Origin: Balneola sp. | GTDB taxonomy: Bacteria > Bacteroidota > Rhodothermia > Balneolales > Balneolaceae | NCBI GenBank assembly: GCA_003712055.1 | Contig: RHLJ01000004.1 | Coordinates: forward strand, 124,001 to 188,000 | DNA length: 64,000 nucleotides | Direction: 5' to 3' | Part shown: positions 1 to 64,000 of the stretch, piece after piece | How the letters are laid out: each line of letters opens with the position of its first letter | Numbering within the stretch: the stretch's first letter is position 1 | Position numbers and translations under genes: made by a program | Notes under the pieces: generated by a model | What the model saw: the letters and a program-made list of their open reading frames with translations, nothing else | Database searches by the model: none | What the model was told of the DNA's origin: nothing

Positions 1-82
1 TTTCGATTCATAGCAGTCAATCAGTCAATAATCAGCATCGACATTATTGAATCAAACGGAGTAAATCAACGGCGGCTTTTTG

Positions 83-919
83 CTAATTACTTTCCTCGGT
101 TTGTGGCCCTTCTCCTAAAGTCCGCTTATTCAAAATATTTCCTAGTTCATCATAGGTAATAAGAACACTATCAGATCTAAAAAAATGTCGCCCACGTATA
201 ATATTACCCTCTTCATCATATTGAGTAAGAATAGTGCCCCGACCAGTCGAATCAGGAAAGGTGGTAAAAGAAAGCTGGCCATTGGGATGCCAGTGCTCAA
301 AGTGCATACCAGGGATTCCATTAGTAATTTTTTCATAACTATGAGCAGTCAATGTATTGTTTGCAGAATACGTTTTAGCCTCTTCTTTGGAAACTACGCG
401 ACGAAAAACCAAACTGTCGTTTCTATGGTATGCAGTTTGGACAAGCTGCTCTTCTTCTACGGCCTGATAAATATGGATAAAATTTAGCCGATCAATAATA
501 TCTTTATTTAAATAAGTAGTCCGTATAAGCTTCCCTTCTTCGTATTCATATTCCCAGCCGGGTATATTGTTTTGGCGATCAAAAAATCGTTGAGTACCAG
601 TGTAAAGTTCCTTGTTTTCGTCATACCAGTACGGTTGACTATAGGCTAGTATATCTGAAGTAAAAAAGAAGTCATCTTCTTTTTTATATAAGACAGGGTC
701 AGGTTTATGTACTCTTGAGTTCATTGATACAACCAACTCATTAGAGGTATAAAGATTATCAGCTTCATTTAAGCCAGAACACGAAAGGAATATAGAGGCA
801 GTAATAAGCGGAATCAGAAGTAACGATATCAAGCTGACTTTAAAAACAGAGAGCTTCCTTGACATCATAAGAAACCTCTTCTTCGTAATAGAATAATCGA
901 TTTTACTTGTGAGCTTCAT
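83..919 (-). CDS. MORN-like single-pass membrane protein, paralogue 7 of 7 (last gene of M56 operon)
   Basis: No characterised function is recognised. The 278-residue protein starts with the family module: a charged juxtamembrane motif (K-I-D-Y-S-I-T-K-K-R, residues 6-15), a hydrophobic segment at about 30-46 and Cys47 at its outer end. The C-terminal part carries MORN-like repeats (H-P-N-G-Q-L-S and Y-D-E-x-G-N-I). Predicted topology is a short cytoplasmic N-terminus, one membrane span and an extracytoplasmic C-terminus. It is the most divergent and longest copy, with an extended tail, and lies 7 nt after paralogue 6 at the distal end of the operon that begins with the BlaI-like gene. The Leu-Ser-Cys sequence around Cys47 could also act as a lipobox. 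Confidence 0.85.
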   Translation of the reverse strand: MKLTSKIDYSITKKRFLMMSRKLSVFKVSLISLLLIPLITASIFLSCSGLNEADNLYTSNELVVSMNSRVHKPDPVLYKKEDDFFFTSDILAYSQPYWYDENKELYTGTQRFFDRQNNIPGWEYEYEEGKLIRTTYLNKDIIDRLNFIHIYQAVEEEQLVQTAYHRNDSLVFRRVVSKEEAKTYSANNTLTAHSYEKITNGIPGMHFEHWHPNGQLSFTTFPDSTGRGTILTQYDEEGNIIRGRHFFRSDSVLITYDELGNILNKRTLGEGPQTEESN

Positions 920-926
920 TTTTTCT

Positions 927-1586
927 CTATTTAATCTTCTCGATCATTTGCCCGTCTTTGTAGAGTTCTTGTTCAAGGATTTGGCCTTGCTCATCATATA
1001 AAGTCATTAACCCCTGGGTTCCAAGGCTATCGGAAGTCATCTCGAATTTTAACTGCCCGTTGCTGTGCCACTCTCTGAACACATGCATATTATTATGTTC
1101 AGGTGAAGAATCTTGTATCTCTACAGTTAAAAAACCGTGATCAAACATTCTCATAGAAACCCGTTTTGATTGCTCAAAATCATACTCCTCTTCAACTCGA
1201 TGTAGTTCGTTGCCTGATTCATCAAATGCTTTCTGAAGTAATAGAACACCTTCTCTATAAGTGAAACTGGAATAGAGCTTGTTGTTTTCCTTTCGATAAT
1301 AATTTTGTGTGCCCGTAAATAAGTTTCCCTTCGAGTCATACATTCTTCGATCAAGAACCCCTCCACCTAACGTTTGTTCATATGGACTTTTAAGTAGTTT
1401 CAGTTTTACATCTGGATAGAGATCAGCATCAGTTACAGTTCTATCGCAAAACATCAAACCAATAAAAAAGAGCAAGGGAACAAGAGGTAGTACCTTGCCA
1501 AATCTTTGAATAAAGGGAGAGTTCTTAGACATCATAAGAAGTCTTTTTTTGGTAATAGAGAAATTAAGTTTACTAGTTAGTTTCAT
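927..1586 (-). CDS. MORN-like single-pass membrane protein, paralogue 6 of 7
   Basis: A 219-residue protein with the family N-terminus K-L-N-F-S-I-T-K-K-R-L (6-16), one hydrophobic segment (about 31-46) and Cys47. Its first 47 residues are almost identical to those of paralogue 5, whereas the central domain is clearly different. The C-terminus has MORN-like units (W-H-S-N-G-Q-L-K-F-E, then G-L-M-T-L-Y-D-E-Q-G) and ends in the shared V/I-E-K-I-K tail. It lies 8 nt downstream of paralogue 5. Function is unknown. Position and homology to the M56 protease suggest a partner or substrate of that protease, which is inference. Confidence 0.87.
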   Translation of the reverse strand: MKLTSKLNFSITKKRLLMMSKNSPFIQRFGKVLPLVPLLFFIGLMFCDRTVTDADLYPDVKLKLLKSPYEQTLGGGVLDRRMYDSKGNLFTGTQNYYRKENNKLYSSFTYREGVLLLQKAFDESGNELHRVEEEYDFEQSKRVSMRMFDHGFLTVEIQDSSPEHNNMHVFREWHSNGQLKFEMTSDSLGTQGLMTLYDEQGQILEQELYKDGQMIEKIK

Positions 1587-1594
1587 AGCATTAC

Positions 1595-2266
1595 CTATTT
1601 AATCTTCTCAACCAGTTCACCATCTTTATAGAGCTCCTGTTCAAGGACATTCCCTTGTTCGTCATAAAGGGTCATCAATCCCTGGTATATCAACGGTGGC
1701 TTATTCTCTGAACCAGAAGTAAAAGACATTTCAAATTTTAAAATACCGTCAGGGTAATATTCTCTATGAATATCATATTCCGAATCAGTAACGGATCTGT
1801 AAAGCCATTCAGCTTTTAGCTTTCCTCTTGAAAAATGTTTAGTCGAAAGCCATTTGGCCTCATCATACTCTTTTTTTACTCTATAACGCTCATTTCCATT
1901 CTCATCAAATGTAATCCAACCAGTTTGAATACCATTTACATAGGTAGCGGTAGAATATAGCTGATCATTCTTTTTGTAATACATACTACTCGTGCCCGTA
2001 AATGGCCTGCCATTTTTGTCTTTATGGATTGGGCTACTTGGGATTGAGTTTTCAATATCTTCTGAAGCAAGATCCACAGTTACTTTTACATCGGTATAAA
2101 GCTCGTCTTCAACATTTCGTTTCTCACAGAACATCAAACCAATAAAAAGGAGCAAGGGTACAAGAGGTAGTACCTTGCCAAATCTTTGAATAAAGGGGGA
2201 AGACCTTGACATCATAAGAAGCCTTTTTTTGGTAATAGAGAAGTTAAGTTTACTTGTCAGTATCAT
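1595..2266 (-). CDS. MORN-like single-pass membrane protein, paralogue 5 of 7
   Basis: A 223-residue member of the tandem family. Residues 6-16 carry the K-L-N-F-S-I-T-K-K-R-L motif, 31-46 form the single membrane span and Cys47 closes it. MORN-like repeats occupy the C-terminal third (Y-P-D-G-I-L-K-F-E and G-L-M-T-L-Y-D-E-Q-G). The start and end match paralogue 6 closely while residues of about 48-150 are divergent. The gap to paralogue 4 is 8 nt, so translation is probably coupled. Function is unknown. Confidence 0.87.
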   Translation of the reverse strand: MILTSKLNFSITKKRLLMMSRSSPFIQRFGKVLPLVPLLLFIGLMFCEKRNVEDELYTDVKVTVDLASEDIENSIPSSPIHKDKNGRPFTGTSSMYYKKNDQLYSTATYVNGIQTGWITFDENGNERYRVKKEYDEAKWLSTKHFSRGKLKAEWLYRSVTDSEYDIHREYYPDGILKFEMSFTSGSENKPPLIYQGLMTLYDEQGNVLEQELYKDGELVEKIK

Positions 2267-2274
2267 GATGCTTC

Positions 2275-2946
2275 TTATTTAATCTTCTCGATTAATTGAC
2301 CTTCTTTATATAACTCTTGTTCAAGAATGTCGCCCTGTTCGTCATAGAGTGTCATTAGGCCCTCATATTTATCATTCTTATCTAATGTCATCTCAAACTT
2401 AAGATCTCCATTAGAGAACCAGGTTTTGTAGATAGTTAATTGTCCATCGTCAGTTTTTTGAGTTCCCCAATCACGCACTAGAATGTTCGAACTATTATAG
2501 ACTCGGTAACCGTCTAAAATACCGTCTGAATATCCGTTTTCGAATCTTATTGAATCTCTGCCCTCCCTATCAAAAAATTTAGAAGAAGTGTTTAATCCAT
2601 CAACAAATTGATGTTGTCGCACAAGCTTATGGTTTGTTTTTCTGTACCAATTCGCAGTACCTGTAAAGGGAATTTCACCGGTAGTAAACATAAGAAGTGC
2701 ACTTTTACCATCGGTAGTACTGAGTTTGATTCCTAACTCCACATCAGTATAAAGGCTCTCATTATTATTGGTAATAATGACTAAATCATCAGGCTCGCTA
2801 TCTTTGCAAAAAAGAAAGGCAAAAAAACCAAGTAGTGGCATAATAAGTAAGGATTTCGAGGAGCTTCTAAACCAAGAAGTCATTCTGGACATCATTTGAA
2901 GCCGCTTTTTGGTAATAGAGAAGTTAAGTTTACTTGTCAGCCTCAT
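2275..2946 (-). CDS. MORN-like single-pass membrane protein, paralogue 4 of 7
   Basis: A 223-residue family member with the N-terminal motif K-L-N-F-S-I-T-K-K-R-L (6-16), a hydrophobic segment at about 31-46 and Cys47. The C-terminal MORN-like unit reads F-S-N-G-D-L-K-F-E, followed by the shared G-L-M-T-L-Y-D-E-Q-G block. It lies 7 nt after paralogue 3. The juxtamembrane sequence between the motif and the span (R-M-T-S-W-F-R-S-S-S) differs from paralogues 5 and 6. No function is recognised. Confidence 0.87.
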   Translation of the reverse strand: MRLTSKLNFSITKKRLQMMSRMTSWFRSSSKSLLIMPLLGFFAFLFCKDSEPDDLVIITNNNESLYTDVELGIKLSTTDGKSALLMFTTGEIPFTGTANWYRKTNHKLVRQHQFVDGLNTSSKFFDREGRDSIRFENGYSDGILDGYRVYNSSNILVRDWGTQKTDDGQLTIYKTWFSNGDLKFEMTLDKNDKYEGLMTLYDEQGDILEQELYKEGQLIEKIK

Positions 2947-2953
2947 AGTGTCG

Positions 2954-3637
2954 TTACTTAATCTTCCTCACTATTTCACCATCTTCGTATATCTCCTGAC
3001 CAACGATATTGCCCTCTTCATCATAAGAAGTTGCTAATCCCTGCGCGATAACATTATCATCATAATTCCACTCCAATTTGAGTTGTCCATTGGGATACCA
3101 TTCTTTCCAGGTATGCAAACCATTATCTGAATAAGCTGAACTCAATCGCTCATGTGCAATCTGATTATCGGGATGGAAATATCTGGTAGCAACTAATTTT
3201 CGATTTTTATATTCGAACTCACCTCTGGATTCAATTCCCGTATGAGGGTTTAGCCCATTCGTTGTGATTAAAGTAAGTACTCCATCCTGATAAGTGTATT
3301 CAAGGACTAGTGTATTATCCTTCTTACTGAGTATTTGACGAGTACCAGAAAAGGGTTCACCATTTTCAGAAAAAAGTATTTTCGGATCATCTCCTTGATT
3401 AAGATTAGTGTTTATAAAAAGATCTGTATCTGAATATACATATGCATTAGGGAGATGCTCAGTTTTCTCAAATCCTTCTGGAATTGATTCAACACAAAAC
3501 AAAAAGGAAATAAAGCTTATTAGAGGGAGCATGAAGACAGGTTTTGAATATCCCTTGGTTTTAGAAAATCTTTTTGAGGTCATTTGAAGACGTTTTCTAG
3601 TCAAGGAATAATTAAGCTTGCTGCTCAATCGGTTCAT
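2954..3637 (-). CDS. MORN-like single-pass membrane protein, paralogue 3 of 7
   Basis: A 227-residue family member. The motif is K-L-N-Y-S-L-T-R-K-R-L (7-17), the membrane span covers about 33-47 and Cys48 is equivalent to Cys47 of the other copies. MORN-like repeats include Y-P-N-G-Q-L-K-L-E and S-Y-D-E-E-G-N-I-V. The start codon overlaps the stop codon of paralogue 2 by 4 nt (ATGA type), which indicates translational coupling. Function is unknown. Confidence 0.87.
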   Translation of the reverse strand: MNRLSSKLNYSLTRKRLQMTSKRFSKTKGYSKPVFMLPLISFISFLFCVESIPEGFEKTEHLPNAYVYSDTDLFINTNLNQGDDPKILFSENGEPFSGTRQILSKKDNTLVLEYTYQDGVLTLITTNGLNPHTGIESRGEFEYKNRKLVATRYFHPDNQIAHERLSSAYSDNGLHTWKEWYPNGQLKLEWNYDDNVIAQGLATSYDEEGNIVGQEIYEDGEIVRKIK

Positions 3638-4335
3638 TTAATCTTCTCCACTAGTTCGTCGTTTTCCCTACGCTCATGAAATATCACATTCCCTTCTGGG
3701 TCATAGTTGATCAGTTCGGAAAATTCTGTACCTGTTTGGTCTGATCCGGAAATCAGTACTGTTTGTAGGTGACCATCAGAATCCCAAAATTTAAAGACCC
3801 GTTTTCCATTGTGGTATGGAGAGGAGAAAATTAGTTCATTTCTCAAGGTGCCAGATTGGTAGTACCTGGTCGAAGTCTTTTTTGTCTTATAAGCATTATA
3901 AAATGTATCAACGGTGGCTCGCTCAGCACCATCTTCGTCAAAAACCTTCAAATGAACACTTAGTCCATCCACAAAAACATTAGAGGACATAAGAATATCT
4001 GTTTTCTTCGAATAGATATTTTCAACTCCGGAAAAAGGATCTCCCTCCTTTGTAAGTGCTATATATGGAATCTGTGCAAGCGAGTATATACTATCTTCTT
4101 CGGAAATCAGGCGTTTGTGCTGAAGCTCAACATCAGAATAGGTCTCTCTAATTATATAGGAAAAGGGATTATCAGATGCGTCAAATGGATTGAAAAAAAG
4201 GAAAGGACTAAAGCTAAAGGCGATGAGCGCCGGCAGAGCCTTAGTATACAGTTGAGCGGTGGATAGTTTCTTACCAATCAACATTAACCGTTTCTTTGTA
4301 AGAGAAAAGTTTAGCTTATTGGTTAGTCGGTTCAT
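3634..4335 (-). CDS. MORN-like single-pass membrane protein, paralogue 2 of 7
   Basis: A 233-residue protein, the near twin of paralogue 1: their first 55 residues differ at only a few positions. The motif K-L-N-F-S-L-T-K-K-R-L precedes a hydrophobic segment that ends in F-F-N-P-F-D-A-S instead of the Cys found in paralogues 3-7, so any lipidation idea cannot apply here. The extracytoplasmic part has MORN-like strands (F-W-D-S-D-G-H-L, Y-D-P-E-G-N-V). It overlaps both neighbours by 4 nt. Function is unknown. Confidence 0.87.
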   Translation of the reverse strand: MNRLTNKLNFSLTKKRLMLIGKKLSTAQLYTKALPALIAFSFSPFLFFNPFDASDNPFSYIIRETYSDVELQHKRLISEEDSIYSLAQIPYIALTKEGDPFSGVENIYSKKTDILMSSNVFVDGLSVHLKVFDEDGAERATVDTFYNAYKTKKTSTRYYQSGTLRNELIFSSPYHNGKRVFKFWDSDGHLQTVLISGSDQTGTEFSELINYDPEGNVIFHERRENDELVEKIK

Positions 4336-5030
4336 TTGATCTTCTCCAAAAGTTCTCCATTCAGATACCGCTCATGAAATTCCACATTGCCCTCAGGATC
4401 ATAGTTTATCAGCTCAGAAGTTTTGGATCTAAAATCACCTTGTTCGGAAATCATTACACTTCTTAAATAACCATCAGGATGCCAAAACCTGCTTAGTCGT
4501 TTCCCATCATGATCAGGTGAAGAAAAAATCATTTCACTACTCAAGGTGCCATTCTGATAAAAGCGCGTCGATATTTTCTTAGTTTTTTGAGCATCGTAAA
4601 ATGTATCCAGTGTTTGTGTTCCTGTTCCACCCTCATCAAAAATCTTCAAATGAACAATGAGTCCATCCACATAAATATTGGTACCAACATGCCTATCCGT
4701 TTCTTTGGAATAGGTTTTTTGAACTCCGGTGTAAGGCTCTCCAGATTCAGTAAGTACGAGATAAGGAATTTGAGCAAGCGAGTATATGCTATCTCCTTCA
4801 GCAATCAGGCTTTTGCGTTGAAGCTCAACATCAGAATAGGTATCTCGAATTAGATAGGAATAAGGATCGTCAGATGCGTCAAATGGATTGAAAAAAAGGA
4901 AAGGACTAAAGCTAAAGGCAATGAGCGCCGGCAGAGCCTTAGTATACAGTTGAGTGGTAGACAGTTTCTTCCCGATCAGCACCAGCCGCTTCTTAGTAAG
5001 AGAAAAATTGAGCTTATTGGTCAAATTCAT
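4332..5030 (-). CDS. MORN-like single-pass membrane protein, paralogue 1 of 7 (next to M56 gene)
   Basis: A 232-residue protein, the first of the seven paralogues behind the M56 gene (3-nt gap). The N-terminal motif K-L-N-F-S-L-T-K-K-R-L is followed by one hydrophobic segment ending F-F-N-P-F-D-A-S. The C-terminus has MORN-like units (H-P-D-G-Y-L and Y-D-P-E-G-N-V). It is a recent duplicate of paralogue 2: N-termini are almost identical and the central residues drift. The juxtamembrane motif is homologous to that of Bacteroidota M56/BlaR1 proteins just before their last TM, which is the basis for linking the family to the protease. Confidence 0.87.
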   Translation of the reverse strand: MNLTNKLNFSLTKKRLVLIGKKLSTTQLYTKALPALIAFSFSPFLFFNPFDASDDPYSYLIRDTYSDVELQRKSLIAEGDSIYSLAQIPYLVLTESGEPYTGVQKTYSKETDRHVGTNIYVDGLIVHLKIFDEGGTGTQTLDTFYDAQKTKKISTRFYQNGTLSSEMIFSSPDHDGKRLSRFWHPDGYLRSVMISEQGDFRSKTSELINYDPEGNVEFHERYLNGELLEKIK

Positions 5031-5033
5031 CCT

Positions 5034-6398
5034 TTATCTTCTTAAAAGCTCTTCCGGGGTAGGCACTAATTCAGGGTAATTACTTGAGGAATACCGTATT
5101 GATGAGTCATTGGTAAGATGCCCCTCTAGAGCTACTATAAAGCTATAGCTACCCCAGAGATAAGCATACTCTGCTTCAAGTTCTTCTAAGGAAGGAGGGT
5201 CATTCGATAACCCTTTTTCGATGTAGGAATCTGTTTTACGGCTAAACTCCTTGTTCAACTTTGACAGGACTATTTTATACTGGGTATTCTTCTCATTACT
5301 CGTTTTTGCAGTATGTAAGTTAGTTTGAGATTCTAACCTGATTAGAGCAATTCTTAAACTGTCTAACGTGGGTTCATCATTGAATCGAAGCTCTTTGTCA
5401 TCTCCAATATGAACCACTAAATCTCGAGCCAGCTGAGGTATTTGGTTATCATCTTGTACTCCGGTTTTTAAACAGGCCGGACCTACACCTATCAAAAAAA
5501 TCATCAACAAGAACAACTTCGCAGATCTTTTAAATGGAGACGATTTTTTTGAAAGCATCTTAAGTCTGTTTATAGTCGAAGAATGACCGAAGGTACTCTC
5601 AAGCTTAGCCTTCGATTTTCCTGTAGAGTAAGAAAGAAGCAGCTCCTGGTAGTTTTCTGTTGAAGAGCTTTTTAAAAGCGCTCCATCATCCGCTAAAAAT
5701 TCATGGTTTAACAGGATGGTGTTTCTATACCAGTAGAACACCGGATTAAACCAAAATACAATTTTGAGGATCTCAATCAGAAGCACATCCAATGAATGAA
5801 GTTGTCGGATATGTGTTTGTTCATGCTCCATAATTTCCGGGCCTATTTTGCCGGATTCATAGTCTGATTTAGATAGGAATACCCAACGCAAAAAGGATTG
5901 TGGAGTAATGGCCTCATCTAGCAAAACAAGAGTAGAAGAAGGCGTTTTCGTTTTTTCCCCTGCCCGTATGTTTTTTATGATTTCGCCAATACCAACCAAA
6001 AGCCGGACGAATAGAATTAAAACTCCTAAACCATAAATGAAGATAATTGCATTCAGAAGGGTGAAGGCGGGCAAAGTACTTGTTTCCTGGATATCTGTCG
6101 TTTCTACAGGAGTAGATGAAACAACTTCGTTTTGAGGAACAAGAATTGGAGTCACAGATTCCGAGATAAATTCAGCAGGTTCGTTGGCTAGTGACTGAAC
6201 TTGCTGGATATCGACTCCGGCTACTTTAGTATTAGTTTTCACCTCAAAGGTGATAAGCGGTGCGGTTAGTCCAAATGCCAGTGCAAAAAGGAGAAAAAAC
6301 CGATTGAATAAATGCATCTTCTCATTTTCAAGTAATAGCTTGTACAATCCAAGCAACAAGCCTAACAGTATGGTGGACTTGATTAGATAAATAATCAT
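5034..6398 (-). CDS. M56 family BlaR1-like sensor metalloprotease
   Basis: A 454-residue integral membrane zinc protease. Hydrophobic segments lie at about 1-22, 32-50 and 113-138. The cytoplasmic zinc motif H-E-Q-T-H is at 192-196, with the further H-E at 232-233 (N-H-E-F-L-A-D-D). A last membrane segment at about 294-308 ends in Cys309 and is followed by a short 145-residue extracytoplasmic tail. In the BlaR1/MecR1 family, ligand sensing outside activates the protease inside, which relieves repression by BlaI. This copy has no penicillin-binding or TonB domain, so its signal is unlikely to be a beta-lactam. The gene overlaps the BlaI-like gene by 4 nt and precedes seven paralogues that repeat its 270-309 region. 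Confidence 0.92.
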   Translation of the reverse strand: MIIYLIKSTILLGLLLGLYKLLLENEKMHLFNRFFLLFALAFGLTAPLITFEVKTNTKVAGVDIQQVQSLANEPAEFISESVTPILVPQNEVVSSTPVETTDIQETSTLPAFTLLNAIIFIYGLGVLILFVRLLVGIGEIIKNIRAGEKTKTPSSTLVLLDEAITPQSFLRWVFLSKSDYESGKIGPEIMEHEQTHIRQLHSLDVLLIEILKIVFWFNPVFYWYRNTILLNHEFLADDGALLKSSSTENYQELLLSYSTGKSKAKLESTFGHSSTINRLKMLSKKSSPFKRSAKLFLLMIFLIGVGPACLKTGVQDDNQIPQLARDLVVHIGDDKELRFNDEPTLDSLRIALIRLESQTNLHTAKTSNEKNTQYKIVLSKLNKEFSRKTDSYIEKGLSNDPPSLEELEAEYAYLWGSYSFIVALEGHLTNDSSIRYSSSNYPELVPTPEELLRR

Positions 6399-6766
6399 TG
6401 TTGTTTCCTCTCTATTTCTTTTTCAATGATTGATTTAAGCTCGTTTAGTTCTTTCTCTGATAAATCAGTTTCTGAAGCAAAGAAGGAAGCAAATTGAGCC
6501 GATGAGTTATTGAAGAACTTGGAAATCAATCCCCGTACATGTTTACCGAAGTAGTCGGCTTTTTTAACCAGCGGGAAATACTCTCTTGACCGCCCTCGCT
6601 GATTATAATCGATAAAGCCCTTTTCATGCATCCGCTTTAACAGGGTGGCAACCGTTGTTGGGGCGGGTTTTGGTTCCGGATACTCTTCAAGTAAGTCGCT
6701 CATGTACGCCTTATCCAGCTTCCAGAGGTATTGCATGAGTTCTTCTTCGGTTTGGGATAGATTCAT
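6395..6766 (-). CDS. BlaI/MecI-family transcriptional repressor
   Basis: A 123-residue winged-helix repressor of the BlaI/MecI/CopY family. The N-terminal DNA-binding domain (about 1-72) contains the typical T-T-V-A-T-L-L-K-R-M recognition region and G-R-S-R-E-Y-F-P wing. The C-terminal dimerisation helix lies at about 95-123. Family members dimerise on TACA/TGTA dyads and are inactivated after their M56 partner senses a signal. The gene starts the operon and overlaps the M56 gene by 4 nt. Two matching operators lie directly in front of its ATG, so autorepression is expected. Confidence 0.93.
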   Translation of the reverse strand: MNLSQTEEELMQYLWKLDKAYMSDLLEEYPEPKPAPTTVATLLKRMHEKGFIDYNQRGRSREYFPLVKKADYFGKHVRGLISKFFNNSSAQFASFFASETDLSEKELNELKSIIEKEIERKQQ

Positions 6767-6768
6767 TT

Positions 6769-6804
6769 TCTACAGTATTAGAATTGTTTCTACAAATGTA
6801 GAAT
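6769..6804. promoter_or_regulatory. Twin BlaI-type operators overlapping the operon start
   Basis: A perfect dyad TTCTACA-AA-TGTAGAA sits at 6789-6804. A second, imperfect copy (TTCTACA-GT-ATTAGAA) sits at 6769-6784, only 2 nt from the start codon of the BlaI-like gene. The centres are 20 bp apart, about two helical turns, so two dimers could bind on the same face. TACA/TGTA cores are the known recognition elements of BlaI/MecI. Confidence 0.85.
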
Positions 6805-7036
6805 AAAAAATCTGTGGATCAAATTTTTTTTCTCTGTTTTATCAGTTTCAAAACCTCCGCTATGATTCGAACTTCATCCCCAAAACTCGTACCTTCTTAG
6901 CCCTTAAAAATTCCTGACGACTATTGGAAATTCTTGGAATAGTGCCACTAATACACAAAACCACTAAAGATGGTGTTTTGGAGTTTTTTTAGGCAAAGGG
7001 ATATTGAAACTGGAAACTATTTATTGAAAGAAAATC

Positions 7037-8455
7037 ATGGCAAAAGAATTTGATGTATGTGTAATTGGCTCAGGACCTGGCGGATATGTGGCAGCAATCC
7101 GAGCCTCACAATTGGGTTTTAAAACGGCTATTGTAGAAAAAAGACATTTGGGTGGAGTGTGCTTGAATATTGGATGTATTCCTACGAAAGCACTATTACG
7201 CTCAGCGGAGGTTTTGGAGTCTATTCAGCACGCCAGTGATTATGGAGTGAATGTAAAAGATGTTTCCGCGGATTTTGGTGGCATGGTTAAGCGAAGCCGT
7301 GGTGTTGCTAACAAGATGAGCAAAGGTGTTCAGTTCCTGATGAAGGCGAATAAGATCGAGGTTTTCATGGGAACCGGAGTATTCAAATCTAAAACAGAAC
7401 TAGCGGTTAACGACGAAAGCGGAAAGGAAACAGCAAGCATCAAAGCGAAGTATTTTATCGTTGCAACCGGTGCTCGTCCACGTCAACTTCCGGGATTAGA
7501 GATTGATGGCAAGATGATCATCGATTCCGAGATTGCGATGACCATGGAGAAGCAGCCAAAGAAAATGGTCATTGTTGGAGCAGGAGCTATTGGTGTTGAA
7601 TTCGCTTATTTCTACAACACTATTGGAACGGAAGTGACTATTGTTGAACTTCAGAAAACGCTCGTTCCTGTTGAAGACAAAGATGTGGGGCGCGAACTAG
7701 GAAAGATCTACAAGAAAAAAGGAATGACCATCCTTACAGAAAGCACCGTTGAAAAAGTGGCTAAGAAAGGAAATGGTGTTGAAGTAACCGTGAAAACCAA
7801 AAAAGGCGAAGAGAAAATCGAAGCCGATGTGGTTCTTTCTGCGGTTGGTGTTACTGGTAACGTTGAAGGTCTTGGCCTAGAAGAAATCGGTGTAAAAGTT
7901 GAGCGAGGAGCTATTGTTGTTGATCGTTCTACGTACTCTACTGGTGTTGAAGGTATCTATGCTATTGGTGACATTATAGGTGCTCCATGGTTGGCACACA
8001 AGGCAACTCATGAAGGCATTCGTTTAGCAGAGATGTTAGCGGGTGAATCACCTACTCCGGTAAACTATGGTAATATTCCTGGCTGTACTTATTGCGAGCC
8101 TCAAATTGCGTCTGTTGGTTTGACCGAAGAAGCAGCTAAAGAAGCTGGTTATGAAATCAAAGTAGGTAAGTTCCCGCTTTCAGCAAGTGGTAAGGCTACA
8201 GCAATGGGTCATGAAGAAGGATTCGTAAAAGTAGTATTTGATGCCAAATACGGTGAGTGGTTAGGTTGCCATATGATCGGATTTGGTGTAACAGATATGA
8301 TCGCTGAAGCAGTAGTAGCTAGAGATCTTGAAACTACCGGTCATGAAATTATCAGTGCTGTTCACCCGCACCCAACTCTTTCAGAGGCCGTAATGGAAGC
8401 AGTAGCTGAAGCATATAACGAAGGTGTTCATTTAGGAACCCCTGTTAAGAAGTAA
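7037..8455 (+). CDS. lpdA: Dihydrolipoyl dehydrogenase (E3)
   Basis: A 472-residue FAD enzyme that reoxidises dihydrolipoamide with NAD+ in 2-oxoacid dehydrogenase complexes and the glycine cleavage system. The FAD motif G-S-G-P-G-G is at 11-16, and the redox disulfide is in G-G-V-C-L-N-I-G-C-I-P-T-K (about 38-50). The NAD motif G-A-G-A-I-G-V-E lies near 178-185. The C-terminal catalytic H-P-H-P-T-L-S-E is present. Length is normal. The lipoate synthesis genes lipB and lipA follow on the same strand after a terminator, a functional rather than operonic link. Confidence 0.97.
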   Translation: MAKEFDVCVIGSGPGGYVAAIRASQLGFKTAIVEKRHLGGVCLNIGCIPTKALLRSAEVLESIQHASDYGVNVKDVSADFGGMVKRSRGVANKMSKGVQFLMKANKIEVFMGTGVFKSKTELAVNDESGKETASIKAKYFIVATGARPRQLPGLEIDGKMIIDSEIAMTMEKQPKKMVIVGAGAIGVEFAYFYNTIGTEVTIVELQKTLVPVEDKDVGRELGKIYKKKGMTILTESTVEKVAKKGNGVEVTVKTKKGEEKIEADVVLSAVGVTGNVEGLGLEEIGVKVERGAIVVDRSTYSTGVEGIYAIGDIIGAPWLAHKATHEGIRLAEMLAGESPTPVNYGNIPGCTYCEPQIASVGLTEEAAKEAGYEIKVGKFPLSASGKATAMGHEEGFVKVVFDAKYGEWLGCHMIGFGVTDMIAEAVVARDLETTGHEIISAVHPHPTLSEAVMEAVAEAYNEGVHLGTPVKK

Positions 8456-8457
8456 TT

Positions 8458-8506
8458 GTCATCCCGCATTTGATACTGAATCAAGTTCAGCACAGGTTGC
8501 GGGATC
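8458..8506. repeat. Short imperfect inverted repeat of the GTCATCC family
   Basis: Starts with GTCATCCCGCA and closes with TGCGGGATC. It resembles the dispersed intergenic inverted repeats seen elsewhere in the window but is truncated on its right side. It lies directly behind the lpdA stop codon. Confidence 0.5.
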
Positions 8507-8528
8507 TGAAACGGGCAATTAAGAGATT

Positions 8529-8554
8529 GGCTCCCTATTTGGGAGCCATTTTTG
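8529..8554 (+). terminator. Rho-independent terminator after lpdA
   Basis: A perfect 7-bp stem (GGCTCCC/GGGAGCC) with a TATTT loop is followed by ATTTTTG. It lies about 75 nt downstream of the lpdA stop. Confidence 0.8.
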
Positions 8555-8569
8555 TCTTAAACCAATTAA

Positions 8570-8674
8570 GTCATTCTGAGCCCGCCTTCCGAAGTACTCG
8601 TACGGAGGACAGGCGAAAGCGAAGAATCTAAACGGGTTGACGATTAGATCCTTCGGAAGTATCCTCAGGATGAC
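8570..8674. repeat. Dispersed intergenic inverted repeat (GTCATTCTGA family)
   Basis: The left end GTCATTCTGAG and right end CTCAGGATGAC are near-perfect inverted copies around a variable core containing an embedded CCTTCCGAAG...GGAGGACAGGC insert. The same insert recurs at 13418-13523. The right end lies only 8 nt from the lipB start codon. Confidence 0.8.
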
Positions 8675-8682
8675 ATCAAAGA

Positions 8683-9405
8683 GTGAAAAAAACAATAGAA
8701 CTATACGACCTGGAACAATCCAGCTACCAGCCTACCTGGGAGCTTCAGAGAGAGGTGCAGGAAGTAATTATCCGGGAGAAACGAGCAGAGCAAAAGGGTG
8801 AGTTTAAAGGGAATAGAAAAAACGATGCCCTCCTTTTTGTAGAACACCCTCATGTCTATACCCTTGGTAAAAGCGGAGCAGAGGAAAACATGCTTCGATC
8901 AATGGCTGAGTTACTAAAACTGGATGCTGAGTTTGTTAAAATAGATCGTGGTGGAGATATAACCTACCACGGACCGGGACAAATTGTAGGATATCCAATC
9001 TTGGATTTAGATCGGCACTTTACCGATATCCACAAATACCTTCGTTTTTTGGAGGAAGTGTTAATTAAAGTTTGTGCTGATTACGGTTTCGAAGCAGGAC
9101 GGATAGATGGATTGACAGGCGTTTGGATTGGAGAAAAGAAAATCGCTGCATTTGGAATACGAAGTTCAAGATGGGTAACCATGCACGGTTTTGCCTTCAA
9201 TGTTAATACTGACCTGAGCTACTTTAATCACATTGTACCCTGCGGTATTGTAGATAAAGAAGTAACCAGTTTACAAGCACTGCTCGGGAAGGAAATTCCA
9301 TTGAATGAAGTAAAAGGAAAGATCGTTCGATACTTCGAAGAAGTGTTCGAGTCTCAGATTCAACCAAAAGGCGGGAAGAAAGAACTAGAAAAGAATTTTT
9401 TGTAA
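8683..9405 (+). CDS. lipB: Octanoyl-[acyl-carrier-protein]:protein N-octanoyltransferase
   Basis: A 240-residue LipB. It transfers octanoate from ACP to the lipoyl domains of E2 and GcvH, the first step of lipoate assembly. Diagnostic motifs are R-G-G-D-I-T-Y-H-G-P-G-Q (about 83-95), the catalytic Lys region K-K-I-A-A-F-G, and the catalytic Cys in H-I-V-P-C-G-I-V. The GTG start is chosen because the preceding sequence is a dispersed repeat and the N-terminus (L-E-Q-S-S-Y-x-P-T-W-E-L-Q) matches the family start. lipA follows 66 nt later. Confidence 0.96.
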   Translation: MKKTIELYDLEQSSYQPTWELQREVQEVIIREKRAEQKGEFKGNRKNDALLFVEHPHVYTLGKSGAEENMLRSMAELLKLDAEFVKIDRGGDITYHGPGQIVGYPILDLDRHFTDIHKYLRFLEEVLIKVCADYGFEAGRIDGLTGVWIGEKKIAAFGIRSSRWVTMHGFAFNVNTDLSYFNHIVPCGIVDKEVTSLQALLGKEIPLNEVKGKIVRYFEEVFESQIQPKGGKKELEKNFL

Positions 9406-9422
9406 TTTTGGAGCGTTCTGAA

Positions 9423-9450
9423 CTCCTCCCGAAAGCTTCGGGATTGGAGG
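9423..9450. repeat. Small hairpin repeat with CCGAAAG/CTTCGG core
   Basis: CTCC-x-TCCCGAA-AGC-TTCGGGA-x-TTGGAG forms a nested hairpin between lipB and lipA. There is no U-tract, so it is not a clear terminator. Its core resembles the acceptor-capping hairpins of Y-RNA-like elements 2 and 5. Confidence 0.55.
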
Positions 9451-9471
9451 CAGGACCACAAAAGGAATAAC

Positions 9472-10347
9472 ATGATCAAAGAACTTCAGGTAGTAGAAAA
9501 AAAATCGGCACAGCGACGCCCCGAATGGCTTCGCGTTAAGCTTCCATCAGGAGAGAAGTTTAAGGAAGTGCTGGATACCATTAATGAGCATAAGCTGAAT
9601 ACGGTTTGTGCTGAGGCAAGGTGCCCAAATATGGGAGAGTGCTGGGGTGCCGGTACAGCTACTTTTATGTTGCTTGGGGATGTTTGTACACGTTCGTGTG
9701 CATTTTGTGCAGTTAAAACAGGAAGGCCTCCAAAAGACCTGGACTGGGATGAGCCGGCGCGAGTTGCTGATGCGGCTAAGAAAATGAAATTAAAGCATGT
9801 GGTGCTTACTTCTATAAACAGAGATGATCGAAAGGATGGGGGCGCTCCTATTTTTGCTGCCACTCATGTTGAGCTTCGAAAGGCGATAGATGGGGTTACT
9901 ATTGAGTCACTTATCCCGGATTTCAAAGGAGATTGGGAAACGCTTCAAATCGTGTTGGATACTCCTCCGGATGTATTGAGTCATAATCTTGAAACAGTAC
10001 CAAGTAAGTACAGAAGAGTTCGACCACAAGCTCGTTACGAGCGCTCGCTCGAATTACTTCAACTAACCAAAGATGCAGGGATTAAATCCAAAAGCGGAAT
10101 TATGGTTGGCCTTGGGGAAACCCGTGAAGAAGTGATTGAGCTTATGCAGGATTGTGTAAACCACGAAGTAGATGTACTTACCATCGGTCAGTATATGCAG
10201 CCAACCAAAATGCACCATCCGGTAATGGAGTGGGTACACCCGGATCAATTTGCGGAATACAAGGAAATAGGAGAGAGCTTGGGAATAGGCCATGTTGAAA
10301 GTGGCCCACTAGTGCGCTCCTCATATCATGCTGAAAGGCACGTTTAG
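9472..10347 (+). CDS. lipA: Lipoyl synthase (radical SAM)
   Basis: A 291-residue enzyme that inserts two sulfurs into protein-bound octanoyl groups. The auxiliary cluster motif C-x4-C-x5-C appears as C-A-E-A-R-C-P-N-M-G-E-C (about 45-56). The radical SAM motif C-x3-C-x2-C appears as C-T-R-S-C-A-F-C (about 75-82). The C-terminal R-S-S-Y-H-A-E is present, with its conserved Ser as cluster ligand. It works directly after LipB, which is encoded upstream. Confidence 0.97.
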   Translation: MIKELQVVEKKSAQRRPEWLRVKLPSGEKFKEVLDTINEHKLNTVCAEARCPNMGECWGAGTATFMLLGDVCTRSCAFCAVKTGRPPKDLDWDEPARVADAAKKMKLKHVVLTSINRDDRKDGGAPIFAATHVELRKAIDGVTIESLIPDFKGDWETLQIVLDTPPDVLSHNLETVPSKYRRVRPQARYERSLELLQLTKDAGIKSKSGIMVGLGETREEVIELMQDCVNHEVDVLTIGQYMQPTKMHHPVMEWVHPDQFAEYKEIGESLGIGHVESGPLVRSSYHAERHV

Positions 10348-10393
10348 TTTTTTTCCTAGGCTTCAGGTAGTATCTTAGTTCAAAATCTATTCT

Positions 10394-11095
10394 ATGCTGT
10401 CTACGTTAACGGTCTTATTCATTAGCTATATACTTGGCTCTATCCCATCAGCTATCTGGGTAGGAAAGGTTTTTAAAGGGGTAGATGTTCGTGAACATGG
10501 AAGTGGAAATGCGGGAACTACCAATACATTTCGGGTTCTTGGTGTTCCATTTGGAGTAACGGTTTTTGTGTTGGACTTCATGAAGGGTTTTGTCCCTTCT
10601 TTTTGGTTAAGTGTAGTTGCCTTTGATCTATTCTCGGGGCCACTTTCGCCTCCAAACTGGGAAGTTGAAGCCTTTTTGAAAATCGCCTGTGGATTATTTG
10701 CAGTAATTGGGCACATGTTTCCGGTATTTGCAAAATTCAGGGGGGGCAAAGGGGCTGCCACTGCCTGCGGAATGTTATTTGGTATAGAGCCCATATCCAT
10801 CTCTATCTCTTTCTTAATTTTTGTAATTGTTATCCTAGCCACCCGATATGTTTCTCTGGCATCTATGTTAAGCTCATTTGTCTATCCGATTACATTGCTT
10901 GTGATGAAGTATGGACTAGGGATGGAAGTAGATGGCAGTATTATCATATTTAGTGTGCTTATAGCATCGGGGATTATTTACAGACATAAATCGAACATCC
11001 AGCGACTTCGGGATGGTACTGAAAGCAAAGTGGGTTCCTCAAAAAAGAATAACGAGGAGGAAGAGGAACAACAGACAGTAGGAGTTGAAGCATGA
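10394..11095 (+). CDS. plsY: Acyl-phosphate:glycerol-3-phosphate acyltransferase
   Basis: A 233-residue polytopic membrane enzyme that makes lysophosphatidate from acyl phosphate and glycerol-3-phosphate. PlsY motifs are visible: G-S-I-P-S-A near residue 15, the G-S-G-N-A-G-T-T-N block near 37-45, and F-R-G-G-K-G-A-A-T-A near 115. The C-terminal 25 residues form a charged, glutamate-rich tail that is longer than usual. The stop overlaps the gpsA start by 4 nt, so acceptor synthesis and acylation are translationally coupled. Confidence 0.95.
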   Translation: MLSTLTVLFISYILGSIPSAIWVGKVFKGVDVREHGSGNAGTTNTFRVLGVPFGVTVFVLDFMKGFVPSFWLSVVAFDLFSGPLSPPNWEVEAFLKIACGLFAVIGHMFPVFAKFRGGKGAATACGMLFGIEPISISISFLIFVIVILATRYVSLASMLSSFVYPITLLVMKYGLGMEVDGSIIIFSVLIASGIIYRHKSNIQRLRDGTESKVGSSKKNNEEEEEQQTVGVEA

Positions 11096-12108
11096 TAAAG
11101 CGGAATGTGACCATAATTGGCGCCGGGAGTTTTGGTACGGCTTTAGCTACAGTCCTTGATACGGCGGGCAATAATGTACAGATCTGGGCAAGAGAAGCTG
11201 AAGTCGTGGATACCATTAATAATGACCATAGGAACCCGGCGTATTTAACAGATCTGGAGCTTCCTGAATCAATTAAAGCATACCACGATCTGGAGCAATG
11301 TCTGCGGGACCAGGATATGATTTTGTTTGCCACTCCATCACATACCTTAAGAGAGATTGCAGCGAGGATTAAGCCCTGTCTTGACGGACATGAAATACTA
11401 GTGACGGTATCAAAAGGAATAGAAAACGATACTTTTAAAACCATGTCCCAGATTTTGGTTGAGGTAATGGAGGGGGTAACCTACGAAGATAATGTAGGAG
11501 TACTCTATGGACCTAGTCATGCTGAGGAAGTAGCCACGTTAAAGCCTACCACAGTAGTAGCGGCCGCATATTCGACGAGAACGGCGAAAATTATCCAGGA
11601 CACCTTTCTCACCCCAATGTTCAGGGTATATGTAAATAATGATGTGGTTGGGGTAGAAATCGGAGGTTCGGTGAAAAATATTATGGCCATTGCTGCAGGC
11701 GTTATCGATGGTGCTGGGCTTGGTGATAATGCAAAAGCCGCTCTTATAACCCGGGGCCTTCATGAAATGCGAAGAATGGGAGCTATGATGGGGGCTCACC
11801 CGGATACATTTTCTGGATTAACAGGGATGGGTGACTTGATTGTAACCTGTACGTCAACACACAGTCGTAACAGGTATGTGGGACATCAAATTGGACAGGG
11901 TAAAAAGCTGAAAGAAGTTACCAAAAGCATGAATATGGTAGCTGAAGGCGTTAAAACTACGAAGTCAGTTTACGGATGGGCTCAAAAGACGGGTGTGGAT
12001 ATGCCCATTACCTCAGCAGTATATCGGGTATTATTTGAAGAGGAAGACCCTAAAGACGCACTGAATGCGTTAATGACGAGAGATCCCAAAAACGAAGTTA
12101 TCATTTAA
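11092..12108 (+). CDS. gpsA: NAD(P)H-dependent glycerol-3-phosphate dehydrogenase
   Basis: A 338-residue cytoplasmic enzyme reducing dihydroxyacetone phosphate to sn-glycerol-3-phosphate for phospholipid synthesis. The nucleotide-binding G-A-G-S-F-G-T-A-L is at about 9-17. The catalytic Lys lies in G-G-S-V-K-N-I-M-A-I-A-A-G, and the substrate-binding block is N-A-K-A-A-L-I-T-R-G. It overlaps plsY by 4 nt and supplies the PlsY substrate. Confidence 0.96.
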   Translation: MIKRNVTIIGAGSFGTALATVLDTAGNNVQIWAREAEVVDTINNDHRNPAYLTDLELPESIKAYHDLEQCLRDQDMILFATPSHTLREIAARIKPCLDGHEILVTVSKGIENDTFKTMSQILVEVMEGVTYEDNVGVLYGPSHAEEVATLKPTTVVAAAYSTRTAKIIQDTFLTPMFRVYVNNDVVGVEIGGSVKNIMAIAAGVIDGAGLGDNAKAALITRGLHEMRRMGAMMGAHPDTFSGLTGMGDLIVTCTSTHSRNRYVGHQIGQGKKLKEVTKSMNMVAEGVKTTKSVYGWAQKTGVDMPITSAVYRVLFEEEDPKDALNALMTRDPKNEVII

Positions 12109-12127
12109 ACAGACGTCAGATCATTGC

Positions 12128-12871
12128 ATGTCAGGCTTTGATCAATCGTCAAAAATAGAAGGTGGCAATTCTATGAAAGACGAGATGGAATTTTATTTAC
12201 AGCATACCGGAAATGTTGAAGTTTCTGATATGAAAAGACAAGATCTTAAGAATCTGATCGCTACTGGAGAAAGCTCATTCCTGGAATTCAAGCAAAAGGT
12301 CGCTTCCCCCGAAAAAATAGCCAGAGAAATTGCTGCTTTTGCCAACACTGATGGAGGGAAGATTCTAATTGGAGTTTCTGATCAGGGAGAAATTGTAGGG
12401 GTGGAAAGCTATATGGAAGAAGAATTCTGGCTTTCTCAGGCAATAGACGATGTCTGTGTTCCTTCTCCCGAAATCAATATCCAATTAATTAGCGTGTCAG
12501 GAAGGGATGTGCTTTTAGTCGATGTAAAGGAATCTGATGAAAAGCCTATATACTTGAAAGGAAAGAAGGGAAGGAAGGTTTTCGTACGCCGTGAGGACGA
12601 AAGTGTACTGGCTTCAGATGAGTGGATTGAAGTCCTAAAAAGCGGGAGCAAAGAAGAGGGGGTTACTTTTGAATATGGAGAAAAGGAGCGTCTCTTATTT
12701 CGGTTTTTGAATGAGTATAGCGACATCACCGTAGAACGGTTTTCGATTTTAATAAATACAACTACCTATACCGCCGCTAAAATACTGGTGAATTTAGTAA
12801 GCGCAGGGGTATTGGATCTATTTGAACGCGATGGAGTAGCCCATTATACTTTTTCCAAGAAAAGTGCGTAA
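12128..12871 (+). CDS. AlbA_2 (Schlafen-like) putative DNA/RNA-binding protein
   Basis: A 247-residue protein with an AlbA_2 domain at about 47-150: G-E-S-S-F-L-E-F-K followed by I-A-R-E-I-A-A-F-A-N-T-D-G-G and I-L-I-G-V-S-D-Q-G. The C-terminal 75 residues look like a winged helix. This family is linked to nucleic-acid binding and, in some cases, defence or transcription control. The role here is not known. It lies 19 nt after gpsA on the same strand. Confidence 0.8.
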   Translation: MSGFDQSSKIEGGNSMKDEMEFYLQHTGNVEVSDMKRQDLKNLIATGESSFLEFKQKVASPEKIAREIAAFANTDGGKILIGVSDQGEIVGVESYMEEEFWLSQAIDDVCVPSPEINIQLISVSGRDVLLVDVKESDEKPIYLKGKKGRKVFVRREDESVLASDEWIEVLKSGSKEEGVTFEYGEKERLLFRFLNEYSDITVERFSILINTTTYTAAKILVNLVSAGVLDLFERDGVAHYTFSKKSA

Positions 12872-12878
12872 TTTCAAA

Positions 12879-12963
12879 GTCATTCTGAGGATACTTCAGA
12901 AGAATCAACGAAAACCTATTAACCGCTCTATTTCGTTGATCCTTCGCGTTCACTCAGGATGAC
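12879..12963. repeat. Dispersed intergenic inverted repeat (GTCATTCTGA family)
   Basis: Ends GTCATTCTGAGG and CTCAGGATGAC are inverted copies. An inner pair, ATCAACGAAA and TTTCGTTGAT, extends the stem. It fills the gap between the AlbA_2 gene and the Fe-S carrier gene. Confidence 0.85.
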
Positions 12964-12981
12964 AATAGAACTACAAGAGAA

Positions 12982-13410
12982 ATGAGCACAAAAGAAGACA
13001 ATTTAGACGACGTAATTGCCTCACTGATTGATTTTGAGGAAGAGGAGTTCTCTACCTTGGAAGAGAAGCAGGAGCTAACAGGAGAACCTGTTACGCTTAC
13101 CGAAAGAGCCGCTAAACAAGTGGAGAAGATCAAGGACGGAGATTCCAGCCACCAAAATCTGTATTTAAGAGTAGCTGTTGAAGGTGGTGGTTGTTCAGGA
13201 CTAAGCTACAAGCTCGGGCTAGATCATAGGATGGACACAGATACTGTATTCGAAAGCTTTGGTGTAGAGCTTATTGTAAACCCAGATCATTTATTATATC
13301 TGGAAGGTATTGAGATTGATTATCCGGATGGATTAGACGCCCGCGGCTTTACCTTCGATAACCCTAATGCCGTAGACAACTGCGGTTGCGGGACTAGTTT
13401 TTCGATCTAG
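12982..13410 (+). CDS. A-type iron-sulfur carrier (IscA/ErpA/HesB family)
   Basis: A 142-residue protein. The A-type domain starts near residue 37 (T-L-T-E-R-A-A-K-Q-V) and has the three ligand cysteines in G-G-G-C-S-G-L and D-N-C-G-C-G-T. The N-terminal 35 residues are an acidic extension not usual in IscA. Such carriers deliver Fe-S clusters to enzymes such as LipA, encoded nearby, but no direct link is shown by the sequence. Confidence 0.92.
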   Translation: MSTKEDNLDDVIASLIDFEEEEFSTLEEKQELTGEPVTLTERAAKQVEKIKDGDSSHQNLYLRVAVEGGGCSGLSYKLGLDHRMDTDTVFESFGVELIVNPDHLLYLEGIEIDYPDGLDARGFTFDNPNAVDNCGCGTSFSI

Positions 13411-13417
13411 TATAGAG

Positions 13418-13523
13418 GTCATCCTGAGCATACCTGCGAAGGATCTAACCATTTACTCGACTAGATTCTTCGGCAGTAGCCCGCCTTCCGTAGCTTACTG
13501 CGGAGGACAGGCCTCAGAATGAC
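13418..13523. repeat. Dispersed intergenic inverted repeat with CCTTCCG...GGAGGACAGGC insert
   Basis: The left end GTCATCCTGAG and right end CTCAGAATGAC are inverted. The inner segment repeats the CCCGCCTTCCG...GGAGGACAGG block also found in 8570-8674, although at a different position inside the element. Confidence 0.8.
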
Positions 13524-13530
13524 TAAATAG

Positions 13531-14784
13531 TCATTCCTCAGTCACATTCTTCTTGGCGATTAACCGCACCCCTCGTTTAAAAGTGATGTAATGCCAAATC
13601 CATTCCGCGAATACTCTAAATCTATTTCGAAAACCAATCAAAAAGAAAATGTGAACGACCCCCCAAAGCACCCACGCAAAAAAGCCAGTTAATCTAAAAC
13701 CATTTACATCGGCTACAGCCTTAGCCCGACCAATAGTAGCCATGATACCCTTATCGTTATATTTAAAAGCACCACGCTCCTTACCCTTCTGCTCACCTTT
13801 CAGAAGCTTCCCTACAAAACGCCCTTGTTGAATGGCAGGCTGAGCCACACCTGGAAGAGGCGTTCCATCTTTATCAGGAAAATGAGCGGCGTCTCCCAGA
13901 ACAAAAATATTAGGATCGGAAGGAATGGAAAGATCGGGGTTAACTTTTATCCGACCGGTTCTGTCAGAATCTTCATTCAGCTGGTTTAATACTGAGGTTC
14001 CAGCAACTCCTGCAGCCCAGATTACATTGGGAGTTTCGATAAAATGGTTTTTGAGATGTACCCCCTCTTTGGTGATGTCCTGAACCGGTGAATTCAAAAT
14101 TACCTGTACACCCATTTTAGTAAGTGAATTCAAGGCGCTTTCCGAAAGTTTTTCATGGTATCCGTTTAATACCGTGCCCGCTGCTTCCACCAAATACACC
14201 GTGGTCTCGTTTTTATGGAAGTTGTGGTAATCGCGCATCATGTTTCGCTTGGCAATTTCAGCAATAGAACCCGCCATTTCTACCCCCGTTGGTCCCCCAC
14301 CAATTACTACAAAGGTGAGATAAGGCTTTCGATCTTCCAGTTCCGGAATCTTCTCTGCTTTCTCGAGTGAAAGTAGAATACGTTCACGAATTCGGATGGC
14401 GTCATCTAGTGATTTTAACCCAGGCGCATATTTTTCCCATTCATCATTTCCAAAGTAGTTGTACTTGGCCCCTGTAGCTAAAATGAGGTAGTCGAAAGGG
14501 ATTACATCGCCATCAGCGAGTTGAATGGATCGGTCGTCTTTGCTAATTGCAACAACCTCACCAAGAATCACATCCACATTTCTCTGCTTGCTAAACACCG
14601 ACCGTATCGGCACAGCTATATCACCGGGAGAGAGAGCCGCAGTAGCAATTTGGTATAATAAGGGTTGAAAGAGGTGATGATTAGATTTATCAATAATGGT
14701 GATTTTGAAATCATTTCCTTTCAAGGACTTTGCAACCTCTATACCTGCAAATCCACCACCAACTATTACTACTCGAGCAGCCAT
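13531..14784 (-). CDS. ndh: Type II NADH dehydrogenase (NDH-2)
   Basis: A 417-residue peripheral membrane flavoprotein that passes electrons from NADH to quinone without pumping protons. FAD motif G-G-G-F-A-G-I-E is at about 8-15, NAD motif G-G-G-P-T-G-V-E-M-A near 171-180, and a second FAD-contacting G-D-A-A-H-F near 300. The C-terminal amphipathic/hydrophobic part (W-V-L-W-G-V-V-H-I-F-F) anchors it. Transcribed alone and convergent with the Fe-S carrier gene. Confidence 0.93.
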   Translation of the reverse strand: MAARVVIVGGGFAGIEVAKSLKGNDFKITIIDKSNHHLFQPLLYQIATAALSPGDIAVPIRSVFSKQRNVDVILGEVVAISKDDRSIQLADGDVIPFDYLILATGAKYNYFGNDEWEKYAPGLKSLDDAIRIRERILLSLEKAEKIPELEDRKPYLTFVVIGGGPTGVEMAGSIAEIAKRNMMRDYHNFHKNETTVYLVEAAGTVLNGYHEKLSESALNSLTKMGVQVILNSPVQDITKEGVHLKNHFIETPNVIWAAGVAGTSVLNQLNEDSDRTGRIKVNPDLSIPSDPNIFVLGDAAHFPDKDGTPLPGVAQPAIQQGRFVGKLLKGEQKGKERGAFKYNDKGIMATIGRAKAVADVNGFRLTGFFAWVLWGVVHIFFLIGFRNRFRVFAEWIWHYITFKRGVRLIAKKNVTEE

Positions 14785-14887
14785 TTTTTTGGGCTAAATT
14801 TTGATTGGGCGGTTAAAGTTAAGGCTTAATTGATATTGGATAAAGTACAATAAATTAGTATCCATTAGTTACTCACTGAGCTTAAGT

Positions 14888-14943
14888 GTTATTCGTTAAT
14901 GGTTATTGGTGAACGACCTTTCCAATAACCATTAACGAATAAC
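14888..14943. repeat. Perfect 22-bp inverted repeat (AATGGTTATTGG family)
   Basis: The arms begin GTTATTCGTTAATGG and end CCATTAACGAATAAC around a 12-nt loop. A shorter relative lies at 40784-40821. It sits in the 225-bp gap between ndh and the 15010 gene, which holds no supported gene. Confidence 0.85.
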
Positions 14944-15009
14944 CAATCACGCACAAAGGTTACCAAAAAAAGTTTATATGTAAATGCTTAGTAGCATCTA
15001 TAAAACAAA

Positions 15010-15846
15010 TTAGCTTTTGGTAGGCGCTTGCTTAGAAATCTTGATTTCAATGTCTTCCAGCGCATCAATTTCATTTTCTTCGATAACAATCGAAGGCTGA
15101 GGTTGCTTCGCAGAGAGGTTTTTACTTCGAAACTTCCTTTCTATGACCTGCTGAAGATCCTCCACTAATTCTATCAGCTTTTCTTTCCGTTTTATCTTCT
15201 TACGCCGAATGAATCGGGAGATAAAAAAAGCAGCTATAGAAAACATTCCCGAAATAATAAGCATGGGAGCAGTTCCATCATTTCCTGCTTGACCAAATAC
15301 AACTCCTGCAAATAGCATCACAGCGGTAAACAAACCAGCCACAACAAAAGGATAGAACTTGTTATAGGTTTGTAGATTTTGGGTGATGGTAATTTTCTGC
15401 CCAGCTTCTTGTGGAGATATTTCCAGGGTAGGGGAAGAAGAGGTTTCAAAGAATCTATTGATCCCGGAGGGCATTGCTTTCCAGTATATATTCCCTTTTC
15501 GGCGGCTTACCTTCCCGATAGAATTGAAGTGATATTCGCACATGGCTCGTATTTCGTGCATTAAAGCACTATCAATTGAACCGTTAGCATAACCCACTAT
15601 TTTCGCTTTTGAGCTACTTCCAGTATCAACAGAAACAGGTTCTTGGGTAGGGGAGCCAATGTACTCTACTATTGCCTCGTGAATAAATTCCCTTTGGATA
15701 GCCAGGTTTTCACCAATAGAATATGCCGTATCAAAATCTTCAGAAGTGGGCAGCAATTCTTTATTTGGAGATTGCTGATGGTATTTTTGGAGAATGGTAG
15801 CTCGTTTGATTATAAACCGTATATCATCTTCTGAAAGTCTGCCCAT
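15010..15846 (-). CDS. Hypothetical two-TM membrane protein
   Basis: Not recognised beyond a general fold. The 278-residue protein has a helical, charged N-terminal domain (1-70), a central region of mixed character, two hydrophobic segments at about 165-187 and 194-213, and a basic cytoplasmic-type tail rich in K/R and then E/D. It lies 6 nt downstream of hslO on the same strand and is probably cotranscribed with it. Confidence 0.8.
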   Translation of the reverse strand: MGRLSEDDIRFIIKRATILQKYHQQSPNKELLPTSEDFDTAYSIGENLAIQREFIHEAIVEYIGSPTQEPVSVDTGSSSKAKIVGYANGSIDSALMHEIRAMCEYHFNSIGKVSRRKGNIYWKAMPSGINRFFETSSSPTLEISPQEAGQKITITQNLQTYNKFYPFVVAGLFTAVMLFAGVVFGQAGNDGTAPMLIISGMFSIAAFFISRFIRRKKIKRKEKLIELVEDLQQVIERKFRSKNLSAKQPQPSIVIEENEIDALEDIEIKISKQAPTKS

Positions 15847-15852
15847 CGTGAA

Positions 15853-16755
15853 TTAGTTTAGTTTTGCTTGTGCCTGAGTTATTAATTGAGCGATGTCTTC
15901 TTTCGAAATGTTCTCTCTATTGTTGCAGTAGTGGCACGCCACTTCCTGCCCTTCTCCTTCCAGTTCTTTGAGATCATCCATGCTCAGCATAGCAAGGGCA
16001 TCCATGAATCGCTCTTTGGAGCATCTGCAAAAGAAATCAACCAGTTGACGGCCTAGCTCTTTTACCTTAATCGGAGAGATTGCTTTAGTCATAATCTCGT
16101 CGATGTATTGTCCATCTGACAAAAGCTGATCAATAGGAGGAAAGGAACCGAGACGCTCCTGAAGCATATCTATTTGTCCCTCCGGCGCATCCGGTAGGCG
16201 TTGAAGAAGTATGCCCCCTGCTTCTGTAACTTCTCCTGCTTCATTAATACCAACATCTAAAAGAACTGCTGAAGGTATTTGCTCAGACTGAGCAAGATAT
16301 TGAGCTACATCAGAAGTGATATCTCCTGCTACAATCTGAATACTGGAGGTTCTTGGTTCAGCTTCGTTATAGAGCACTTTTGTAAATGTCAGGATACCTT
16401 CGCCAATACCATCTCCAATTTGTACCGAAGCATCATTATAGTCGAGTTCAACTGATGGACTGCCAACATACCCCCGCATCTCTCCCAGGCTATTTGCCTC
16501 AGCTAAAATGGTACCAACAGGACCATTACCATCAAGGCGAAGTTGGATACGCTCTTCTTTTTTTAGTTCCGAAGCGAGCAGCATAGCAGCTGTTAGAGCT
16601 TTACCTAGTAATACTGTGTTTAATAATGAAAGCTGATGTCGTTCCATTGCTTCTTTTACAACATCAGAAGTTTTTATTACCGAAATCTTAAAATGCCCGT
16701 CCTCAGTAATTCCCTTGATAAGCCGGTCTTTAAATTCGTATTCCTCTCGATTCAT
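15853..16755 (-). CDS. hslO: Redox-regulated chaperone Hsp33
   Basis: A 300-residue cytoplasmic holdase activated by oxidative unfolding. The zinc-binding redox switch is at the C-terminus: C-R-C in D-F-F-C-R-C-S-K-E (about 238-246) and C-x2-C in V-A-C-H-Y-C-N-N (about 274-281), giving the family's C-x-C and C-x2-C pairs. Length and domain order are normal. It is followed by the hypothetical membrane gene. Confidence 0.95.
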   Translation of the reverse strand: MNREEYEFKDRLIKGITEDGHFKISVIKTSDVVKEAMERHQLSLLNTVLLGKALTAAMLLASELKKEERIQLRLDGNGPVGTILAEANSLGEMRGYVGSPSVELDYNDASVQIGDGIGEGILTFTKVLYNEAEPRTSSIQIVAGDITSDVAQYLAQSEQIPSAVLLDVGINEAGEVTEAGGILLQRLPDAPEGQIDMLQERLGSFPPIDQLLSDGQYIDEIMTKAISPIKVKELGRQLVDFFCRCSKERFMDALAMLSMDDLKELEGEGQEVACHYCNNRENISKEDIAQLITQAQAKLN

Positions 16756-16777
16756 GAATGTTCAATAATAGATTAAA

Positions 16778-16805
16778 TAAAAAAACCCCGATGAAAGTCG
16801 GGGTT
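16778..16805 (-). terminator. Rho-independent terminator of the Leu dehydrogenase gene
   Basis: The stem AACCCCGA/TCGGGGTT with loop TGAAAG (arms 16784-16791 and 16798-16805) is followed on the minus strand by a run of T residues. It separates the dehydrogenase gene from hslO. Confidence 0.88.
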
Positions 16806-16830
16806 CAAAGATACGGATTAAACCTGTGAA

Positions 16831-18054
16831 TTAACGGCGGTCTGTCATATACATTTCGCCGAGTCTTCCTGAGAAATGGCTTTTGGAGGAGTACTTAGAT
16901 TTCAAGCGAGCCACATCTGCAATTCGCTTTTCAGCAAGAATGTTGGATGCCTTATGTGTTGGAGTATTATGGTCCTCAGAATAGCTAAGGATATTCAGGG
17001 TAGTATCATAAATTTTTGCGGTCTGATTCATGGCCTGCTCACGATTATATCCTTCCAGTTCACTGGAAATGTTGATGACTCCACCGGCATTAATTACATA
17101 ATCAGGAGCGTAGATGATTCCACGATCAACAAGCATTTGCCCATGTACGTCTTCATTATCCAGGATATTGTTAGCACCTCCTGCTATTATAGGGCACTTA
17201 AACTGATCCATGGTGTCATCATTAACCACACCACCAAGGGCGCAAGGGGCAAATACATCCACATCCAGTCCATAGATTTCGTCCGGAGAAACAACGGCTC
17301 CGCCTACTTCCTCAGCCAGCTTATTGGCTTTTTCAGCGTAGATGTCGGAAATAAATAATTTAGCGCCCTCATCGGCTGCGCGCTTAGCAAAAAAAGAAGC
17401 CACATTTCCGGCGCCCTGAAGAGCAATCTTTTTCCCTGCCAGAGAATCGTTGCCAAAAGCTTTTTTAGCACAGGCCTTCACTCCCATAAACACTCCATAA
17501 GCAGTGACAGGAGAGGGATTTCCACTTCCACCCAGGGTCTCAGGAATTCCGGTTACATACTTGGTTTCAGAATAAATCCATTCCATATCCTGAACTGTCA
17601 TTCCTACATCTTCTGCAGTAATGTATCGGCCGGCGAGTCCATCTACAAAGCGACCAAATGCCCTAAAGAGTGTTTCATTTTTATCTGTATGAGGATCTCC
17701 AATAATAACTGCTTTACCACCACCAAGGTTTAACCCTGAAATAGCAGATTTATAGGTCATACCTCTCGAGAGGCGAAGTACATCACGCATAGCCTCTTCT
17801 TCCGTTTGATACATCCACATTCGTGTACCGCCAAGAGCGGGGCCCAATGTGGTATTATGGATAGCAATGATCGCCTTGAGCCCAATTTCGGGGTCGGAAC
17901 AAATTACAACTTGCTCATGCTCCATTTCTTGAAGCGTGCTAAAAACAGGGAATTTTTCTTTATCGAGGGAATTCACAGAAGTTTCTCTAACAGGGGTGTC
18001 TAGCATGAAATTTTTATTGATTGGAACCGCTTCCAAAGCTCTCGCTTTATCCAC
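16831..18054 (-). CDS. Leu/Phe/Val (branched-chain amino acid) dehydrogenase
   Basis: A 407-residue NAD-dependent amino acid dehydrogenase that reversibly deaminates branched-chain amino acids. Catalytic region Y-K-S-A-I-S-G-L-N-L-G-G-G-K-A is near 100-117, G-G-T-R-M-W is upstream, and the Rossmann motif G-A-G-N-V-A is near 215. The protein is about 40 residues longer at the N-terminus than a typical leucine dehydrogenase. An internal start at a Met cannot be excluded. It is monocistronic, with its own terminator. Confidence 0.92.
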   Translation of the reverse strand: MDKARALEAVPINKNFMLDTPVRETSVNSLDKEKFPVFSTLQEMEHEQVVICSDPEIGLKAIIAIHNTTLGPALGGTRMWMYQTEEEAMRDVLRLSRGMTYKSAISGLNLGGGKAVIIGDPHTDKNETLFRAFGRFVDGLAGRYITAEDVGMTVQDMEWIYSETKYVTGIPETLGGSGNPSPVTAYGVFMGVKACAKKAFGNDSLAGKKIALQGAGNVASFFAKRAADEGAKLFISDIYAEKANKLAEEVGGAVVSPDEIYGLDVDVFAPCALGGVVNDDTMDQFKCPIIAGGANNILDNEDVHGQMLVDRGIIYAPDYVINAGGVINISSELEGYNREQAMNQTAKIYDTTLNILSYSEDHNTPTHKASNILAEKRIADVARLKSKYSSKSHFSGRLGEMYMTDRR

Positions 18055-18314
18055 TTAATATCCACAAAAATAATACCTCGATTATAATAAGTAAAAAGGG
18101 AAAAGGTTATTAATTGTAATGCGAAAATGGTGCTTGTTAATTATTAAACGCAATAATGCAACAGTTCACGAATTTGGTGATTTAGCAGGGCGCTATGCAA
18201 TGAAAGTTTTCAACATTATTGTATTTTAGAATCGTTGAAAAAAATTTAACACCTGGTGTTACGGTTTGATCGCCGGACAACCTTTTATGTATAAAAGAAA
18301 AAGAAAGGATAACA

Positions 18315-20018
18315 ATGTCATTCCGCTGGGTGTACGCACAGCCGGAGCAGAAGGAACGCGTGCCTGTATTGCAGCAGGCGCTCGGAGTTCCGGAAAAAAT
18401 AGCCCATTTGCTGGCTATTCGTGGCATAGAAAATTATGATGATGCAAAGACTTTTTTCAGACCTACAATAGATCTTCTATATGATCCTTTTTTAATGAAG
18501 GACATGGACAAAGGTGCTGAGCGCCTTGCGTTGGCTATTCGTAAAAGCGAAAAAGTGCTGGTGTATGGAGATTATGATGTTGACGGAACCACAGCAACAG
18601 CATGTCTGTACACCTTTTTGCAGGAATTCGGAGTGGATGCCGATTACTATATCCCTCATCGATTCAAGGAGGGGTACGGGATTAATCCGGAGGGTATTCA
18701 ATACGCCGAAAGTGTAGGGGCCAAACTGATCGTCTCCGTTGATTGCGGCATTACAGCCATCGAAGAAGCAGAAGAAATGAAGGCCAAAGGAATGGAGCTG
18801 ATTATCTGCGATCACCATACCGTAGGTGATTCAATTCCTGATGCCGTAGCTGTACTTGACCCAAAGCGCCCTGATTGTACCTATCCTTTTGATGGCCTGT
18901 CGGGAGCCGGGGTTGGATTCAAGCTGATTCAAGGAACCCTGGAGCGATTAGGCCTTCCAGGTAGCATAGCCAACAAGTTTTTAGACCTGGTGGCGATCTC
19001 TATCGCTTCTGATATCGTGCCTATTATAGACGAGAACCGCATTTTGATGAAAGCCGGACTTCAGATGATTCAGAGCTCTCCCCGCGTGGGAATTAAAGCC
19101 TTGATGGAGCTCATTAAAATGCCAATAGAGGATATTAACACCTCAAAAATTGTGTTTTCTATTGGCCCGAGAATTAACGCGGCCGGTCGAATGGGTGATG
19201 CAAGCGCTGCTGTAAAACTAATGGTGGCCGATTCCTATGAGGAAGCCCGGCTGTTGGCCCATGAGCTAGAGTCCATCAACCTGAAAAGGAGAGATAAGGA
19301 TACTCTTACGATGGAAGAGGCAATGAACCAGATTCATGATGTACTGGATATGGATGAGATCTCTACCCTGGTGTTGTATAAAGAAGATTGGCATCTTGGG
19401 GTTATCGGGATTGTGGCTTCCAGGTTAGTGGATATGTTCCATCGCCCGGCAATCATGCTGAGTAATGTAGAAGGCAAAATCAAAGGCTCGGCCCGAAGTA
19501 TTAAGGGCTTCAATATTTACAATGCACTTAAACAGTGCGAAGATTTACTGGAGCAATTTGGAGGACACGAATTTGCTGCAGGCTTGACTCTTGAAGAAAA
19601 AAACCTTTCTGAATTCCGCCGAAGAGTAAATCAAATTGCATATCAAGGGTTGTCAGAGTCTAATTTTGAGCCAGAAATCTCCATCGACTCCAAGCTCAAT
19701 TTTGCTGAAATAGATATGAAGTTTTGGAAGCTCCTATCCCAGTTTAAACCTTTTGGGCCCTCGAACCTTCGCCCGGTATTTGTTTCAGAAGGCGTGCAGG
19801 TAGTGGGAATTCCTTCAGTGGTAGGTAATGGTCATCTTAAAATGAAAGTGAAGCAAAACGGATCCGGGGTGTTCGATACTATCGGTTTTAATATGCATGA
19901 ATACCTGCCCTCCATTCGTGGCGGCGAAACCTTTGATATTGCTTATGTATTGGAAGAGAATTTCTGGAATGGCCGGCGTACCCTGCAGATACGTTTGAAA
20001 GATATCCATCTTTCTTAA
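18315..20018 (+). CDS. recJ: Single-stranded-DNA-specific 5'-3' exonuclease RecJ
   Basis: A 567-residue DHH-family nuclease in recombination and mismatch repair. Motif I V-Y-G-D-Y-D-V-D-G-T-T is at about 77-87, the D-H-H motif (I-C-D-H-H-T-V-G-D) near 157-165, and the DHHA1 domain motif G-G-H-E-F-A-A-G-L near 415-423. Length is normal. No neighbours appear to be cotranscribed. The 260-bp upstream gap shows no gene. Confidence 0.96.
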   Translation: MSFRWVYAQPEQKERVPVLQQALGVPEKIAHLLAIRGIENYDDAKTFFRPTIDLLYDPFLMKDMDKGAERLALAIRKSEKVLVYGDYDVDGTTATACLYTFLQEFGVDADYYIPHRFKEGYGINPEGIQYAESVGAKLIVSVDCGITAIEEAEEMKAKGMELIICDHHTVGDSIPDAVAVLDPKRPDCTYPFDGLSGAGVGFKLIQGTLERLGLPGSIANKFLDLVAISIASDIVPIIDENRILMKAGLQMIQSSPRVGIKALMELIKMPIEDINTSKIVFSIGPRINAAGRMGDASAAVKLMVADSYEEARLLAHELESINLKRRDKDTLTMEEAMNQIHDVLDMDEISTLVLYKEDWHLGVIGIVASRLVDMFHRPAIMLSNVEGKIKGSARSIKGFNIYNALKQCEDLLEQFGGHEFAAGLTLEEKNLSEFRRRVNQIAYQGLSESNFEPEISIDSKLNFAEIDMKFWKLLSQFKPFGPSNLRPVFVSEGVQVVGIPSVVGNGHLKMKVKQNGSGVFDTIGFNMHEYLPSIRGGETFDIAYVLEENFWNGRRTLQIRLKDIHLS

Positions 20019-20063
20019 ATAACCCAGTTTCGGGATAGGAAACGCTCTTCGAATACCAAAAGG

Positions 20064-20144
20064 GTCATTCCGCGGCGAAAGCCGGAATCTGAAACGGCTA
20101 AACAGGTATACCTTTACAGATCCCAGGTCGGAGCCCGGGATGAC
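20064..20144. repeat. Dispersed intergenic repeat (GTCATTCCG...GGGATGAC variant)
   Basis: Starts with GTCATTCCG and ends with CCCGGGATGAC, enclosing smaller GGCGAAAGCC and CCCAGG...CCCGGG pairs. This is the '-CCG' variant of the family, similar in type to 8458-8506. Confidence 0.65.
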
Positions 20145-20263
20145 TGAAAAGCTTGTTTAAAGGTTCTACTGAAAGTTTCCTATTCAAAAGCAGATTAAAC
20201 AAACAAAGTCCACCTTTGTATTGTATCTAGATATTAAAGGAGGTATCTTTGTCGCCCTTCGGA

Positions 20264-20336
<73 letters not shown>

Positions 20337-20347
20337 CGATAACATTT

Positions 20348-20383
20348 AAACCCTGATTCAAAATTTTGAGTCAGGGTTTTTTT
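20348..20383 (+). terminator. Terminator of tRNA-Phe
   Basis: AAACCCTGA...TCAGGGTTT arms enclose a second inverted pair (TCAAAA/TTTTGA), and a T-run follows. It lies 11 nt behind the tRNA. Confidence 0.9.
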
Positions 20384-20514
20384 GTTAGTGACCAGGCATA
20401 ATGTCTTTACATAGTTAGGCAATAAGCAAAAGCAATTTTGAAGAATTGTATTCATCTTATTTTTAATACACCACATTGCCGTACAAATGAAATTGAACCG
20501 GAGATCACTAAACA

Positions 20515-20709
20515 AACGAATCAAGCAAACTTCAATGGAACGAAGCTTCAAAATGTAAAGCTGCCTGTTCCTCCCACTCGAAGAACAACACCGCATTGTT
20601 CAGCGCATCGAAACTTTTTGCTATTTGCGATGAGTTGAAAGCCCAACTGGAGCAACGAGAGAAAGTGAATGAGCGGTTAGTTAAGGGGCTGATACAGGAA
20701 GAGTTATAG
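20515..20709 (+). pseudogene. Relic of the C-terminus of a type I restriction specificity subunit (HsdS)
   Basis: Three reading frames read in succession give the classic HsdS end. Around 20520-20577 the frame encodes N-G-T-K-L-Q-N-V-K-L-P-V-P-P. After a frameshift it gives E-E-Q-H-R-I-V-Q-R-I-E-T. After another it gives D-E-L-K-A-Q-L-E-Q-R-E-K-V-N-E-R-L-V-K-G-L, ending at TAG 20707-20709. No hsdM or hsdR remains. The fragment lies between tRNA-Phe and the AbiE-like genes, as expected for a decayed integrated island. The rest of 20384-20818 holds no other supported gene. Confidence 0.85.
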
Positions 20710-20770
20710 TTAAAAGAGCTTATTCTATGATTCGGAAATAAGTAACCACGTCTTTTTTGAATACATATTC

Positions 20771-20799
20771 TGTCACAAATATTTACTAAATTTGTGACA
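20771..20799. promoter_or_regulatory. Perfect 10-bp inverted repeat, probable AbiEi operator
   Basis: TGTCACAAAT at 20771-20780 and ATTTGTGACA at 20790-20799 are separated by 9 nt, so the centres lie about two turns apart. The right arm ends 19 nt before the GTG start. AbiEi antitoxins repress their own promoter by binding inverted repeats. Confidence 0.75.
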
Positions 20800-20818
20800 A
20801 GATTTAAATAAAAATTTA

Positions 20819-21424
20819 GTGAAAACAGCTGAAGAACAAATAGTTAAGCGATTAAGAGACTTTAAGCGTGGAAAAATTTTTTTCCCGGAAATGTTTTATG
20901 ACCTCGCAACAAACGAAGCAGTACGCAAGGCTCTTGTCCGGTTAGAGAATGAAGGGATATTGGTTCGGTTGGCTCATGGCATTTACCTTTTCCCAAAAGT
21001 CGATGAACAATTGGGAGTTCTTTATCCCCCCATTGATATTATTGCCAAAGCAGTTGCTAAAAGAGATAAGGCTCAAATAATTCCAACAGGAGCTTATGCC
21101 CTGAATAAGCTGGGCTTATCTACCCAGGTGCCACTTAATGCGGTATATTTAACCGATGGATCCCAGCGGAGTATCAAAGTTGGAAACAGGAAGATTCAAT
21201 TTAAGCGCACGGTTCCTAAAAACCTGGCGGTAAAGGGAACAATCAGTGGCCTGGTGATTCAGGCACTGCGCGAAATAGGAAAGGAAAACACTACCGGGCA
21301 ACAACTAATAAGAATTCAGGATCTTCTGAAGAAAGAAGACATTCAGCTTTTGAAACACGATGCGAAACTGGCTCCTGCATGGATTAGAAAGATCATGTTG
21401 GCTGAAGTGGAAAATGGAGGATAG
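20819..21424 (+). CDS. AbiEi-like antitoxin / DUF6088 winged-helix repressor
   Basis: A 201-residue protein with an N-terminal winged helix (about 1-60; V-R-K-A-L-V-R-L-E-N-E-G-I-L-V-R-L). A C-terminal domain follows, typical of AbiEi/DUF6088 antitoxins of type IV toxin-antitoxin systems. The GTG start is chosen because the upstream inverted repeat fills the promoter and the N-terminus fits the family. The toxin gene follows after 3 nt. Confidence 0.85.
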   Translation: MKTAEEQIVKRLRDFKRGKIFFPEMFYDLATNEAVRKALVRLENEGILVRLAHGIYLFPKVDEQLGVLYPPIDIIAKAVAKRDKAQIIPTGAYALNKLGLSTQVPLNAVYLTDGSQRSIKVGNRKIQFKRTVPKNLAVKGTISGLVIQALREIGKENTTGQQLIRIQDLLKKEDIQLLKHDAKLAPAWIRKIMLAEVENGG

Positions 21425-21427
21425 ACT

Positions 21428-22423
21428 ATGAGTGCGTGGTTTGAATTACCCGATGACCGAAAGAAGCTAATATTTGAACAAACAGGTGCCCGGTTAGGAT
21501 TGCCACCAGCCGCAGTAGAAAAAGACTGGTGGGTTACCCTTACTCTTCAATCTATTTTCGAGCTCCCGTTAGCTGATCGAATTGTATTTAAAGGAGGAAC
21601 TTCATTAAGCAAAGGCTGGAACCTTATTCAGCGATTTTCAGAAGACATCGATCTGGCTATTGATAGAGAGTCATTTGGTTTTGCCGGAAGCTTAGGAAAA
21701 AAGAAAATAACCAAGCTCAGGAAAACGATCCGAAACTTTGTTTTGGAAGAATTCACACCGACTCTGGAAGAGAAACTTAAAGAGAAAGGTGCGGATGTAA
21801 CATTACAAGTAAACCCAAACCCGAATTCAGATGCCGACCCATCCAAAATAGAAATTCAATACCCAGAATTAACAGATAGAGTTTCGTATCTGCCTCCCAG
21901 AGTGTTAGTAGAGCTGAGTGCCCGATCGTTGTTTGAGCCTTTTGAAGGCAGAATAATAGGCCCGATTATTAACCCAATGTTGGATTCTGTGGGATTGAAG
22001 TTCCTTGAATTTGAAGTTCCCTGTGTATTACCACAAAGAACCTTTTTGGAGAAAATATTTCTGCTTCATGAAGAGTTTCAACGGAATGAAGAAGAATTAA
22101 GGGCGGAGAGGCTTAGCAGGCATTTATATGATCTTCACAAAATGATGGATGAGAACCTGGCCACATCTGCTCTACAAGATGAAGAATTATACAAAGGAAT
22201 AATTGCTCATCGGGGGCAATTTACAAGATTAGCCGGCATTGATTATACAAATCATCTTCCGGGCAATGTAAATCTTATTCCTCCTCCAAAAGTAATAGCT
22301 CTTTGGGAAGCAGATTACCGGGCGATGCAGGAGAACATGATTCAAGAGGATTCGGTGTCATTCGGGCAGCTAATGAAGCGAATGGAACAATTAATGGAAA
22401 GAGTGAACGCGATAAAATTTTAG
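21428..22423 (+). CDS. AbiEii-like nucleotidyltransferase toxin
   Basis: A 331-residue member of the DUF1814/AbiEii family. The nucleotidyltransferase signature is V-F-K-G-G-T-S-L-S-K-G-W (about 55-66) followed by F-S-E-D-I-D-L-A-I (about 70-78), the G-S and D-x-D catalytic elements. AbiEii-type toxins block growth, and some relatives act on tRNA acceptor ends. The gene is complete and paired with its antitoxin. The upstream hsdS relic suggests the pair survived decay of a defence island. Confidence 0.88.
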   Translation: MSAWFELPDDRKKLIFEQTGARLGLPPAAVEKDWWVTLTLQSIFELPLADRIVFKGGTSLSKGWNLIQRFSEDIDLAIDRESFGFAGSLGKKKITKLRKTIRNFVLEEFTPTLEEKLKEKGADVTLQVNPNPNSDADPSKIEIQYPELTDRVSYLPPRVLVELSARSLFEPFEGRIIGPIINPMLDSVGLKFLEFEVPCVLPQRTFLEKIFLLHEEFQRNEEELRAERLSRHLYDLHKMMDENLATSALQDEELYKGIIAHRGQFTRLAGIDYTNHLPGNVNLIPPPKVIALWEADYRAMQENMIQEDSVSFGQLMKRMEQLMERVNAIKF

Positions 22424-22441
22424 AATGGCATTTGAACCCCC

Positions 22442-24202
22442 TCAAAACTCCAACCACACTATCGTCTCCCCACAATGGCTCATATCTTCACCGAGATAGG
22501 GATTGGCAATTTCTTCTTGTTCGCTTAGCCAGTAAGCGCCGGCTCCATTATTAGTCATGGGGCAGAACTGTTCGTAATACACCCCCTGAATTTGGAAGTA
22601 TTTAACGGTTTCGATGAGTTGAGCAGACAAGTCTCTAAAAGAGCTTCGTTGCTCTTCAAGAGAAGAGGAACTTAAAATGGATTCTGTACTCGTTTTAAGA
22701 GCTGGGAATTCACTCATCCACTCCATGTGATCTTCACCATCCAACAGCTCCATATCCAAGGCATTAAGAGAACTAAGAACTTGTTGTGCTGATGCAGCTA
22801 CCGCTCCGGGATTTGATTGTACCAGGTTATTTTTAAGCTCCAGGTATTCGGAGATTACTAATACTAACTGATCGCGGAAATCTTCATTTACTTCGGCCAT
22901 TTCCATCATCATCATGTGATGCTCATGTTCAGGTTCAGGTTGTGTTGTATTCGTTTCAGAATTTCTATTCATCATGCTAAGCTTGTCCGCTAGCTGGGCA
23001 GCACTGTCTAATTTGAACGCGCCGTTGGTCACAACAAGTTCTCCTTCTTGCAAACCTTCTATCACGATATAATGATCTCCTACTCGCTCCCCAAGGGTAA
23101 TTTCCCGGGCTGAAAAGGTAGGCTCTGAAGTACCACGTTCCTGCACAAATACTACCGACCTGGTGCCCGTCCAAAGAACAGCAGAAGTGGGGATTAATAG
23201 TTGATCGGCCTCACTTATTTGTGCATTCAAAATTCCTTCTACCAGCATATTTGGTTTTAGTCGGAGGTCTTCGTTATCTGCTTCAACACGGAATTGTAAA
23301 GACCGGGAAGAGTTCTGGATAACAGGATCTATATAATCCACCGTCCCTGAAAAGCTTTGTCCGGGATAAGAGGGGGTGGTGAATTCTAGCTTCTGACCAA
23401 CTTCGAGAACCGATACATTCGACTCAAAGGCATCGAACATCACCCATACCGAGGATAAATCGGCCACCTCATACATCAAGGAGCCTTCCATTACGTGTTT
23501 TTGTCGTTGTACATTTATTTCCTGAACATAACCGGATACTGGGGAAACAATGTCCACACTCTCCATGACCATGTTTTCCGCTTCAATTTCGTCGATGGTA
23601 GCAAGCGGGAGTTCCCAAAGCTCCAGTTTCCTTCGCGCAGATTGATACAGAGTAGGGTTCTGTTCTTTGTATTTAGCAGTCTCAAATAACTCCTGCTGGG
23701 CGGCAATTAACTCGGGTGAGTAAATAGAGGCTACTGGTTCGCCTTCTTCTATATAATCCCCTTTGAAATCCACATATAAATCAATAATTCTGCCGGGAAT
23801 ATGGGAAGAAATAGCAGAACTCTTCCTCTGATTCACGGCTACTTTACCGGGTAGTCGAAGTGTGGAAATTGCAGTGGACTTAATGACCGGAGAGGTTTCG
23901 ATCTCGGCAAGTTGCATGGCAGCCTGGCTCATTACCAAACTATTCGGATCAGCTTCTGAAGAATTATCATCAACTGGAATGAGAGTCATACTACAAATAG
24001 GGCAGTTGCCAGGTTCTGATTGCCGGATTTGAGGGTGCATGCTACACGTGTAGATTATCTCTCCATCCTCATTGGTATGCGCTTCTGCAATATGTTCATC
24101 CAGGCTTTGGGGCTCTGATCCCCCACTAAATAGCAACGCGCCAATCAGGATTCCACTAATACCAACAGCCGCATAAACAATATAAGTTCTTAGGTTTTTC
24201 AT
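22442..24202 (-). CDS. cusB: CusB-type RND periplasmic adaptor with heavy-metal-binding and DUF3347 domains
   Basis: A 586-residue membrane fusion protein. It has an N-terminal anchor (about 8-27), then a heavy-metal-binding motif at 51-77 (Y-T-C-S-M-H-P-Q...C-P-I-C-S-M). A barrel-sandwich/beta-barrel adaptor core follows (about 120-400), then a Met/His-rich linker (H-E-H-H-M-M-M-M). The C-terminal DUF3347-like domain has C-P-M-x-N-N-x2-A-Y-W-L and C-G. It links the CusA pump to the outer-membrane channel and delivers Cu(I)/Ag(I). It is the last gene of the cluster and converges with the abiEii gene. Confidence 0.93.
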   Translation of the reverse strand: MKNLRTYIVYAAVGISGILIGALLFSGGSEPQSLDEHIAEAHTNEDGEIIYTCSMHPQIRQSEPGNCPICSMTLIPVDDNSSEADPNSLVMSQAAMQLAEIETSPVIKSTAISTLRLPGKVAVNQRKSSAISSHIPGRIIDLYVDFKGDYIEEGEPVASIYSPELIAAQQELFETAKYKEQNPTLYQSARRKLELWELPLATIDEIEAENMVMESVDIVSPVSGYVQEINVQRQKHVMEGSLMYEVADLSSVWVMFDAFESNVSVLEVGQKLEFTTPSYPGQSFSGTVDYIDPVIQNSSRSLQFRVEADNEDLRLKPNMLVEGILNAQISEADQLLIPTSAVLWTGTRSVVFVQERGTSEPTFSAREITLGERVGDHYIVIEGLQEGELVVTNGAFKLDSAAQLADKLSMMNRNSETNTTQPEPEHEHHMMMMEMAEVNEDFRDQLVLVISEYLELKNNLVQSNPGAVAASAQQVLSSLNALDMELLDGEDHMEWMSEFPALKTSTESILSSSSLEEQRSSFRDLSAQLIETVKYFQIQGVYYEQFCPMTNNGAGAYWLSEQEEIANPYLGEDMSHCGETIVWLEF

Positions 24203-24212
24203 AATTCTGTGA

Positions 24213-25499
24213 TCAATAGTTAATGTCTTCAGGAGAGGTGTTTTGTTCGCCGCTTAAGTAGCGTAAATAGCTAAAAGCCCGGAACTCATCCGCTTCGGCT
24301 TTTATTCGCTCGAATTGATAAGAAAAAAGTCGTCGCTCAAGCCTTAAAATTTCTTCGAATTGCAGGTTATCGGATACATAGGACTGAAGGAGTACATTCA
24401 CTGCTTGTTCAACCCGGTAAATCTGCTGTTCAGTATAGAGCTCATATCGTCGCCTGGCATCTTCTAAGTCTCTTAATGCCGTATAGAAACTCGTTTCAAG
24501 TTGGTTCTCTAAGTGCATGGTATTGTATTGGGCGGCAGAATGTATAAGCGAGGCTTCTTCTACCTTAGCCTGATATTTCTTTCGGAACAAAGGGACTTTA
24601 ATATTCAACCGAACCACCATAGCATCCTTTCCATTATCGGTTAGGGAAGTAACATCATCTCGTTCTCCAGTGGCTATATAATCCAGCCCTACACCAAAAG
24701 AAAGTCTTCCAACATTTTCGGCGATCTCAATACTCGTTTCGGCAGCACTCTCTCTATACCTCAGCTGATTCAGGTTAGGGTTCCTTGAATGTACCTGTTC
24801 CAGCCAGGCCTCTTCATTGAATGAATCAAAGGAGTGGAGGGATAGGGTATCGGGTGTATTAATGTTCTCGGAAGGATCAACATTTCGAAGTTCATTAAAC
24901 TGAATGACCAACAAGCGCTTATTATCTTCGAGTAGCTGAATTTTGGTTTTCAGATCTTCCTGCTCAATTTGTGCACGAAGCACATCAACCTGAGGTACTA
25001 ACCCGGTTTCATATTTCCTCAAACTGGTATTCACCAGAGTGTTTACGATTTCAAGGTTTTCATTCACCAGATGTATTTGCTCCTGAACAGTATAAAGTTC
25101 TGACCAGAGCACTTCCATATTGTGAAAGATTCGATTTCTTTGTTCCTGGAAAACTTCAAATCGGGCTTTGGCATTTAGTACACTTTTGGTCTCATGATCT
25201 TTAAGTGACCCAAACCAGGGAAACATCTGGGTAGCCGATATCCGCAGGCGTTGAGGGCCAAGCCGGGTTTCTATGGGGCTTACAAAATAAGCGAAGCTCA
25301 AGTCAGGGTCTGGCAAGGAACTTACTTGAGGTGCTTTCTGAAGTGCAGCCTGATATTCATTAAAAGAAGCTCTTAATTCAGGATTATTTCGAGCAGCTTC
25401 TTCCTGGTATTCTTCCAGCGTTTGCCCAAAGGTGCTCATGGGTAACGCACTAAGTAAAAGTAAGATAGATAAGAAAAGGGATGGGGATATCTGTTTCAT
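24213..25499 (-). CDS. TolC/CusC-type outer membrane efflux protein
   Basis: A 428-residue protein with a signal peptide (1-25, ending T-F-G-Q). Two repeated coiled-coil outer-membrane factor domains follow (N-P-E-L-R-A-S-F-N-E-Y near 35, and N-P-N-L-N-Q-L-R-Y near 233). It forms the outer-membrane duct of the tripartite pump. The start overlaps the cusA stop by 4 nt, and the adaptor gene follows after 10 nt. Confidence 0.92.
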   Translation of the reverse strand: MKQISPSLFLSILLLLSALPMSTFGQTLEEYQEEAARNNPELRASFNEYQAALQKAPQVSSLPDPDLSFAYFVSPIETRLGPQRLRISATQMFPWFGSLKDHETKSVLNAKARFEVFQEQRNRIFHNMEVLWSELYTVQEQIHLVNENLEIVNTLVNTSLRKYETGLVPQVDVLRAQIEQEDLKTKIQLLEDNKRLLVIQFNELRNVDPSENINTPDTLSLHSFDSFNEEAWLEQVHSRNPNLNQLRYRESAAETSIEIAENVGRLSFGVGLDYIATGERDDVTSLTDNGKDAMVVRLNIKVPLFRKKYQAKVEEASLIHSAAQYNTMHLENQLETSFYTALRDLEDARRRYELYTEQQIYRVEQAVNVLLQSYVSDNLQFEEILRLERRLFSYQFERIKAEADEFRAFSYLRYLSGEQNTSPEDINY

Positions 25500-28400
25500 T
25501 TCAGACTCCTTTTGAGGTTAAATTCTTTCCAGAAGGCGTAGAGAACGGGCACTACAAACAGGGTAATAATTTGGAGGAGCATTCCTCCAACACTTGGAAT
25601 CGCCATGGGAACCATGATATCAGCTCCACGGCCGGTTGAGTTTAGTACAGGAAGAAGCGCCAGGATAGTCGTGGCGGTTGTCATAAGTGTAGGGCGCATC
25701 CTTCTTGTGCTGGCCTCTACCACCACTGATTTGATGTCTTCTTTGGTGGTCGGTTTTTTCTTATCAAACAACTGGTCGAGATAGGTCGCCATAACCACCC
25801 CTCCATCGGATGCCACGCCAAAAAGTGCTATAAAACCTACCCAGACCGCCACACTTAGATTTACCGTTCCCATCTGGAAAAGGTCTCTGATATTTTGCCC
25901 AAACAAGTCAAAGTTTAGGAACCAGGACTCACCGTATAACCAGACCAGTAAAAAACCACCAGCCCAGGCCACAAAGATGCTACTAAAGATCATTCCGGTT
26001 GTGGCTACCGATTTGAACTGGAAATACATAATTAAGAAAATAGCAATCAGGGCAATGGGGAGAATAACCCTAAGTCGTTTTTCAGCACGGATTTGGTTTT
26101 CATAGCTGCCAGCAAATTCGAAGCTAATTCCCGCGGGAACCACAATCGATCGGTCAGTAATTAATTGTTGAATAGTTCTCTGGGCATTTTCTACTACCTC
26201 AACTTCCGCATATCCATCCAGCTTATCGAAAATCACATAGCCAATGAGAAAAGTATCCTCACTCTTTATAGCCTGTGGACCCCTCCGGAATTCGATAGAG
26301 GCTAACTGAGAAAGGGGAATCTGAGCCCCGGTTTTGGTAGGAACGAGTAAGTCAGAAATGGCTTCGGGGTTGTCCCTGAAGTCTCGCGCGTAACGAACCC
26401 TTATTGGATAACGCTCCCTGCCTTCTACTGATGTTGAGACAGGTATACCTCCGATCCCAACTGTAACAAAATGCTGCACATCCTGAACGGTTAATCCATA
26501 GCGAGCTAGCTGGTTGCGATCCCAATCGATTTCTAAATAGGGCTTGCCTACAATTCTGTCTGCAAATACTGAAGATGGGTTTACCCCGATGGTTTGTTTT
26601 AGCACTTCTTCAAGCTGAAGCCCGAATGCTTCAATACTTTCAAGATCAGCGCCTTTTACTTTAACCCCCATAGGTGCCCTCATTCCCGATTGAAGCATTA
26701 CCAATCGGGTTTGTATGGGCTGCAGTTTTGGAGCCGAGGTAGTGCCTGGAATCCTGGCGGCGCTTACAATTTCATCCCAGATGTCATCCGGAGATTGGAT
26801 ATGATCGCGCCATTGTCGATAGTACTTTCCACCTGGGTCAGGGATGAGTTCACCCTTTTCATCTCGGGCATATTCACCATTCTCATCTACTTCAAACCGT
26901 ATTCGCCGTCCGTCTTCGTCTGTTTTGTACTCTGATTTATATTCAATCAGGTTTTCAAACATGGAGATAGGAGCCGGATCAAGGGCAGAGTTGGTTCGTC
27001 CCATCTTTCCAACCACATGCTCTACTTCGGGGATCGCAGTAACCGCCATGTCTATTTTCTGCATTACATCCATGGCTTCTTCCACTCCGGCATGGGGCAT
27101 GGTTGTTGGCATCAATAAGAAAGCCCCTTCATCCAGCGCTGGCATGAATTCTTTTCCAAGTCCGGGAAAGCTTTCCTCAGCAGTAGCCCAGAATCGAGTA
27201 TTTTCCAGTCCTGTTTTCCCAACTACTCCAAATACGTTACCAAAGCCCAGCCAAATTACTACTCCGAGTACCACAAAGAAGGACGGAATAGATAAGAAAG
27301 TGAGTTTATGATCCAGGCACCAGGAGATTAAAGGTTCATAGTATCGAATAACCAGCCAAAAAGTGAGGAGGATAAACCCGATTAACAGGATGACAAAGAA
27401 GAGGTTTGCCACGAAGGTATTGGAAGGGCCTAGTGGAAGCCAGTATTGAGCGAGTAACCAGGTTACAATCAGCACACTCCAAACATTATTCAGGAATGTT
27501 GCTCGCTTTGTATATCCATCGTTCATAAAACAGGTCAATCCATTGATGATCCCAAAACCCATCAAGGCAAGCCCGGCCCACACAGGTCCTACAAACAGGA
27601 CAATGATACCACCAACAAGCAGAGCGATATTCCATCCAAACTTTACGATTCTCTTTTCGATCCGAATAGAGAAAAGCCAGTGAGCAAAAGGAGGGATTAG
27701 GGTGATTGAAATAATAATAGAAGCAACAAGCGCAAAGGTTTTGGTATAAGCCAGGGGTTTGAACAGCTTTCCTTCCGAAGCAATCATGGTAAAGACGGGT
27801 AGGAAGCTCACAATAGTGGTTGAAACAGCGGTGATAACAGCAGAGGCTACCTCGGTAGTTGCGGTATAAATTACCTCCAGCAATGACTCACCTTCCTTCC
27901 GGTTCTCCATATGCCGGAGCATGTTTTCGGAAAGGATAACTCCCATATCCACGATGGTACCAATAGCGATGGCTATACCCGAAAGCGCAACAATATTAGC
28001 ATCTATACCTCCATACTTCATGGCGATGAAAGTCATTAGCACAGCTACCGGAAGCATGGCAGAAATGAGGAATGAAGTACGCAGGTTCATCACCATAATC
28101 ACAATCACAATGATAGTAATGAGTATTTCGAGGCTGAGTGCTTCCTCCAGGGTGCCTAATGTTTCAGAAATCAATTCGGATCGGTCATAAAAAGGGACGA
28201 TTGTAACCTTGGACTCTCTGCCATCAGCGAGAGTTTTTGTGGGAAGCCCGGGACTTAACTCCTCAATTTTCTCTTTTACATTTTCAATGACCTGCTGGGG
28301 ATTGGCTCCTTGTCGTGCTACTACCACTGCTCCAACAGCTTCGGCTCCGGATTTGTCCAGCGCACCCCTTCTCATAGCCGGTCCCATGGCAACGCGTGCT

Positions 28401-29236
28401 ACATCCTTTATTCGGATGGGGGTATTATCTACTACTTTTACTACCGATTCTTCCAGGTCGCTTATTCCCTGAATGTATCCCAGCCCTCGAACCAGGTATT
28501 CTGCTTTATTTAACTCGATGGTTCTTGCGGCTACTTCGGTATTGCTTTTTCGAACAGCATTGAAAACATCAACAAGAGAGATATTGTAAACCTGTAGTAA
28601 ATTGGGGTTTACATCAACCTGGTATTCTTTTACATAGCCTCCGATAGGTGCGACTTCAGCTACTCCCTCAGCTCCTGAAAGGGCATAGCCCACATAATAG
28701 TCCTGGATGCTGCGTAACTCCTGGGGATCCCAACCTCCAGCTGGATTACCTTCGGCATCTCTTCCCTCTAGGGTATACCAAAAAACTTGTCCGAGTGCTG
28801 TAGCGTCAGGGCCAAGGGAAGGTTGTACTCCATCCGGTAATGTTCCGCCAGGCAGTGAATTTAGTTTTTCAAGGATACGCGACCTGCTCCAGTAAAAATC
28901 TACGCCTTCTTCAAAGATTACATAGATGCTGGAAAAGCCAATGATGGATGTACTTCGGACGGTCTTTACGCCTGGTACCGTAAGCAACTGTGTGGTTAGC
29001 GGATAGGTAATTTGATCTTCCACATCTTGTGGGGATTGTCCGGGCCAGGGTGTATAAACGATCTGCTGATTCTCACCCAGGTCAGGAATGGCGTCCACTG
29101 GAACAGGGTCATTAGGTAGTGAACCAATCGACCAACCAAATGGAGATACTACAATTCCCCATCCAACAAGCAACACCAGTAGGAGTACTGCAACCAGTTT
29201 GTTTTCCAGGAAAAACCGGATAATGGAGTTTAACAT
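25496..29236 (-). CDS. cusA: CusA-type heavy-metal efflux RND transporter
   Basis: A 1246-residue HME-RND pump, longer than the usual ~1040 because of extra central membrane segments (about 540-680). N-terminal V-P-V-D-A-I-P-D-L-G-E-N-Q and Y-P-L-T-T are family hallmarks, and TM4 contains G-I-A-I-A-I-G-T-I-V-D-M-G-V for proton relay. Methionine-rich periplasmic stretches fit Cu(I)/Ag(I) transport. It is first of the three structural genes and overlaps the TolC-type gene. Confidence 0.94.
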   Translation of the reverse strand: MLNSIIRFFLENKLVAVLLLVLLVGWGIVVSPFGWSIGSLPNDPVPVDAIPDLGENQQIVYTPWPGQSPQDVEDQITYPLTTQLLTVPGVKTVRSTSIIGFSSIYVIFEEGVDFYWSRSRILEKLNSLPGGTLPDGVQPSLGPDATALGQVFWYTLEGRDAEGNPAGGWDPQELRSIQDYYVGYALSGAEGVAEVAPIGGYVKEYQVDVNPNLLQVYNISLVDVFNAVRKSNTEVAARTIELNKAEYLVRGLGYIQGISDLEESVVKVVDNTPIRIKDVARVAMGPAMRRGALDKSGAEAVGAVVVARQGANPQQVIENVKEKIEELSPGLPTKTLADGRESKVTIVPFYDRSELISETLGTLEEALSLEILITIIVIVIMVMNLRTSFLISAMLPVAVLMTFIAMKYGGIDANIVALSGIAIAIGTIVDMGVILSENMLRHMENRKEGESLLEVIYTATTEVASAVITAVSTTIVSFLPVFTMIASEGKLFKPLAYTKTFALVASIIISITLIPPFAHWLFSIRIEKRIVKFGWNIALLVGGIIVLFVGPVWAGLALMGFGIINGLTCFMNDGYTKRATFLNNVWSVLIVTWLLAQYWLPLGPSNTFVANLFFVILLIGFILLTFWLVIRYYEPLISWCLDHKLTFLSIPSFFVVLGVVIWLGFGNVFGVVGKTGLENTRFWATAEESFPGLGKEFMPALDEGAFLLMPTTMPHAGVEEAMDVMQKIDMAVTAIPEVEHVVGKMGRTNSALDPAPISMFENLIEYKSEYKTDEDGRRIRFEVDENGEYARDEKGELIPDPGGKYYRQWRDHIQSPDDIWDEIVSAARIPGTTSAPKLQPIQTRLVMLQSGMRAPMGVKVKGADLESIEAFGLQLEEVLKQTIGVNPSSVFADRIVGKPYLEIDWDRNQLARYGLTVQDVQHFVTVGIGGIPVSTSVEGRERYPIRVRYARDFRDNPEAISDLLVPTKTGAQIPLSQLASIEFRRGPQAIKSEDTFLIGYVIFDKLDGYAEVEVVENAQRTIQQLITDRSIVVPAGISFEFAGSYENQIRAEKRLRVILPIALIAIFLIMYFQFKSVATTGMIFSSIFVAWAGGFLLVWLYGESWFLNFDLFGQNIRDLFQMGTVNLSVAVWVGFIALFGVASDGGVVMATYLDQLFDKKKPTTKEDIKSVVVEASTRRMRPTLMTTATTILALLPVLNSTGRGADIMVPMAIPSVGGMLLQIITLFVVPVLYAFWKEFNLKRSLK

Positions 29237-29360
29237 AATTCTGAATTAGTGAGATTGGCATTAGCCAAGCTCTATAGTTGTAATAGTTTTAATTGACTGA
29301 CCAGTCGAAGCAAAAAAGCTAACAGCCTTCTGCTTTTGCGAAGACTATTATTACATATCT

Positions 29361-29870
29361 CTAAATCAGAAACGATTCATTTTCAAGAAATAAGTCCGGT
29401 GGGGAATAAGATATTTGACGCCATATAGGAGGAGGAAAAACTTCCTTTATTGATGAAAGAGAAATAGATGTATCGAAAGATTCAAAAATTAAGGAAAAAG
29501 AAATATTTATATGCATAGGCGCTGATATAACGGCATTTTTTCTAGCGGCCAATACTTCTATGCAATTACAATCTAGCATTGCATCACAGTGAGTATTCTC
29601 TGACTCACTATCATTTCCCATCCCCATTGAATCACAATCTTCTTTTTGGTCATGATGATCCATTCCTTTCATTGCTGAAGAAACTACTTCATGATCATTG
29701 CTCATCATATCACATAGAAGCATCATATCCTGAGCAGGAATCATCAAGGCAAGGCTTAATAACAGGCTTAGAATAAAAGAAGAACTAGTATATGAGCGGA
29801 ATTTTTTCACGAGATAATAGTAGTAAATCAATGAATGATTTGAAAGGAAAAGAAAAGGTCTGGTTGACAA
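29361..29870 (-). CDS. Small secreted His/Met/Cys-rich protein, probable copper-binding accessory
   Basis: A 169-residue protein. One hydrophobic segment (about 32-48) precedes a region rich in Met, His, Asp and Cys (M-M-L-L-C-D-M-M, then M-D-H-H-D-Q, then H-C-D-A-M-L-D-C-N-C). No named domain is recognised. Composition and its position upstream of cusA on the same strand suggest a periplasmic metal-binding or sensing role, which is inference. A 124-nt gap with a hairpin separates it from cusA. Confidence 0.75.
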   Translation of the reverse strand: MSTRPFLFLSNHSLIYYYYLVKKFRSYTSSSFILSLLLSLALMIPAQDMMLLCDMMSNDHEVVSSAMKGMDHHDQKEDCDSMGMGNDSESENTHCDAMLDCNCIEVLAARKNAVISAPMHINISFSLIFESFDTSISLSSIKEVFPPPIWRQISYSPPDLFLENESFLI

Positions 29871-29965
29871 GAATGGCCCTATAGATTGCTAAAAAATAAA
29901 AACTTTGAATCATTAAAAATCTCCAATATTTTAGTCTAGATTTTATAAAAGTAGGTTTTTAGCTA

Positions 29966-30370
29966 ATGATTGTTGATAAAGCGAAAGTTTTAATCGTGGA
30001 GGATGATGCTGTATTATGTATGCTGGCATCCAAAATGGTTGAAGAAATGGGTCATGAAGTAGTAGGCACCGTAAGTAGTGGAGAATCAGCTCTTCAACAA
30101 ATTCCACTGCTAAAACCTGATATTCTTGTTTCTGATATTCATTTGGATGGCGCTATAAAAGGAACGGAACTTATAAAAGGGTTAAGAGAAGCTGGTAATC
30201 GAATGCCAGCGATTCTATTCTCAGGTGAATCTGATGCAGAGACGATTCAACAAATTGAGAGAGAAAAAGGGTTGTATTTTCTCTTAAAGCCGATAAGCTT
30301 TTTTGATTTCAAAGAAGCATTTGAAAAACTGATTTCTCTACAGAACGAAATTCCACACCTGGATTACTAA
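29966..30370 (+). CDS. Stand-alone response-regulator receiver domain
   Basis: A 134-residue receiver with no output domain. Acidic pair E-D-D is near 11-13, the phosphoacceptor Asp lies in I-L-V-S-D-I-H-L-D-G (about 56), a Ser/Thr switch region is L-F-S-G-E and the Lys is in L-L-K-P-I-S. It is not next to a kinase gene, since the nearest begins at 33680, so it may serve a phosphorelay or protein-protein role. Confidence 0.9.
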   Translation: MIVDKAKVLIVEDDAVLCMLASKMVEEMGHEVVGTVSSGESALQQIPLLKPDILVSDIHLDGAIKGTELIKGLREAGNRMPAILFSGESDAETIQQIEREKGLYFLLKPISFFDFKEAFEKLISLQNEIPHLDY

Positions 30371-30375
30371 CAAGT

Positions 30376-31374
30376 TCACTGGTGGGTTAAAGCCACTCTT
30401 CCCTGAACCTTTCCCTCCAAGATTTTCGGGATTTCATCAAGCATAGCTTTTTTATCAACGACTTTATAAAAACCATCCGGAAGCTGATCAAATGGAAGTA
30501 GAGCCGCTTCTCTCCATATCTCTTTTCTTAAAGGTTGTTCACAAAAAGCAGAATCAATACCGAGTAAAGACACTCCTCTCAGAATAAAAGGGTAGATACT
30601 TGTCTCAAGTGTATTACCAAGTACATTTCCACAACAAGCAATAGCACCCTTGCTGTACATTTGCCGAAGCAGCGCATCAAGTAAAACTCCACCAACGGTA
30701 TCAATCGCCCCCGCCCATTTGCGAGATAGAAGAGGGGAAGGGCTATCAGTTAAAACTTCCTCAGGGGAAAGAAAATGTGAGGCTCCAAGTTGAGTAAGGA
30801 AATCCCTGGCTTCTTTCTTTCGGGAAACAGCCACAACTTTATATCCTAATTGAGCTAACCCGAGCACGGCAAATGAACCCACTCCACCTGTTGCTCCGGT
30901 TACAAGGATAGGGCCACTTTCAGGAGTGATAAGTTCTCGTTGCAATCGCTTGATACCATACATGGCTGTAAATCCGGCTGTTCCAAAGGTCATAGCGTGT
31001 TCAAAGGAAAAACCCTCAGGCTTAGGTACAATCCAATCAACTGGTACGCGGATGATCTCTCCAAAACCACCCCAGGTGTTGGTTCCTAAATCTCTTCCGT
31101 TAATTACAATTGAATCGCCCGGTTGGTAGGTACCTGTTGTGTCTTCGATGACTACTCCGGCAGCATCAATGCCTGATACATGAGGGTATTTTTTTGTGAC
31201 CCGGTTTTTACCAGAAGCGGAAAGCCCATCTTTGAAATTGAGCGAAGAATAATGCACCCTGATGGTTACCTCATGATCGGGGAGCTCCGAGTAAGACACT
31301 TCCGATATCAGAGGGATAATTCCCTCATTTGTCTCTTTTGAAAGGATAGCGCTGAAGGAAGAAGGAATACTCAT
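30376..31374 (-). CDS. AcuI/YhdH-type quinone oxidoreductase (acryloyl-CoA reductase-like)
   Basis: A 332-residue zinc-free medium-chain dehydrogenase/reductase. Y-S-S-L-N-F-K-D-G-L is near 48-57, G-T-A-G-F-T-A-M near 131-138, and the NADPH motif G-A-T-G-G-V-G-S-F-A near 158-167. YhdH/AcuI enzymes reduce acryloyl-CoA or small enals with NADPH. The substrate is not certain here. It is the last gene of a three-gene operon and overlaps the ALDH gene by 4 nt. Confidence 0.9.
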   Translation of the reverse strand: MSIPSSFSAILSKETNEGIIPLISEVSYSELPDHEVTIRVHYSSLNFKDGLSASGKNRVTKKYPHVSGIDAAGVVIEDTTGTYQPGDSIVINGRDLGTNTWGGFGEIIRVPVDWIVPKPEGFSFEHAMTFGTAGFTAMYGIKRLQRELITPESGPILVTGATGGVGSFAVLGLAQLGYKVVAVSRKKEARDFLTQLGASHFLSPEEVLTDSPSPLLSRKWAGAIDTVGGVLLDALLRQMYSKGAIACCGNVLGNTLETSIYPFILRGVSLLGIDSAFCEQPLRKEIWREAALLPFDQLPDGFYKVVDKKAMLDEIPKILEGKVQGRVALTHQ

Positions 31375-32741
31375 CGGAAGATGGTTTTAAGCCATTTCAT
31401 TTTGCCATTGTATGGCGCGTATCTAACTGGGATATCCAGCAAGAAATTTTTCTTCATGATGCTTTTTTGGTGCGTGAAAGAATCAAAACTTGCTTTTCCA
31501 TGATAGGAACCGAATCCACTGGCACCAACCCCTCCAAAGCTCAGGTGATGATTGGCGTATTGTGCCACCGTATCATTAATAGCGCCACCACCAAAAGTTA
31601 CATGTTCCAGGATATATCGCTCTGTATGTTCGCTATTGGTAAATATATAGCAGGCTAAAGGACGTGGTGCGTTTCGGATTTGGGTTACCGCATCATCTAA
31701 ATCAGAATAAGTAAGAACAGGAAGAATAGGTCCGAAGATTTCATCCTGCATTACCGGATCATCCCAGGTAATATTATCCAAAATAGTAGGAGCTATATAT
31801 TTTGTTTCGGGATTTGTATTTCCCCCATATACCAGCGTTCCATTATCAAGGAATGCAGAAAGCCTCTCGAAATGAGTTTCGTTAACAATGCGTGGATAAT
31901 CTTCAGAAGCTTCAGGGTTTTCACCATATAAAGTATGAATAGCAGATACCAGCTCTACCAGAAATTCATCTTTGATCGACGGATGAATTAGGAGGTAATC
32001 AGAGGTGATACAGGTTTGGCCGGCATTAGCAAATTTTCCCCAGGCTATTCGCTTTGCCGAAACCGCTATATCTGCAGTTTCATCAACAATGCAGGGGCTC
32101 TTTCCTCCGAGTTCCAAAGTAACAGGGATGAGTCTTTCTGCTGCTTTTTGCATTATGATTTTTCCAACACGAGTACTTCCTGTGAAAAAGATATAGTCAA
32201 AATTTAGATCCAACAATGCCTGACTCACTTCTACTCCTCCGGTACAAACCGCAACGGTATCAGAAGAAAAGTAATTGGTAATTAAAGTAGAAAGCAGCTC
32301 AGCAGTGTGTGGGGTAAGTTCAGAGGGCTTTAAGATGGCCGTGTTGCCAGCGGCCAGGGCTCCAACAAGCGGGAGCAAGCATAGTTGAACCGGATAGTTC
32401 CAGGGAGAAATGATTAAGGTGCATCCATAAGGCTCCTTGAGGATATAATTTTCTGAAGGAAAATTAACCAGTGAGGAAGGTACCCGCGTAGGCTTCACCC
32501 ACTTTTGTAGATTCTTAATGGCATAGTTCACTTCGTTGATGACTAAACCGACTTCCCAACCGTAGGTTTCAAAGGGTGCTTTTCGAAGGTCTTTATGAAC
32601 AGCGTCAAAAATAGCCTTTTCATTCTCTTTCAGCATGGTTTTAAGAGTAGTAAGCTGCTTCTTTCTGAAGGAAAGTGACTTCGTTTCATTAGACAAAAAG
32701 TTTTGCCGTTGAAGATCAAGGAGGCTGGAGTATTTACTCAT
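31371..32741 (-). CDS. Class 3-type aldehyde dehydrogenase
   Basis: A 456-residue NAD(P)-dependent aldehyde dehydrogenase of the short class 3 / fatty-aldehyde type. Key regions are S-P-W-N-Y-P-V-Q near 110, F-T-G-S-T-R-V-G near 184, L-E-L-G-G-K-S-P-C near 208 (general-base Glu) and the catalytic Cys in N-A-G-Q-T-C-I-T near 240. A hydrophobic C-terminal anchor is absent. It overlaps both neighbours, so SDR, ALDH and AcuI-like enzymes are likely made together for aldehyde or lipid-fragment turnover. Confidence 0.93.
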   Translation of the reverse strand: MSKYSSLLDLQRQNFLSNETKSLSFRKKQLTTLKTMLKENEKAIFDAVHKDLRKAPFETYGWEVGLVINEVNYAIKNLQKWVKPTRVPSSLVNFPSENYILKEPYGCTLIISPWNYPVQLCLLPLVGALAAGNTAILKPSELTPHTAELLSTLITNYFSSDTVAVCTGGVEVSQALLDLNFDYIFFTGSTRVGKIIMQKAAERLIPVTLELGGKSPCIVDETADIAVSAKRIAWGKFANAGQTCITSDYLLIHPSIKDEFLVELVSAIHTLYGENPEASEDYPRIVNETHFERLSAFLDNGTLVYGGNTNPETKYIAPTILDNITWDDPVMQDEIFGPILPVLTYSDLDDAVTQIRNAPRPLACYIFTNSEHTERYILEHVTFGGGAINDTVAQYANHHLSFGGVGASGFGSYHGKASFDSFTHQKSIMKKNFLLDIPVRYAPYNGKMKWLKTIFR

Positions 32742-33576
32742 TAGGATGCCCTTTAAAAGTGTTCATTGATTCGTAGACTTTAAATATTTGACCGGCAACA
32801 AAATCATACAGCCAGGTTGGTAATATTCCCCTAAAGAATAAAGTAGTCTTTACCATAAAAGGTGTTTTAAGGTGGATATGCTCCGCTTCAACCGAAGAGA
32901 TTATTTTATCCGTAATCTTTTCAGGATCAAGAAGGGGCATAAGAAGAGGGGCTTTAACCCCGGAAAACATTCCGGTATCGATATAGCTTGGCATTACATT
33001 CAGGAACTTGATTCCGGGATGTGAATTTTTCAGTTCTAGTCGCAAAGATTCCGCCCAGCCTACGGCACCCCATTTACTAGAGGCATAAACTACCATTCCA
33101 GGGTTAGGGGTAAGACCTACTGCTGATGTAATGCTTACAATATGTCCGGAGTTTCGATCCATCATTTTGGGAAGGAATTGATTAGCTACATACATCAACC
33201 CTTTCACATTAATATCAATGGTTCGATCAATGTCTTGGCTGGAATGTTGATGAAATAATTTTCCAACTATTACTCCGGCATTATTGAAAAGGATATCTAC
33301 ATGCCCGAATTGCGTCAACACTTCCTTTGCAGCTCGTTCAACTTGGTCTGAACTAGATACGTCGACCTGTTGAGTGGAGACAGAATAACCCAGCTCCAAA
33401 AGTTCGTTTTTTGCGTCTTGCAATTTAGTTTCATCTATATCCCAAAGAATTAAGTGTCTTGCTCCTTTTTGGAGAGACTTTTTTCCCATCAGGTAACCGA
33501 TTCCTCGAGCTCCGCCAGTTACCAATATAATCTTGTTTTGAAATGATGCCATGTGTGATATTTGCTGATCAGGCAA
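32734..33576 (-). CDS. Short-chain dehydrogenase/reductase
   Basis: A 280-residue classical SDR. The cofactor motif T-G-G-A-R-G-I-G is at about 20-27, N-N-A-G-V is near 98, and the catalytic Ser and Y-A-S-S-K are near 150-170. The C-terminal 40 residues are more hydrophobic than usual (F-F-R-G-I-L-P-T-W-L-Y), as in membrane-associated lipid SDRs. It is first in the operon and overlaps the ALDH start by 8 nt. Confidence 0.92.
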   Translation of the reverse strand: MPDQQISHMASFQNKIILVTGGARGIGYLMGKKSLQKGARHLILWDIDETKLQDAKNELLELGYSVSTQQVDVSSSDQVERAAKEVLTQFGHVDILFNNAGVIVGKLFHQHSSQDIDRTIDINVKGLMYVANQFLPKMMDRNSGHIVSITSAVGLTPNPGMVVYASSKWGAVGWAESLRLELKNSHPGIKFLNVMPSYIDTGMFSGVKAPLLMPLLDPEKITDKIISSVEAEHIHLKTPFMVKTTLFFRGILPTWLYDFVAGQIFKVYESMNTFKGHPNE

Positions 33577-33679
33577 TATGATAAAAAAGATTTCAAAAAT
33601 TTGAGAATGCCTTTCAGACCAGTATTTTCAATAATTGACTGGGTTTTCTATTCACTATAAAACACAGAACTAACTAATA

Positions 33680-35893
33680 ATGAGCCTCGAAAAGTCGTTT
33701 TGGTCCTGGAATATTCAAACCGGGGAGATTCACGCCAGTGATTCTTTAAAGGCTCTTTTTGGAATTACAACCAAAAAAACTGTTCATTTTGATTTTGCTA
33801 AATCCCTCTTTAATGAAGAACGGTTAAACAGTTTTCAATACGCTCTTCAAGCTCATGTTGAGTCAAAAGGAGAAATTCCATTTCGTTATGAAACAATCTA
33901 CCAGGATGAAGGTGGCATAGACCAGATTATTGAATGGGTAGGTGAGGTAGTTTATTGGGGGGAAGACGGGAGTCCTATCTTAATGTCTGGTCATATCAAA
34001 TCGAAGAAAAAAGGCTCGACAAAGAAGCAACTCATGCCCCAGGATGCCTTATTCTTTTATCGCCTGATGGACAACCTGAATGAAAGTATTTTCTTCAAGG
34101 ACAAAGAGAGTCGGTTTATTCGTATCAATAATACCTGTGCCAGGAAGTTTGGCCTGGATCACCCCCGTGAAGCAATCGGAAAGACAGATTTTGATTTCTT
34201 CGAAAAAGAACATGCTCAAAAGGCCTATGATGATGAGCAGGAAATTCTCAGAACTAAAGAACCCATTTATCATCAAATTGAAAGAGAAGTATTCCTTGGT
34301 TCAAAAGAGGTGCGCTGGACTTCGACAAGCAAACAGCTACTTTATGATAATAAAGGCCGTGTAATAGGCACCTTTGGTATTACCCGTGATGTAACCAATT
34401 CCAGGTTGTTGGAAGCTGAATTGGAAGAGCAAAACAAACGGTTTTCGAAGTTATCAGAACTTGCTCCGGGCTTTCTTTATTTGCATAGAGTAGATAAGGA
34501 TGGAAAAGTTAGCTTTCCATTTGTGAGTAGCGGCATAAGAGATATGTTTGATATGGGGCCCGAAATGCTGATTAATTCTTTTAAGCCCCTAATGAGGAAA
34601 GTGCACCGGGATGATATCGTACGGGTACTGCAGTCTATTACTAAATCCGTAAAGGAAGTGTCTAAATGGGATTGCGAATACCGAATTCATCACCCCGAAA
34701 AAGGAGAACGATGGGTGAAGGGAAGAGCTACTCCGGAATTGCAGGAAGATGGGAGTATCCTATCGCCTGGGTTTATCACCGATATTACTGACATAAAGAG
34801 AGTAGCCGAGATTAATGAGCGATTGAGAAAGCAATTCCAATCGGTACTAAACCAAATTCCAAACCTGATTTTTGTGAAGAACAGGCAGGGAAGATACATC
34901 ATGGTTAATGACTCGGCCTGTGACTTTTTTGAGATACCAAGGGAAGAGTTTTTAGGGAAGACAGACCTGGAACTAGGTGTTGATGAAGAACGAGCAAGGC
35001 TGTTCCTGGAGGAAGACCTGAAAGTAATCGAAACCCAGGAAATCCGTTTTATCCCTGAATTTGAAACGAAGAAAAGAAGTGGGGAAAAATTTTGGCATCA
35101 AACCATAAAGCTCCCATTCAAACAAATTGACTCTCGGGAAGAAGCAGTTTTAACTATTGTTACTGACATTACTGGCAGGAAAAGAAAAGAAGAGGAGTTG
35201 GATACGACCCTGGATATTATTACCCAGCAGAATCAGAGGCTGAGAAACTTTGCCCACATCGTGTCTCATAATCTGAGGAATCATGCCGGAAATATCTCCA
35301 TGTTACTTAGCCTGTACGATCCTGAGGAATCCGAAAGTGAAAAAGAGGAAATACTGGGATATTTAGAAACGGCATCTGAACGCTTGAATGAGTCTATTTC
35401 CGATTTAAATGAAATCGTTGATCAACAGCAAAAAACGGTTGATTTACGAGATGATGTAAACCTGAAAGAATTTGTTGAAAAGACGAAAGAGATTCTGATT
35501 ACCGATATTCTTACGAATAATGTGAAATTCGAAGAGCAAATCCCCAATGACCTCATATTCGAATACAATCCTGCATATTTGGAAAGTATTATCCTCAATC
35601 TTTTCACTAACGCCATTAAATACCGAAAACCCGAATTACCCCCATTGATTTCAACAAAAGCATGGGAAGAGGAAGGTAGTTTTTACTTAGAAGTGAGTGA
35701 TAATGGGCTGGGAATAGATTTAAATCGTCACGGTGAGAAACTTTTTGGGATGTATAAGACTTTTCATGGTAATGAAAATGCAAAAGGGATAGGACTTTTC
35801 ATTACAAAAAACCAGGTGGAGTCCATGGGTGGCTCGATAGAGGTGCAGAGTGAAGCTGGACTGGGAACTACATTTAAAATACGCTTGAAATGA
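33680..35893 (+). CDS. Multi-PAS sensor histidine kinase (soluble)
   Basis: A 737-residue kinase with no membrane segment. It has an N-terminal PAS-like domain (about 1-110), PAS domains at about 125-245 and 260-375, and another at about 385-505. The histidine box is H-I-V-S-H-N-L-R-N-H (about 527-536). The HATPase has N-L-F-T-N-A-I-K-Y-R, D-N-G-L-G-I-D and G-I-G-L-F. The cytosolic location implies an internal signal. The stop overlaps the next receiver gene by 4 nt. Confidence 0.94.
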   Translation: MSLEKSFWSWNIQTGEIHASDSLKALFGITTKKTVHFDFAKSLFNEERLNSFQYALQAHVESKGEIPFRYETIYQDEGGIDQIIEWVGEVVYWGEDGSPILMSGHIKSKKKGSTKKQLMPQDALFFYRLMDNLNESIFFKDKESRFIRINNTCARKFGLDHPREAIGKTDFDFFEKEHAQKAYDDEQEILRTKEPIYHQIEREVFLGSKEVRWTSTSKQLLYDNKGRVIGTFGITRDVTNSRLLEAELEEQNKRFSKLSELAPGFLYLHRVDKDGKVSFPFVSSGIRDMFDMGPEMLINSFKPLMRKVHRDDIVRVLQSITKSVKEVSKWDCEYRIHHPEKGERWVKGRATPELQEDGSILSPGFITDITDIKRVAEINERLRKQFQSVLNQIPNLIFVKNRQGRYIMVNDSACDFFEIPREEFLGKTDLELGVDEERARLFLEEDLKVIETQEIRFIPEFETKKRSGEKFWHQTIKLPFKQIDSREEAVLTIVTDITGRKRKEEELDTTLDIITQQNQRLRNFAHIVSHNLRNHAGNISMLLSLYDPEESESEKEEILGYLETASERLNESISDLNEIVDQQQKTVDLRDDVNLKEFVEKTKEILITDILTNNVKFEEQIPNDLIFEYNPAYLESIILNLFTNAIKYRKPELPPLISTKAWEEEGSFYLEVSDNGLGIDLNRHGEKLFGMYKTFHGNENAKGIGLFITKNQVESMGGSIEVQSEAGLGTTFKIRLK

Positions 35894-36297
35894 CTACGAA
35901 AAAAAGAAGCATCTGTATTATCGACGACGATAAGGTGTACACCTTTGGCATAAAGAAGATTCTAAAAAACATGCTGCCAGAGGATAATGTTTCTACCTAT
36001 GAAAATGGGAAAGAAGCACTCCAAGGCCTTACAAAGCTAGCAGAAAATGGCGATCCCATGCCAGATTTCATTCTACTGGATATAGATATGCCGGAAATGA
36101 ATGGGTGGGAATTTTTAAAAAAGTTTGAACAAACAAGACAACAACTTGGAAAAGAAATCGAAATTTTTGTGATCAGTGCGAGAATAGATCATAGTGATCA
36201 CACCTTATACAAAGTGGAGTGGGACGACAAGGTATCCGATTTCATTTCCAAACCTGTAAACTCTAAACACCTAAAACAATTACTGGAAAAATCATGA
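35890..36297 (+). CDS. Single-domain response regulator
   Basis: A 135-residue receiver. D-D-D is near 12-14, the phosphoacceptor Asp lies in F-I-L-L-D-I-D-M-P-E-M-N-G-W, and the Lys is in F-I-S-K-P-V. The M-P-E-M-N-G-W type and the extended alpha-4 region are typical of Bacteroidota two-gene kinase/receiver pairs. It overlaps both the kinase and the DUF2911 gene by 4 nt, so the three are translationally coupled. Confidence 0.93.
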   Translation: MTTKKRSICIIDDDKVYTFGIKKILKNMLPEDNVSTYENGKEALQGLTKLAENGDPMPDFILLDIDMPEMNGWEFLKKFEQTRQQLGKEIEIFVISARIDHSDHTLYKVEWDDKVSDFISKPVNSKHLKQLLEKS

Positions 36298-37454
36298 AAG
36301 AACTAGCATTCTCTATTTTTTTAATTCTCCTTATTACTGCTTGCAGTAATGTAGAGCACCCTGTAGAGGGAGAATCGTTCGTAACTAAGCTCGGAAATGA
36401 TACCGTAGCCGTCGAAACTTTTACAAAAACAGAAAATGGCCTAATGGCGAGGGTAGCAGTAAGAGTGCCACAAACAATCCTCACCGAATATGAACTTGTT
36501 CAGGATGAATTTGGTGGAGTAAAAGAGTTCCTCGAAACGCGGTATCTGGGAGAGGATGGGTTTTCCGGGGAAGGAACCTTCAATCGGTCTATTGTAAGAG
36601 AGGGAGACTCTTTGGTAACCAATTATATCACTCGAGCGGGAAGTGAAAGAAGCTTTACCACGCTTTATGAAGAAGGAGCACTTCCTTTTATAGAAATGAC
36701 TCATTGGCCCTTTGATCTCGCTCTTCAGGAAGCTGAAAAGGCAGGAGGAGATACGCTAATGCAAAATATGATCTCAGGAAACAGCATTCGGGATTTTGTA
36801 ATTGCGAATCTGGGGGGTGATACACGAACAGTTCGGCATCCTTCACGCGGAGTAATGGATGTGGAAGTGAATGCTGGTGGGAAACTCCGGATTCTTGATG
36901 CTGCTCAAACCACCCGAAAACTTTATGTGGAAAGAGTTCCTGCAGTTGATATAGAAGAGGTAGCAGAGCGGTTCAAAGAATTAGACCGTCAAGGAAAATC
37001 ATTTGGTGCTCTTTCCGGTGCTGTGGAAGAGGAATTCAGTATTGGATCAACAAGCTTTAAGGTGGAGTATGGTTCTCCTTTGCGAAGAGGTCGGGATTTA
37101 TTTGGTGGGATTGTTCCATTTGGCGAACGTTGGAGAACCGGAGCAAACCGCGCAACTCACTTCTCCACATCTTCTGATTTAACCATCGGTTCATTAGATG
37201 TGCCGGCAGGTGATTATACCCTATTCACTATTCCGGAAGCAGATGGAGGAACGCTTATCATCAATAAGCAAACCGGCCAAAACGGGAGGAGCTATGATGA
37301 ATCTCGCGACCTGGGAAGAGTGGCAATGTCGGTATTATCAAAGGATGATAATACCGAAGCTTTCACTATTACTGTTGAAGGAAGCGGAAAAGATGGAAAG
37401 CTAAACCTTATCTGGGGTAATACCGTGTATTACATCGATTTTAACATCGATTGA
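36294..37454 (+). CDS. DUF2911 lipoprotein
   Basis: A 386-residue secreted protein with a lipoprotein signal peptide (L-L-I-T-A-C at about 13-18). Residues 20-235 match no family I can name. The C-terminal DUF2911 domain (about 250-386) has F-G-E-R-W-R-T-G-A-N-R-A-T, D-V-P-A-G-D-Y-T-L-F and W-G-N-T. Function is unknown. Coupling to a kinase/receiver pair by 4-nt overlap is notable and suggests that the three share one physiological role. Confidence 0.9.
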   Translation: MKELAFSIFLILLITACSNVEHPVEGESFVTKLGNDTVAVETFTKTENGLMARVAVRVPQTILTEYELVQDEFGGVKEFLETRYLGEDGFSGEGTFNRSIVREGDSLVTNYITRAGSERSFTTLYEEGALPFIEMTHWPFDLALQEAEKAGGDTLMQNMISGNSIRDFVIANLGGDTRTVRHPSRGVMDVEVNAGGKLRILDAAQTTRKLYVERVPAVDIEEVAERFKELDRQGKSFGALSGAVEEEFSIGSTSFKVEYGSPLRRGRDLFGGIVPFGERWRTGANRATHFSTSSDLTIGSLDVPAGDYTLFTIPEADGGTLIINKQTGQNGRSYDESRDLGRVAMSVLSKDDNTEAFTITVEGSGKDGKLNLIWGNTVYYIDFNID

Positions 37455-37461
37455 GAAATTT

Positions 37462-37513
37462 AAGAGCTGTCTTCTTTTTAGTTTTCAAACTACTGCAGGG
37501 CAGCTCTTTCGTT
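37462..37513 (+). terminator. Hairpin downstream of the kinase operon
   Basis: Arms AAGAGCTG (37462-37469) and CAGCTCTT (37501-37508) enclose a 31-nt loop, and TCGTTT follows. It is a weak terminator by its T content but correctly placed between two transcription units. Confidence 0.5.
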
Positions 37514-37539
37514 TAACCATATCTCTAATTCAGCAAAAG

Positions 37540-38718
37540 TTGACTATCTATAAAACAACACTAAGAGTACTTATTACTCTTTCGGTAACTGTATTATTAG
37601 CAGATTTTTCTTTTGCTCAGAACAATTATAAAGATGGGTATATAGTAACCATAACAGGAGATACCTTATCAGGGCAGGTCAGTTTTGATGAAAAAAGTTC
37701 TGGTAATGATAAAGTATTTATTAAAACTGCATCCTCGGTTGAAGAGTATAGCACGGGAAATGTGCAATATTTTAAACATGGTGAGGCCAGGTTTCTTCCG
37801 AGGGAAGTGGAGGTTGACCAAACACCCTTAAAAGTGACATCCTCAGGGTATTTCTCCCCGTTCACTGTACTAAAGAAAGTTTTCTTAAGAGAGGTAATTG
37901 CCAGTGAAATGCCATTGTACTATTACTATGATTTTCGACCCCATTATTTTATCAAAGGGAGGGAAGGTTTGATGGAATTGATATCAAATCAATACATCGT
38001 CATCCGAAACAACCGAAGGATACTAGTATCCAAAAATGAGTATCTATACCAGTTGCTGCTAGAAGATGAATACCCGGCCTGTTTAGATTTAAGGGTTAAC
38101 AGGGTTGCTTATAATGAGTCATCGCTAAAGAACTTTATGGCGAAATGTGCAGTCAATTACGGTTTTGGCACGCTATCTAATATACCAAATGCCTATGATA
38201 GAGAAGAGATTGTCCTAAAAAAACAATTCTATGCTGGGGTTGAGTACAACTCTTTTACTTATTTGGTCCCGGAATGGGATAGTGATATAGCACCTGATTT
38301 AGAGAAAAGTGGTAGTGCACCAGGTATCAGGATAGGAGGCGCACTAAAAATTGAACGAAACAAAGAACAGAAAAAGAGGGCATTTATATTAGGCCTGGAC
38401 TATTCCTATTATAAAGCTCAAAATGATGATGAATTTGAAAGTTTTGGATTCATAACATTTAGTCCAAGCTATGTAGCATTATTTTCTCCTGAAAAATTGA
38501 GTGGTTTTTTTGAGATTGGTTTGCCGTTGTCAGTCCGGGTAGGTAGTTCTGAAATCGAAAAATTTGATGAAGAAACAAAGTTTACGCCCGGTATTATCTT
38601 AGGGCTGGGAGTTCAATACGATCGATTCTTTATAAAGGGTAGATATGATCATATGGGAAAAGTTGGTAAAGCAATACAACAACGAATAGTCGGCATAATT
38701 GTAGGCATTGATCTTTAA
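37540..38718 (+). CDS. Secreted beta-strand-rich protein, paralogue A
   Basis: A 392-residue protein with a signal peptide (about 1-27, ending F-S-F-A-Q). The N-terminal domain (D-G-Y-I-V-T-I-T-G-D-T-L-S-G-Q-V) resembles a module seen in many Bacteroidota outer-membrane proteins. The C-terminal half alternates aromatic and polar residues like a small beta-barrel and ends R-I-V-G-I-I-V-G-I-D-L. TTG is the start because no ATG lies ahead of the signal peptide. Function is unknown. It is followed by a paralogue. Confidence 0.82.
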   Translation: MTIYKTTLRVLITLSVTVLLADFSFAQNNYKDGYIVTITGDTLSGQVSFDEKSSGNDKVFIKTASSVEEYSTGNVQYFKHGEARFLPREVEVDQTPLKVTSSGYFSPFTVLKKVFLREVIASEMPLYYYYDFRPHYFIKGREGLMELISNQYIVIRNNRRILVSKNEYLYQLLLEDEYPACLDLRVNRVAYNESSLKNFMAKCAVNYGFGTLSNIPNAYDREEIVLKKQFYAGVEYNSFTYLVPEWDSDIAPDLEKSGSAPGIRIGGALKIERNKEQKKRAFILGLDYSYYKAQNDDEFESFGFITFSPSYVALFSPEKLSGFFEIGLPLSVRVGSSEIEKFDEETKFTPGIILGLGVQYDRFFIKGRYDHMGKVGKAIQQRIVGIIVGIDL

Positions 38719-38737
38719 ATGTTATGGCATAATAGCG

Positions 38738-39898
38738 ATGAGGAGTAACTACAGGTTCACAACACTTTTAATACTTTGCTCAGTAATTTTGGTAACTAAT
38801 GAGGCAAACGCACAAACTAACTTTGTAGATGGTTTGATTGTTACCATAAGTGGGGATACGCTTAGAGGGTTGATTGATTTTCAGGATTGGACATCATCTC
38901 CCGAAGAACTGTATTTCAAGAGAAGAGAAGGAGCAGATCAGGAATTCTATACCCCTAAAGACCTGCTTTATTTTGAAGTATCTGGAGAGCGATACATCTC
39001 CAAACTTGTTGATGTTGATCAAACACCATTAAGAGTATCAGGCCTTGCAAGTCCTGCTCCATTCAGTATAACAGAACATGCATTTCTCAGGGTATTAATT
39101 GATGGCCCAATTCCGCTTTATTTTCTTAGGGATACCAGGCCTCATTTTTATATCTCTACTGATGAAGGGACAAAAGAGCTAATCTCCAATCAATATTATG
39201 TCGTGCGTGATAACCGGAGAATATTGGCTCGAAAGAACGAACGTTTATACCAGGTTCAGTTGAGACAAGCATACCCGGAATGCTCATTTCTTATCACAGA
39301 TGACCTAAGATATAGTGAGTCAGGGTTTAAGGAGTTTATTCTCGATTGCCAATCGGAAATGGGGCTTGGTTCGCCTACTTATATCAATATTAAGAAGCCT
39401 AATCAATTTAAGATTAATCCTTTTATAGGTTATGAGAGGAATGAACTCAATTATGTGCCAATTAGGCTCATGTTCGGAAGAGATTCAAAAACGATCGTTT
39501 TTGATGGGATTAGTTTTGGTGTGGTGGCAAAAATTATTAACTCAGGAAACCTGGAAAGAGGATCTGCAAACTTCTCCTTAGACTATGTTAGTTACTCTTC
39601 AAGCGAAGATAACATTGATACATTTGGCTTCTTGACGTTTAAAGCCTGGTATGGATATAAATTTGGTGCAACCGAAAATACGCCTTTTTTAGATGCCGGA
39701 GTAAGTATAACGGGCAGGCTGGGTAATACGGGAGATATAAAATTTGACGAGGATGTGAAGATTATACCGGGCGCACATTTTGCTTTGGGATATAAGTATG
39801 ATTTCCTCTATGCGAAAACCTATTTTAATTTTCGTTCTTCCAGGCAAAGAGAAGTAAAACAGAGAATTATAGGAGTAGTATTAGGAACTGAGCTTTAA
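38738..39898 (+). CDS. Secreted beta-strand-rich protein, paralogue B
   Basis: A 386-residue paralogue of the preceding gene, aligned over its full length (D-G-L-I-V-T-I-S-G-D-T-L-R-G, then V-D-Q-T-P-L-R-V, then Q-R-I-I-G-V-V-L-G-T-E-L). I place the start at ATG 38738 (M-R-S-N-Y-R-F), which gives a clean signal peptide ending A-N-A-Q. A TTG at 38708 would add ten residues and overlap the upstream gene. It is probably an outer-membrane-associated barrel. Function is unknown. Confidence 0.82.
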   Translation: MRSNYRFTTLLILCSVILVTNEANAQTNFVDGLIVTISGDTLRGLIDFQDWTSSPEELYFKRREGADQEFYTPKDLLYFEVSGERYISKLVDVDQTPLRVSGLASPAPFSITEHAFLRVLIDGPIPLYFLRDTRPHFYISTDEGTKELISNQYYVVRDNRRILARKNERLYQVQLRQAYPECSFLITDDLRYSESGFKEFILDCQSEMGLGSPTYINIKKPNQFKINPFIGYERNELNYVPIRLMFGRDSKTIVFDGISFGVVAKIINSGNLERGSANFSLDYVSYSSSEDNIDTFGFLTFKAWYGYKFGATENTPFLDAGVSITGRLGNTGDIKFDEDVKIIPGAHFALGYKYDFLYAKTYFNFRSSRQREVKQRIIGVVLGTEL

Positions 39899-39900
39899 CA

Positions 39901-40767
39901 TTGACTCTCGATCTCTTCTTACCCATATCACAAACTCAAAAAGAGCGAGTTAACTCGGCGCTAAGAGAACGGCCACCGCATGAGCCCGGGGTATATACGA
40001 TGTACAATAAAGCGGGTGAGGTTTTATATGTTGGTAAGGCAAAAGATTTGCATAACCGCCTAACTTCTTATAGATATTCAAAGTCGAAAAAGACGCAACG
40101 AATGATCGCCCAGTTACAACGTATCAGGTTTGAGATATGTAAATCGGAAACGGACGCTATTTTATTGGAGAATCTGCTTATTCGTTCTCTTCGCCCGCCC
40201 TTCAACGTTGCCAACAAAAAGCCGGAAACCTATTACTATATCTCAACTACCCGGCGTGGAAATAAACGGGAGTTTAGATTATCCATGCGCCAGCTCAAAG
40301 AATACCCAAAATGTTATGGGTGTTTCAAAGGGCATTTGAGAGTAAGAAGGGGCTTGGGGGGATTACTTAAATTACTGTTCGTTCTAGATACTGAAATCAA
40401 GCATGCTCATTTTTTACCCAGTCAGTTATTGAAGCGCATTACCCCAATGCGTTTTAATGTGCGTTTAAGTGATCAGGTGGGAGTTCAGGTGGATCAGTTG
40501 CTCCAGGGCAGGTCTTCCACACTCATCGACGATTTCGAAGAAATGATAGAGCTATCATCATTCAGAGATAAATTCACCTATAGCTACTTTAGAAATGAAC
40601 TTGAATTGCTGAGGATGTTCTTTGTCCTGGGGCCCGAACGAAATCAGCTTATCAAAAAAGAGCTCCAATTGGATTCAGAACTTATTTCCCAGGACGAACT
40701 GGATGACCTTCAAGTGTTACTTGCTGAACGAAGGAATGAGGGAAATATACCCTTAGCTAATGGTTAG
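39901..40767 (+). CDS. GIY-YIG nuclease-domain protein (UvrC N-terminal/Cho-like)
   Basis: A 288-residue protein. The GIY-YIG domain covers about 28-105: G-V-Y-T-M-Y, V-L-Y-V-G-K-A-K-D-L-H-N-R-L, and the catalytic Glu in A-I-L-L-E-N-L-L-I, as in UvrC and Cho. The remaining 180 residues lack the UvrC C-terminal nuclease and HhH domains. A Cho-like incision or mobile-element repair role is possible but unproven. The start is TTG, 2 nt after the upstream stop. Confidence 0.87.
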   Translation: MTLDLFLPISQTQKERVNSALRERPPHEPGVYTMYNKAGEVLYVGKAKDLHNRLTSYRYSKSKKTQRMIAQLQRIRFEICKSETDAILLENLLIRSLRPPFNVANKKPETYYYISTTRRGNKREFRLSMRQLKEYPKCYGCFKGHLRVRRGLGGLLKLLFVLDTEIKHAHFLPSQLLKRITPMRFNVRLSDQVGVQVDQLLQGRSSTLIDDFEEMIELSSFRDKFTYSYFRNELELLRMFFVLGPERNQLIKKELQLDSELISQDELDDLQVLLAERRNEGNIPLANG

Positions 40768-40783
40768 CTATGAATTATTACAC

Positions 40784-40821
40784 AATGGTTATTTGTTATT
40801 GATGATTTACCAATAACCATT
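40784..40821. repeat. Inverted repeat of the AATGGTTATT family
   Basis: AATGGTTATT and AATAACCATT are exact inverted copies around an 18-nt spacer. It is a smaller relative of the 22-bp inverted repeat at 14888-14943. Confidence 0.75.
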
Positions 40822-40905
40822 AACGACAAACAAAAACATACACCAAAACAAAATTGGATTGCAAGGATTTACCCGTATTTTTGGCGCTCACTACGGAAGT
40901 ATTTC

Positions 40906-42072
40906 ATGCCCCAACCTGGTACAACCTCGATTGATATAGAGAGGGAAAAAAAGCTAAAAAAAGAACTCAATGCTGTTTGCGCAGCCCTGTCCATTTTGGG
41001 TTTAGCTTTTTCAAGTTGGGCATCCAGGGTTCCCGATGTAAGAGACCTGGCTATACTCACGGCGGCTACATTAGGCTATGCCCTTCTGTTTAGAGGAGCA
41101 GGGACCATAGTAATGATGCCGATTGTAGCATCAGGAATAAACCGCTTTGGAGCTACTAAAGTTGTACTCTGGTCTGGGTTAATGGTCGCCTTTACACTCG
41201 TACCAATAGCTATGATGAATAACTGGATTGCTCTAGGTCTTTTACTAATGCTGATCGGCGCGGTATCCAGTGCGTTCAATATTTCAGTAAATGCACTGGG
41301 CGCTAAAGTGGAGATGGAATCGGGCACCTCTCATATGGGAAAAATCCACTCATGGTTCGGATTTGGGAATTTGGGAGGGGCACTGATTGGTACCTTAATG
41401 GCTCGTCTGGATGTATCGGTAGTCACCCATTTCATGGGGGTTTCAATACTTATGTTAGTAATCCTGGGTATGATCTACAGACATTTACCGGAGGACGCAC
41501 CTCATCCTGATGCAGAAAAGCCAAAATATTCGTTGCCCAGAGGAGGGCTAATTGCCCTGGGTATTATTTGTTTTTTGGGAGCATGTATTGAAGGCTCTAT
41601 TAATAATTGGGTGGGACTATTTTTTACCGATCACTTAAATGTATCACATGAGTTCGCACCCATTGGTTATACCTCATTTGCAGGCGCGTTGCTACTTATG
41701 AGAATTCTTGGTGATCGGCTAAAGAATAGATTCGGCCCCAAAAGGCTACTGGTAGTAGGCTCACTATCCGGTGCGGTAGGGATCGTTATTGCACTATATG
41801 CACCCAATATGGCAGTAGGGGCTATTGGTGTTTTCCTCGCTGGTGCCGGCGCTTCCTTAAACTTCCCCATGGTATTCAGTGCAGCAGGCCGGGAAGGGGC
41901 TATTGCCTTAACCTCGGTGGCTACCCTGGGATACGTTGGAGGTATGGTCTCACAGCCTCTGGTGGGCTTGATTGTAGAGCAATTCGAACTATTCGGCGGC
42001 TTCCTGTTTATTGCAATCTGTATGGTAATGACCGCTTATGTGGCCTTCAGGTCCAACCTGTTGAAAGGGTGA
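40906..42072 (+). CDS. MFS transporter (YbjJ-like)
   Basis: A 388-residue polytopic protein with about 12 hydrophobic segments. The N-terminal S-S-W-A-S-R-V-P-D-V-R-D is typical of the YbjJ-type branch. The substrate cannot be told from the sequence. It is transcribed alone, flanked by inverted repeats on both sides. Confidence 0.88.
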   Translation: MPQPGTTSIDIEREKKLKKELNAVCAALSILGLAFSSWASRVPDVRDLAILTAATLGYALLFRGAGTIVMMPIVASGINRFGATKVVLWSGLMVAFTLVPIAMMNNWIALGLLLMLIGAVSSAFNISVNALGAKVEMESGTSHMGKIHSWFGFGNLGGALIGTLMARLDVSVVTHFMGVSILMLVILGMIYRHLPEDAPHPDAEKPKYSLPRGGLIALGIICFLGACIEGSINNWVGLFFTDHLNVSHEFAPIGYTSFAGALLLMRILGDRLKNRFGPKRLLVVGSLSGAVGIVIALYAPNMAVGAIGVFLAGAGASLNFPMVFSAAGREGAIALTSVATLGYVGGMVSQPLVGLIVEQFELFGGFLFIAICMVMTAYVAFRSNLLKG

Positions 42073-42119
42073 GGAAGTAAGAATATTGATTGAAGAATAA
42101 AGAAGTAAGAGCATCTTTC

Positions 42120-42147
42120 AATGTTCAATGTTCAATGTTCAATGTTC
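42120..42147. repeat. Tandem AATGTTC repeat, four copies
   Basis: Four perfect head-to-tail copies of the 7-mer AATGTTC lie in the gap between the MFS and amylase genes. This is a simple-sequence expansion. Confidence 0.85.
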
Positions 42148-42165
42148 TTATTTTCTCTTTAACAA

Positions 42166-42243
42166 GTCATCCTGAGCATTCCTGCGAAGGATCATACTGG
42201 ATATTAAGCCGGTTAGATTCTTCGGCGGTAGCCTCAGAATGAC
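42166..42243. repeat. Dispersed intergenic inverted repeat (GTCATCCTGA family)
   Basis: Ends GTCATCCTGAGC and CCTCAGAATGAC are inverted copies. The GCGAAGGATC and GATTCTTCGGC pair extends the stem. It lies between convergent genes and could act as a bidirectional terminator. Confidence 0.85.
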
Positions 42244-42262
42244 ATATCAAAAAAGAAGGAAA

Positions 42263-44113
42263 TCACTCCAACTCCCACACCCAGGTTACTTTTCCATCCA
42301 CCTTGAAATCTTTGGAAAGATCGATACTGGAATCAGTAAAGATATTGGTTCCGGTTTTGAACTTATCCAGCACCTCATCCAGTACAGAACGAGGGATAGT
42401 AACCTCATCTTCATTGGAGTTCATAACTACCAAAATGGTTTGGTTCTCATGAATACGGAAATAGACATACACCCCGTTTTCAGGAACAAAATGCAGAAGG
42501 CGGCCATATTTGGCTGCATCTGAAGTTTGCCGCCAATTGCCCAGGCGGCTTACAAAATCAATAATCTCATTTTCCTTGTCTGTTCTACCTTCTTCAGTGA
42601 ATACACTTCGGGAATCTCCTTCCCAACCTCCGGGCATATTTGGCCTGCGGTACTCGTCATCACCGCCACGGAACTCGTGCTCCATCATTAATTCTGTACC
42701 ATAATACACTTGAGGAATACCGCGGGTAGTAAGTAAGAAGGTATAAGCCATTTTAAAATGTGCCTCATTCTTCCGAACACGTTCATAAATCCGATCCATA
42801 TCATGATTATCCAGGAAGATTACATTCTTCATAGGATCGGTATAGAGGAAATCATTAGTAAGAATATTCCAGATCCGAGCCACCCCATTATCCCAGCCAA
42901 AACCCTCATTTAAAGCGGCATCAACTGCTTGAGCCAATGGAAAATCGGTCACACTTGGCAGGTAGGAATTATAGCCGTCATCAGTTCCTTCCTTGTCATA
43001 TTGCCAGAATGCTTCCGGGCCCGGGAAATTAAGCCATGCTTCCCCAACGATATTGAAATTCGGATAGGCAGTTAGCACTTCTTTCGACCAGCGAGCCATA
43101 TAATCTTTATCAGGGAATACATAGGTATCCATTCGAATACCATCAATTCCTGAGTACTCGATCCACCAAATAGTATTCTGAATCAGATAATCAGCTAGGA
43201 GCTCATTGTTTTGGTTTAGATCCGGCATTTCCCGGACAAACCAACCATTAAGTAGACGATTTGAGTCGTACTCTGAAGCATAAGGATCTGAAGCTACAGG
43301 TCCTCTGTAATTGGTTTGACCATATTTTTCCCAGCTATGTACCCAATCCTTAGTTGGAAGGTCCTCCATCCACCAGTGCTTATCACCAATATGATTATGG
43401 ATCATATCCATGATCACTTTCATATCGTTCTTATGAACTTCGTCGATTAAGGCTTTGTACTCTTCATTACTCCCGAATCGTCGATCAACACGGTATAAAT
43501 CAGTAGCCGCATAGCCATGATATCCCCCATACTCTACACTCATATCATTTTCAAAAATGGGAGTAAACCAAATAGCGGTCATACCAAGGTCCTTTATATA
43601 ATCAAGGTGCTCTACCACACCTGCAATATCACCACCTTGTCTTCTTTCCGGATCTGAACGATCTGCAGACTCGATCATGCCTTCAATAGAATCATTATCA
43701 GGATTACCATTCGCAAATCGGTCGGGCATCATAAGGTAGATTAAATCCCCGGAGTCAAAACCTTGATTTCTACCTTCTAGAGGCTCCCTGGTTTTCAGCT
43801 CGTAATTGATCGTGGTAGTTTCATTCCCTTTTTTAAGGGCGATCTCCATTTCTCCTGGTTTGGCTTCTGGAGATACTTCTAGGTACAGGAACAAATAGTT
43901 CGGGGAGTCAACGGCCAGTTGTTTTTGGATGATTACACCGGGGTAATCGAGGCTTGCTCGATAGTGCCCAAGTTCTTCTCCATAAAGCTGAATTTGCAGC
44001 TCCTGCACGGGCATATTAGTCCACCAAAATGGAGGCTCAACAATATCTACCTGTGCGAAAGAAAGTGTATAAGTCGTAAAAGCAAATAGACTGACAATGA
44101 ATAGTTTTTTCAT
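42263..44113 (-). CDS. Secreted GH13 alpha-amylase (cyclomaltodextrinase/neopullulanase-like)
   Basis: A 616-residue enzyme counted from M-K-K-L-F-I, which gives a clean signal peptide ending S-F-A-Q; the reading frame extends seven codons further upstream. An N-terminal beta-sandwich domain of the cyclomaltodextrinase type (about 20-115) precedes the catalytic barrel. GH13 regions are present: D-M-I-H-N-H (I), G-I-R-M-D-T-Y-V (II, nucleophile Asp), G-E-A-W (III, acid/base Glu) and F-L-D-N-H-D (IV). It probably cleaves malto-oligosaccharides in the periplasm. It is transcribed alone. Confidence 0.93.
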   Translation of the reverse strand: MKKLFIVSLFAFTTYTLSFAQVDIVEPPFWWTNMPVQELQIQLYGEELGHYRASLDYPGVIIQKQLAVDSPNYLFLYLEVSPEAKPGEMEIALKKGNETTTINYELKTREPLEGRNQGFDSGDLIYLMMPDRFANGNPDNDSIEGMIESADRSDPERRQGGDIAGVVEHLDYIKDLGMTAIWFTPIFENDMSVEYGGYHGYAATDLYRVDRRFGSNEEYKALIDEVHKNDMKVIMDMIHNHIGDKHWWMEDLPTKDWVHSWEKYGQTNYRGPVASDPYASEYDSNRLLNGWFVREMPDLNQNNELLADYLIQNTIWWIEYSGIDGIRMDTYVFPDKDYMARWSKEVLTAYPNFNIVGEAWLNFPGPEAFWQYDKEGTDDGYNSYLPSVTDFPLAQAVDAALNEGFGWDNGVARIWNILTNDFLYTDPMKNVIFLDNHDMDRIYERVRKNEAHFKMAYTFLLTTRGIPQVYYGTELMMEHEFRGGDDEYRRPNMPGGWEGDSRSVFTEEGRTDKENEIIDFVSRLGNWRQTSDAAKYGRLLHFVPENGVYVYFRIHENQTILVVMNSNEDEVTIPRSVLDEVLDKFKTGTNIFTDSSIDLSKDFKVDGKVTWVWELE

Positions 44114-44241
44114 AATAAAGGCTGATTCTAACATTTAGGAAAAGATAATACATAAGTGAAAGGACAGATTCCTATGTAAGTACTTTCATAAAAGTCAGTA
44201 GTAAAAAACTAAGCTATTACCTGAAATGAGACTATTTTGCT

Positions 44242-44403
44242 TTATTTGGAACCAATAAGAAGCAGTACAAAAGCGCCAACCAATATCCAGAAAGTATAAC
44301 CGGCAATAGCAGGTATTAAAACGAACTCAAGTTGGATTAGTACTAATAAAAGAACGATAACTATAGCAGTTACCTTAAGGGCCATTTTTGTTTTAGAACT
44401 CAT
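44242..44403 (-). CDS. Small two-helix membrane protein
   Basis: A 53-residue open frame in the gap before the amylase gene. It reads M-S-S-K-T-K-M-A-L-K, then two hydrophobic stretches (about 11-30 and 35-50), then G-S-K. Charge distribution fits a hairpin with both ends in the cytoplasm. No family is recognised. The clean hydrophobic pattern and K-rich start support coding, while length alone does not. The rest of 44114-44514 shows nothing else. Confidence 0.55.
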   Translation of the reverse strand: MSSKTKMALKVTAIVIVLLLVLIQLEFVLIPAIAGYTFWILVGAFVLLLIGSK

Positions 44404-44514
44404 GGGACTAAGAATTAAGCTTTAAACGATCTAATGAACCCCGACCTAGACACAGTTAACCTAAGTTAAAAGAGCCAATAAGTAAACAGTATGGTATAAG
44501 CTTAGTATTAAGTT

Positions 44515-47139
44515 TTATTCTGATTTTAGACTATCAATAGGATTAGCCGTGGCTGTTTTAAAGGATTTGATACTAACCGTTAGCAAAGCCACACCAAGGG
44601 CAATTACAGCTGTAGATATAAATATCATAGGCCCCAGGTCTATTCGATAAGCAAAATCCTTCAGCCAGTTGTTTGCCAAAAACCAACCTACTGGAATAGA
44701 AATCAAAAGGCTTATCCCAATAAGTTTTATGAAATCTCTGTTTAGCAGTGTGATGATTTGAAGAAGGTTGGCTCCAAGCACTTTTCGGATCCCTATTTCC
44801 TTAGAACGCTGTTCCATCATAAACGAAGCAAGCCCAAATAATCCCATACAGGCAATGAACAATGCTAATATGGTAAAGTAGTTGAACATCTTACCAAGAG
44901 TTAGCTCGGTTCGGTACTGGTTATCAAAAGTGTCATCTAAAAAGGCATGGATAAATGGGAAATCCGGGGAAATAGCTCTTATCTCGTCTTCTACAAAACG
45001 CAGCGTCTCCTGCATATTATTAGGGGAGATTTTAAGCATGATTTTAGAATGCTGTTCGATGGGGGCATACCTGAGTAAAAGAGGGGCAATGCTGGAATGA
45101 TAACTCATAAAGTTAAAGTCTTGAACAACGCCAACAATGCGTCCATCTCTACGCCAAAGAATGAAATCTTTGCCAACAGCTTCCTCTGGACTCCAACCAA
45201 TACTTCTCGCCAACGACTCATTAATAATAAGGTGGTTTGCAGTATCAGGATCCATTTCCTCATCAAAATATCTTCCAGCAATCATGTCTACTCCCAGCAT
45301 TTCCAGGTAATTGGTATTAATGATCCCGTTGAAGGTATCCAGATCGTAGTCTTCGGGTTTTCCATCCCAGTTAATGCCACTTGTTTGGCTTTCTATTTTT
45401 GTTGGAAGGTGAGACCCGGACGAAACAGAAAGGATGTTGGGGTTAGATGAGAAAGATTGTTTGAGCACATCAAAACGCGGCATTACTTCCGGATCTGTGA
45501 TCTCAATAGTCACAATTTGATCGCGATTAAAGCCGGCATCCTTCGATTGAATATAATTCAGCTGCTGAAAGATGACGACAGAGGAAAGAACCAGGATGTT
45601 AGTAATAGCGAATTGACCAACTACTAAGAGGTTTCTCATTCTTCGGTTCGTGCTACCTCCTTTTATAGTTTTCTTGAACACACCAATCGGAGATAAACCC
45701 GACATATATAAAGCAGGATAGCTTCCCGAGATCAACCCAACAAGGGTGCCAATTCCTATGAAAAGAGCCCAGAATAGTGGGGTATTGAAAATCTGGAGGG
45801 AAACAGATTGCCCTAAAGAAGCTGATAGTGTGGGAAATAAAGTGATGACTATAACTAAAGCTAAGAATAACCCGGCCAGAGAGAACACCAAAGCTTCGGC
45901 AACAAACTGCATGATCAGATTAGACTGAAAAGCCCCATTTACTTTTCGTACCCCGATCTCTTTTGCCCGGTTCATAGATCGGGCTGTGGCTAGATTCATA
46001 TAATTGATGCAGGCAATAATGAGGATGATAATTGCTATACCGGAAAGCATGTACACATAACGGGCGCTACTAATTTTTCCGGGATTAAAGTTTATACCTC
46101 CTGATTTGAGATACACATCTTTCAAAGGCTGTAGCGCAAAAAACGGCAGGTTTTGCGGGTTTTCTGAGTAGTAATCAGAGGTTAAAAGCTGAGGGTCGGA
46201 CAGTGCCTTAATTCTATCCACTAAATCCGAAGGAGATACGGTGCCGTCAATTTTTATATAGGAGTAGGTATTATTGTTTAGCCAGAATGTACTTTCTCTT
46301 TCATATCCTGGCATTGAATTCATCGGAGCCACAAAATCGAACTGAAGGTGAGTGTTGGAAGGAACATCTTCAATAATTCCGGTTACAGTTCTAAGAAAAG
46401 GCTCTTCATCATCATAGGTAAAAAGAATGGCCTCACCCATTGCGTTGGATTCACCAAAGTATTTTTCAGCAAGCGAACGTGTAAGGACAATGGAGTTTGG
46501 GTTCTCTAATGAAGTAGCTGGATTTCCCGCTAACCAATCATAGGAAAAGAAATCGAAGTAGCTTTCATTTGTAAACAGGCCGTCTTCAAAAAAGGGTTGG
46601 TTATTTGTGCTGAGCAATGACTCTCTGATATCCAAAACGACAGCTGCTTCAATACCCTGGAAATCATCATTTAAAGCCAAAGATAATGGCGTAGGATTCA
46701 CAGCATACCAATTGGTGCCCAGGTAAAAACCTTGTGGATCATTCCGAACTACACGATAAATTTTGTCGGAGTCTTCGTGTTGTCGATCATAGCTCATTTC
46801 ATGAACCACGAACAACCCAATGAGTACAAAACTGGCCAGCCCAATAGCTAGTCCCAAAATGTTAATGAATGAATAGCCTCGGTATTTGAGGATGTTACGG
46901 ATTGCAACTTTCAGGTAATTTCTAAACATATCTAAGGTCCAGTAAAAAGAGTGAATAATTTTTGAAGGGGCATATCTAAACACTTGCTTCCAGTACCACC
47001 AATCAGCCGCTCTAGGGCCATTCTTTTTAGAGAGATAAGCGTGATATTCTTCGAAATCGCCCAGAGTCGTTTTCCAAACATCATCATATTGAAGCTTGGT
47101 GAGGATCTTCTCCGCTAATTCTGGTGGTTTGTGATCCAT
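44515..47139 (-). CDS. Large ABC permease (FtsX/MacB-type, orphan duplicated-permease family), copy 2
   Basis: An 874-residue protein. The N-terminal ~75 residues form a 'permease prefix' domain (P-P-E-L-A-E-K-I-L...L-G-D-F-E-E-Y-H). A MacB-like periplasmic domain lies between the first TM (about 92-115) and a triplet near 375-490. Then the prefix-to-TM unit repeats, ending with three TMs (about 755-870). No ATPase is encoded here, so it depends on one from elsewhere. It begins at the stop of the copy 1 gene. Confidence 0.9.
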   Translation of the reverse strand: MDHKPPELAEKILTKLQYDDVWKTTLGDFEEYHAYLSKKNGPRAADWWYWKQVFRYAPSKIIHSFYWTLDMFRNYLKVAIRNILKYRGYSFINILGLAIGLASFVLIGLFVVHEMSYDRQHEDSDKIYRVVRNDPQGFYLGTNWYAVNPTPLSLALNDDFQGIEAAVVLDIRESLLSTNNQPFFEDGLFTNESYFDFFSYDWLAGNPATSLENPNSIVLTRSLAEKYFGESNAMGEAILFTYDDEEPFLRTVTGIIEDVPSNTHLQFDFVAPMNSMPGYERESTFWLNNNTYSYIKIDGTVSPSDLVDRIKALSDPQLLTSDYYSENPQNLPFFALQPLKDVYLKSGGINFNPGKISSARYVYMLSGIAIIILIIACINYMNLATARSMNRAKEIGVRKVNGAFQSNLIMQFVAEALVFSLAGLFLALVIVITLFPTLSASLGQSVSLQIFNTPLFWALFIGIGTLVGLISGSYPALYMSGLSPIGVFKKTIKGGSTNRRMRNLLVVGQFAITNILVLSSVVIFQQLNYIQSKDAGFNRDQIVTIEITDPEVMPRFDVLKQSFSSNPNILSVSSGSHLPTKIESQTSGINWDGKPEDYDLDTFNGIINTNYLEMLGVDMIAGRYFDEEMDPDTANHLIINESLARSIGWSPEEAVGKDFILWRRDGRIVGVVQDFNFMSYHSSIAPLLLRYAPIEQHSKIMLKISPNNMQETLRFVEDEIRAISPDFPFIHAFLDDTFDNQYRTELTLGKMFNYFTILALFIACMGLFGLASFMMEQRSKEIGIRKVLGANLLQIITLLNRDFIKLIGISLLISIPVGWFLANNWLKDFAYRIDLGPMIFISTAVIALGVALLTVSIKSFKTATANPIDSLKSE

Positions 47140-49778
47140 TATTCCGATTTAATACTATCTACAGGGTTAGCAAGTGCAGTTTTAATCGAATTAAAGCTTA
47201 CGGTGAATAGAGCGATCCCAAAGACTATTAACCCAGCAACAACAAAAATGAGAGGGTTGAGCTCAATTCTATATGCAAAGTCTTCCAGCCAGATACCTGA
47301 GATATACCAGGAAACTGGAATAGAAATCAGAAAGCTAATGCCAACCAGCTTAAGAAAGTCTTTATTAAGCAGGGCCAGGATTTGCATTACATTAGCACCC
47401 AATACTTTTCGAATACCAATTTCCTTAGTTCTCTGTTCTGAGATATAGGTAGCAAGCCCGAATAACCCCATACAGGCGATAAACAGGGCAAGCAATGAAA
47501 AGTAATTGAAGAGTGAGCCCAAACGTTGCTCGTCGTTATATAAGCTCAAATATCGTTCCTCCAAGAATGAGTATGAGAAGGGATATCCGGGGGAGAATTT
47601 CTTTATCGCTTCTTCCACACTTGCTAGGGTAGTTTGTATATCAACGCCATTAGATTTAAGCAGTACATAGCGTTGATTGCTTTGTGGGGTAAGCATAATA
47701 GCCAAAGGCGCTATAGATTGATCCAGAGATTGGAAGTTAAAGTTGTCAACTATACCCACAACAGCTCCTTGATTTCCCCATACAGAAAAGGATTTACCAA
47801 CAGCTTCCTCTTTTGTCCAACCAATCTCTCTAATGGCCGCTTCGTTAAGGAGGTAGTCCCTCTCCGTCTCTTTAAACAAATCAGCACTAAATGATCTTCC
47901 TTCAACAATTTGAATATCTAGCATTTCAATGAAATCAAATCCAACTGGAGAGACATAAATGCCTAGCTCATCCTCTTCCTGCATTCCCTCCCATTCTGTT
48001 CCTCTGGTTTGGCTACTCATGAAAATGGGATCGAATTGAGAGGAAGAAACCTGTTCGATTCCGGGGATTTTCAATAGCTCAGCTTGTAAAGTTTCAAACT
48101 GGTCCCAAAGTTCGGAGTCTCGGTTTGGTATGGTAATGACCTGTTCTCTGTTTAATCCGGTATCCGTAGTTCTTAAAAAGTTCAATTGAAGGAATACCAC
48201 AATAGAGCTAACCAGGAGAACTGCAGTAATGCTGAATTGCCCCACTACAAGAAGATTTCTAATGATAGAATTCTTTTTCCCTCCTTTAATGTGACTCTTA
48301 AGAATTAATACAGGCTTCAGCTTAGACATATAAAATGCCGGGTAGCTACCTGCAATTATTCCCACAACCAGGCTAAGAGCTAACGAAGTAATCCAGAACT
48401 CCCATTCAAAAAAGAATTGAGTGGTTAATTTGCGATTAAATAAGGTTTCGAAAACGGGTGCCGAAAAAATTACAAGAACAATAGCACCAAAAATCCCGAG
48501 AAGAGAAATCAGCACTGCTTCGGATAAAAACTGCATAACCAGGTTTGACTGGTAAGCTCCAATTACCTTACGAACCCCCACTTCTTTAGCCCGGGTAAGT
48601 GAACGGGCAGTAGAAAGGTTCATGTAGTTCACACAAGCAATCAATAGGATGATGATTGCGATAACCGCAAACATATACACGTTTTTAATATCGCCTGGTG
48701 TAGAAGGATTGAAATTTAAATGAGAAGAAGAAAGATGGATGTCCTCCAGCGACTGCAGTGAATAATTGGGAAGGGCGTTTGGGGTTTCTGAATAAAATTC
48801 GGAAGAACCAGTATACCTTGAAGCGAAGCCAGGTAGTTTTTCTGAAAACTCAGCTGCAGATACGCCTTCTCTTAATGTGATGAAGGTGTATACATTGCTA
48901 TTCCCCCACTCATTCAGATTGTATTCGTAATACGGAGTAGTTTGATCGTTAACGATATAGTTAAAACCGAAATGTGAATTCTTTGGGGGATCGGCAACAA
49001 CACCTGTTACGGTTTTTTCTACTTCTCTGCCATTAGGATACTCTTGCCGGATTGTTTTCCCCATAGGGTTTTCAGTACCAAATAGTTTTTCTACCATGCT
49101 TTGAGTAAGTACAATGGAATAAGGATCGGTTAACGCAGTTTCGCTATTCCCCATATACCAGGTATAAGTGAAGATTTTCGAAAATTCTTCATCAACTGCG
49201 ATGCCCCATTCAATCATACTCTTTTCATCGGCCCTCAGAACGGTTCTGGAACTGGTAAAGTAGGCCGCGAATTCTACTTCAGGATAGTCTTCTTTCATGG
49301 TTGCAGCCATAGGAGTAGCCGTTACTGCATACCAATTCGAGCCTAGGTAGGTATTCTGTGGTTGTTGCTCAATAACCCGATAGGTGCGGTCGCTATGAGT
49401 ATGAAAACTATCGTAATTGAGCTCAAACTGGATAAAAAACCCGATGATCAAAAAGCAAGCTAAGCCAATAGTTAACCCAACTATATTTACGAAGGAGTAA
49501 CTCTTCTGCTTATTTAAATTTCTGAAAGCAATTTTTAGATAGTTCTTGAACATAGCGATGGACCAATAGAATTTGTGAGTGATTTTTGAAGGGGCGTATC
49601 GAAGTACTTGTCGCCAATACCATGCATCCGCTTCTTTTTTTCCTTTGTTAGAAACCAGGTAGGCGTAATACTCTTCGAAATCTCCAAGTGTGGTTTTCCA
49701 GACGTCATCATATTGAAGCCTGGTCAGGAGCTTTTCTGCTAATTTGGGAGGGTGAGGCAACATGCTAGCTAGCTCCAA
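47139..49778 (-). CDS. Large ABC permease (FtsX/MacB-type, orphan duplicated-permease family), copy 1
   Basis: An 879-residue paralogue of the downstream gene, with the same order: prefix domain (1-75), TM, MacB-like periplasmic domain, TM triplet, second periplasmic domain, TM triplet. Shared blocks include S-L-T-R-A-K-E-V-G-V-R-K-V and T-K-E-I-G-I-R-K-V-L-G-A-N. Family members act in peptide or antibiotic export or envelope stress. The substrate here is unknown. Its start overlaps the end of the PadR gene by 14 nt. Confidence 0.9.
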   Translation of the reverse strand: MELASMLPHPPKLAEKLLTRLQYDDVWKTTLGDFEEYYAYLVSNKGKKEADAWYWRQVLRYAPSKITHKFYWSIAMFKNYLKIAFRNLNKQKSYSFVNIVGLTIGLACFLIIGFFIQFELNYDSFHTHSDRTYRVIEQQPQNTYLGSNWYAVTATPMAATMKEDYPEVEFAAYFTSSRTVLRADEKSMIEWGIAVDEEFSKIFTYTWYMGNSETALTDPYSIVLTQSMVEKLFGTENPMGKTIRQEYPNGREVEKTVTGVVADPPKNSHFGFNYIVNDQTTPYYEYNLNEWGNSNVYTFITLREGVSAAEFSEKLPGFASRYTGSSEFYSETPNALPNYSLQSLEDIHLSSSHLNFNPSTPGDIKNVYMFAVIAIIILLIACVNYMNLSTARSLTRAKEVGVRKVIGAYQSNLVMQFLSEAVLISLLGIFGAIVLVIFSAPVFETLFNRKLTTQFFFEWEFWITSLALSLVVGIIAGSYPAFYMSKLKPVLILKSHIKGGKKNSIIRNLLVVGQFSITAVLLVSSIVVFLQLNFLRTTDTGLNREQVITIPNRDSELWDQFETLQAELLKIPGIEQVSSSQFDPIFMSSQTRGTEWEGMQEEDELGIYVSPVGFDFIEMLDIQIVEGRSFSADLFKETERDYLLNEAAIREIGWTKEEAVGKSFSVWGNQGAVVGIVDNFNFQSLDQSIAPLAIMLTPQSNQRYVLLKSNGVDIQTTLASVEEAIKKFSPGYPFSYSFLEERYLSLYNDEQRLGSLFNYFSLLALFIACMGLFGLATYISEQRTKEIGIRKVLGANVMQILALLNKDFLKLVGISFLISIPVSWYISGIWLEDFAYRIELNPLIFVVAGLIVFGIALFTVSFNSIKTALANPVDSIKSE

Positions 49779-50091
49779 ACATTAATTGAGGAACTCCGCT
49801 CCACATGCTTTGCTGAACTTCATACGCATGGCGAAGGGCAGTTTTGCCATCACGGGTTAAGGCATAAATGCGCTTATGTCTCCCACCTCGTTCAGGGGTA
49901 GATTCAGAAAGAGAAGAGGAGAGATAGCCTCTTTTTTCCAGTCGCTCAAGGGGCATATAAATACCACCAAGCGACCATTCTTTTTCTGTCAGTTCAGATA
50001 GTTTTTCCTGGATAGGGATGCTATAAGCGTTTTCATCGAGTTTAAAAACGGCAAGTAAAATGTATTCTTCGGCTCTTGTTAAAAGCTTCAT
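49765..50091 (-). CDS. PadR-family transcriptional regulator
   Basis: A 108-residue PadR protein with the winged helix (A-E-E-Y-I-L-L-A-V-F-K-L, then W-S-L-G-G-I-Y-M-P-L-E-R-L, then G-G-R-H-K-R-I-Y-A-L-T). It lacks the long C-terminal domain of PadR sensu stricto. In this operon type the PadR protein controls the permeases encoded behind it, and the 14-nt overlap supports that here. Confidence 0.92.
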   Translation of the reverse strand: MKLLTRAEEYILLAVFKLDENAYSIPIQEKLSELTEKEWSLGGIYMPLERLEKRGYLSSSLSESTPERGGRHKRIYALTRDGKTALRHAYEVQQSMWSGVPQLMFGAS

Positions 50092-50187
50092 ATTTCCAAT
50101 TCTTATTTTTTGAAACTAATCGCAATACTACCTAAAAAAATATTTGTTTCAAATTTTTAGAAATGGATAGAAATTATATACAGACTT

Positions 50188-50294
50188 GTCACTTCGACCC
50201 AGCCTGGCCGATAGACGGGCGGAGGAGAAGTCTAAAGATTTCCATTAACGCCAATGTGCAGATTTTTCACCTCCATTCGGAGGATTCGAAATGA
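50188..50294. repeat. Dispersed inverted repeat, GTCACTTCGA variant
   Basis: Ends are GTCACTTCGA and TTCGAAATGAC. A GGCGGAGG/CCTCCATTC pair lies inside. It differs in sequence from the GTCATTCTGA family but has the same size and architecture. Confidence 0.65.
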
Positions 50295-50368
50295 CAAACC
50301 AAGAAAGTCTTGCGAGGAGTATCAAATACAGATTTGGATTCAATAGAAATCGACGAAGCAATCTTGAG

Positions 50369-51598
50369 CTAAAGGCTCAATGAGTCCGGTAATGTTAAGC
50401 CGTAATTTCTTTTACCTGTTGGTTTAAATGAATCCTCGAGGACCTGGAACCAGGGAATTCCGTAGGCTCCCTTTTTGACCTCCACTGTCACTATATCTCC
50501 AATTTTAACACGGTTATAAAAAGAAAGACTTACTTTTCCTTCTGTTTTTTTGGTATTCAGAGGGTGCCAATTTTCAGATAGAACCAAGTTATTAAAGTTA
50601 TCAGATTGCTTCTTTTGAATTATCTCGGCTTGATATCTAACAGCAGAAGAAGTATCAAAAATCACGTTTGATATAGCTATAGCGGAACAAAAAAAGCCAT
50701 ATAGAAAAAAAGGGAACATATAAGTAGCTCCAAAATCGCTTTTCTTGGAAAAACCTACTTCATCAGTTTTGAAAAACAAAATTAATACGATGCAAAGTGA
50801 AAGAGGAATAGAAAAAACCCATATCCATTTAGTGGTGATAAAGTTGAAATCATAAAGCACCCTCATTCCTAGTGCACAAGTAGGGAATAATAGAGAAACA
50901 AATAGGGATGGGTAGATAGTGTTGGCTCTATCATTGATTTTCAAAAGCCCCTTGAATTGAATAATCAGAAAAATCGCAACAAACGGAATTATCATATTGA
51001 ACAAAATTACTAGGTCGTATGGCGAAGGGAAAAATAATGCCAGGATCAATAGGATAAAGGAGGTGCCATTCAACCATTTTGTAGTCTTTTTAGCAAGTTC
51101 AAACCGTTCATTTCGTTCAAAATTATTTCTGCCAAACCGTTCATCAGCAACAATTTCATTTGCCTCCCTTGTAAGTTTATATAAGCTTAGTTCATCAAAG
51201 TTTTGTGAGAGGAAATTGATTAGAGATATACTGTCTTCAAGATAGCGCGTTACTTTTAGGGGCTTTTGATTTTTTGACTTGGGAATTATTCTGAAATAGT
51301 TTTCATCAATCTCAAAACCTTGTATTTCTGCAAGGAACATAGAGTGGGATTTAAACGCAACTTGATGAAAAAAAAGATCCTTTTTGACAATAAGTACCTC
51401 ACGATAAGTTCTAATTAAGGCATAAGTAGAAAAAGAAAAAGCAATTAGACCCAGCATAAAAAGTAATACAAGTACCCATATATCCTCCGATACCCGATCA
51501 AATAGAACATTGTATAAAAGAGCGATTCCAAGCCCTCCAAATAGCAGGCATAGAGCATAAATAAAAATTCGCCAACCGGGGGATATTCTGAATTCCAT
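50369..51598 (-). CDS. Hypothetical polytopic membrane protein downstream of rtcB
   Basis: A 409-residue protein with no recognised family. Hydrophobic segments lie at about 10-30, 42-62, 175-195, 200-215, 230-250, 255-275 and 290-312. Between the second and third is a charged cytoplasmic region (75-165). The C-terminal 90 residues are soluble (K-V-S-L-S-F-Y-N-R-V-K-I-G-D-I-V-T-V-E-V). It starts 45 nt behind rtcB on the same strand, with no terminator between them, so it may be part of the RNA-repair operon. Confidence 0.8.
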   Translation of the reverse strand: MEFRISPGWRIFIYALCLLFGGLGIALLYNVLFDRVSEDIWVLVLLFMLGLIAFSFSTYALIRTYREVLIVKKDLFFHQVAFKSHSMFLAEIQGFEIDENYFRIIPKSKNQKPLKVTRYLEDSISLINFLSQNFDELSLYKLTREANEIVADERFGRNNFERNERFELAKKTTKWLNGTSFILLILALFFPSPYDLVILFNMIIPFVAIFLIIQFKGLLKINDRANTIYPSLFVSLLFPTCALGMRVLYDFNFITTKWIWVFSIPLSLCIVLILFFKTDEVGFSKKSDFGATYMFPFFLYGFFCSAIAISNVIFDTSSAVRYQAEIIQKKQSDNFNNLVLSENWHPLNTKKTEGKVSLSFYNRVKIGDIVTVEVKKGAYGIPWFQVLEDSFKPTGKRNYGLTLPDSLSL

Positions 51599-51643
51599 AT
51601 TTAAAAATAATACCAGGCTAGCGATGTAACAACAGGATTTAAT

Positions 51644-52858
51644 TCAGATTGAAATCAAAATCAAAATATGCTTACCGTCACTCGCCATTGCCACACCAAT
51701 AGGAGTGAGGGTATGGGTTATTCGGATTGTATCCTGATGGAAACTAAGTACCTCCTCCAGCTTTTTATAACATTGTGGGCTTTCGTCAGCACCGCCACCT
51801 CGAAGTTCAATGCCTCTCTTGACTGCATCGCGTTGAGTGTTTTTATAATTCACCTCTCCGCGTTGCACCTGGATTTTTCTTCCATGTTTCCATTTGAACT
51901 TTCCGGCAGCTTTCCTTCTGCTCATAACGCGTCCAGCGCCATGAACTGTTGAATACAATCCTTTTTGTGATTCCTTGGAATCAACACCCTCAATGATTAC
52001 CGAATCATCGAACATATTAGCTCCAATAAATCCGGCTTGTCCTGGAAATGCAGGAGTACAACCTTTACGAACTACCCAGTACTCTTCACCAAAATGTTGT
52101 TCTTTCCATGCAAAGTTGTGATGGTTGTGTACTTCGTAGTTGGATTCAGTTCCAAGGATTTCCAGGACTTTATTTACTACGGCATCACGTCCTGCATAAG
52201 CATATCTGCCGGCTATTTCCAGGGCCTGAATATAATCCATACCTATTTCTGAATGGGTATCAAAAAGAATAGGCTTTCCATTCATTGGGCCTTCGTTGGC
52301 ATGTTCACCAAACCCCTTCCCCTGGGAAAGAGCAATGAACCCGGTAGTTATATTATGGCCGAAACCTCTTGATCCAAAGTGAACTCCTATCCAAAGGAAT
52401 CCCTCAGTATCACGAAATAAATCCACGAAGTGGTTTCCGGATCCTACAGAACCCAATTGTTTAGCCGCCTTACTTTGAAGTTTATTCTGGATGTGGTTCG
52501 TCATTTTTACCTGTAAGTCTGGTATTTCATCAAGTACGGGATGATCAATTGGGTTCGGGTTAGGTACTCCAGCTCCAAATCCAATTTGTTTCCAGATCTC
52601 ATCCATAACTTTTGCAATATTGACATCACTTGCCTGTACAGGTGTACGTACCGCTTTATTGCCACAGGCTATATCAAAGCCTACTCCAGATAGCGAAATC
52701 TTGTTTCTATAAGCAACGGCTCCCCCAATTGGGTGTCCATATCCATAGTGAGCATCAGCTGTAAGAACAGCATGGTCATCTTCACTAAAACAGTTTTTTA
52801 TTTGTTCAATAGAAGAGGGTTCAATGATTTCCTCTCCAAAAATTTTCAAGTTTTCCAT
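51644..52858 (-). CDS. rtcB: RNA-splicing ligase RtcB
   Basis: A 404-residue GTP-dependent ligase joining 2',3'-cyclic-phosphate (or 3'-phosphate) and 5'-OH RNA ends. Metal ligands are seen in G-V-G-F-D-I-A-C-G-N (59-67), G-S-G-N-H-F (139-144), V-H-F-G-S-R-G (159-165) and N-H-H-N-F (245-249). The guanylylated His is H306 in V-H-G-A-G-R. Length fits the shorter bacterial RtcB group. The gene follows the five Y-RNA-like RNAs, 14 nt after element 5, and lies downstream of rsr, so ligase, Ro60 and Y RNAs probably share transcription. Confidence 0.97.
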   Translation of the reverse strand: MENLKIFGEEIIEPSSIEQIKNCFSEDDHAVLTADAHYGYGHPIGGAVAYRNKISLSGVGFDIACGNKAVRTPVQASDVNIAKVMDEIWKQIGFGAGVPNPNPIDHPVLDEIPDLQVKMTNHIQNKLQSKAAKQLGSVGSGNHFVDLFRDTEGFLWIGVHFGSRGFGHNITTGFIALSQGKGFGEHANEGPMNGKPILFDTHSEIGMDYIQALEIAGRYAYAGRDAVVNKVLEILGTESNYEVHNHHNFAWKEQHFGEEYWVVRKGCTPAFPGQAGFIGANMFDDSVIIEGVDSKESQKGLYSTVHGAGRVMSRRKAAGKFKWKHGRKIQVQRGEVNYKNTQRDAVKRGIELRGGGADESPQCYKKLEEVLSFHQDTIRITHTLTPIGVAMASDGKHILILISI

Positions 52859-52872
52859 AGTTAATAAATATC

Positions 52873-53014
52873 TGGAGGCAACAGGCGAAAAGCCGCTTTT
52901 TTCGTGTTTTTACCACTAAACTATCCCACCCCGAAAGTGTTCGAGATTGGGAGCCGGATTCGAACCGACGTCACGCGATCCTGAGTCGAAGTAAGGCTAC
53001 TCTACAGCACTCCA
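52873..53014 (-). ncRNA. Y-RNA-like element 5, permuted tRNA-like (next to rtcB)
   Basis: Lower stem TGGAG/CTCCA; internal loop TGCTGTA opposite GCCTGTTGC; helix GAGTAGCC/GGCTTTTC (one T-T mismatch); then T and TACTTCG. The effector region has a T-arm GTCGG-TTCGAAT-CCGGC (52953-52969). A closed acceptor hairpin with stems TCCCA/TGGGA and CTCGAA/TTCGGG and loop CACT follows (52924-52952). A D-arm GTTT-AGTGGTAA-AAAC comes next (52906-52921), and CGT/ACG pairs stand in for the anticodon stem top. The order T-arm, acceptor, D-arm is circularly permuted. There is no T-run, and its 3' end lies 14 nt before rtcB. Confidence 0.85.
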
Positions 53015-53030
53015 AAATTAAAAGATTAAT

Positions 53031-53131
53031 ACAAAAGGGCGACATTCAGTTTACCGTAACCGGATTCGAACCGGACTCACTCATTTCTGAGTTTCACCAT
53101 CGAAGTAGGGTAAACTAACAGCACCTAATGT
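53031..53131 (-). ncRNA. Y-RNA-like element 4, short form
   Basis: Helix AGTTTACC/GGTAAACT is a perfect 8 bp, flanked by TGCTGTT and opposite loop GAATGTCGC, with CTACTTCG following the 5' strand. The lower stem is weak (AGG/CCT, then mismatches, then ACA/TGT). The effector part has a GAAA tetraloop hairpin ACTCA/TGAGT (53079-53092) and a T-arm-like hairpin CCGG-TTCGAAT-CCGG (53060-53074). No D-arm is present. A short T-run (CCCTTTTG) lies at the 3' end. Confidence 0.8.
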
Positions 53132-53132
53132 G

Positions 53133-53275
53133 TTTAGAGTAATAGTCAATCAGAAATGAATTTCCGCCATCCTAATAACTTAGGAGCAGGGTTCGAACCT
53201 GCACATCTATAAAAGATCAGTTAAGCATTTGCTTCACCGGCGTCTACCGAAGTATTCCGATTTACAACATCTAAA
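53133..53275 (-). ncRNA. Y-RNA-like element 3
   Basis: Lower stem TTTAGA/TCTAAA; loop TGTTGTA opposite GACTATTAC; helix AATCGGA/TCTGATT (one G-U); then A-TACTTCG. The effector region contains a perfect T-arm GCAGG-TTCGAAC-CCTGC (53186-53202), followed at once by a closed hairpin TCCTAA-GTTA-TTAGGA (53170-53185) at the acceptor position. There is no clear D-arm. Two small hairpins (AAGC/GCTT and ATCT/AGAT) precede the T-arm. CGCC/GGCG may close the multiloop. Confidence 0.83.
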
Positions 53276-53286
53276 TGTCAAAAAGG

Positions 53287-53426
53287 GATTGAGGTAACCT
53301 TCGAAAAGTCTTCTCGTGCTCTACCAACTGAGCTACCCCATCCGAAAGTTTTCGGGATCGAGAGCCGAACTCGAACCGGCGACCACGTCGTTATGGCGAA
53401 GTATGACTTATCTACAACACTCAATC
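53287..53426 (-). ncRNA. Y-RNA-like element 2, permuted tRNA mimic with canonical D-arm
   Basis: Lower stem GATTGAG/CTCAATC; loop TGTTGTA opposite GAAGGTTAC; helix GATAAGTC/GACTTTTC (one mismatch); then A-TACTTCG. The T-arm is GCCGG-TTCGAGT-TCGGC (53364-53380). The capped acceptor hairpin (53336-53363) pairs TCTC/GGGG, ATCC/GGAT and GAA/TTC. The D-arm is GCTC-AGTTGGTA-GAGC (53318-53333). Twenty nucleotides spanning the D-arm (53317-53336) are identical to tRNA-Phe of this window. CGT/ACG would stack as the anticodon-stem top. CCCTTTTTG follows the lower stem, a plausible terminator. Confidence 0.88.
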
Positions 53427-53436
53427 AATATGTTAA

Positions 53437-53554
53437 TTCGGAGTAACAAGCGAAATAAGTGGGGAATCGCATTCCGGGAGTCGAACCCGGCATAGCTCTA
53501 TGGCTAAGTCCTCCCCTAACGTGAGCGAAGTATCTTATTTCAACAACATCCGAA
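53437..53554 (-). ncRNA. Y-RNA-like element 1 (first after rsr)
   Basis: Lower stem TTCGGA/TCCGAA; loop TGTTGTT opposite GCTTGTTAC; perfect helix GAAATAAG/CTTATTTC; then A-TACTTCG. The effector region is closed by GGGGA/TCCCC (53512-53516 with 53461-53465). It holds a small hairpin (CATA-GAGC-TATG) and a T-arm-like hairpin CCGGG-TTCGACT-CCCGG (53474-53490). The T-arm here comes last, unlike elements 2 and 5, and there is no D-arm. No T-run follows, so its 3' end probably needs processing. Confidence 0.83.
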
Positions 53555-53558
53555 ATTT

Positions 53559-53580
53559 GCCCCGGCTCTGAGGCCGGAGC
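53559..53580 (-). terminator. Strong GC hairpin behind the rsr stop codon
   Basis: An 8-bp stem GCTCCGGC/GCCGGGGC with loop CTCAGA starts 2 nt after the rsr stop. Only AAATTT follows instead of a T-run. It may protect the mRNA 3' end, give partial termination, or mark a processing point between the mRNA and Y-RNA element 1. Confidence 0.6.
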
Positions 53581-53582
53581 TT

Positions 53583-55121
53583 TTATAATTCCATGCGCTT
53601 AATTTCTGAAAGCGTAGAATCACCTTCTTCAAGCGCATTCAAAACATCAAATATTTTATCAGACCATCCAGCGACTAGAAATACATCACTATTTTCAATT
53701 CGAAGCGGAGTATTTCCATAGCCTGCAAGGTCAAACAAATACAGTTTAGCACTTGGTGCGATGGAAGCTTTATACTCTTTCCACAAAGTGGAGAAAGAGT
53801 TTTTTCTTCCACGTGTATCCCACATCTGGCAGTCAGTAAACAGCATCACTTTATCAACTACTTTTCGATTTTTGATTAGTGATTTGATCACTTTATATCC
53901 ATTTGTGGCATACCCAACTGAACCTTCGATTCGGTTAAGTTTCTGGGTATTTGCTAGAACATTGGTAGAAGGTAAGTTGACCTGCTTCCACGAATCTCCG
54001 AAAATTCCAGTAATCACGTTTTTACTCCTCATGTTCATCAACATTCCAAGAAGCAAACCAACATCATAAAGTTGGATAGAGCTATTTTTGGAAATTGGGT
54101 AAAACATGGAGCCGGAAACATCGCACGCAATTACTACTCTTGTATTTAAGCCAAACCCTTTTAGGTTAGCTGTAGAGTGCATCGCTGCAACCTCAAGGCT
54201 ATCCAGGATATAGGAAGCATATTCACTTTTTACTTTCTCGATTTCCCGGTAAGCGGACAATAACCTAAAAGGTAGCTGCCTGGAGCGTTCAACTTCTCCT
54301 GGAGAGCTCAAACGATCTACAACAGTTTTAATAGATTCCTTACCTACTTCAGCCTCAAGAATATTCCTCAAGTTTCGCATAAGAGCCATATATCCGATTT
54401 TGCCGCTTTCAATTAACTCTTCCCACTTGTTTCTGAAAGCAAGTTCTTTTTCGCTTTTTGACGCAAATCTCTTTGTGCCAAGCATAGAAAGCTCTACTTC
54501 CCACGTGTATGGAGTAGCTAAATTTTTATCAGCGATTTTATCGAATAGAGACTGTTTCTCTTCTGATTCAGCTTTTGGACGAACCAGGAACAATGCATCT
54601 CTAAGTGTGATTTCAGCCGGGCGGTCATACTTTGCAAATTGATACTCATCAAATTTGTTGAATGAACTTCCCAGGCCTTTTTGTACCTGCTTAGATAGTT
54701 TATTTAATTTCTTGAACCCTGTACGTTCGTTGGCTGCTGCATAGCAAGCCAAAAGCTCAGTAATTTCATCTGCTCTTTGGATAACCTTGGATACAGTATT
54801 ACTAACCAGGCTATCGCCTTGATGTACACGAGCAAGTTCGGTAACCAAAACCAAAGGAATGGAACGAAGATGCATTTTTGTACGGGCATAAACAGCCAGT
54901 TTAGCAACAAATATAGGGTCGACTTGAGCAATCAATGATCTGATTCTCTCAATCCGACTTTTTTCCGAGGTATAGAAAGGATTACCCAAACCAGCAGTAA
55001 CTACTGCAGAGTAAAGCTCCATCTTGGGAGAGAGCCTTATTGCCCTCTCCCCCTCATAGTTGAGGACCTGCTTTCTCTTTCTATTTAGTACATTGAATTT
55101 CATGATCTTTTTTGATTGCAT
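53583..55121 (-). CDS. rsr: Ro60 orthologue, TROVE-VWA RNA-binding protein
   Basis: A 512-residue ring protein. The TROVE HEAT-repeat domain covers about 10-320 (N-Y-E-G-E-R-A-I-R-L near 20; L-R-N-L-R-N-I-L-E-A near 252). The VWA domain follows (about 325-512) with its MIDAS motif D-V-S-G-S and the later F-T-D-C-Q-M-W-D. Ro60 proteins bind Y RNAs on the outer ring surface and misfolded RNA ends in the central hole, and can link to PNPase. A second Met at residue 7 could be the true start. It is divergent from a WYL regulator gene and followed by five Y-RNA-like genes and rtcB. Confidence 0.96.
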   Translation of the reverse strand: MQSKKIMKFNVLNRKRKQVLNYEGERAIRLSPKMELYSAVVTAGLGNPFYTSEKSRIERIRSLIAQVDPIFVAKLAVYARTKMHLRSIPLVLVTELARVHQGDSLVSNTVSKVIQRADEITELLACYAAANERTGFKKLNKLSKQVQKGLGSSFNKFDEYQFAKYDRPAEITLRDALFLVRPKAESEEKQSLFDKIADKNLATPYTWEVELSMLGTKRFASKSEKELAFRNKWEELIESGKIGYMALMRNLRNILEAEVGKESIKTVVDRLSSPGEVERSRQLPFRLLSAYREIEKVKSEYASYILDSLEVAAMHSTANLKGFGLNTRVVIACDVSGSMFYPISKNSSIQLYDVGLLLGMLMNMRSKNVITGIFGDSWKQVNLPSTNVLANTQKLNRIEGSVGYATNGYKVIKSLIKNRKVVDKVMLFTDCQMWDTRGRKNSFSTLWKEYKASIAPSAKLYLFDLAGYGNTPLRIENSDVFLVAGWSDKIFDVLNALEEGDSTLSEIKRMEL

Positions 55122-55151
55122 TTTTAATTACGAGACAATGATAAAAGAGAA

Positions 55152-55172
55152 CTGCGCAGTCTTTTTGCGCAG
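55152..55172. promoter_or_regulatory. Inverted repeat in the rsr/WYL divergent promoter
   Basis: CTGCGCA (55152-55158) and TGCGCAG (55166-55172) form a perfect dyad with a 7-nt spacer in the 87-bp gap between rsr and the WYL gene. It is the only strong dyad there and a natural candidate for the WYL regulator's operator. As an RNA it would also form a hairpin. Confidence 0.65.
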
Positions 55173-55208
55173 CAAATTTTTTTTTCTATTTTTTTTAAAA
55201 AAGATTGA

Positions 55209-56246
55209 ATGCCGGTAAATAGAAATGCTTTAATTCGTTACAGGACTATTGATAATTGCTTAAGAAACAGGCAAAGATTATGGACTCTGGAAGATTTAAT
55301 AGAGAGATGCTCTGAGGCTTTATATGAATATGAAGGTATTGATAAAGGGGTAAGCCGAAGAACAGTTCAGTCAGATATTCAAATAATGAGATCGGACAAG
55401 CTAGGATATAATGCTCCGATTATCGTAGAGCGGAAGAAGTATTATTCCTATTCAGATCCTGAATATACAATCACAAATATTCCACTTACTGAGCAGGATA
55501 TAGGAACCTTAAATGAAGTCGTAGAGATACTTAAGCAGTTCAAAGGTTTTTCCCATTTCGAAGACATGGACGGAATGATCAAAAAACTGGAGAATAAAGT
55601 ATACCGAAGCCAACCGAATTCGAGATCAATTATTGATTTTGAAAAAAATGAAGGGTTACGAGGACTTCATCATCTGGATGATTTGTACCAGGCGATTTTA
55701 AATAAAAGTGTTCTGGCAATTACTTACCAATCATTTCGTGCCCGAAAAGCCAATGAATTAGAATTTCACCCTCAGTTTTTAAAGGAGTATCGGAATCGAT
55801 GGTTTGTAGTTGGAGGTAAGAGTAGAGATGCACATCCATTAAATCTCGCGCTTGATCGCATTCAGGAGATTAAAGTTTTGGAAGACAAAAAGTATTTGTC
55901 GTTGAATTTAAATCCACAGGATTTTTACCGGCATGTAATTGGAGTAACTACGAGTCCAAATATGAGACCGCGAGAAGTTATGATCTTTGTAGACCGGGGA
56001 AATGCTCCATATGTGCTTACAAAGCCACTTCATCATTCTCAGCAGCTCGTTAGAAAAGTAAAGGATGGGATAATAATTTCTATTCATGTTCAATTTAATT
56101 TCGAACTGGAACGAGAAATCCTGGGCTTTGGGGAATCCATGAAAGTACTTTCCCCTCCGGGATTAGCTAAGCGTATAAGTAATAAATTATATCTGGCACG
56201 ACGGAATTACGAAGACTCTTCTTATCCGATAGAGTCGGAGTTTTGA
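55209..56246 (+). CDS. WYL-domain transcriptional regulator of the RNA-repair locus
   Basis: A 345-residue protein. The N-terminal winged helix (about 8-75; V-S-R-R-T-V-Q-S-D-I-Q-I-M) precedes a WYL domain (about 140-235; I-T-Y-Q-S-F-R, then F-L-K-E-Y-R-N-R-W-F-V-V-G) and a WCX-like C-terminal extension. WYL domains bind ligands, including nucleic acids in some cases, and often control DNA/RNA damage or defence genes. Its divergent position to rsr suggests it senses RNA damage and controls rsr, the Y RNAs and rtcB, which is inference. Confidence 0.93.
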   Translation: MPVNRNALIRYRTIDNCLRNRQRLWTLEDLIERCSEALYEYEGIDKGVSRRTVQSDIQIMRSDKLGYNAPIIVERKKYYSYSDPEYTITNIPLTEQDIGTLNEVVEILKQFKGFSHFEDMDGMIKKLENKVYRSQPNSRSIIDFEKNEGLRGLHHLDDLYQAILNKSVLAITYQSFRARKANELEFHPQFLKEYRNRWFVVGGKSRDAHPLNLALDRIQEIKVLEDKKYLSLNLNPQDFYRHVIGVTTSPNMRPREVMIFVDRGNAPYVLTKPLHHSQQLVRKVKDGIIISIHVQFNFELEREILGFGESMKVLSPPGLAKRISNKLYLARRNYEDSSYPIESEF

Positions 56247-56276
56247 TTTGGATATGATATAGTATCGAAGTAAGGT

Positions 56277-56975
56277 ATGACTGAACCACAAAGAGAAGCG
56301 AAAAGAGTAAAGAAACCCTGGCCGACAAAAGCGGCTATGGCACAGGTTTATAGTGAGTATCTTTGGGGTGGTGAATCTCATGACTTCTATTCTGGGGAAG
56401 GGTCGCATTTACCAGGGTTAGTAGAGCCTTATGTAGAAATTGTTTCAGAATTCCTTACTTCATTTGAGACTCCAATAACCGTTTGTGATTTAGGTTGTGG
56501 TGATTTCAATGTGGGCAAACAGCTTATTCAGCATACTAAAAAGTATGTGGCTGTTGATATTGTACCGGAACTAATCCAAAGGAATAAGAAACTGTTTGAA
56601 GCAGAGAATTTAGAGTTTCACTGTCTGGATATAGCCACGGATGATTTACCAGCAGCAGACTGTGTGATACTTAAGCAGGTGCTTCAGCATATCTCCAACA
56701 AAGAAGTTCACCAGGTAGTAAAAAAACTGGCGGGTTATAAGTATGTGATTGTTACAGAGCACATACCCGATGGTGAATTTGAGCCCAACAAGGATATTAT
56801 TTCAGGGCAGGGAACACGGCTAAAAAAGCTAAGTGGTATTAACCTTACTGCTCCACCATTTTACTTTAAGGCTAAAGAAGGAAAGCTACTTTTATCTATT
56901 CCGCTAGAGAAGGGAAAGGGAGTAGTTGATACAAGATTATATCATACCATTCATAAACATCTGATTCGAAGTTGA
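56277..56975 (+). CDS. Class I SAM-dependent methyltransferase
   Basis: A 232-residue methyltransferase. SAM-binding motif I is V-C-D-L-G-C-G-D-F-N-V-G (69-80), followed by V-A-V-D-I (motif II), L-D-I-A-T-D-D-L-P and V-I-L-K-Q-V-L-Q-H-I. A basic N-terminus (K-R-V-K-K-P-W) could bind nucleic acid. The substrate is not identifiable. It lies 30 nt behind the WYL gene on the same strand. A modification role on RNA of this locus is possible but unproven. A fragment of its 3' end is duplicated at 57512-57582. Confidence 0.85.
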   Translation: MTEPQREAKRVKKPWPTKAAMAQVYSEYLWGGESHDFYSGEGSHLPGLVEPYVEIVSEFLTSFETPITVCDLGCGDFNVGKQLIQHTKKYVAVDIVPELIQRNKKLFEAENLEFHCLDIATDDLPAADCVILKQVLQHISNKEVHQVVKKLAGYKYVIVTEHIPDGEFEPNKDIISGQGTRLKKLSGINLTAPPFYFKAKEGKLLLSIPLEKGKGVVDTRLYHTIHKHLIRS

Positions 56976-57083
56976 GTGAGTATATAATTTACCTTCCTTA
57001 CCAAAGGTAAAAGCAAAATGGCTGATTATTGCATCGATTAACATTATTTGGCAACTTTTGTGTTAACGATATAATTGTAAGTG

Positions 57084-57422
57084 ATGGCTGATAATAAACA
57101 AGAAATAATCCCACCTAAGGAAGCTGTTCAAGTCTTAAAAGGAATCATCGAAGGTAAATATGATTTCAAGTTCGAACCCTCATTCATTTGGGCGGATAAG
57201 TACACCACGAGTATTCGATTCAATTGTGAAGGTTACATCATTCAAATTTTTGTAGATACGGGTGACCTGGATTATGTGGATTTCATCACTGCTTCGGATG
57301 GGCGCGAAGGTAAATATGATTGGTGGTCTGAGGAAGTACACGGAGCAGAAGACGCGATTGATTTATTATCAGAGGAGGAACAACAAATCCTGATCAGCAA
57401 GTTTGAGGAAAAATCCAGGTAA
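57084..57422 (+). CDS. Hypothetical small acidic protein
   Basis: A 112-residue protein from ATG 57084 (a GTG lies one codon upstream). It looks like a mixed alpha/beta single domain: F-I-W-A-D-K-Y-T-T-S-I-R-F-N, then I-I-Q-I-F-V-D-T-G-D-L-D-Y-V, then an acidic helical end. No family is recognised. It is 108 nt behind the methyltransferase gene and may be independent. Confidence 0.7.
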   Translation: MADNKQEIIPPKEAVQVLKGIIEGKYDFKFEPSFIWADKYTTSIRFNCEGYIIQIFVDTGDLDYVDFITASDGREGKYDWWSEEVHGAEDAIDLLSEEEQQILISKFEEKSR

Positions 57423-57511
57423 GATCACAATAACCAGCCATGGCTACCGGTTACCGCACTGGCTGTGGTATAAGGCTTAGTAGAAAGAGAATCCGGTGAG
57501 CCCGGTTAAAA

Positions 57512-57582
57512 AAGCAAAGCTAATCTTATCTAGTCCTCTAGAGAAGGGAAAGGGAGTAGTTGATACAAGATTATATCTTACT
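57512..57582 (+). pseudogene. Duplicated 3' fragment of the methyltransferase gene
   Basis: About 70 nt match 56880-56946 with few changes, including 40 consecutive identical bases beginning at 57537 (source about 56906-56945). The reading frame is not continued upstream. The copy lacks the methyltransferase core and is a remnant of a local duplication and deletion. The remaining 57423-57635 shows no gene. Confidence 0.8.
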
Positions 57583-57635
57583 ATCTAAAGAGGCTGAGCG
57601 ATTGTAATCTCCTGTATTTACAAAGTGTACTTATA

Positions 57636-60600
57636 TCATTCCCAGACAATAGAACCAATTTCAATTATATCTTTAGGCTCTTTAAGCTGACGTGTAAATT
57701 TTTTGACCTGTTGATTCTTTGAGCCATAGTTTGTGTAAATAGCAACTTGGAGGGAAATTGGGCCGGAGACTTTTTGAACCCGGTCGTCAAAAAAATCTAC
57801 CTCAACTTTATACTCACCAGGAGATGCCTTCTTTAGAAGGTATTCTTCCGGACCATATCCAGAGGTGTTGTCGTATGTTAACTTTCCTCCAAGTTTGGTT
57901 AGGAGATTATTGTAAGAACATTTTTCTCCGTTTGGCTCAGTAACCCATAGGTCTAAATCTGTGTCCATAACATTCCATGTAAGAATGATTCGAATATCAA
58001 CAGGAAGGTGAACGATCAATTCAAGATCTATCTCTGAAAGGTCAAGTGTATCAATTCTGGCAATTATGGAATTCATCTCATGTAATACTGTAGTCTTGAA
58101 TTGAGGAGGAGTTGTAGCCATATCCCAGTCATGCGTAATGATCTCGTAAAGCAGATCGACTGCTTTTTGGTACTCTTTGTTAGCTTCGTATGCTAATGCC
58201 AGATCTCTTTTAGATTGAGGTTCAAAGGATCTTATATTCAATATTTTTTTAAGTAAGAATATGCTTTTTTCAAACTCGCCTAATTCTTGATATTTATTGG
58301 CTAACGTTTTTAAAAGTTCATGGTTTTCAATATTTAATTCTGCGAGGTTTGATAAAACCTTAAGGCCAATCTCCGTCTCATTTTCTTCAAGAAAAAAAGT
58401 TCCAACGCTTAGGTAAAAGCTTGGCGCAGAGCCATAATTTTCTCGTAATGACAAATACTCTCTGTATCGATTCTTCTTCGAAGTCTTCTTTAAAGCTTCG
58501 ATATAGGGTTCATTTTCATTCCAACTCTCTGTTATAATGCTAAGGCTCGAGTTTGCTTCAGAATATTCTTCAATCGAATCGCGATCCAGATATAAATCAG
58601 TAGTTTCTGATGCTACTCTAGCTTCAACAATGCTACCAGTTAATTCTCTTCTCGCAATTGGTGAATAACCCGATACAACCAATTCATTCGAACTAACAAC
58701 TCCAAAATCCAGGATTATTTCACCATTAAAAGTATCGTTCACTAATACTTCTTTTGTTTGATATCCAATAAAAGTAACAACTAGATAATCGTTTGGACGA
58801 GCATTGATCCCATAAAAACCATTCTCATTGGAAGAAGTGCCAACGGATGTACCCTTTATTACAATATTTGCTCCTGGTACAACTTCACCGTCTGTATCAA
58901 TAATCCGACCGGTAACTGTTTGATTAAAAATAGTTGTATCTATCGTTTCAACGGAGCGGCGAAATCTAGATTGGTCACTTACGGTTCTATTAGGTGGGGA
59001 CTCTGTTTTTGAATCTTTCTTTTCCTGCTTCCACCAGGAAATAGATTGGTCGAAATCCTGTAAAGCACGTTCAATTATTTTCTTTTTTGATAACGGAATC
59101 TCCTCAGGTTTTTTACTTAGAAGTTCTTCATACTCTGCTTTTAGTTCACCTGGAGGTTCAATTTCGTATCGTACATAGTCTTCGATTCTATCCAGAACAA
59201 TTAAGGAAGTATATTGGGTGATTATTTGATGCTCTTTTGCGAAAGCTATTATCTCTTCTTTTTTATGATCTGGGTTAGACAATTGAGCAGTTATTTTTTT
59301 GTTCGCCCATAATCTTTTAACCCCACTGTTGTTTGAAGACCGAGAGATTATAATTTCTTTTCGTTCAGTAATGTTACCCCCAGAGCCAAAATTAAGCGTT
59401 ACTTTTCCTTCGATACCTGACTGTATTAACCCAGCTACAGAAAAACCCTGGTACTCTTGTATCAAAGTAGGGGTATTGGGATATAATTCCTTGATAAATA
59501 AAGAATCATATTCGGCTCCTAAAAAATAGTGAGGTGTAGTTGTAAGAATCTTAAAAGCCTCGCTATATGGAGTACTCAAGAGATTAATAAAGCTTCCTCC
59601 GTTTTTTTCAGCTAAATTTTTTGAGTAATTAGCATCATTTGAGGTAGAAGAGGAAATAATATAAGTCGGCTTGCTAATAGGCAGATGAATCAATTTATCA
59701 AGATTTGGTAGACCATCCGTAAAAAACAGTATTTCATCCGCGTTAACAGTACTAAAGGGAATACTAGAATAACTGGTACCCCCATCATAAGTTATTTTTT
59801 TTATCTCTTTTAGTAATCTATCCGACTTACCATTCACTATTTCGAGTTCCTTAGTTTGGTGAAGTTGATTACTAAAACTTAAAAAATGCACTTTTACCTC
59901 AGATAGATGTTCCAGGTAGTTTTGAAGTAGTTCTAGCTCAAGTTCTATATTTCTATCAAATAGGGATTTCGAAGCATCCCATAAAACTGCAATTGAAGCA
60001 GGTTTTGGCTTCTCTTTATTAATGCTTTCGATATCAGTTAGCAGGTAGAAATAATCCTCACCATTAGTTGAAGCTTCTCGAAAAACCCTTTCGCTATCAG
60101 TGGCGGGAATTTCAAAACTCAAGATTCCATCAGCTAGAAAATTATGCAGTTTTTTCTCAGCTATATATGAGCTTCTCCATTTCTCAAACTGAAAGTTAAC
60201 CAAGTCGTTGTTGAGTAAGTTTGGAGATAGCTCTTGATTACTTACCTCTACTCTAATCCGAAAATTCTCTACTGTACCAAAAGAAGACACAAATTGATAA
60301 ACAGGAAGCTTTGTATTTAACTCTTCTTCATATCCTATTAGCACAGATTTTCTGCCTTTTGCAGGTATAGGATATACTCGTGCTTTATAGTTGTTGCCGG
60401 TTGTTTTTTCAAGCAAACCAGGATCGATGATTTGTCGCACTACACCTTCAAAAGCCTTTTGCCCAAGGTTTTTTTCAACGACCACTCCCTCTCTGAGTTT
60501 CCCATTAACATCCATTGCAAAGCGATACACATTTTGATTATCGGCTAAAGGAAAACGAAGTTCTCCCTCAAGTACCCGGTCATTAGGGTTATAAAAAGTC

Positions 60601-60767
60601 ATCTTTGCAGTAGTGCGGGCTATATTGCCTATTACTACTATTTCTATTTCCAGAGACTCAAGCCTTATCTCTGCTTCTTCATTTAGTATTTGTAGAATAC
60701 CAGGTTGTTGGGCAAGTATCGCTGATGAGGTAAGTATTGCAAAAAGGCAGATAGTAACAGTTTTCAT
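57636..60767 (-). CDS. Secreted VIT/VWA protein with carboxypeptidase-regulatory-like, TPR and DUF2135 domains
   Basis: A 1043-residue protein with signal peptide 1-19 (A-I-L-A-Q). A VIT domain (about 22-170) is followed by a VWA-type domain (about 250-420), whose MIDAS is altered: D-A-S-K-S instead of D-x-S-x-S. A carboxypeptidase-regulatory-like domain (about 615-705; G-R-I-I-D-T-D-G-E-V-V-P-G-A-N) precedes TPR-like helices (about 770-900). A C-terminal DUF2135/YfaP domain (about 930-1040; L-T-W-N-V-M-D-T-D-L-D-L-W-V) completes it. It is likely surface-associated. It is divergent from an ECF sigma gene. Confidence 0.88.
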   Translation of the reverse strand: MKTVTICLFAILTSSAILAQQPGILQILNEEAEIRLESLEIEIVVIGNIARTTAKMTFYNPNDRVLEGELRFPLADNQNVYRFAMDVNGKLREGVVVEKNLGQKAFEGVVRQIIDPGLLEKTTGNNYKARVYPIPAKGRKSVLIGYEEELNTKLPVYQFVSSFGTVENFRIRVEVSNQELSPNLLNNDLVNFQFEKWRSSYIAEKKLHNFLADGILSFEIPATDSERVFREASTNGEDYFYLLTDIESINKEKPKPASIAVLWDASKSLFDRNIELELELLQNYLEHLSEVKVHFLSFSNQLHQTKELEIVNGKSDRLLKEIKKITYDGGTSYSSIPFSTVNADEILFFTDGLPNLDKLIHLPISKPTYIISSSTSNDANYSKNLAEKNGGSFINLLSTPYSEAFKILTTTPHYFLGAEYDSLFIKELYPNTPTLIQEYQGFSVAGLIQSGIEGKVTLNFGSGGNITERKEIIISRSSNNSGVKRLWANKKITAQLSNPDHKKEEIIAFAKEHQIITQYTSLIVLDRIEDYVRYEIEPPGELKAEYEELLSKKPEEIPLSKKKIIERALQDFDQSISWWKQEKKDSKTESPPNRTVSDQSRFRRSVETIDTTIFNQTVTGRIIDTDGEVVPGANIVIKGTSVGTSSNENGFYGINARPNDYLVVTFIGYQTKEVLVNDTFNGEIILDFGVVSSNELVVSGYSPIARRELTGSIVEARVASETTDLYLDRDSIEEYSEANSSLSIITESWNENEPYIEALKKTSKKNRYREYLSLRENYGSAPSFYLSVGTFFLEENETEIGLKVLSNLAELNIENHELLKTLANKYQELGEFEKSIFLLKKILNIRSFEPQSKRDLALAYEANKEYQKAVDLLYEIITHDWDMATTPPQFKTTVLHEMNSIIARIDTLDLSEIDLELIVHLPVDIRIILTWNVMDTDLDLWVTEPNGEKCSYNNLLTKLGGKLTYDNTSGYGPEEYLLKKASPGEYKVEVDFFDDRVQKVSGPISLQVAIYTNYGSKNQQVKKFTRQLKEPKDIIEIGSIVWE

Positions 60768-60951
60768 AATAACCCTAGAGATTTAGTTAAGACCGTTCAA
60801 TGGCTTAAAGCATGCACTAAGAACTATTAAAAATTGTAAATAGTACCCGAAAAGAATTATTTGCTGCTACTAGACAGCTCACAAGAAAATATTTTTAACC
60901 CCTGCGACTTTTGATAACCCGTTTCAGTCTTATTGGTGATTGCGCGCAACC

Positions 60952-61581
60952 ATGAATTCTAATATGCATTCTGTGTCACATTCTGATTTTATTCAATTAC
61001 TGAAACCGCACTACAATGATCTGGTGAATTATTGCCGGGCTTTGTGCTCAGGCTCATCAAAAGCTGAAGCTGAAGATGTACTTCAACAATCGTTGTTAAA
61101 GGCCTATGAAAACATTAGTTCATTAAGGGACTCAAAGCGCTTCAGAAGCTGGATTTTTCAGATAGTTACCCGAAGTTTTTACGATGCTGTTCGCCGACCG
61201 TTTTGGAACAGGTTTGTGTCGCTTTCATCCGAAGATGGAAAAGAAGCCTTTCAGGTGTTTGAAGACAATTTTTTCGAAGATCATCAACTCTTGATTGGTG
61301 TACTATCCAGACTCGAGAAAAAAGAACGGGCAGCCTTGCTGCTTTTCGAGATAGGCGGGTTTTCCATAAAGGAAATCACTCACCTGCAAAACGAAAAAAG
61401 CGAATCGACAGTAAAATCCCGGTTAAGTCGTACCCGGAAAAAGTTGAAGGAAATCATGGAGCAATTAGAAGGAGATGGAAGGGTGATACCCAAGTCTATC
61501 ACCTCAAGCAAACAGAAACCATTCAAGGATCTTTACCATGAAACCTCAACCATCATCAAAGAAATCAACTCAATGGGGTGA
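60952..61581 (+). CDS. ECF RNA polymerase sigma factor
   Basis: A 209-residue sigma-70-like factor. Region 2 covers about 20-90 (A-E-D-V-L-Q-Q-S-L-L-K-A-Y and S-W-I-F-Q-I-V-T-R). Region 4 covers about 120-180 (A-L-L-L-F-E-I-G-G-F-S-I-K-E-I, then T-V-K-S-R-L-S-R-T-R). I choose ATG 60952; a TTG at 60940 would add four residues. The anti-sigma-like gene follows, and the VIT/VWA gene is divergent across a 184-bp gap. Confidence 0.9.
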   Translation: MNSNMHSVSHSDFIQLLKPHYNDLVNYCRALCSGSSKAEAEDVLQQSLLKAYENISSLRDSKRFRSWIFQIVTRSFYDAVRRPFWNRFVSLSSEDGKEAFQVFEDNFFEDHQLLIGVLSRLEKKERAALLLFEIGGFSIKEITHLQNEKSESTVKSRLSRTRKKLKEIMEQLEGDGRVIPKSITSSKQKPFKDLYHETSTIIKEINSMG

Positions 61582-61585
61582 TGCT

Positions 61586-62419
61586 ATGAACTTAAAAGAC
61601 GAACTCAATCAATTTAAGCAGCATACTCACGAACACTCTTTAGAAGAGCTGGGGAACTGGTTAGATCAAAACCATAAAACTCCCAGAAAAATGAGACCTA
61701 TTTATAAAATTGCTGCATCCTTCGTGGCACTAATGTTAGTACTTGTTGCTTGCACTATGCCTGTTCAGCAAGAAGAAGAACTCGGATATATGATCGTTGG
61801 AATAGTAGAAGCTGAAGGAGCTGAGATTACTAATATACTTTCCAAGTCAAGAACCATTGATATGAACCAGATTATCCTCAATGACGTGATCTACGAGGCT
61901 GAAGACGATTCAAAGGAAGCCAAAGAAAAAGCAGGTAAAAGTGACTCCCACAAAGAAATCATACTTGTTCTTCCTGAAGCTGATATAGATGAGGCGACCC
62001 AAAAAAGAAATGAACTTCAATCTATGTTCTCATTCGAATCCATCAATGTATTTTCTATGGAGGAAGAAGTAGAACGCCCTCTTTATGAAGCAGCACTTCA
62101 TAGCCTGAATATTGTGCTGGATTCCAGTACTCCTGATTCGGTAATTGCTTTCAACATTGATAAGTATTTGCATGAAAACAGTTCATTTGAAGGAAGTGCT
62201 CGCGTAGCATATAATGAACTTGGCAAACCGATTATTGAAGTAGTTGAAGTAGCGTCAAACCTTGACGTTAGCAGGTTACAAATTCTTCGAGATAAAGCAG
62301 CTAAATACAATGAGCAACCAGCCCATTTAAAGTTCAGCATTTTGGATAGTATAGTTATGGAGATCAGAGAAGAAGACTTGCCAGAAGTTGAAAGAATTGA
62401 AGTTCAAAAGAGAAACTAA
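61586..62419 (+). CDS. Membrane-anchored anti-sigma-like protein
   Basis: A 277-residue protein from ATG 61586. The N-terminal ~30 residues are charged and cytoplasmic (L-E-E-L-G-N-W-L-D-Q-N). One membrane segment lies at about 33-51, and an extracytoplasmic domain of about 225 residues follows. Position 4 nt behind the sigma gene and this topology suggest an anti-sigma factor. No zinc-binding H-x3-C-x2-C is visible, so it would be of a different type, or only a co-regulated membrane protein. Confidence 0.75.
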   Translation: MNLKDELNQFKQHTHEHSLEELGNWLDQNHKTPRKMRPIYKIAASFVALMLVLVACTMPVQQEEELGYMIVGIVEAEGAEITNILSKSRTIDMNQIILNDVIYEAEDDSKEAKEKAGKSDSHKEIILVLPEADIDEATQKRNELQSMFSFESINVFSMEEEVERPLYEAALHSLNIVLDSSTPDSVIAFNIDKYLHENSSFEGSARVAYNELGKPIIEVVEVASNLDVSRLQILRDKAAKYNEQPAHLKFSILDSIVMEIREEDLPEVERIEVQKRN

Positions 62420-62439
62420 GTAACTAAATCTCCCATTTA

Positions 62440-62544
62440 GTCATCCTGAACTTGTTTCAGGATCTGTAGGGGTAAAATCATAAAAAAAGCGTCGCTTTAT
62501 CAACGAATCAATCCCCACAGATCCCGGATCAAGTCCGGGATGAC
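62440..62544. repeat. Dispersed intergenic repeat (GTCATCCTGAAC...GGGATGAC variant)
   Basis: GTCATCCTGAAC at the left and CCGGGATGAC at the right. Inner pairs CCTGAACTTGTTTCAGG and CCCGGATCAAGTCCGGG each form hairpins. It lies between convergent genes and could terminate both. Confidence 0.75.
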
Positions 62545-62599
62545 CATTTATAGGATACATGATTGACCTCGATAAATCCTATATCGAACTATCATCCCT

Positions 62600-63454
62600 T
62601 CAAAACCGGATCAGGTTTCCTAAGCTAAGCTCTTTTCCGTTACTGCTTTTCAACCCCAGGAATACACTCTCGAATTGAGACGGAAATCCTGGGATGCTTT
62701 TTAAAAGTTGGTCAAGTTTATTTTTGGGAAGCTGGGGAGAATAGGTATTTAGAACGAAGAACCGATGCTTATGGTCCAGGATCTTGAGACTGTTTTCTAT
62801 TAATTGAGCAAGGTCGCGGTTTAACTTCCAATTTTTACCTTTCGAACCCATTCCAAAAATCGGCGGATCCATAATAATACCATGGTAGACGTCTCCTCTA
62901 CGAATGGATTTTTCCACAAGACTCCTTGCATCCTCAACAATCCATCGAATGGTATCCAATCCATTTAATTCCGCATTTTTTCTGGCCCAATTAACCACAC
63001 TTTTCGAGGAATCGACATGGGTGACTTTTGCACCGGAAAGAGCCGCCGCCATGCTTGCACCACCTGTATAAGCAAAAAGGTTAAGAACTTTTGGGGTAAT
63101 CCCGGAACGGGTCATAGCCTCAATTCTCGTAGCAAGAAACTCCCAATTCACAGCTTGTTCAGGAAACACACCAAGATGTTTAAAAGTGCCCTGGCTCAGC
63201 CAAAATTTTAAAGAATGCTCCTTGAAAGGATATTCAATAGTAAAATCCTCTACTTGTTTATTCCAATTACCTTTTTGCCCTTTTTCTTCATTGAAATACA
63301 AACTGGTTGAACTCCATTTTTTAGTCTCTTGTGAAGAGCCTACCAAAGCCGATGGTTCAGGTCGGTCTACAAATAGCGAACCAAACCGCTCTAGCTTTCT
63401 GCAATCGCCAAAATCAAGGAGTTCGTAATCATTCCAATGTTTAGGAGTTTTCAT
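62600..63454 (-). CDS. Class I SAM-dependent methyltransferase, RlmI/RlmK-like
   Basis: A 284-residue methyltransferase with motif I V-L-N-L-F-A-Y-T-G-G-A-S (about 142-153). V-T-H-V-D-S-S-K is motif II and I-I-M-D-P-P-I-F-G the catalytic D-P-P-x-F/Y/G region. The profile matches RlmI/RlmK-like rRNA methyltransferases, but the N-terminal PUA domain of RlmI is missing, so the substrate is uncertain. The start overlaps the upstream gene by 4 nt. Confidence 0.85.
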   Translation of the reverse strand: MKTPKHWNDYELLDFGDCRKLERFGSLFVDRPEPSALVGSSQETKKWSSTSLYFNEEKGQKGNWNKQVEDFTIEYPFKEHSLKFWLSQGTFKHLGVFPEQAVNWEFLATRIEAMTRSGITPKVLNLFAYTGGASMAAALSGAKVTHVDSSKSVVNWARKNAELNGLDTIRWIVEDARSLVEKSIRRGDVYHGIIMDPPIFGMGSKGKNWKLNRDLAQLIENSLKILDHKHRFFVLNTYSPQLPKNKLDQLLKSIPGFPSQFESVFLGLKSSNGKELSLGNLIRF

Positions 63455-63885
63455 AAATGAGCTGCTCTAAGTGCTTTTGCTAAACCTGTATTAAGCTCAA
63501 TATCAAAATGGGGAATGGCCCTAACTTCTTTGCCTACAATGGCTCGTATTTGAGGAGCGACTTCTTTTAATCCATTATACAATGCAACGATTTTTTCATC
63601 ATAGGTAAGTTGTATCATATTTCCTGTCCATTCATAAAGATCTTTCGAGTCTTCTATATACTCTATTTCTTCCAAAATAAGATGAAGAAAAACCACCGGA
63701 TTATTTAGCTCAACAAAACTGTATTCATTATCAACTGGTATAATGAATTCCTGATCCCCGAAACGCATTTTAACTTCTTCATCATAATGGAAATTTACGT
63801 CCAGCCTTTTAGGGGAGATTGCTTCAAAAGTAAGGTCATTTTCAATAATGCACTTTTTCAGAGCATTGATTTCAGAATAAGTCAT
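63451..63885 (-). CDS. Hypothetical protein upstream of the methyltransferase
   Basis: A 144-residue acidic protein with no recognised family. ATG 63885 is preferred over GTG 63888 because the upstream gene's stop overlaps it as T-G-A-T-G, a typical coupled start. It overlaps the methyltransferase gene by 4 nt. Confidence 0.72.
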   Translation of the reverse strand: MTYSEINALKKCIIENDLTFEAISPKRLDVNFHYDEEVKMRFGDQEFIIPVDNEYSFVELNNPVVFLHLILEEIEYIEDSKDLYEWTGNMIQLTYDEKIVALYNGLKEVAPQIRAIVGKEVRAIPHFDIELNTGLAKALRAAHL

Positions 63886-64000
63886 CACTCAAGAAATGCT
63901 TCTGCTACTTTAAAGTGAAGGTTATCAAATCCCACGCTTGAGCGGTTTATGGCATAAGCAATGATAAAACGATCCTGTTTATTGATCAGGAACATGGTTG
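63885..64000 (-). CDS. C-terminal end of an unidentified protein (cut by window edge)
   Basis: An open minus-strand frame enters from the window end. It reads ...F-L-I-N-K-Q-D-R-F-I-I-A-Y-A-I-N-R-S-S-V-G and ends F-L-E before TGA at 63885-63887. The length is too short for assignment. The overlap of its stop with the next start supports it as a real gene. Confidence 0.5.
   Translation of the reverse strand, partial: TMFLINKQDRFIIAYAINRSSVGFDNLHFKVAEAFLE

Follow-up and report, generated by a model that had tools for sequence, protein, structure and literature searches.

A YrlA-type Y RNA with a circularly permuted tRNA-like domain in the Ro60-associated array of a Balneolaceae genome

The second of five tandem elements that lie between rsr and rtcB in a Balneolaceae genome, here termed E2, is very probably a YrlA-type bacterial Y RNA, a genuine but ordinary new member of this class. 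Its anatomy supports a circularly permuted tRNA mimic that is joined at the anticodon stem to a Ro60-type basal stem. The features that define E2 exceed what chance would produce, because they are kept in five relatives and are backed by covariation.

Results

Organization of the locus

The window analysed here comprises 64,000 nucleotides of Balneola sp. DNA. On its minus strand, rsr is separated from rtcB, which lies downstream, by 724 bases in which no gene was recognised (Table 1). This gap is made up of the elements E1–E5, each of which starts with a TG(T/C)TGT.. ... TACTTCG motif and contains a tRNA-type T-arm. The TROVE gene thus lies directly upstream of the array that includes E2, the adjacency expected of a YrlA-type Y RNA. 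Its product is 70–74% identical to the TROVE proteins of Balneola and two further Balneolaceae. A search with PADLOC returned nothing for TROVE or RtcB; the WYL regulator matched CRISPR-associated WYL models and had two weak matches besides.

A GC-rich hairpin is found at 53559–53580 on the minus strand, between the rsr stop codon and E1. The relatives also have a hairpin in this gap, of different sequence. It is possible that the hairpin acts as an attenuator or a processing site.

Table 1. Features of the rsr–rtcB locus and of element E2 in the window.
Feature	Position	Strand	Basis
WYL-WCX regulator, divergent	55209..56246	+	Pfam WYL 7.5e-13, WCX 3.5e-09
rsr (TROVE + Ro60 vWA protein, 512 aa)	53583..55121	-	Pfam TROVE 5.6e-27, vWA_Ro60 2.2e-09; PDB TROVE proteins 9l5y, 9kop
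E1, Y-RNA element with T-arm	53440..53551	-	resembles Deinococcus Y RNA, RF01053 28.2 bits, below cut-off 80
E2, YrlA-type Y RNA with circularly permuted tRNA-like domain	53289..53424	-	Rfam RF02553 full-length match; orthologs in 5 relatives
E2, 5' Y-RNA motif GTGTTGTAGA..TACTTCG of basal (predicted Ro60-binding) stem	53397..53420	-	motif heads every element
E2, 42–48 strand CGTGGTC: two anticodon-stem bases, 26-44 partner, variable loop with C48	53381..53387	-	class covariation
E2, T-arm GCCGG-TTCGAGT-TCGGC	53364..53380	-	descriptor and fold
E2, acceptor stem CTCGATC...GATGGGG, closed by hairpin CGAAA/TTTCG, 6/7 pairs, one extra T before it	53336..53362	-	descriptor and fold
E2, D-arm TAGCTCAGTTGGTAGAGC	53318..53335	-	same as in several tRNAs
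E2, 3' basal-stem strand GACTTTTCGAAGGTTACCTCAA	53289..53310	-	pairs with 5' strand in minimum-energy fold and YrlA model alignment
E3, Y-RNA element read as class II tRNA opened in D-loop	53133..53275	-	GGTAGACGC at 53240-53248 ... TGGCGGAA after acceptor
E4, Y-RNA element, hairpin + T-arm, unpermuted order	53037..53125	-	sequence reading, kept in relatives
E5, second anticodon-opened permuted tRNA mimic	52873..53015	-	D-arm TAGTTTAGTGGTAAAAAC at 52906-52923; descriptor and fold
rtcB RNA ligase, 404 aa	51644..52858	-	Pfam RtcB 6.9e-60

Anatomy of E2

Read on the minus strand, E2 bears out the order of parts given in the initial annotation: T-arm, hairpin-closed acceptor, and a D-arm with the GG of the elbow, here at positions 18–19. 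The unconstrained fold contains an outer stem, an inner stem, the T-arm, the closed acceptor, and the D-arm; the 5' and 3' ends pair as the basal stem, and the pair probability of the inner stem is 0.59–0.81. The acceptor is flawed at two points, by the extra T that follows the T-stem and by a single G-G mismatch. T55 and the T residues of the D-loop are present. Neither an anticodon loop nor free acceptor ends are found in E2, so it does not classify as a tRNA, and ARAGORN and the Rfam tRNA model made no tRNA call at E2 when run on the window.

The annotation had also placed the junction between anticodon stem and Ro60-binding stem at a CGT/ACG helix. This helix, which is absent from the unconstrained fold and is revealed by covariation, corresponds to tRNA positions 26–28 against 42–44, that is, two Watson–Crick anticodon-stem pairs (27-43 and 28-42) and the 26-44 contact. 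The two anticodon-stem pairs covary across relatives; the 26-44 contact does not.

A D-arm shared with tRNA genes

The E2 segment GTAGCTCAGTTGGTAGAGCA is identical over 20 nt to the tRNA-Phe gene at positions 20270–20289 of the window, a match that had been reported earlier and proved exact by direct comparison. The genome has six copies of its 18-nt D-arm core, one in E2 and the others in the tRNA-Trp, Thr, Lys, Phe, and Gly genes, so the match reflects the tRNA D-arm consensus and not tRNA-Phe in particular. Descent of E2 from tRNA-Phe, as the 20-nt identity might suggest, is ruled out as a conclusion from this match, the core being common to five tRNA genes.

The initial annotation considered the near-native D-arm specific to this case, a view that the comparison with other Y RNAs overturns. 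The D-arm of the Rfam YrlA consensus, GUAGCUCAauuuGGUAGAGC, is nearly identical to that of E2. When 94 distinct elements at Bacteroidota TROVE loci were compared, the exact GCTC/GAGC D-stem was present in 65 and an 18-nt D-arm identical to that of E2 in seven. A tRNA-like D-arm is the rule within the YrlA-type class and no special feature of E2.

Assignment to the YrlA family

E2 matches Rfam family RF02553 (YrlA) over its full length with 28.5 bits (E = 0.0011), against a gathering score of 69 that is a curation threshold and not a biological feature. E2 orthologs reach up to 37.9 bits and same-class arrays up to 73.2. Sub-threshold YrlA matches also occur in 8 of 14 control genomes, where they are presumably tandem tRNA genes, and we therefore dropped the Rfam score alone as proof of YrlA identity. 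In two genomes of the same class, tandem arrays (G176:C1:886797-887554 and G179:C6:72645-73249) show four to five YrlA matches, some of them above the Rfam cut-off.

When elements were opened at the acceptor and supplied with the anticodon arm of tRNA-Phe, ARAGORN called a tRNA for 89 of 90, and for none of 200 full shuffles of E2. The same test passes 144/200 shuffles of the E2 D-arm and 184/200 shuffles of its acceptor. Since such shuffles mostly pass, the outcome depends largely on the T-arm and on the anticodon arm that was supplied, and the call on re-opened E2 is weak as proof of the D-arm.

Conservation in relatives and across the phylum

Five relatives within the Balneolaceae have syntenic arrays, each with an E2 ortholog that keeps the T-arm, the acceptor hairpin, and the D-arm. 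Counting G-T, the acceptor forms 7/7 pairs in all five orthologs (CTCTGAA/TTCAGAG, CTTTGAA/TTTAAAG, CTTTAAG/TTTAAAG), and that of E2 itself is less tRNA-like than theirs.

A single scan of bacterial genomes yielded 80 Bacteroidota-type TROVE loci. The Y motif occurs in 341 copies downstream of these 80 TROVE genes, compared with 18 upstream and 16 on the opposite strand. It follows the Ro60 gene in 68 of the 72 loci with enough sequence, and of the 72 loci that have 3 kb or more of downstream sequence, 64 contain at least three motifs (median 5). Arrays of Y RNAs are the norm at Bacteroidota TROVE loci; at viral TROVE loci they are mostly absent. In locus L003, about 630 bases past the TROVE stop codon, the fifth array element is a bare Y stem without a T-arm, and L004 and L006 show the same. 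A Y RNA without an effector domain may exist, as these fifth elements suggest.

The 94 distinct elements were picked by the Y motif, a T-arm, and a loose D-arm pattern; acceptor pairing was not a criterion. Their acceptors form on average 6.26 of 7 pairs, compared with 3.57 when partners are shuffled.

Covariation of the tRNA-like core

Tertiary contacts were assessed in the 90 elements with at least four acceptor pairs. The Levitt pair 15-48, a reverse Watson–Crick pair in tRNA numbering, is G-C in 68 elements, A-T in 21, and G-G in one; the crossed combinations G-T and A-C occur in none of the 90. The association has a Fisher p of about 1e-21, from a calculation on the table of the 94-element comparison that ignores relatedness. 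A15-T48 is spread over about ten genus- or family-level groups, and in the closest pair of elements that differ here, from L140 (Flavobacterium) and L090 (Aquimarina), both sites have switched while the elements are 85% alike. Positions 27-43 are paired in 84/90 elements (about 37 after shuffling) and 28-42 in 81/90 (about 35), with all four Watson–Crick types in use.

The search pattern imposed T8, A14, the terminal A of the D-loop, and the D-loop GG, and the constancy of these bases carries no independent weight. Pairing at 15-48, 27-43, and 28-42 played no part in the selection and does count as independent evidence. A tRNA-like tertiary core is well supported by these sequence patterns as a predicted property of the E2-type class. 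For E2 itself, we infer this core from its set of G15, C48, G18-G19, and T54-A58, and the bases that specify a T-loop/D-loop elbow are present in its sequence. The covariation could in part be inherited from ancestral tRNAs and not re-selected, a reading that is disfavoured because of the double 15-48 switch between close elements.

The 15-48 result is a phylum-wide comparative test that YrlA-like RNAs beyond Salmonella keep the tRNA tertiary fold. Retention of this fold makes it possible to test across Bacteroidota whether Y RNAs recruit tRNA enzymes.

Sister elements and a second permutation

The sequence of E3 can be read as that of a class II tRNA whose opening lies in the D-loop, which would be a second permutation besides the opening at the anticodon stem. 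After the Y motif, GGTAGACGC corresponds to the 3' side of a D-arm like that of tRNA-Leu; where the anticodon arm would stand there is a hairpin of nine pairs and a single mismatch, followed by a variable arm (ATCT..AGAT), the T-arm, the closed acceptor, and TGGCGGAA, the 5' half of the D-arm. The same order is found in eight further distinct elements (L061, L062, L065, L067, L077, L124, L137, and L138, with L062 counted together with the near-identical L063/L064). In this set the halves of the D-stem pair across the permutation with both sides changing (GCTC/GAGC, GTTC/GAAC), and 15-48 is A-T or G-C in every element. An extra match in L112 is doubtful, its 15-48 being A-C.

Once the L067 element had been closed again at the D-loop, ARAGORN assigned it to tRNA-Leu(CAA); none of 300 shuffles gave such a call. 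A Saprospiraceae relative keeps a 7-nt anticodon loop and yields a tRNA-Leu call on re-closure; the E3 ortholog in G004 is called a tRNA of unknown kind, and the re-closed E3 of the window received no ARAGORN call.

E4 consists of a mini D-arm (TTC-GATGGT-GAA), a hairpin, and the T-arm, a layout that is the same in relatives. It may be a reduced, unpermuted tRNA in which the Y stem replaces the acceptor.

Copies of 23S rRNA in Y RNA elements

In 8 of the 80 TROVE loci, AACGGTCCTAAGGTAGCG and surrounding bases are found within an element that carries the Y motif. These elements start at L072:7072, L090:about 2736, L091:7605, L111:10835, L117:10459, L118:9609, L119:8359, and L122:7633. By direct DNA comparison, the L072 element contains a stretch that is identical at 33 of 33 bases to the LSU rRNA gene of the genome that contains the window. 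We take this stretch to be the helix 69–71 region, with helices assigned by E. coli 23S. Submitted to cmscan as a short piece, the 23S-like element gave no score.

Together, these elements lead us to favour, with some reserve, a reading of the phylum's Ro60 locus as a set of modular Y RNAs. One kind of stem would display copies of core translation RNAs, namely a tRNA with its opening at the anticodon stem (E2, E5), a whole cloverleaf opened in the D-loop (E3), and 23S helix 69–71, and Rsr would carry a range of adaptors or decoys directed at several enzymes that act on translation RNAs. If this is true, a single Ro60 protein works with several mimics of tRNA and rRNA that differ in build, and the purpose of Y RNAs becomes a matter of comparing mimics inside one operon. 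The E3-type permutation and the rRNA copies are more novel than E2. In the literature searched, outside which the main Y RNA papers lay, no description of rRNA-like or D-loop-opened Y RNAs was found, and an earlier description is possible.

Discussion

Proposed role of E2 and alternative explanations

We infer that E2 is transcribed, bound by Rsr, engaged by a docking partner, and modified. Its basal stem would bind the adjacent Ro60 ortholog Rsr, and its far end would form a tRNA L that is opened at the anticodon stem and has hairpin-closed acceptor ends; because of this hairpin, E2 could not be charged. E2 is probably transcribed together with rsr, the other four Y RNAs, and rtcB, in an operon for RNA repair or RNA quality. 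The tRNA-shaped module would dock a tRNA- or structured-RNA-handling enzyme onto Rsr, which could be PNPase, the partner of the Deinococcus Y RNA, or an enzyme of tRNA processing, and would also gate the RNA-binding ring of Rsr. Our confidence in this docking mechanism is evenly balanced. A review describes a Y RNA that joins Rsr to PNPase (PMC8394870). The genome has genes for TruB and Dus, and modification of E2 by these tRNA enzymes, which the initial annotation had expected, is plausible; they would probably act on its T- and D-loops in passing. Salmonella YrlA is a substrate of DusA and TruB (PMC8394870, PMC9176250).

A different mechanism for the same RNA would make E2 a decoy that, through its tRNA shape, sequesters an anticodon nuclease or an enzyme that binds tRNA under stress while RtcB repairs the cut tRNAs. 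The shared operon with RtcB fits this proposal, as does Salmonella, where the operon is switched on by tRNA fragments and YrlA was suggested by the authors as a possible competitive inhibitor of the nuclease (PMC7790460). E2, however, lacks the anticodon loop that such a nuclease targets, and we consider the decoy unlikely, though worth keeping in view.

Two further explanations dispute the identity of E2 as a Y RNA. It could be a circularly permuted tRNA gene that gives rise, once its transcript has been processed, to a working tRNA, as in red algae; the order with the 3' half first is the same, permuted genes opened at the D-loop or the anticodon loop are known (PMC3978253), and the gene for an RNA ligase, RtcB, adjoins. 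Yet past two pairs the anticodon stem of E2 runs on, with no anticodon loop, as a Y stem with the shared motif, and this motif follows the Ro60 gene at nearly all loci with enough sequence (68/72), which leaves a working tRNA highly improbable. Equally hard to sustain is a functionless remnant of a tRNA array. The extra T and the G-G mismatch in the acceptor stem and the 20-nt identity to tRNA genes favour this reading, whereas the syntenic orthologs in two genera, with compensated stems, and the phylum-wide covariation speak against it.

Comparison with known systems

E2 resembles YrlA (RF02553; Salmonella, 6CU1), whose crystal structure is circularly permuted relative to tRNA (PMC11472068). 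Both have the order T-arm, hairpin-closed acceptor, and D-arm, a basal stem, and a near-consensus tRNA D-arm, and both adjoin rsr and rtcB. In contrast to YrlA, E2 scores under the Rfam cut-off and has a different basal-stem motif (GTGYCGTAGA..TACTTC), and its locus contains five tandem elements and a WYL regulator that adjoins the operon; RtcR and RtcA were not seen beside rsr and rtcB in the window.

The Y RNA of Deinococcus radiodurans (RF01053) shares a T-arm inside the Ro-binding stem, and the sister element E1 weakly matches this family over its full length. E2 differs from it in having a D-arm and a permuted acceptor, and has no match to that family. With the permuted tRNA genes of Cyanidioschyzon merolae, E2 has in common that the 3' half precedes the 5' half; those genes, with openings in the anticodon loop or the D-loop (PMC3978253), mature into working tRNAs, whereas E2 is without an anticodon loop and is carried on a Ro60-type basal stem.
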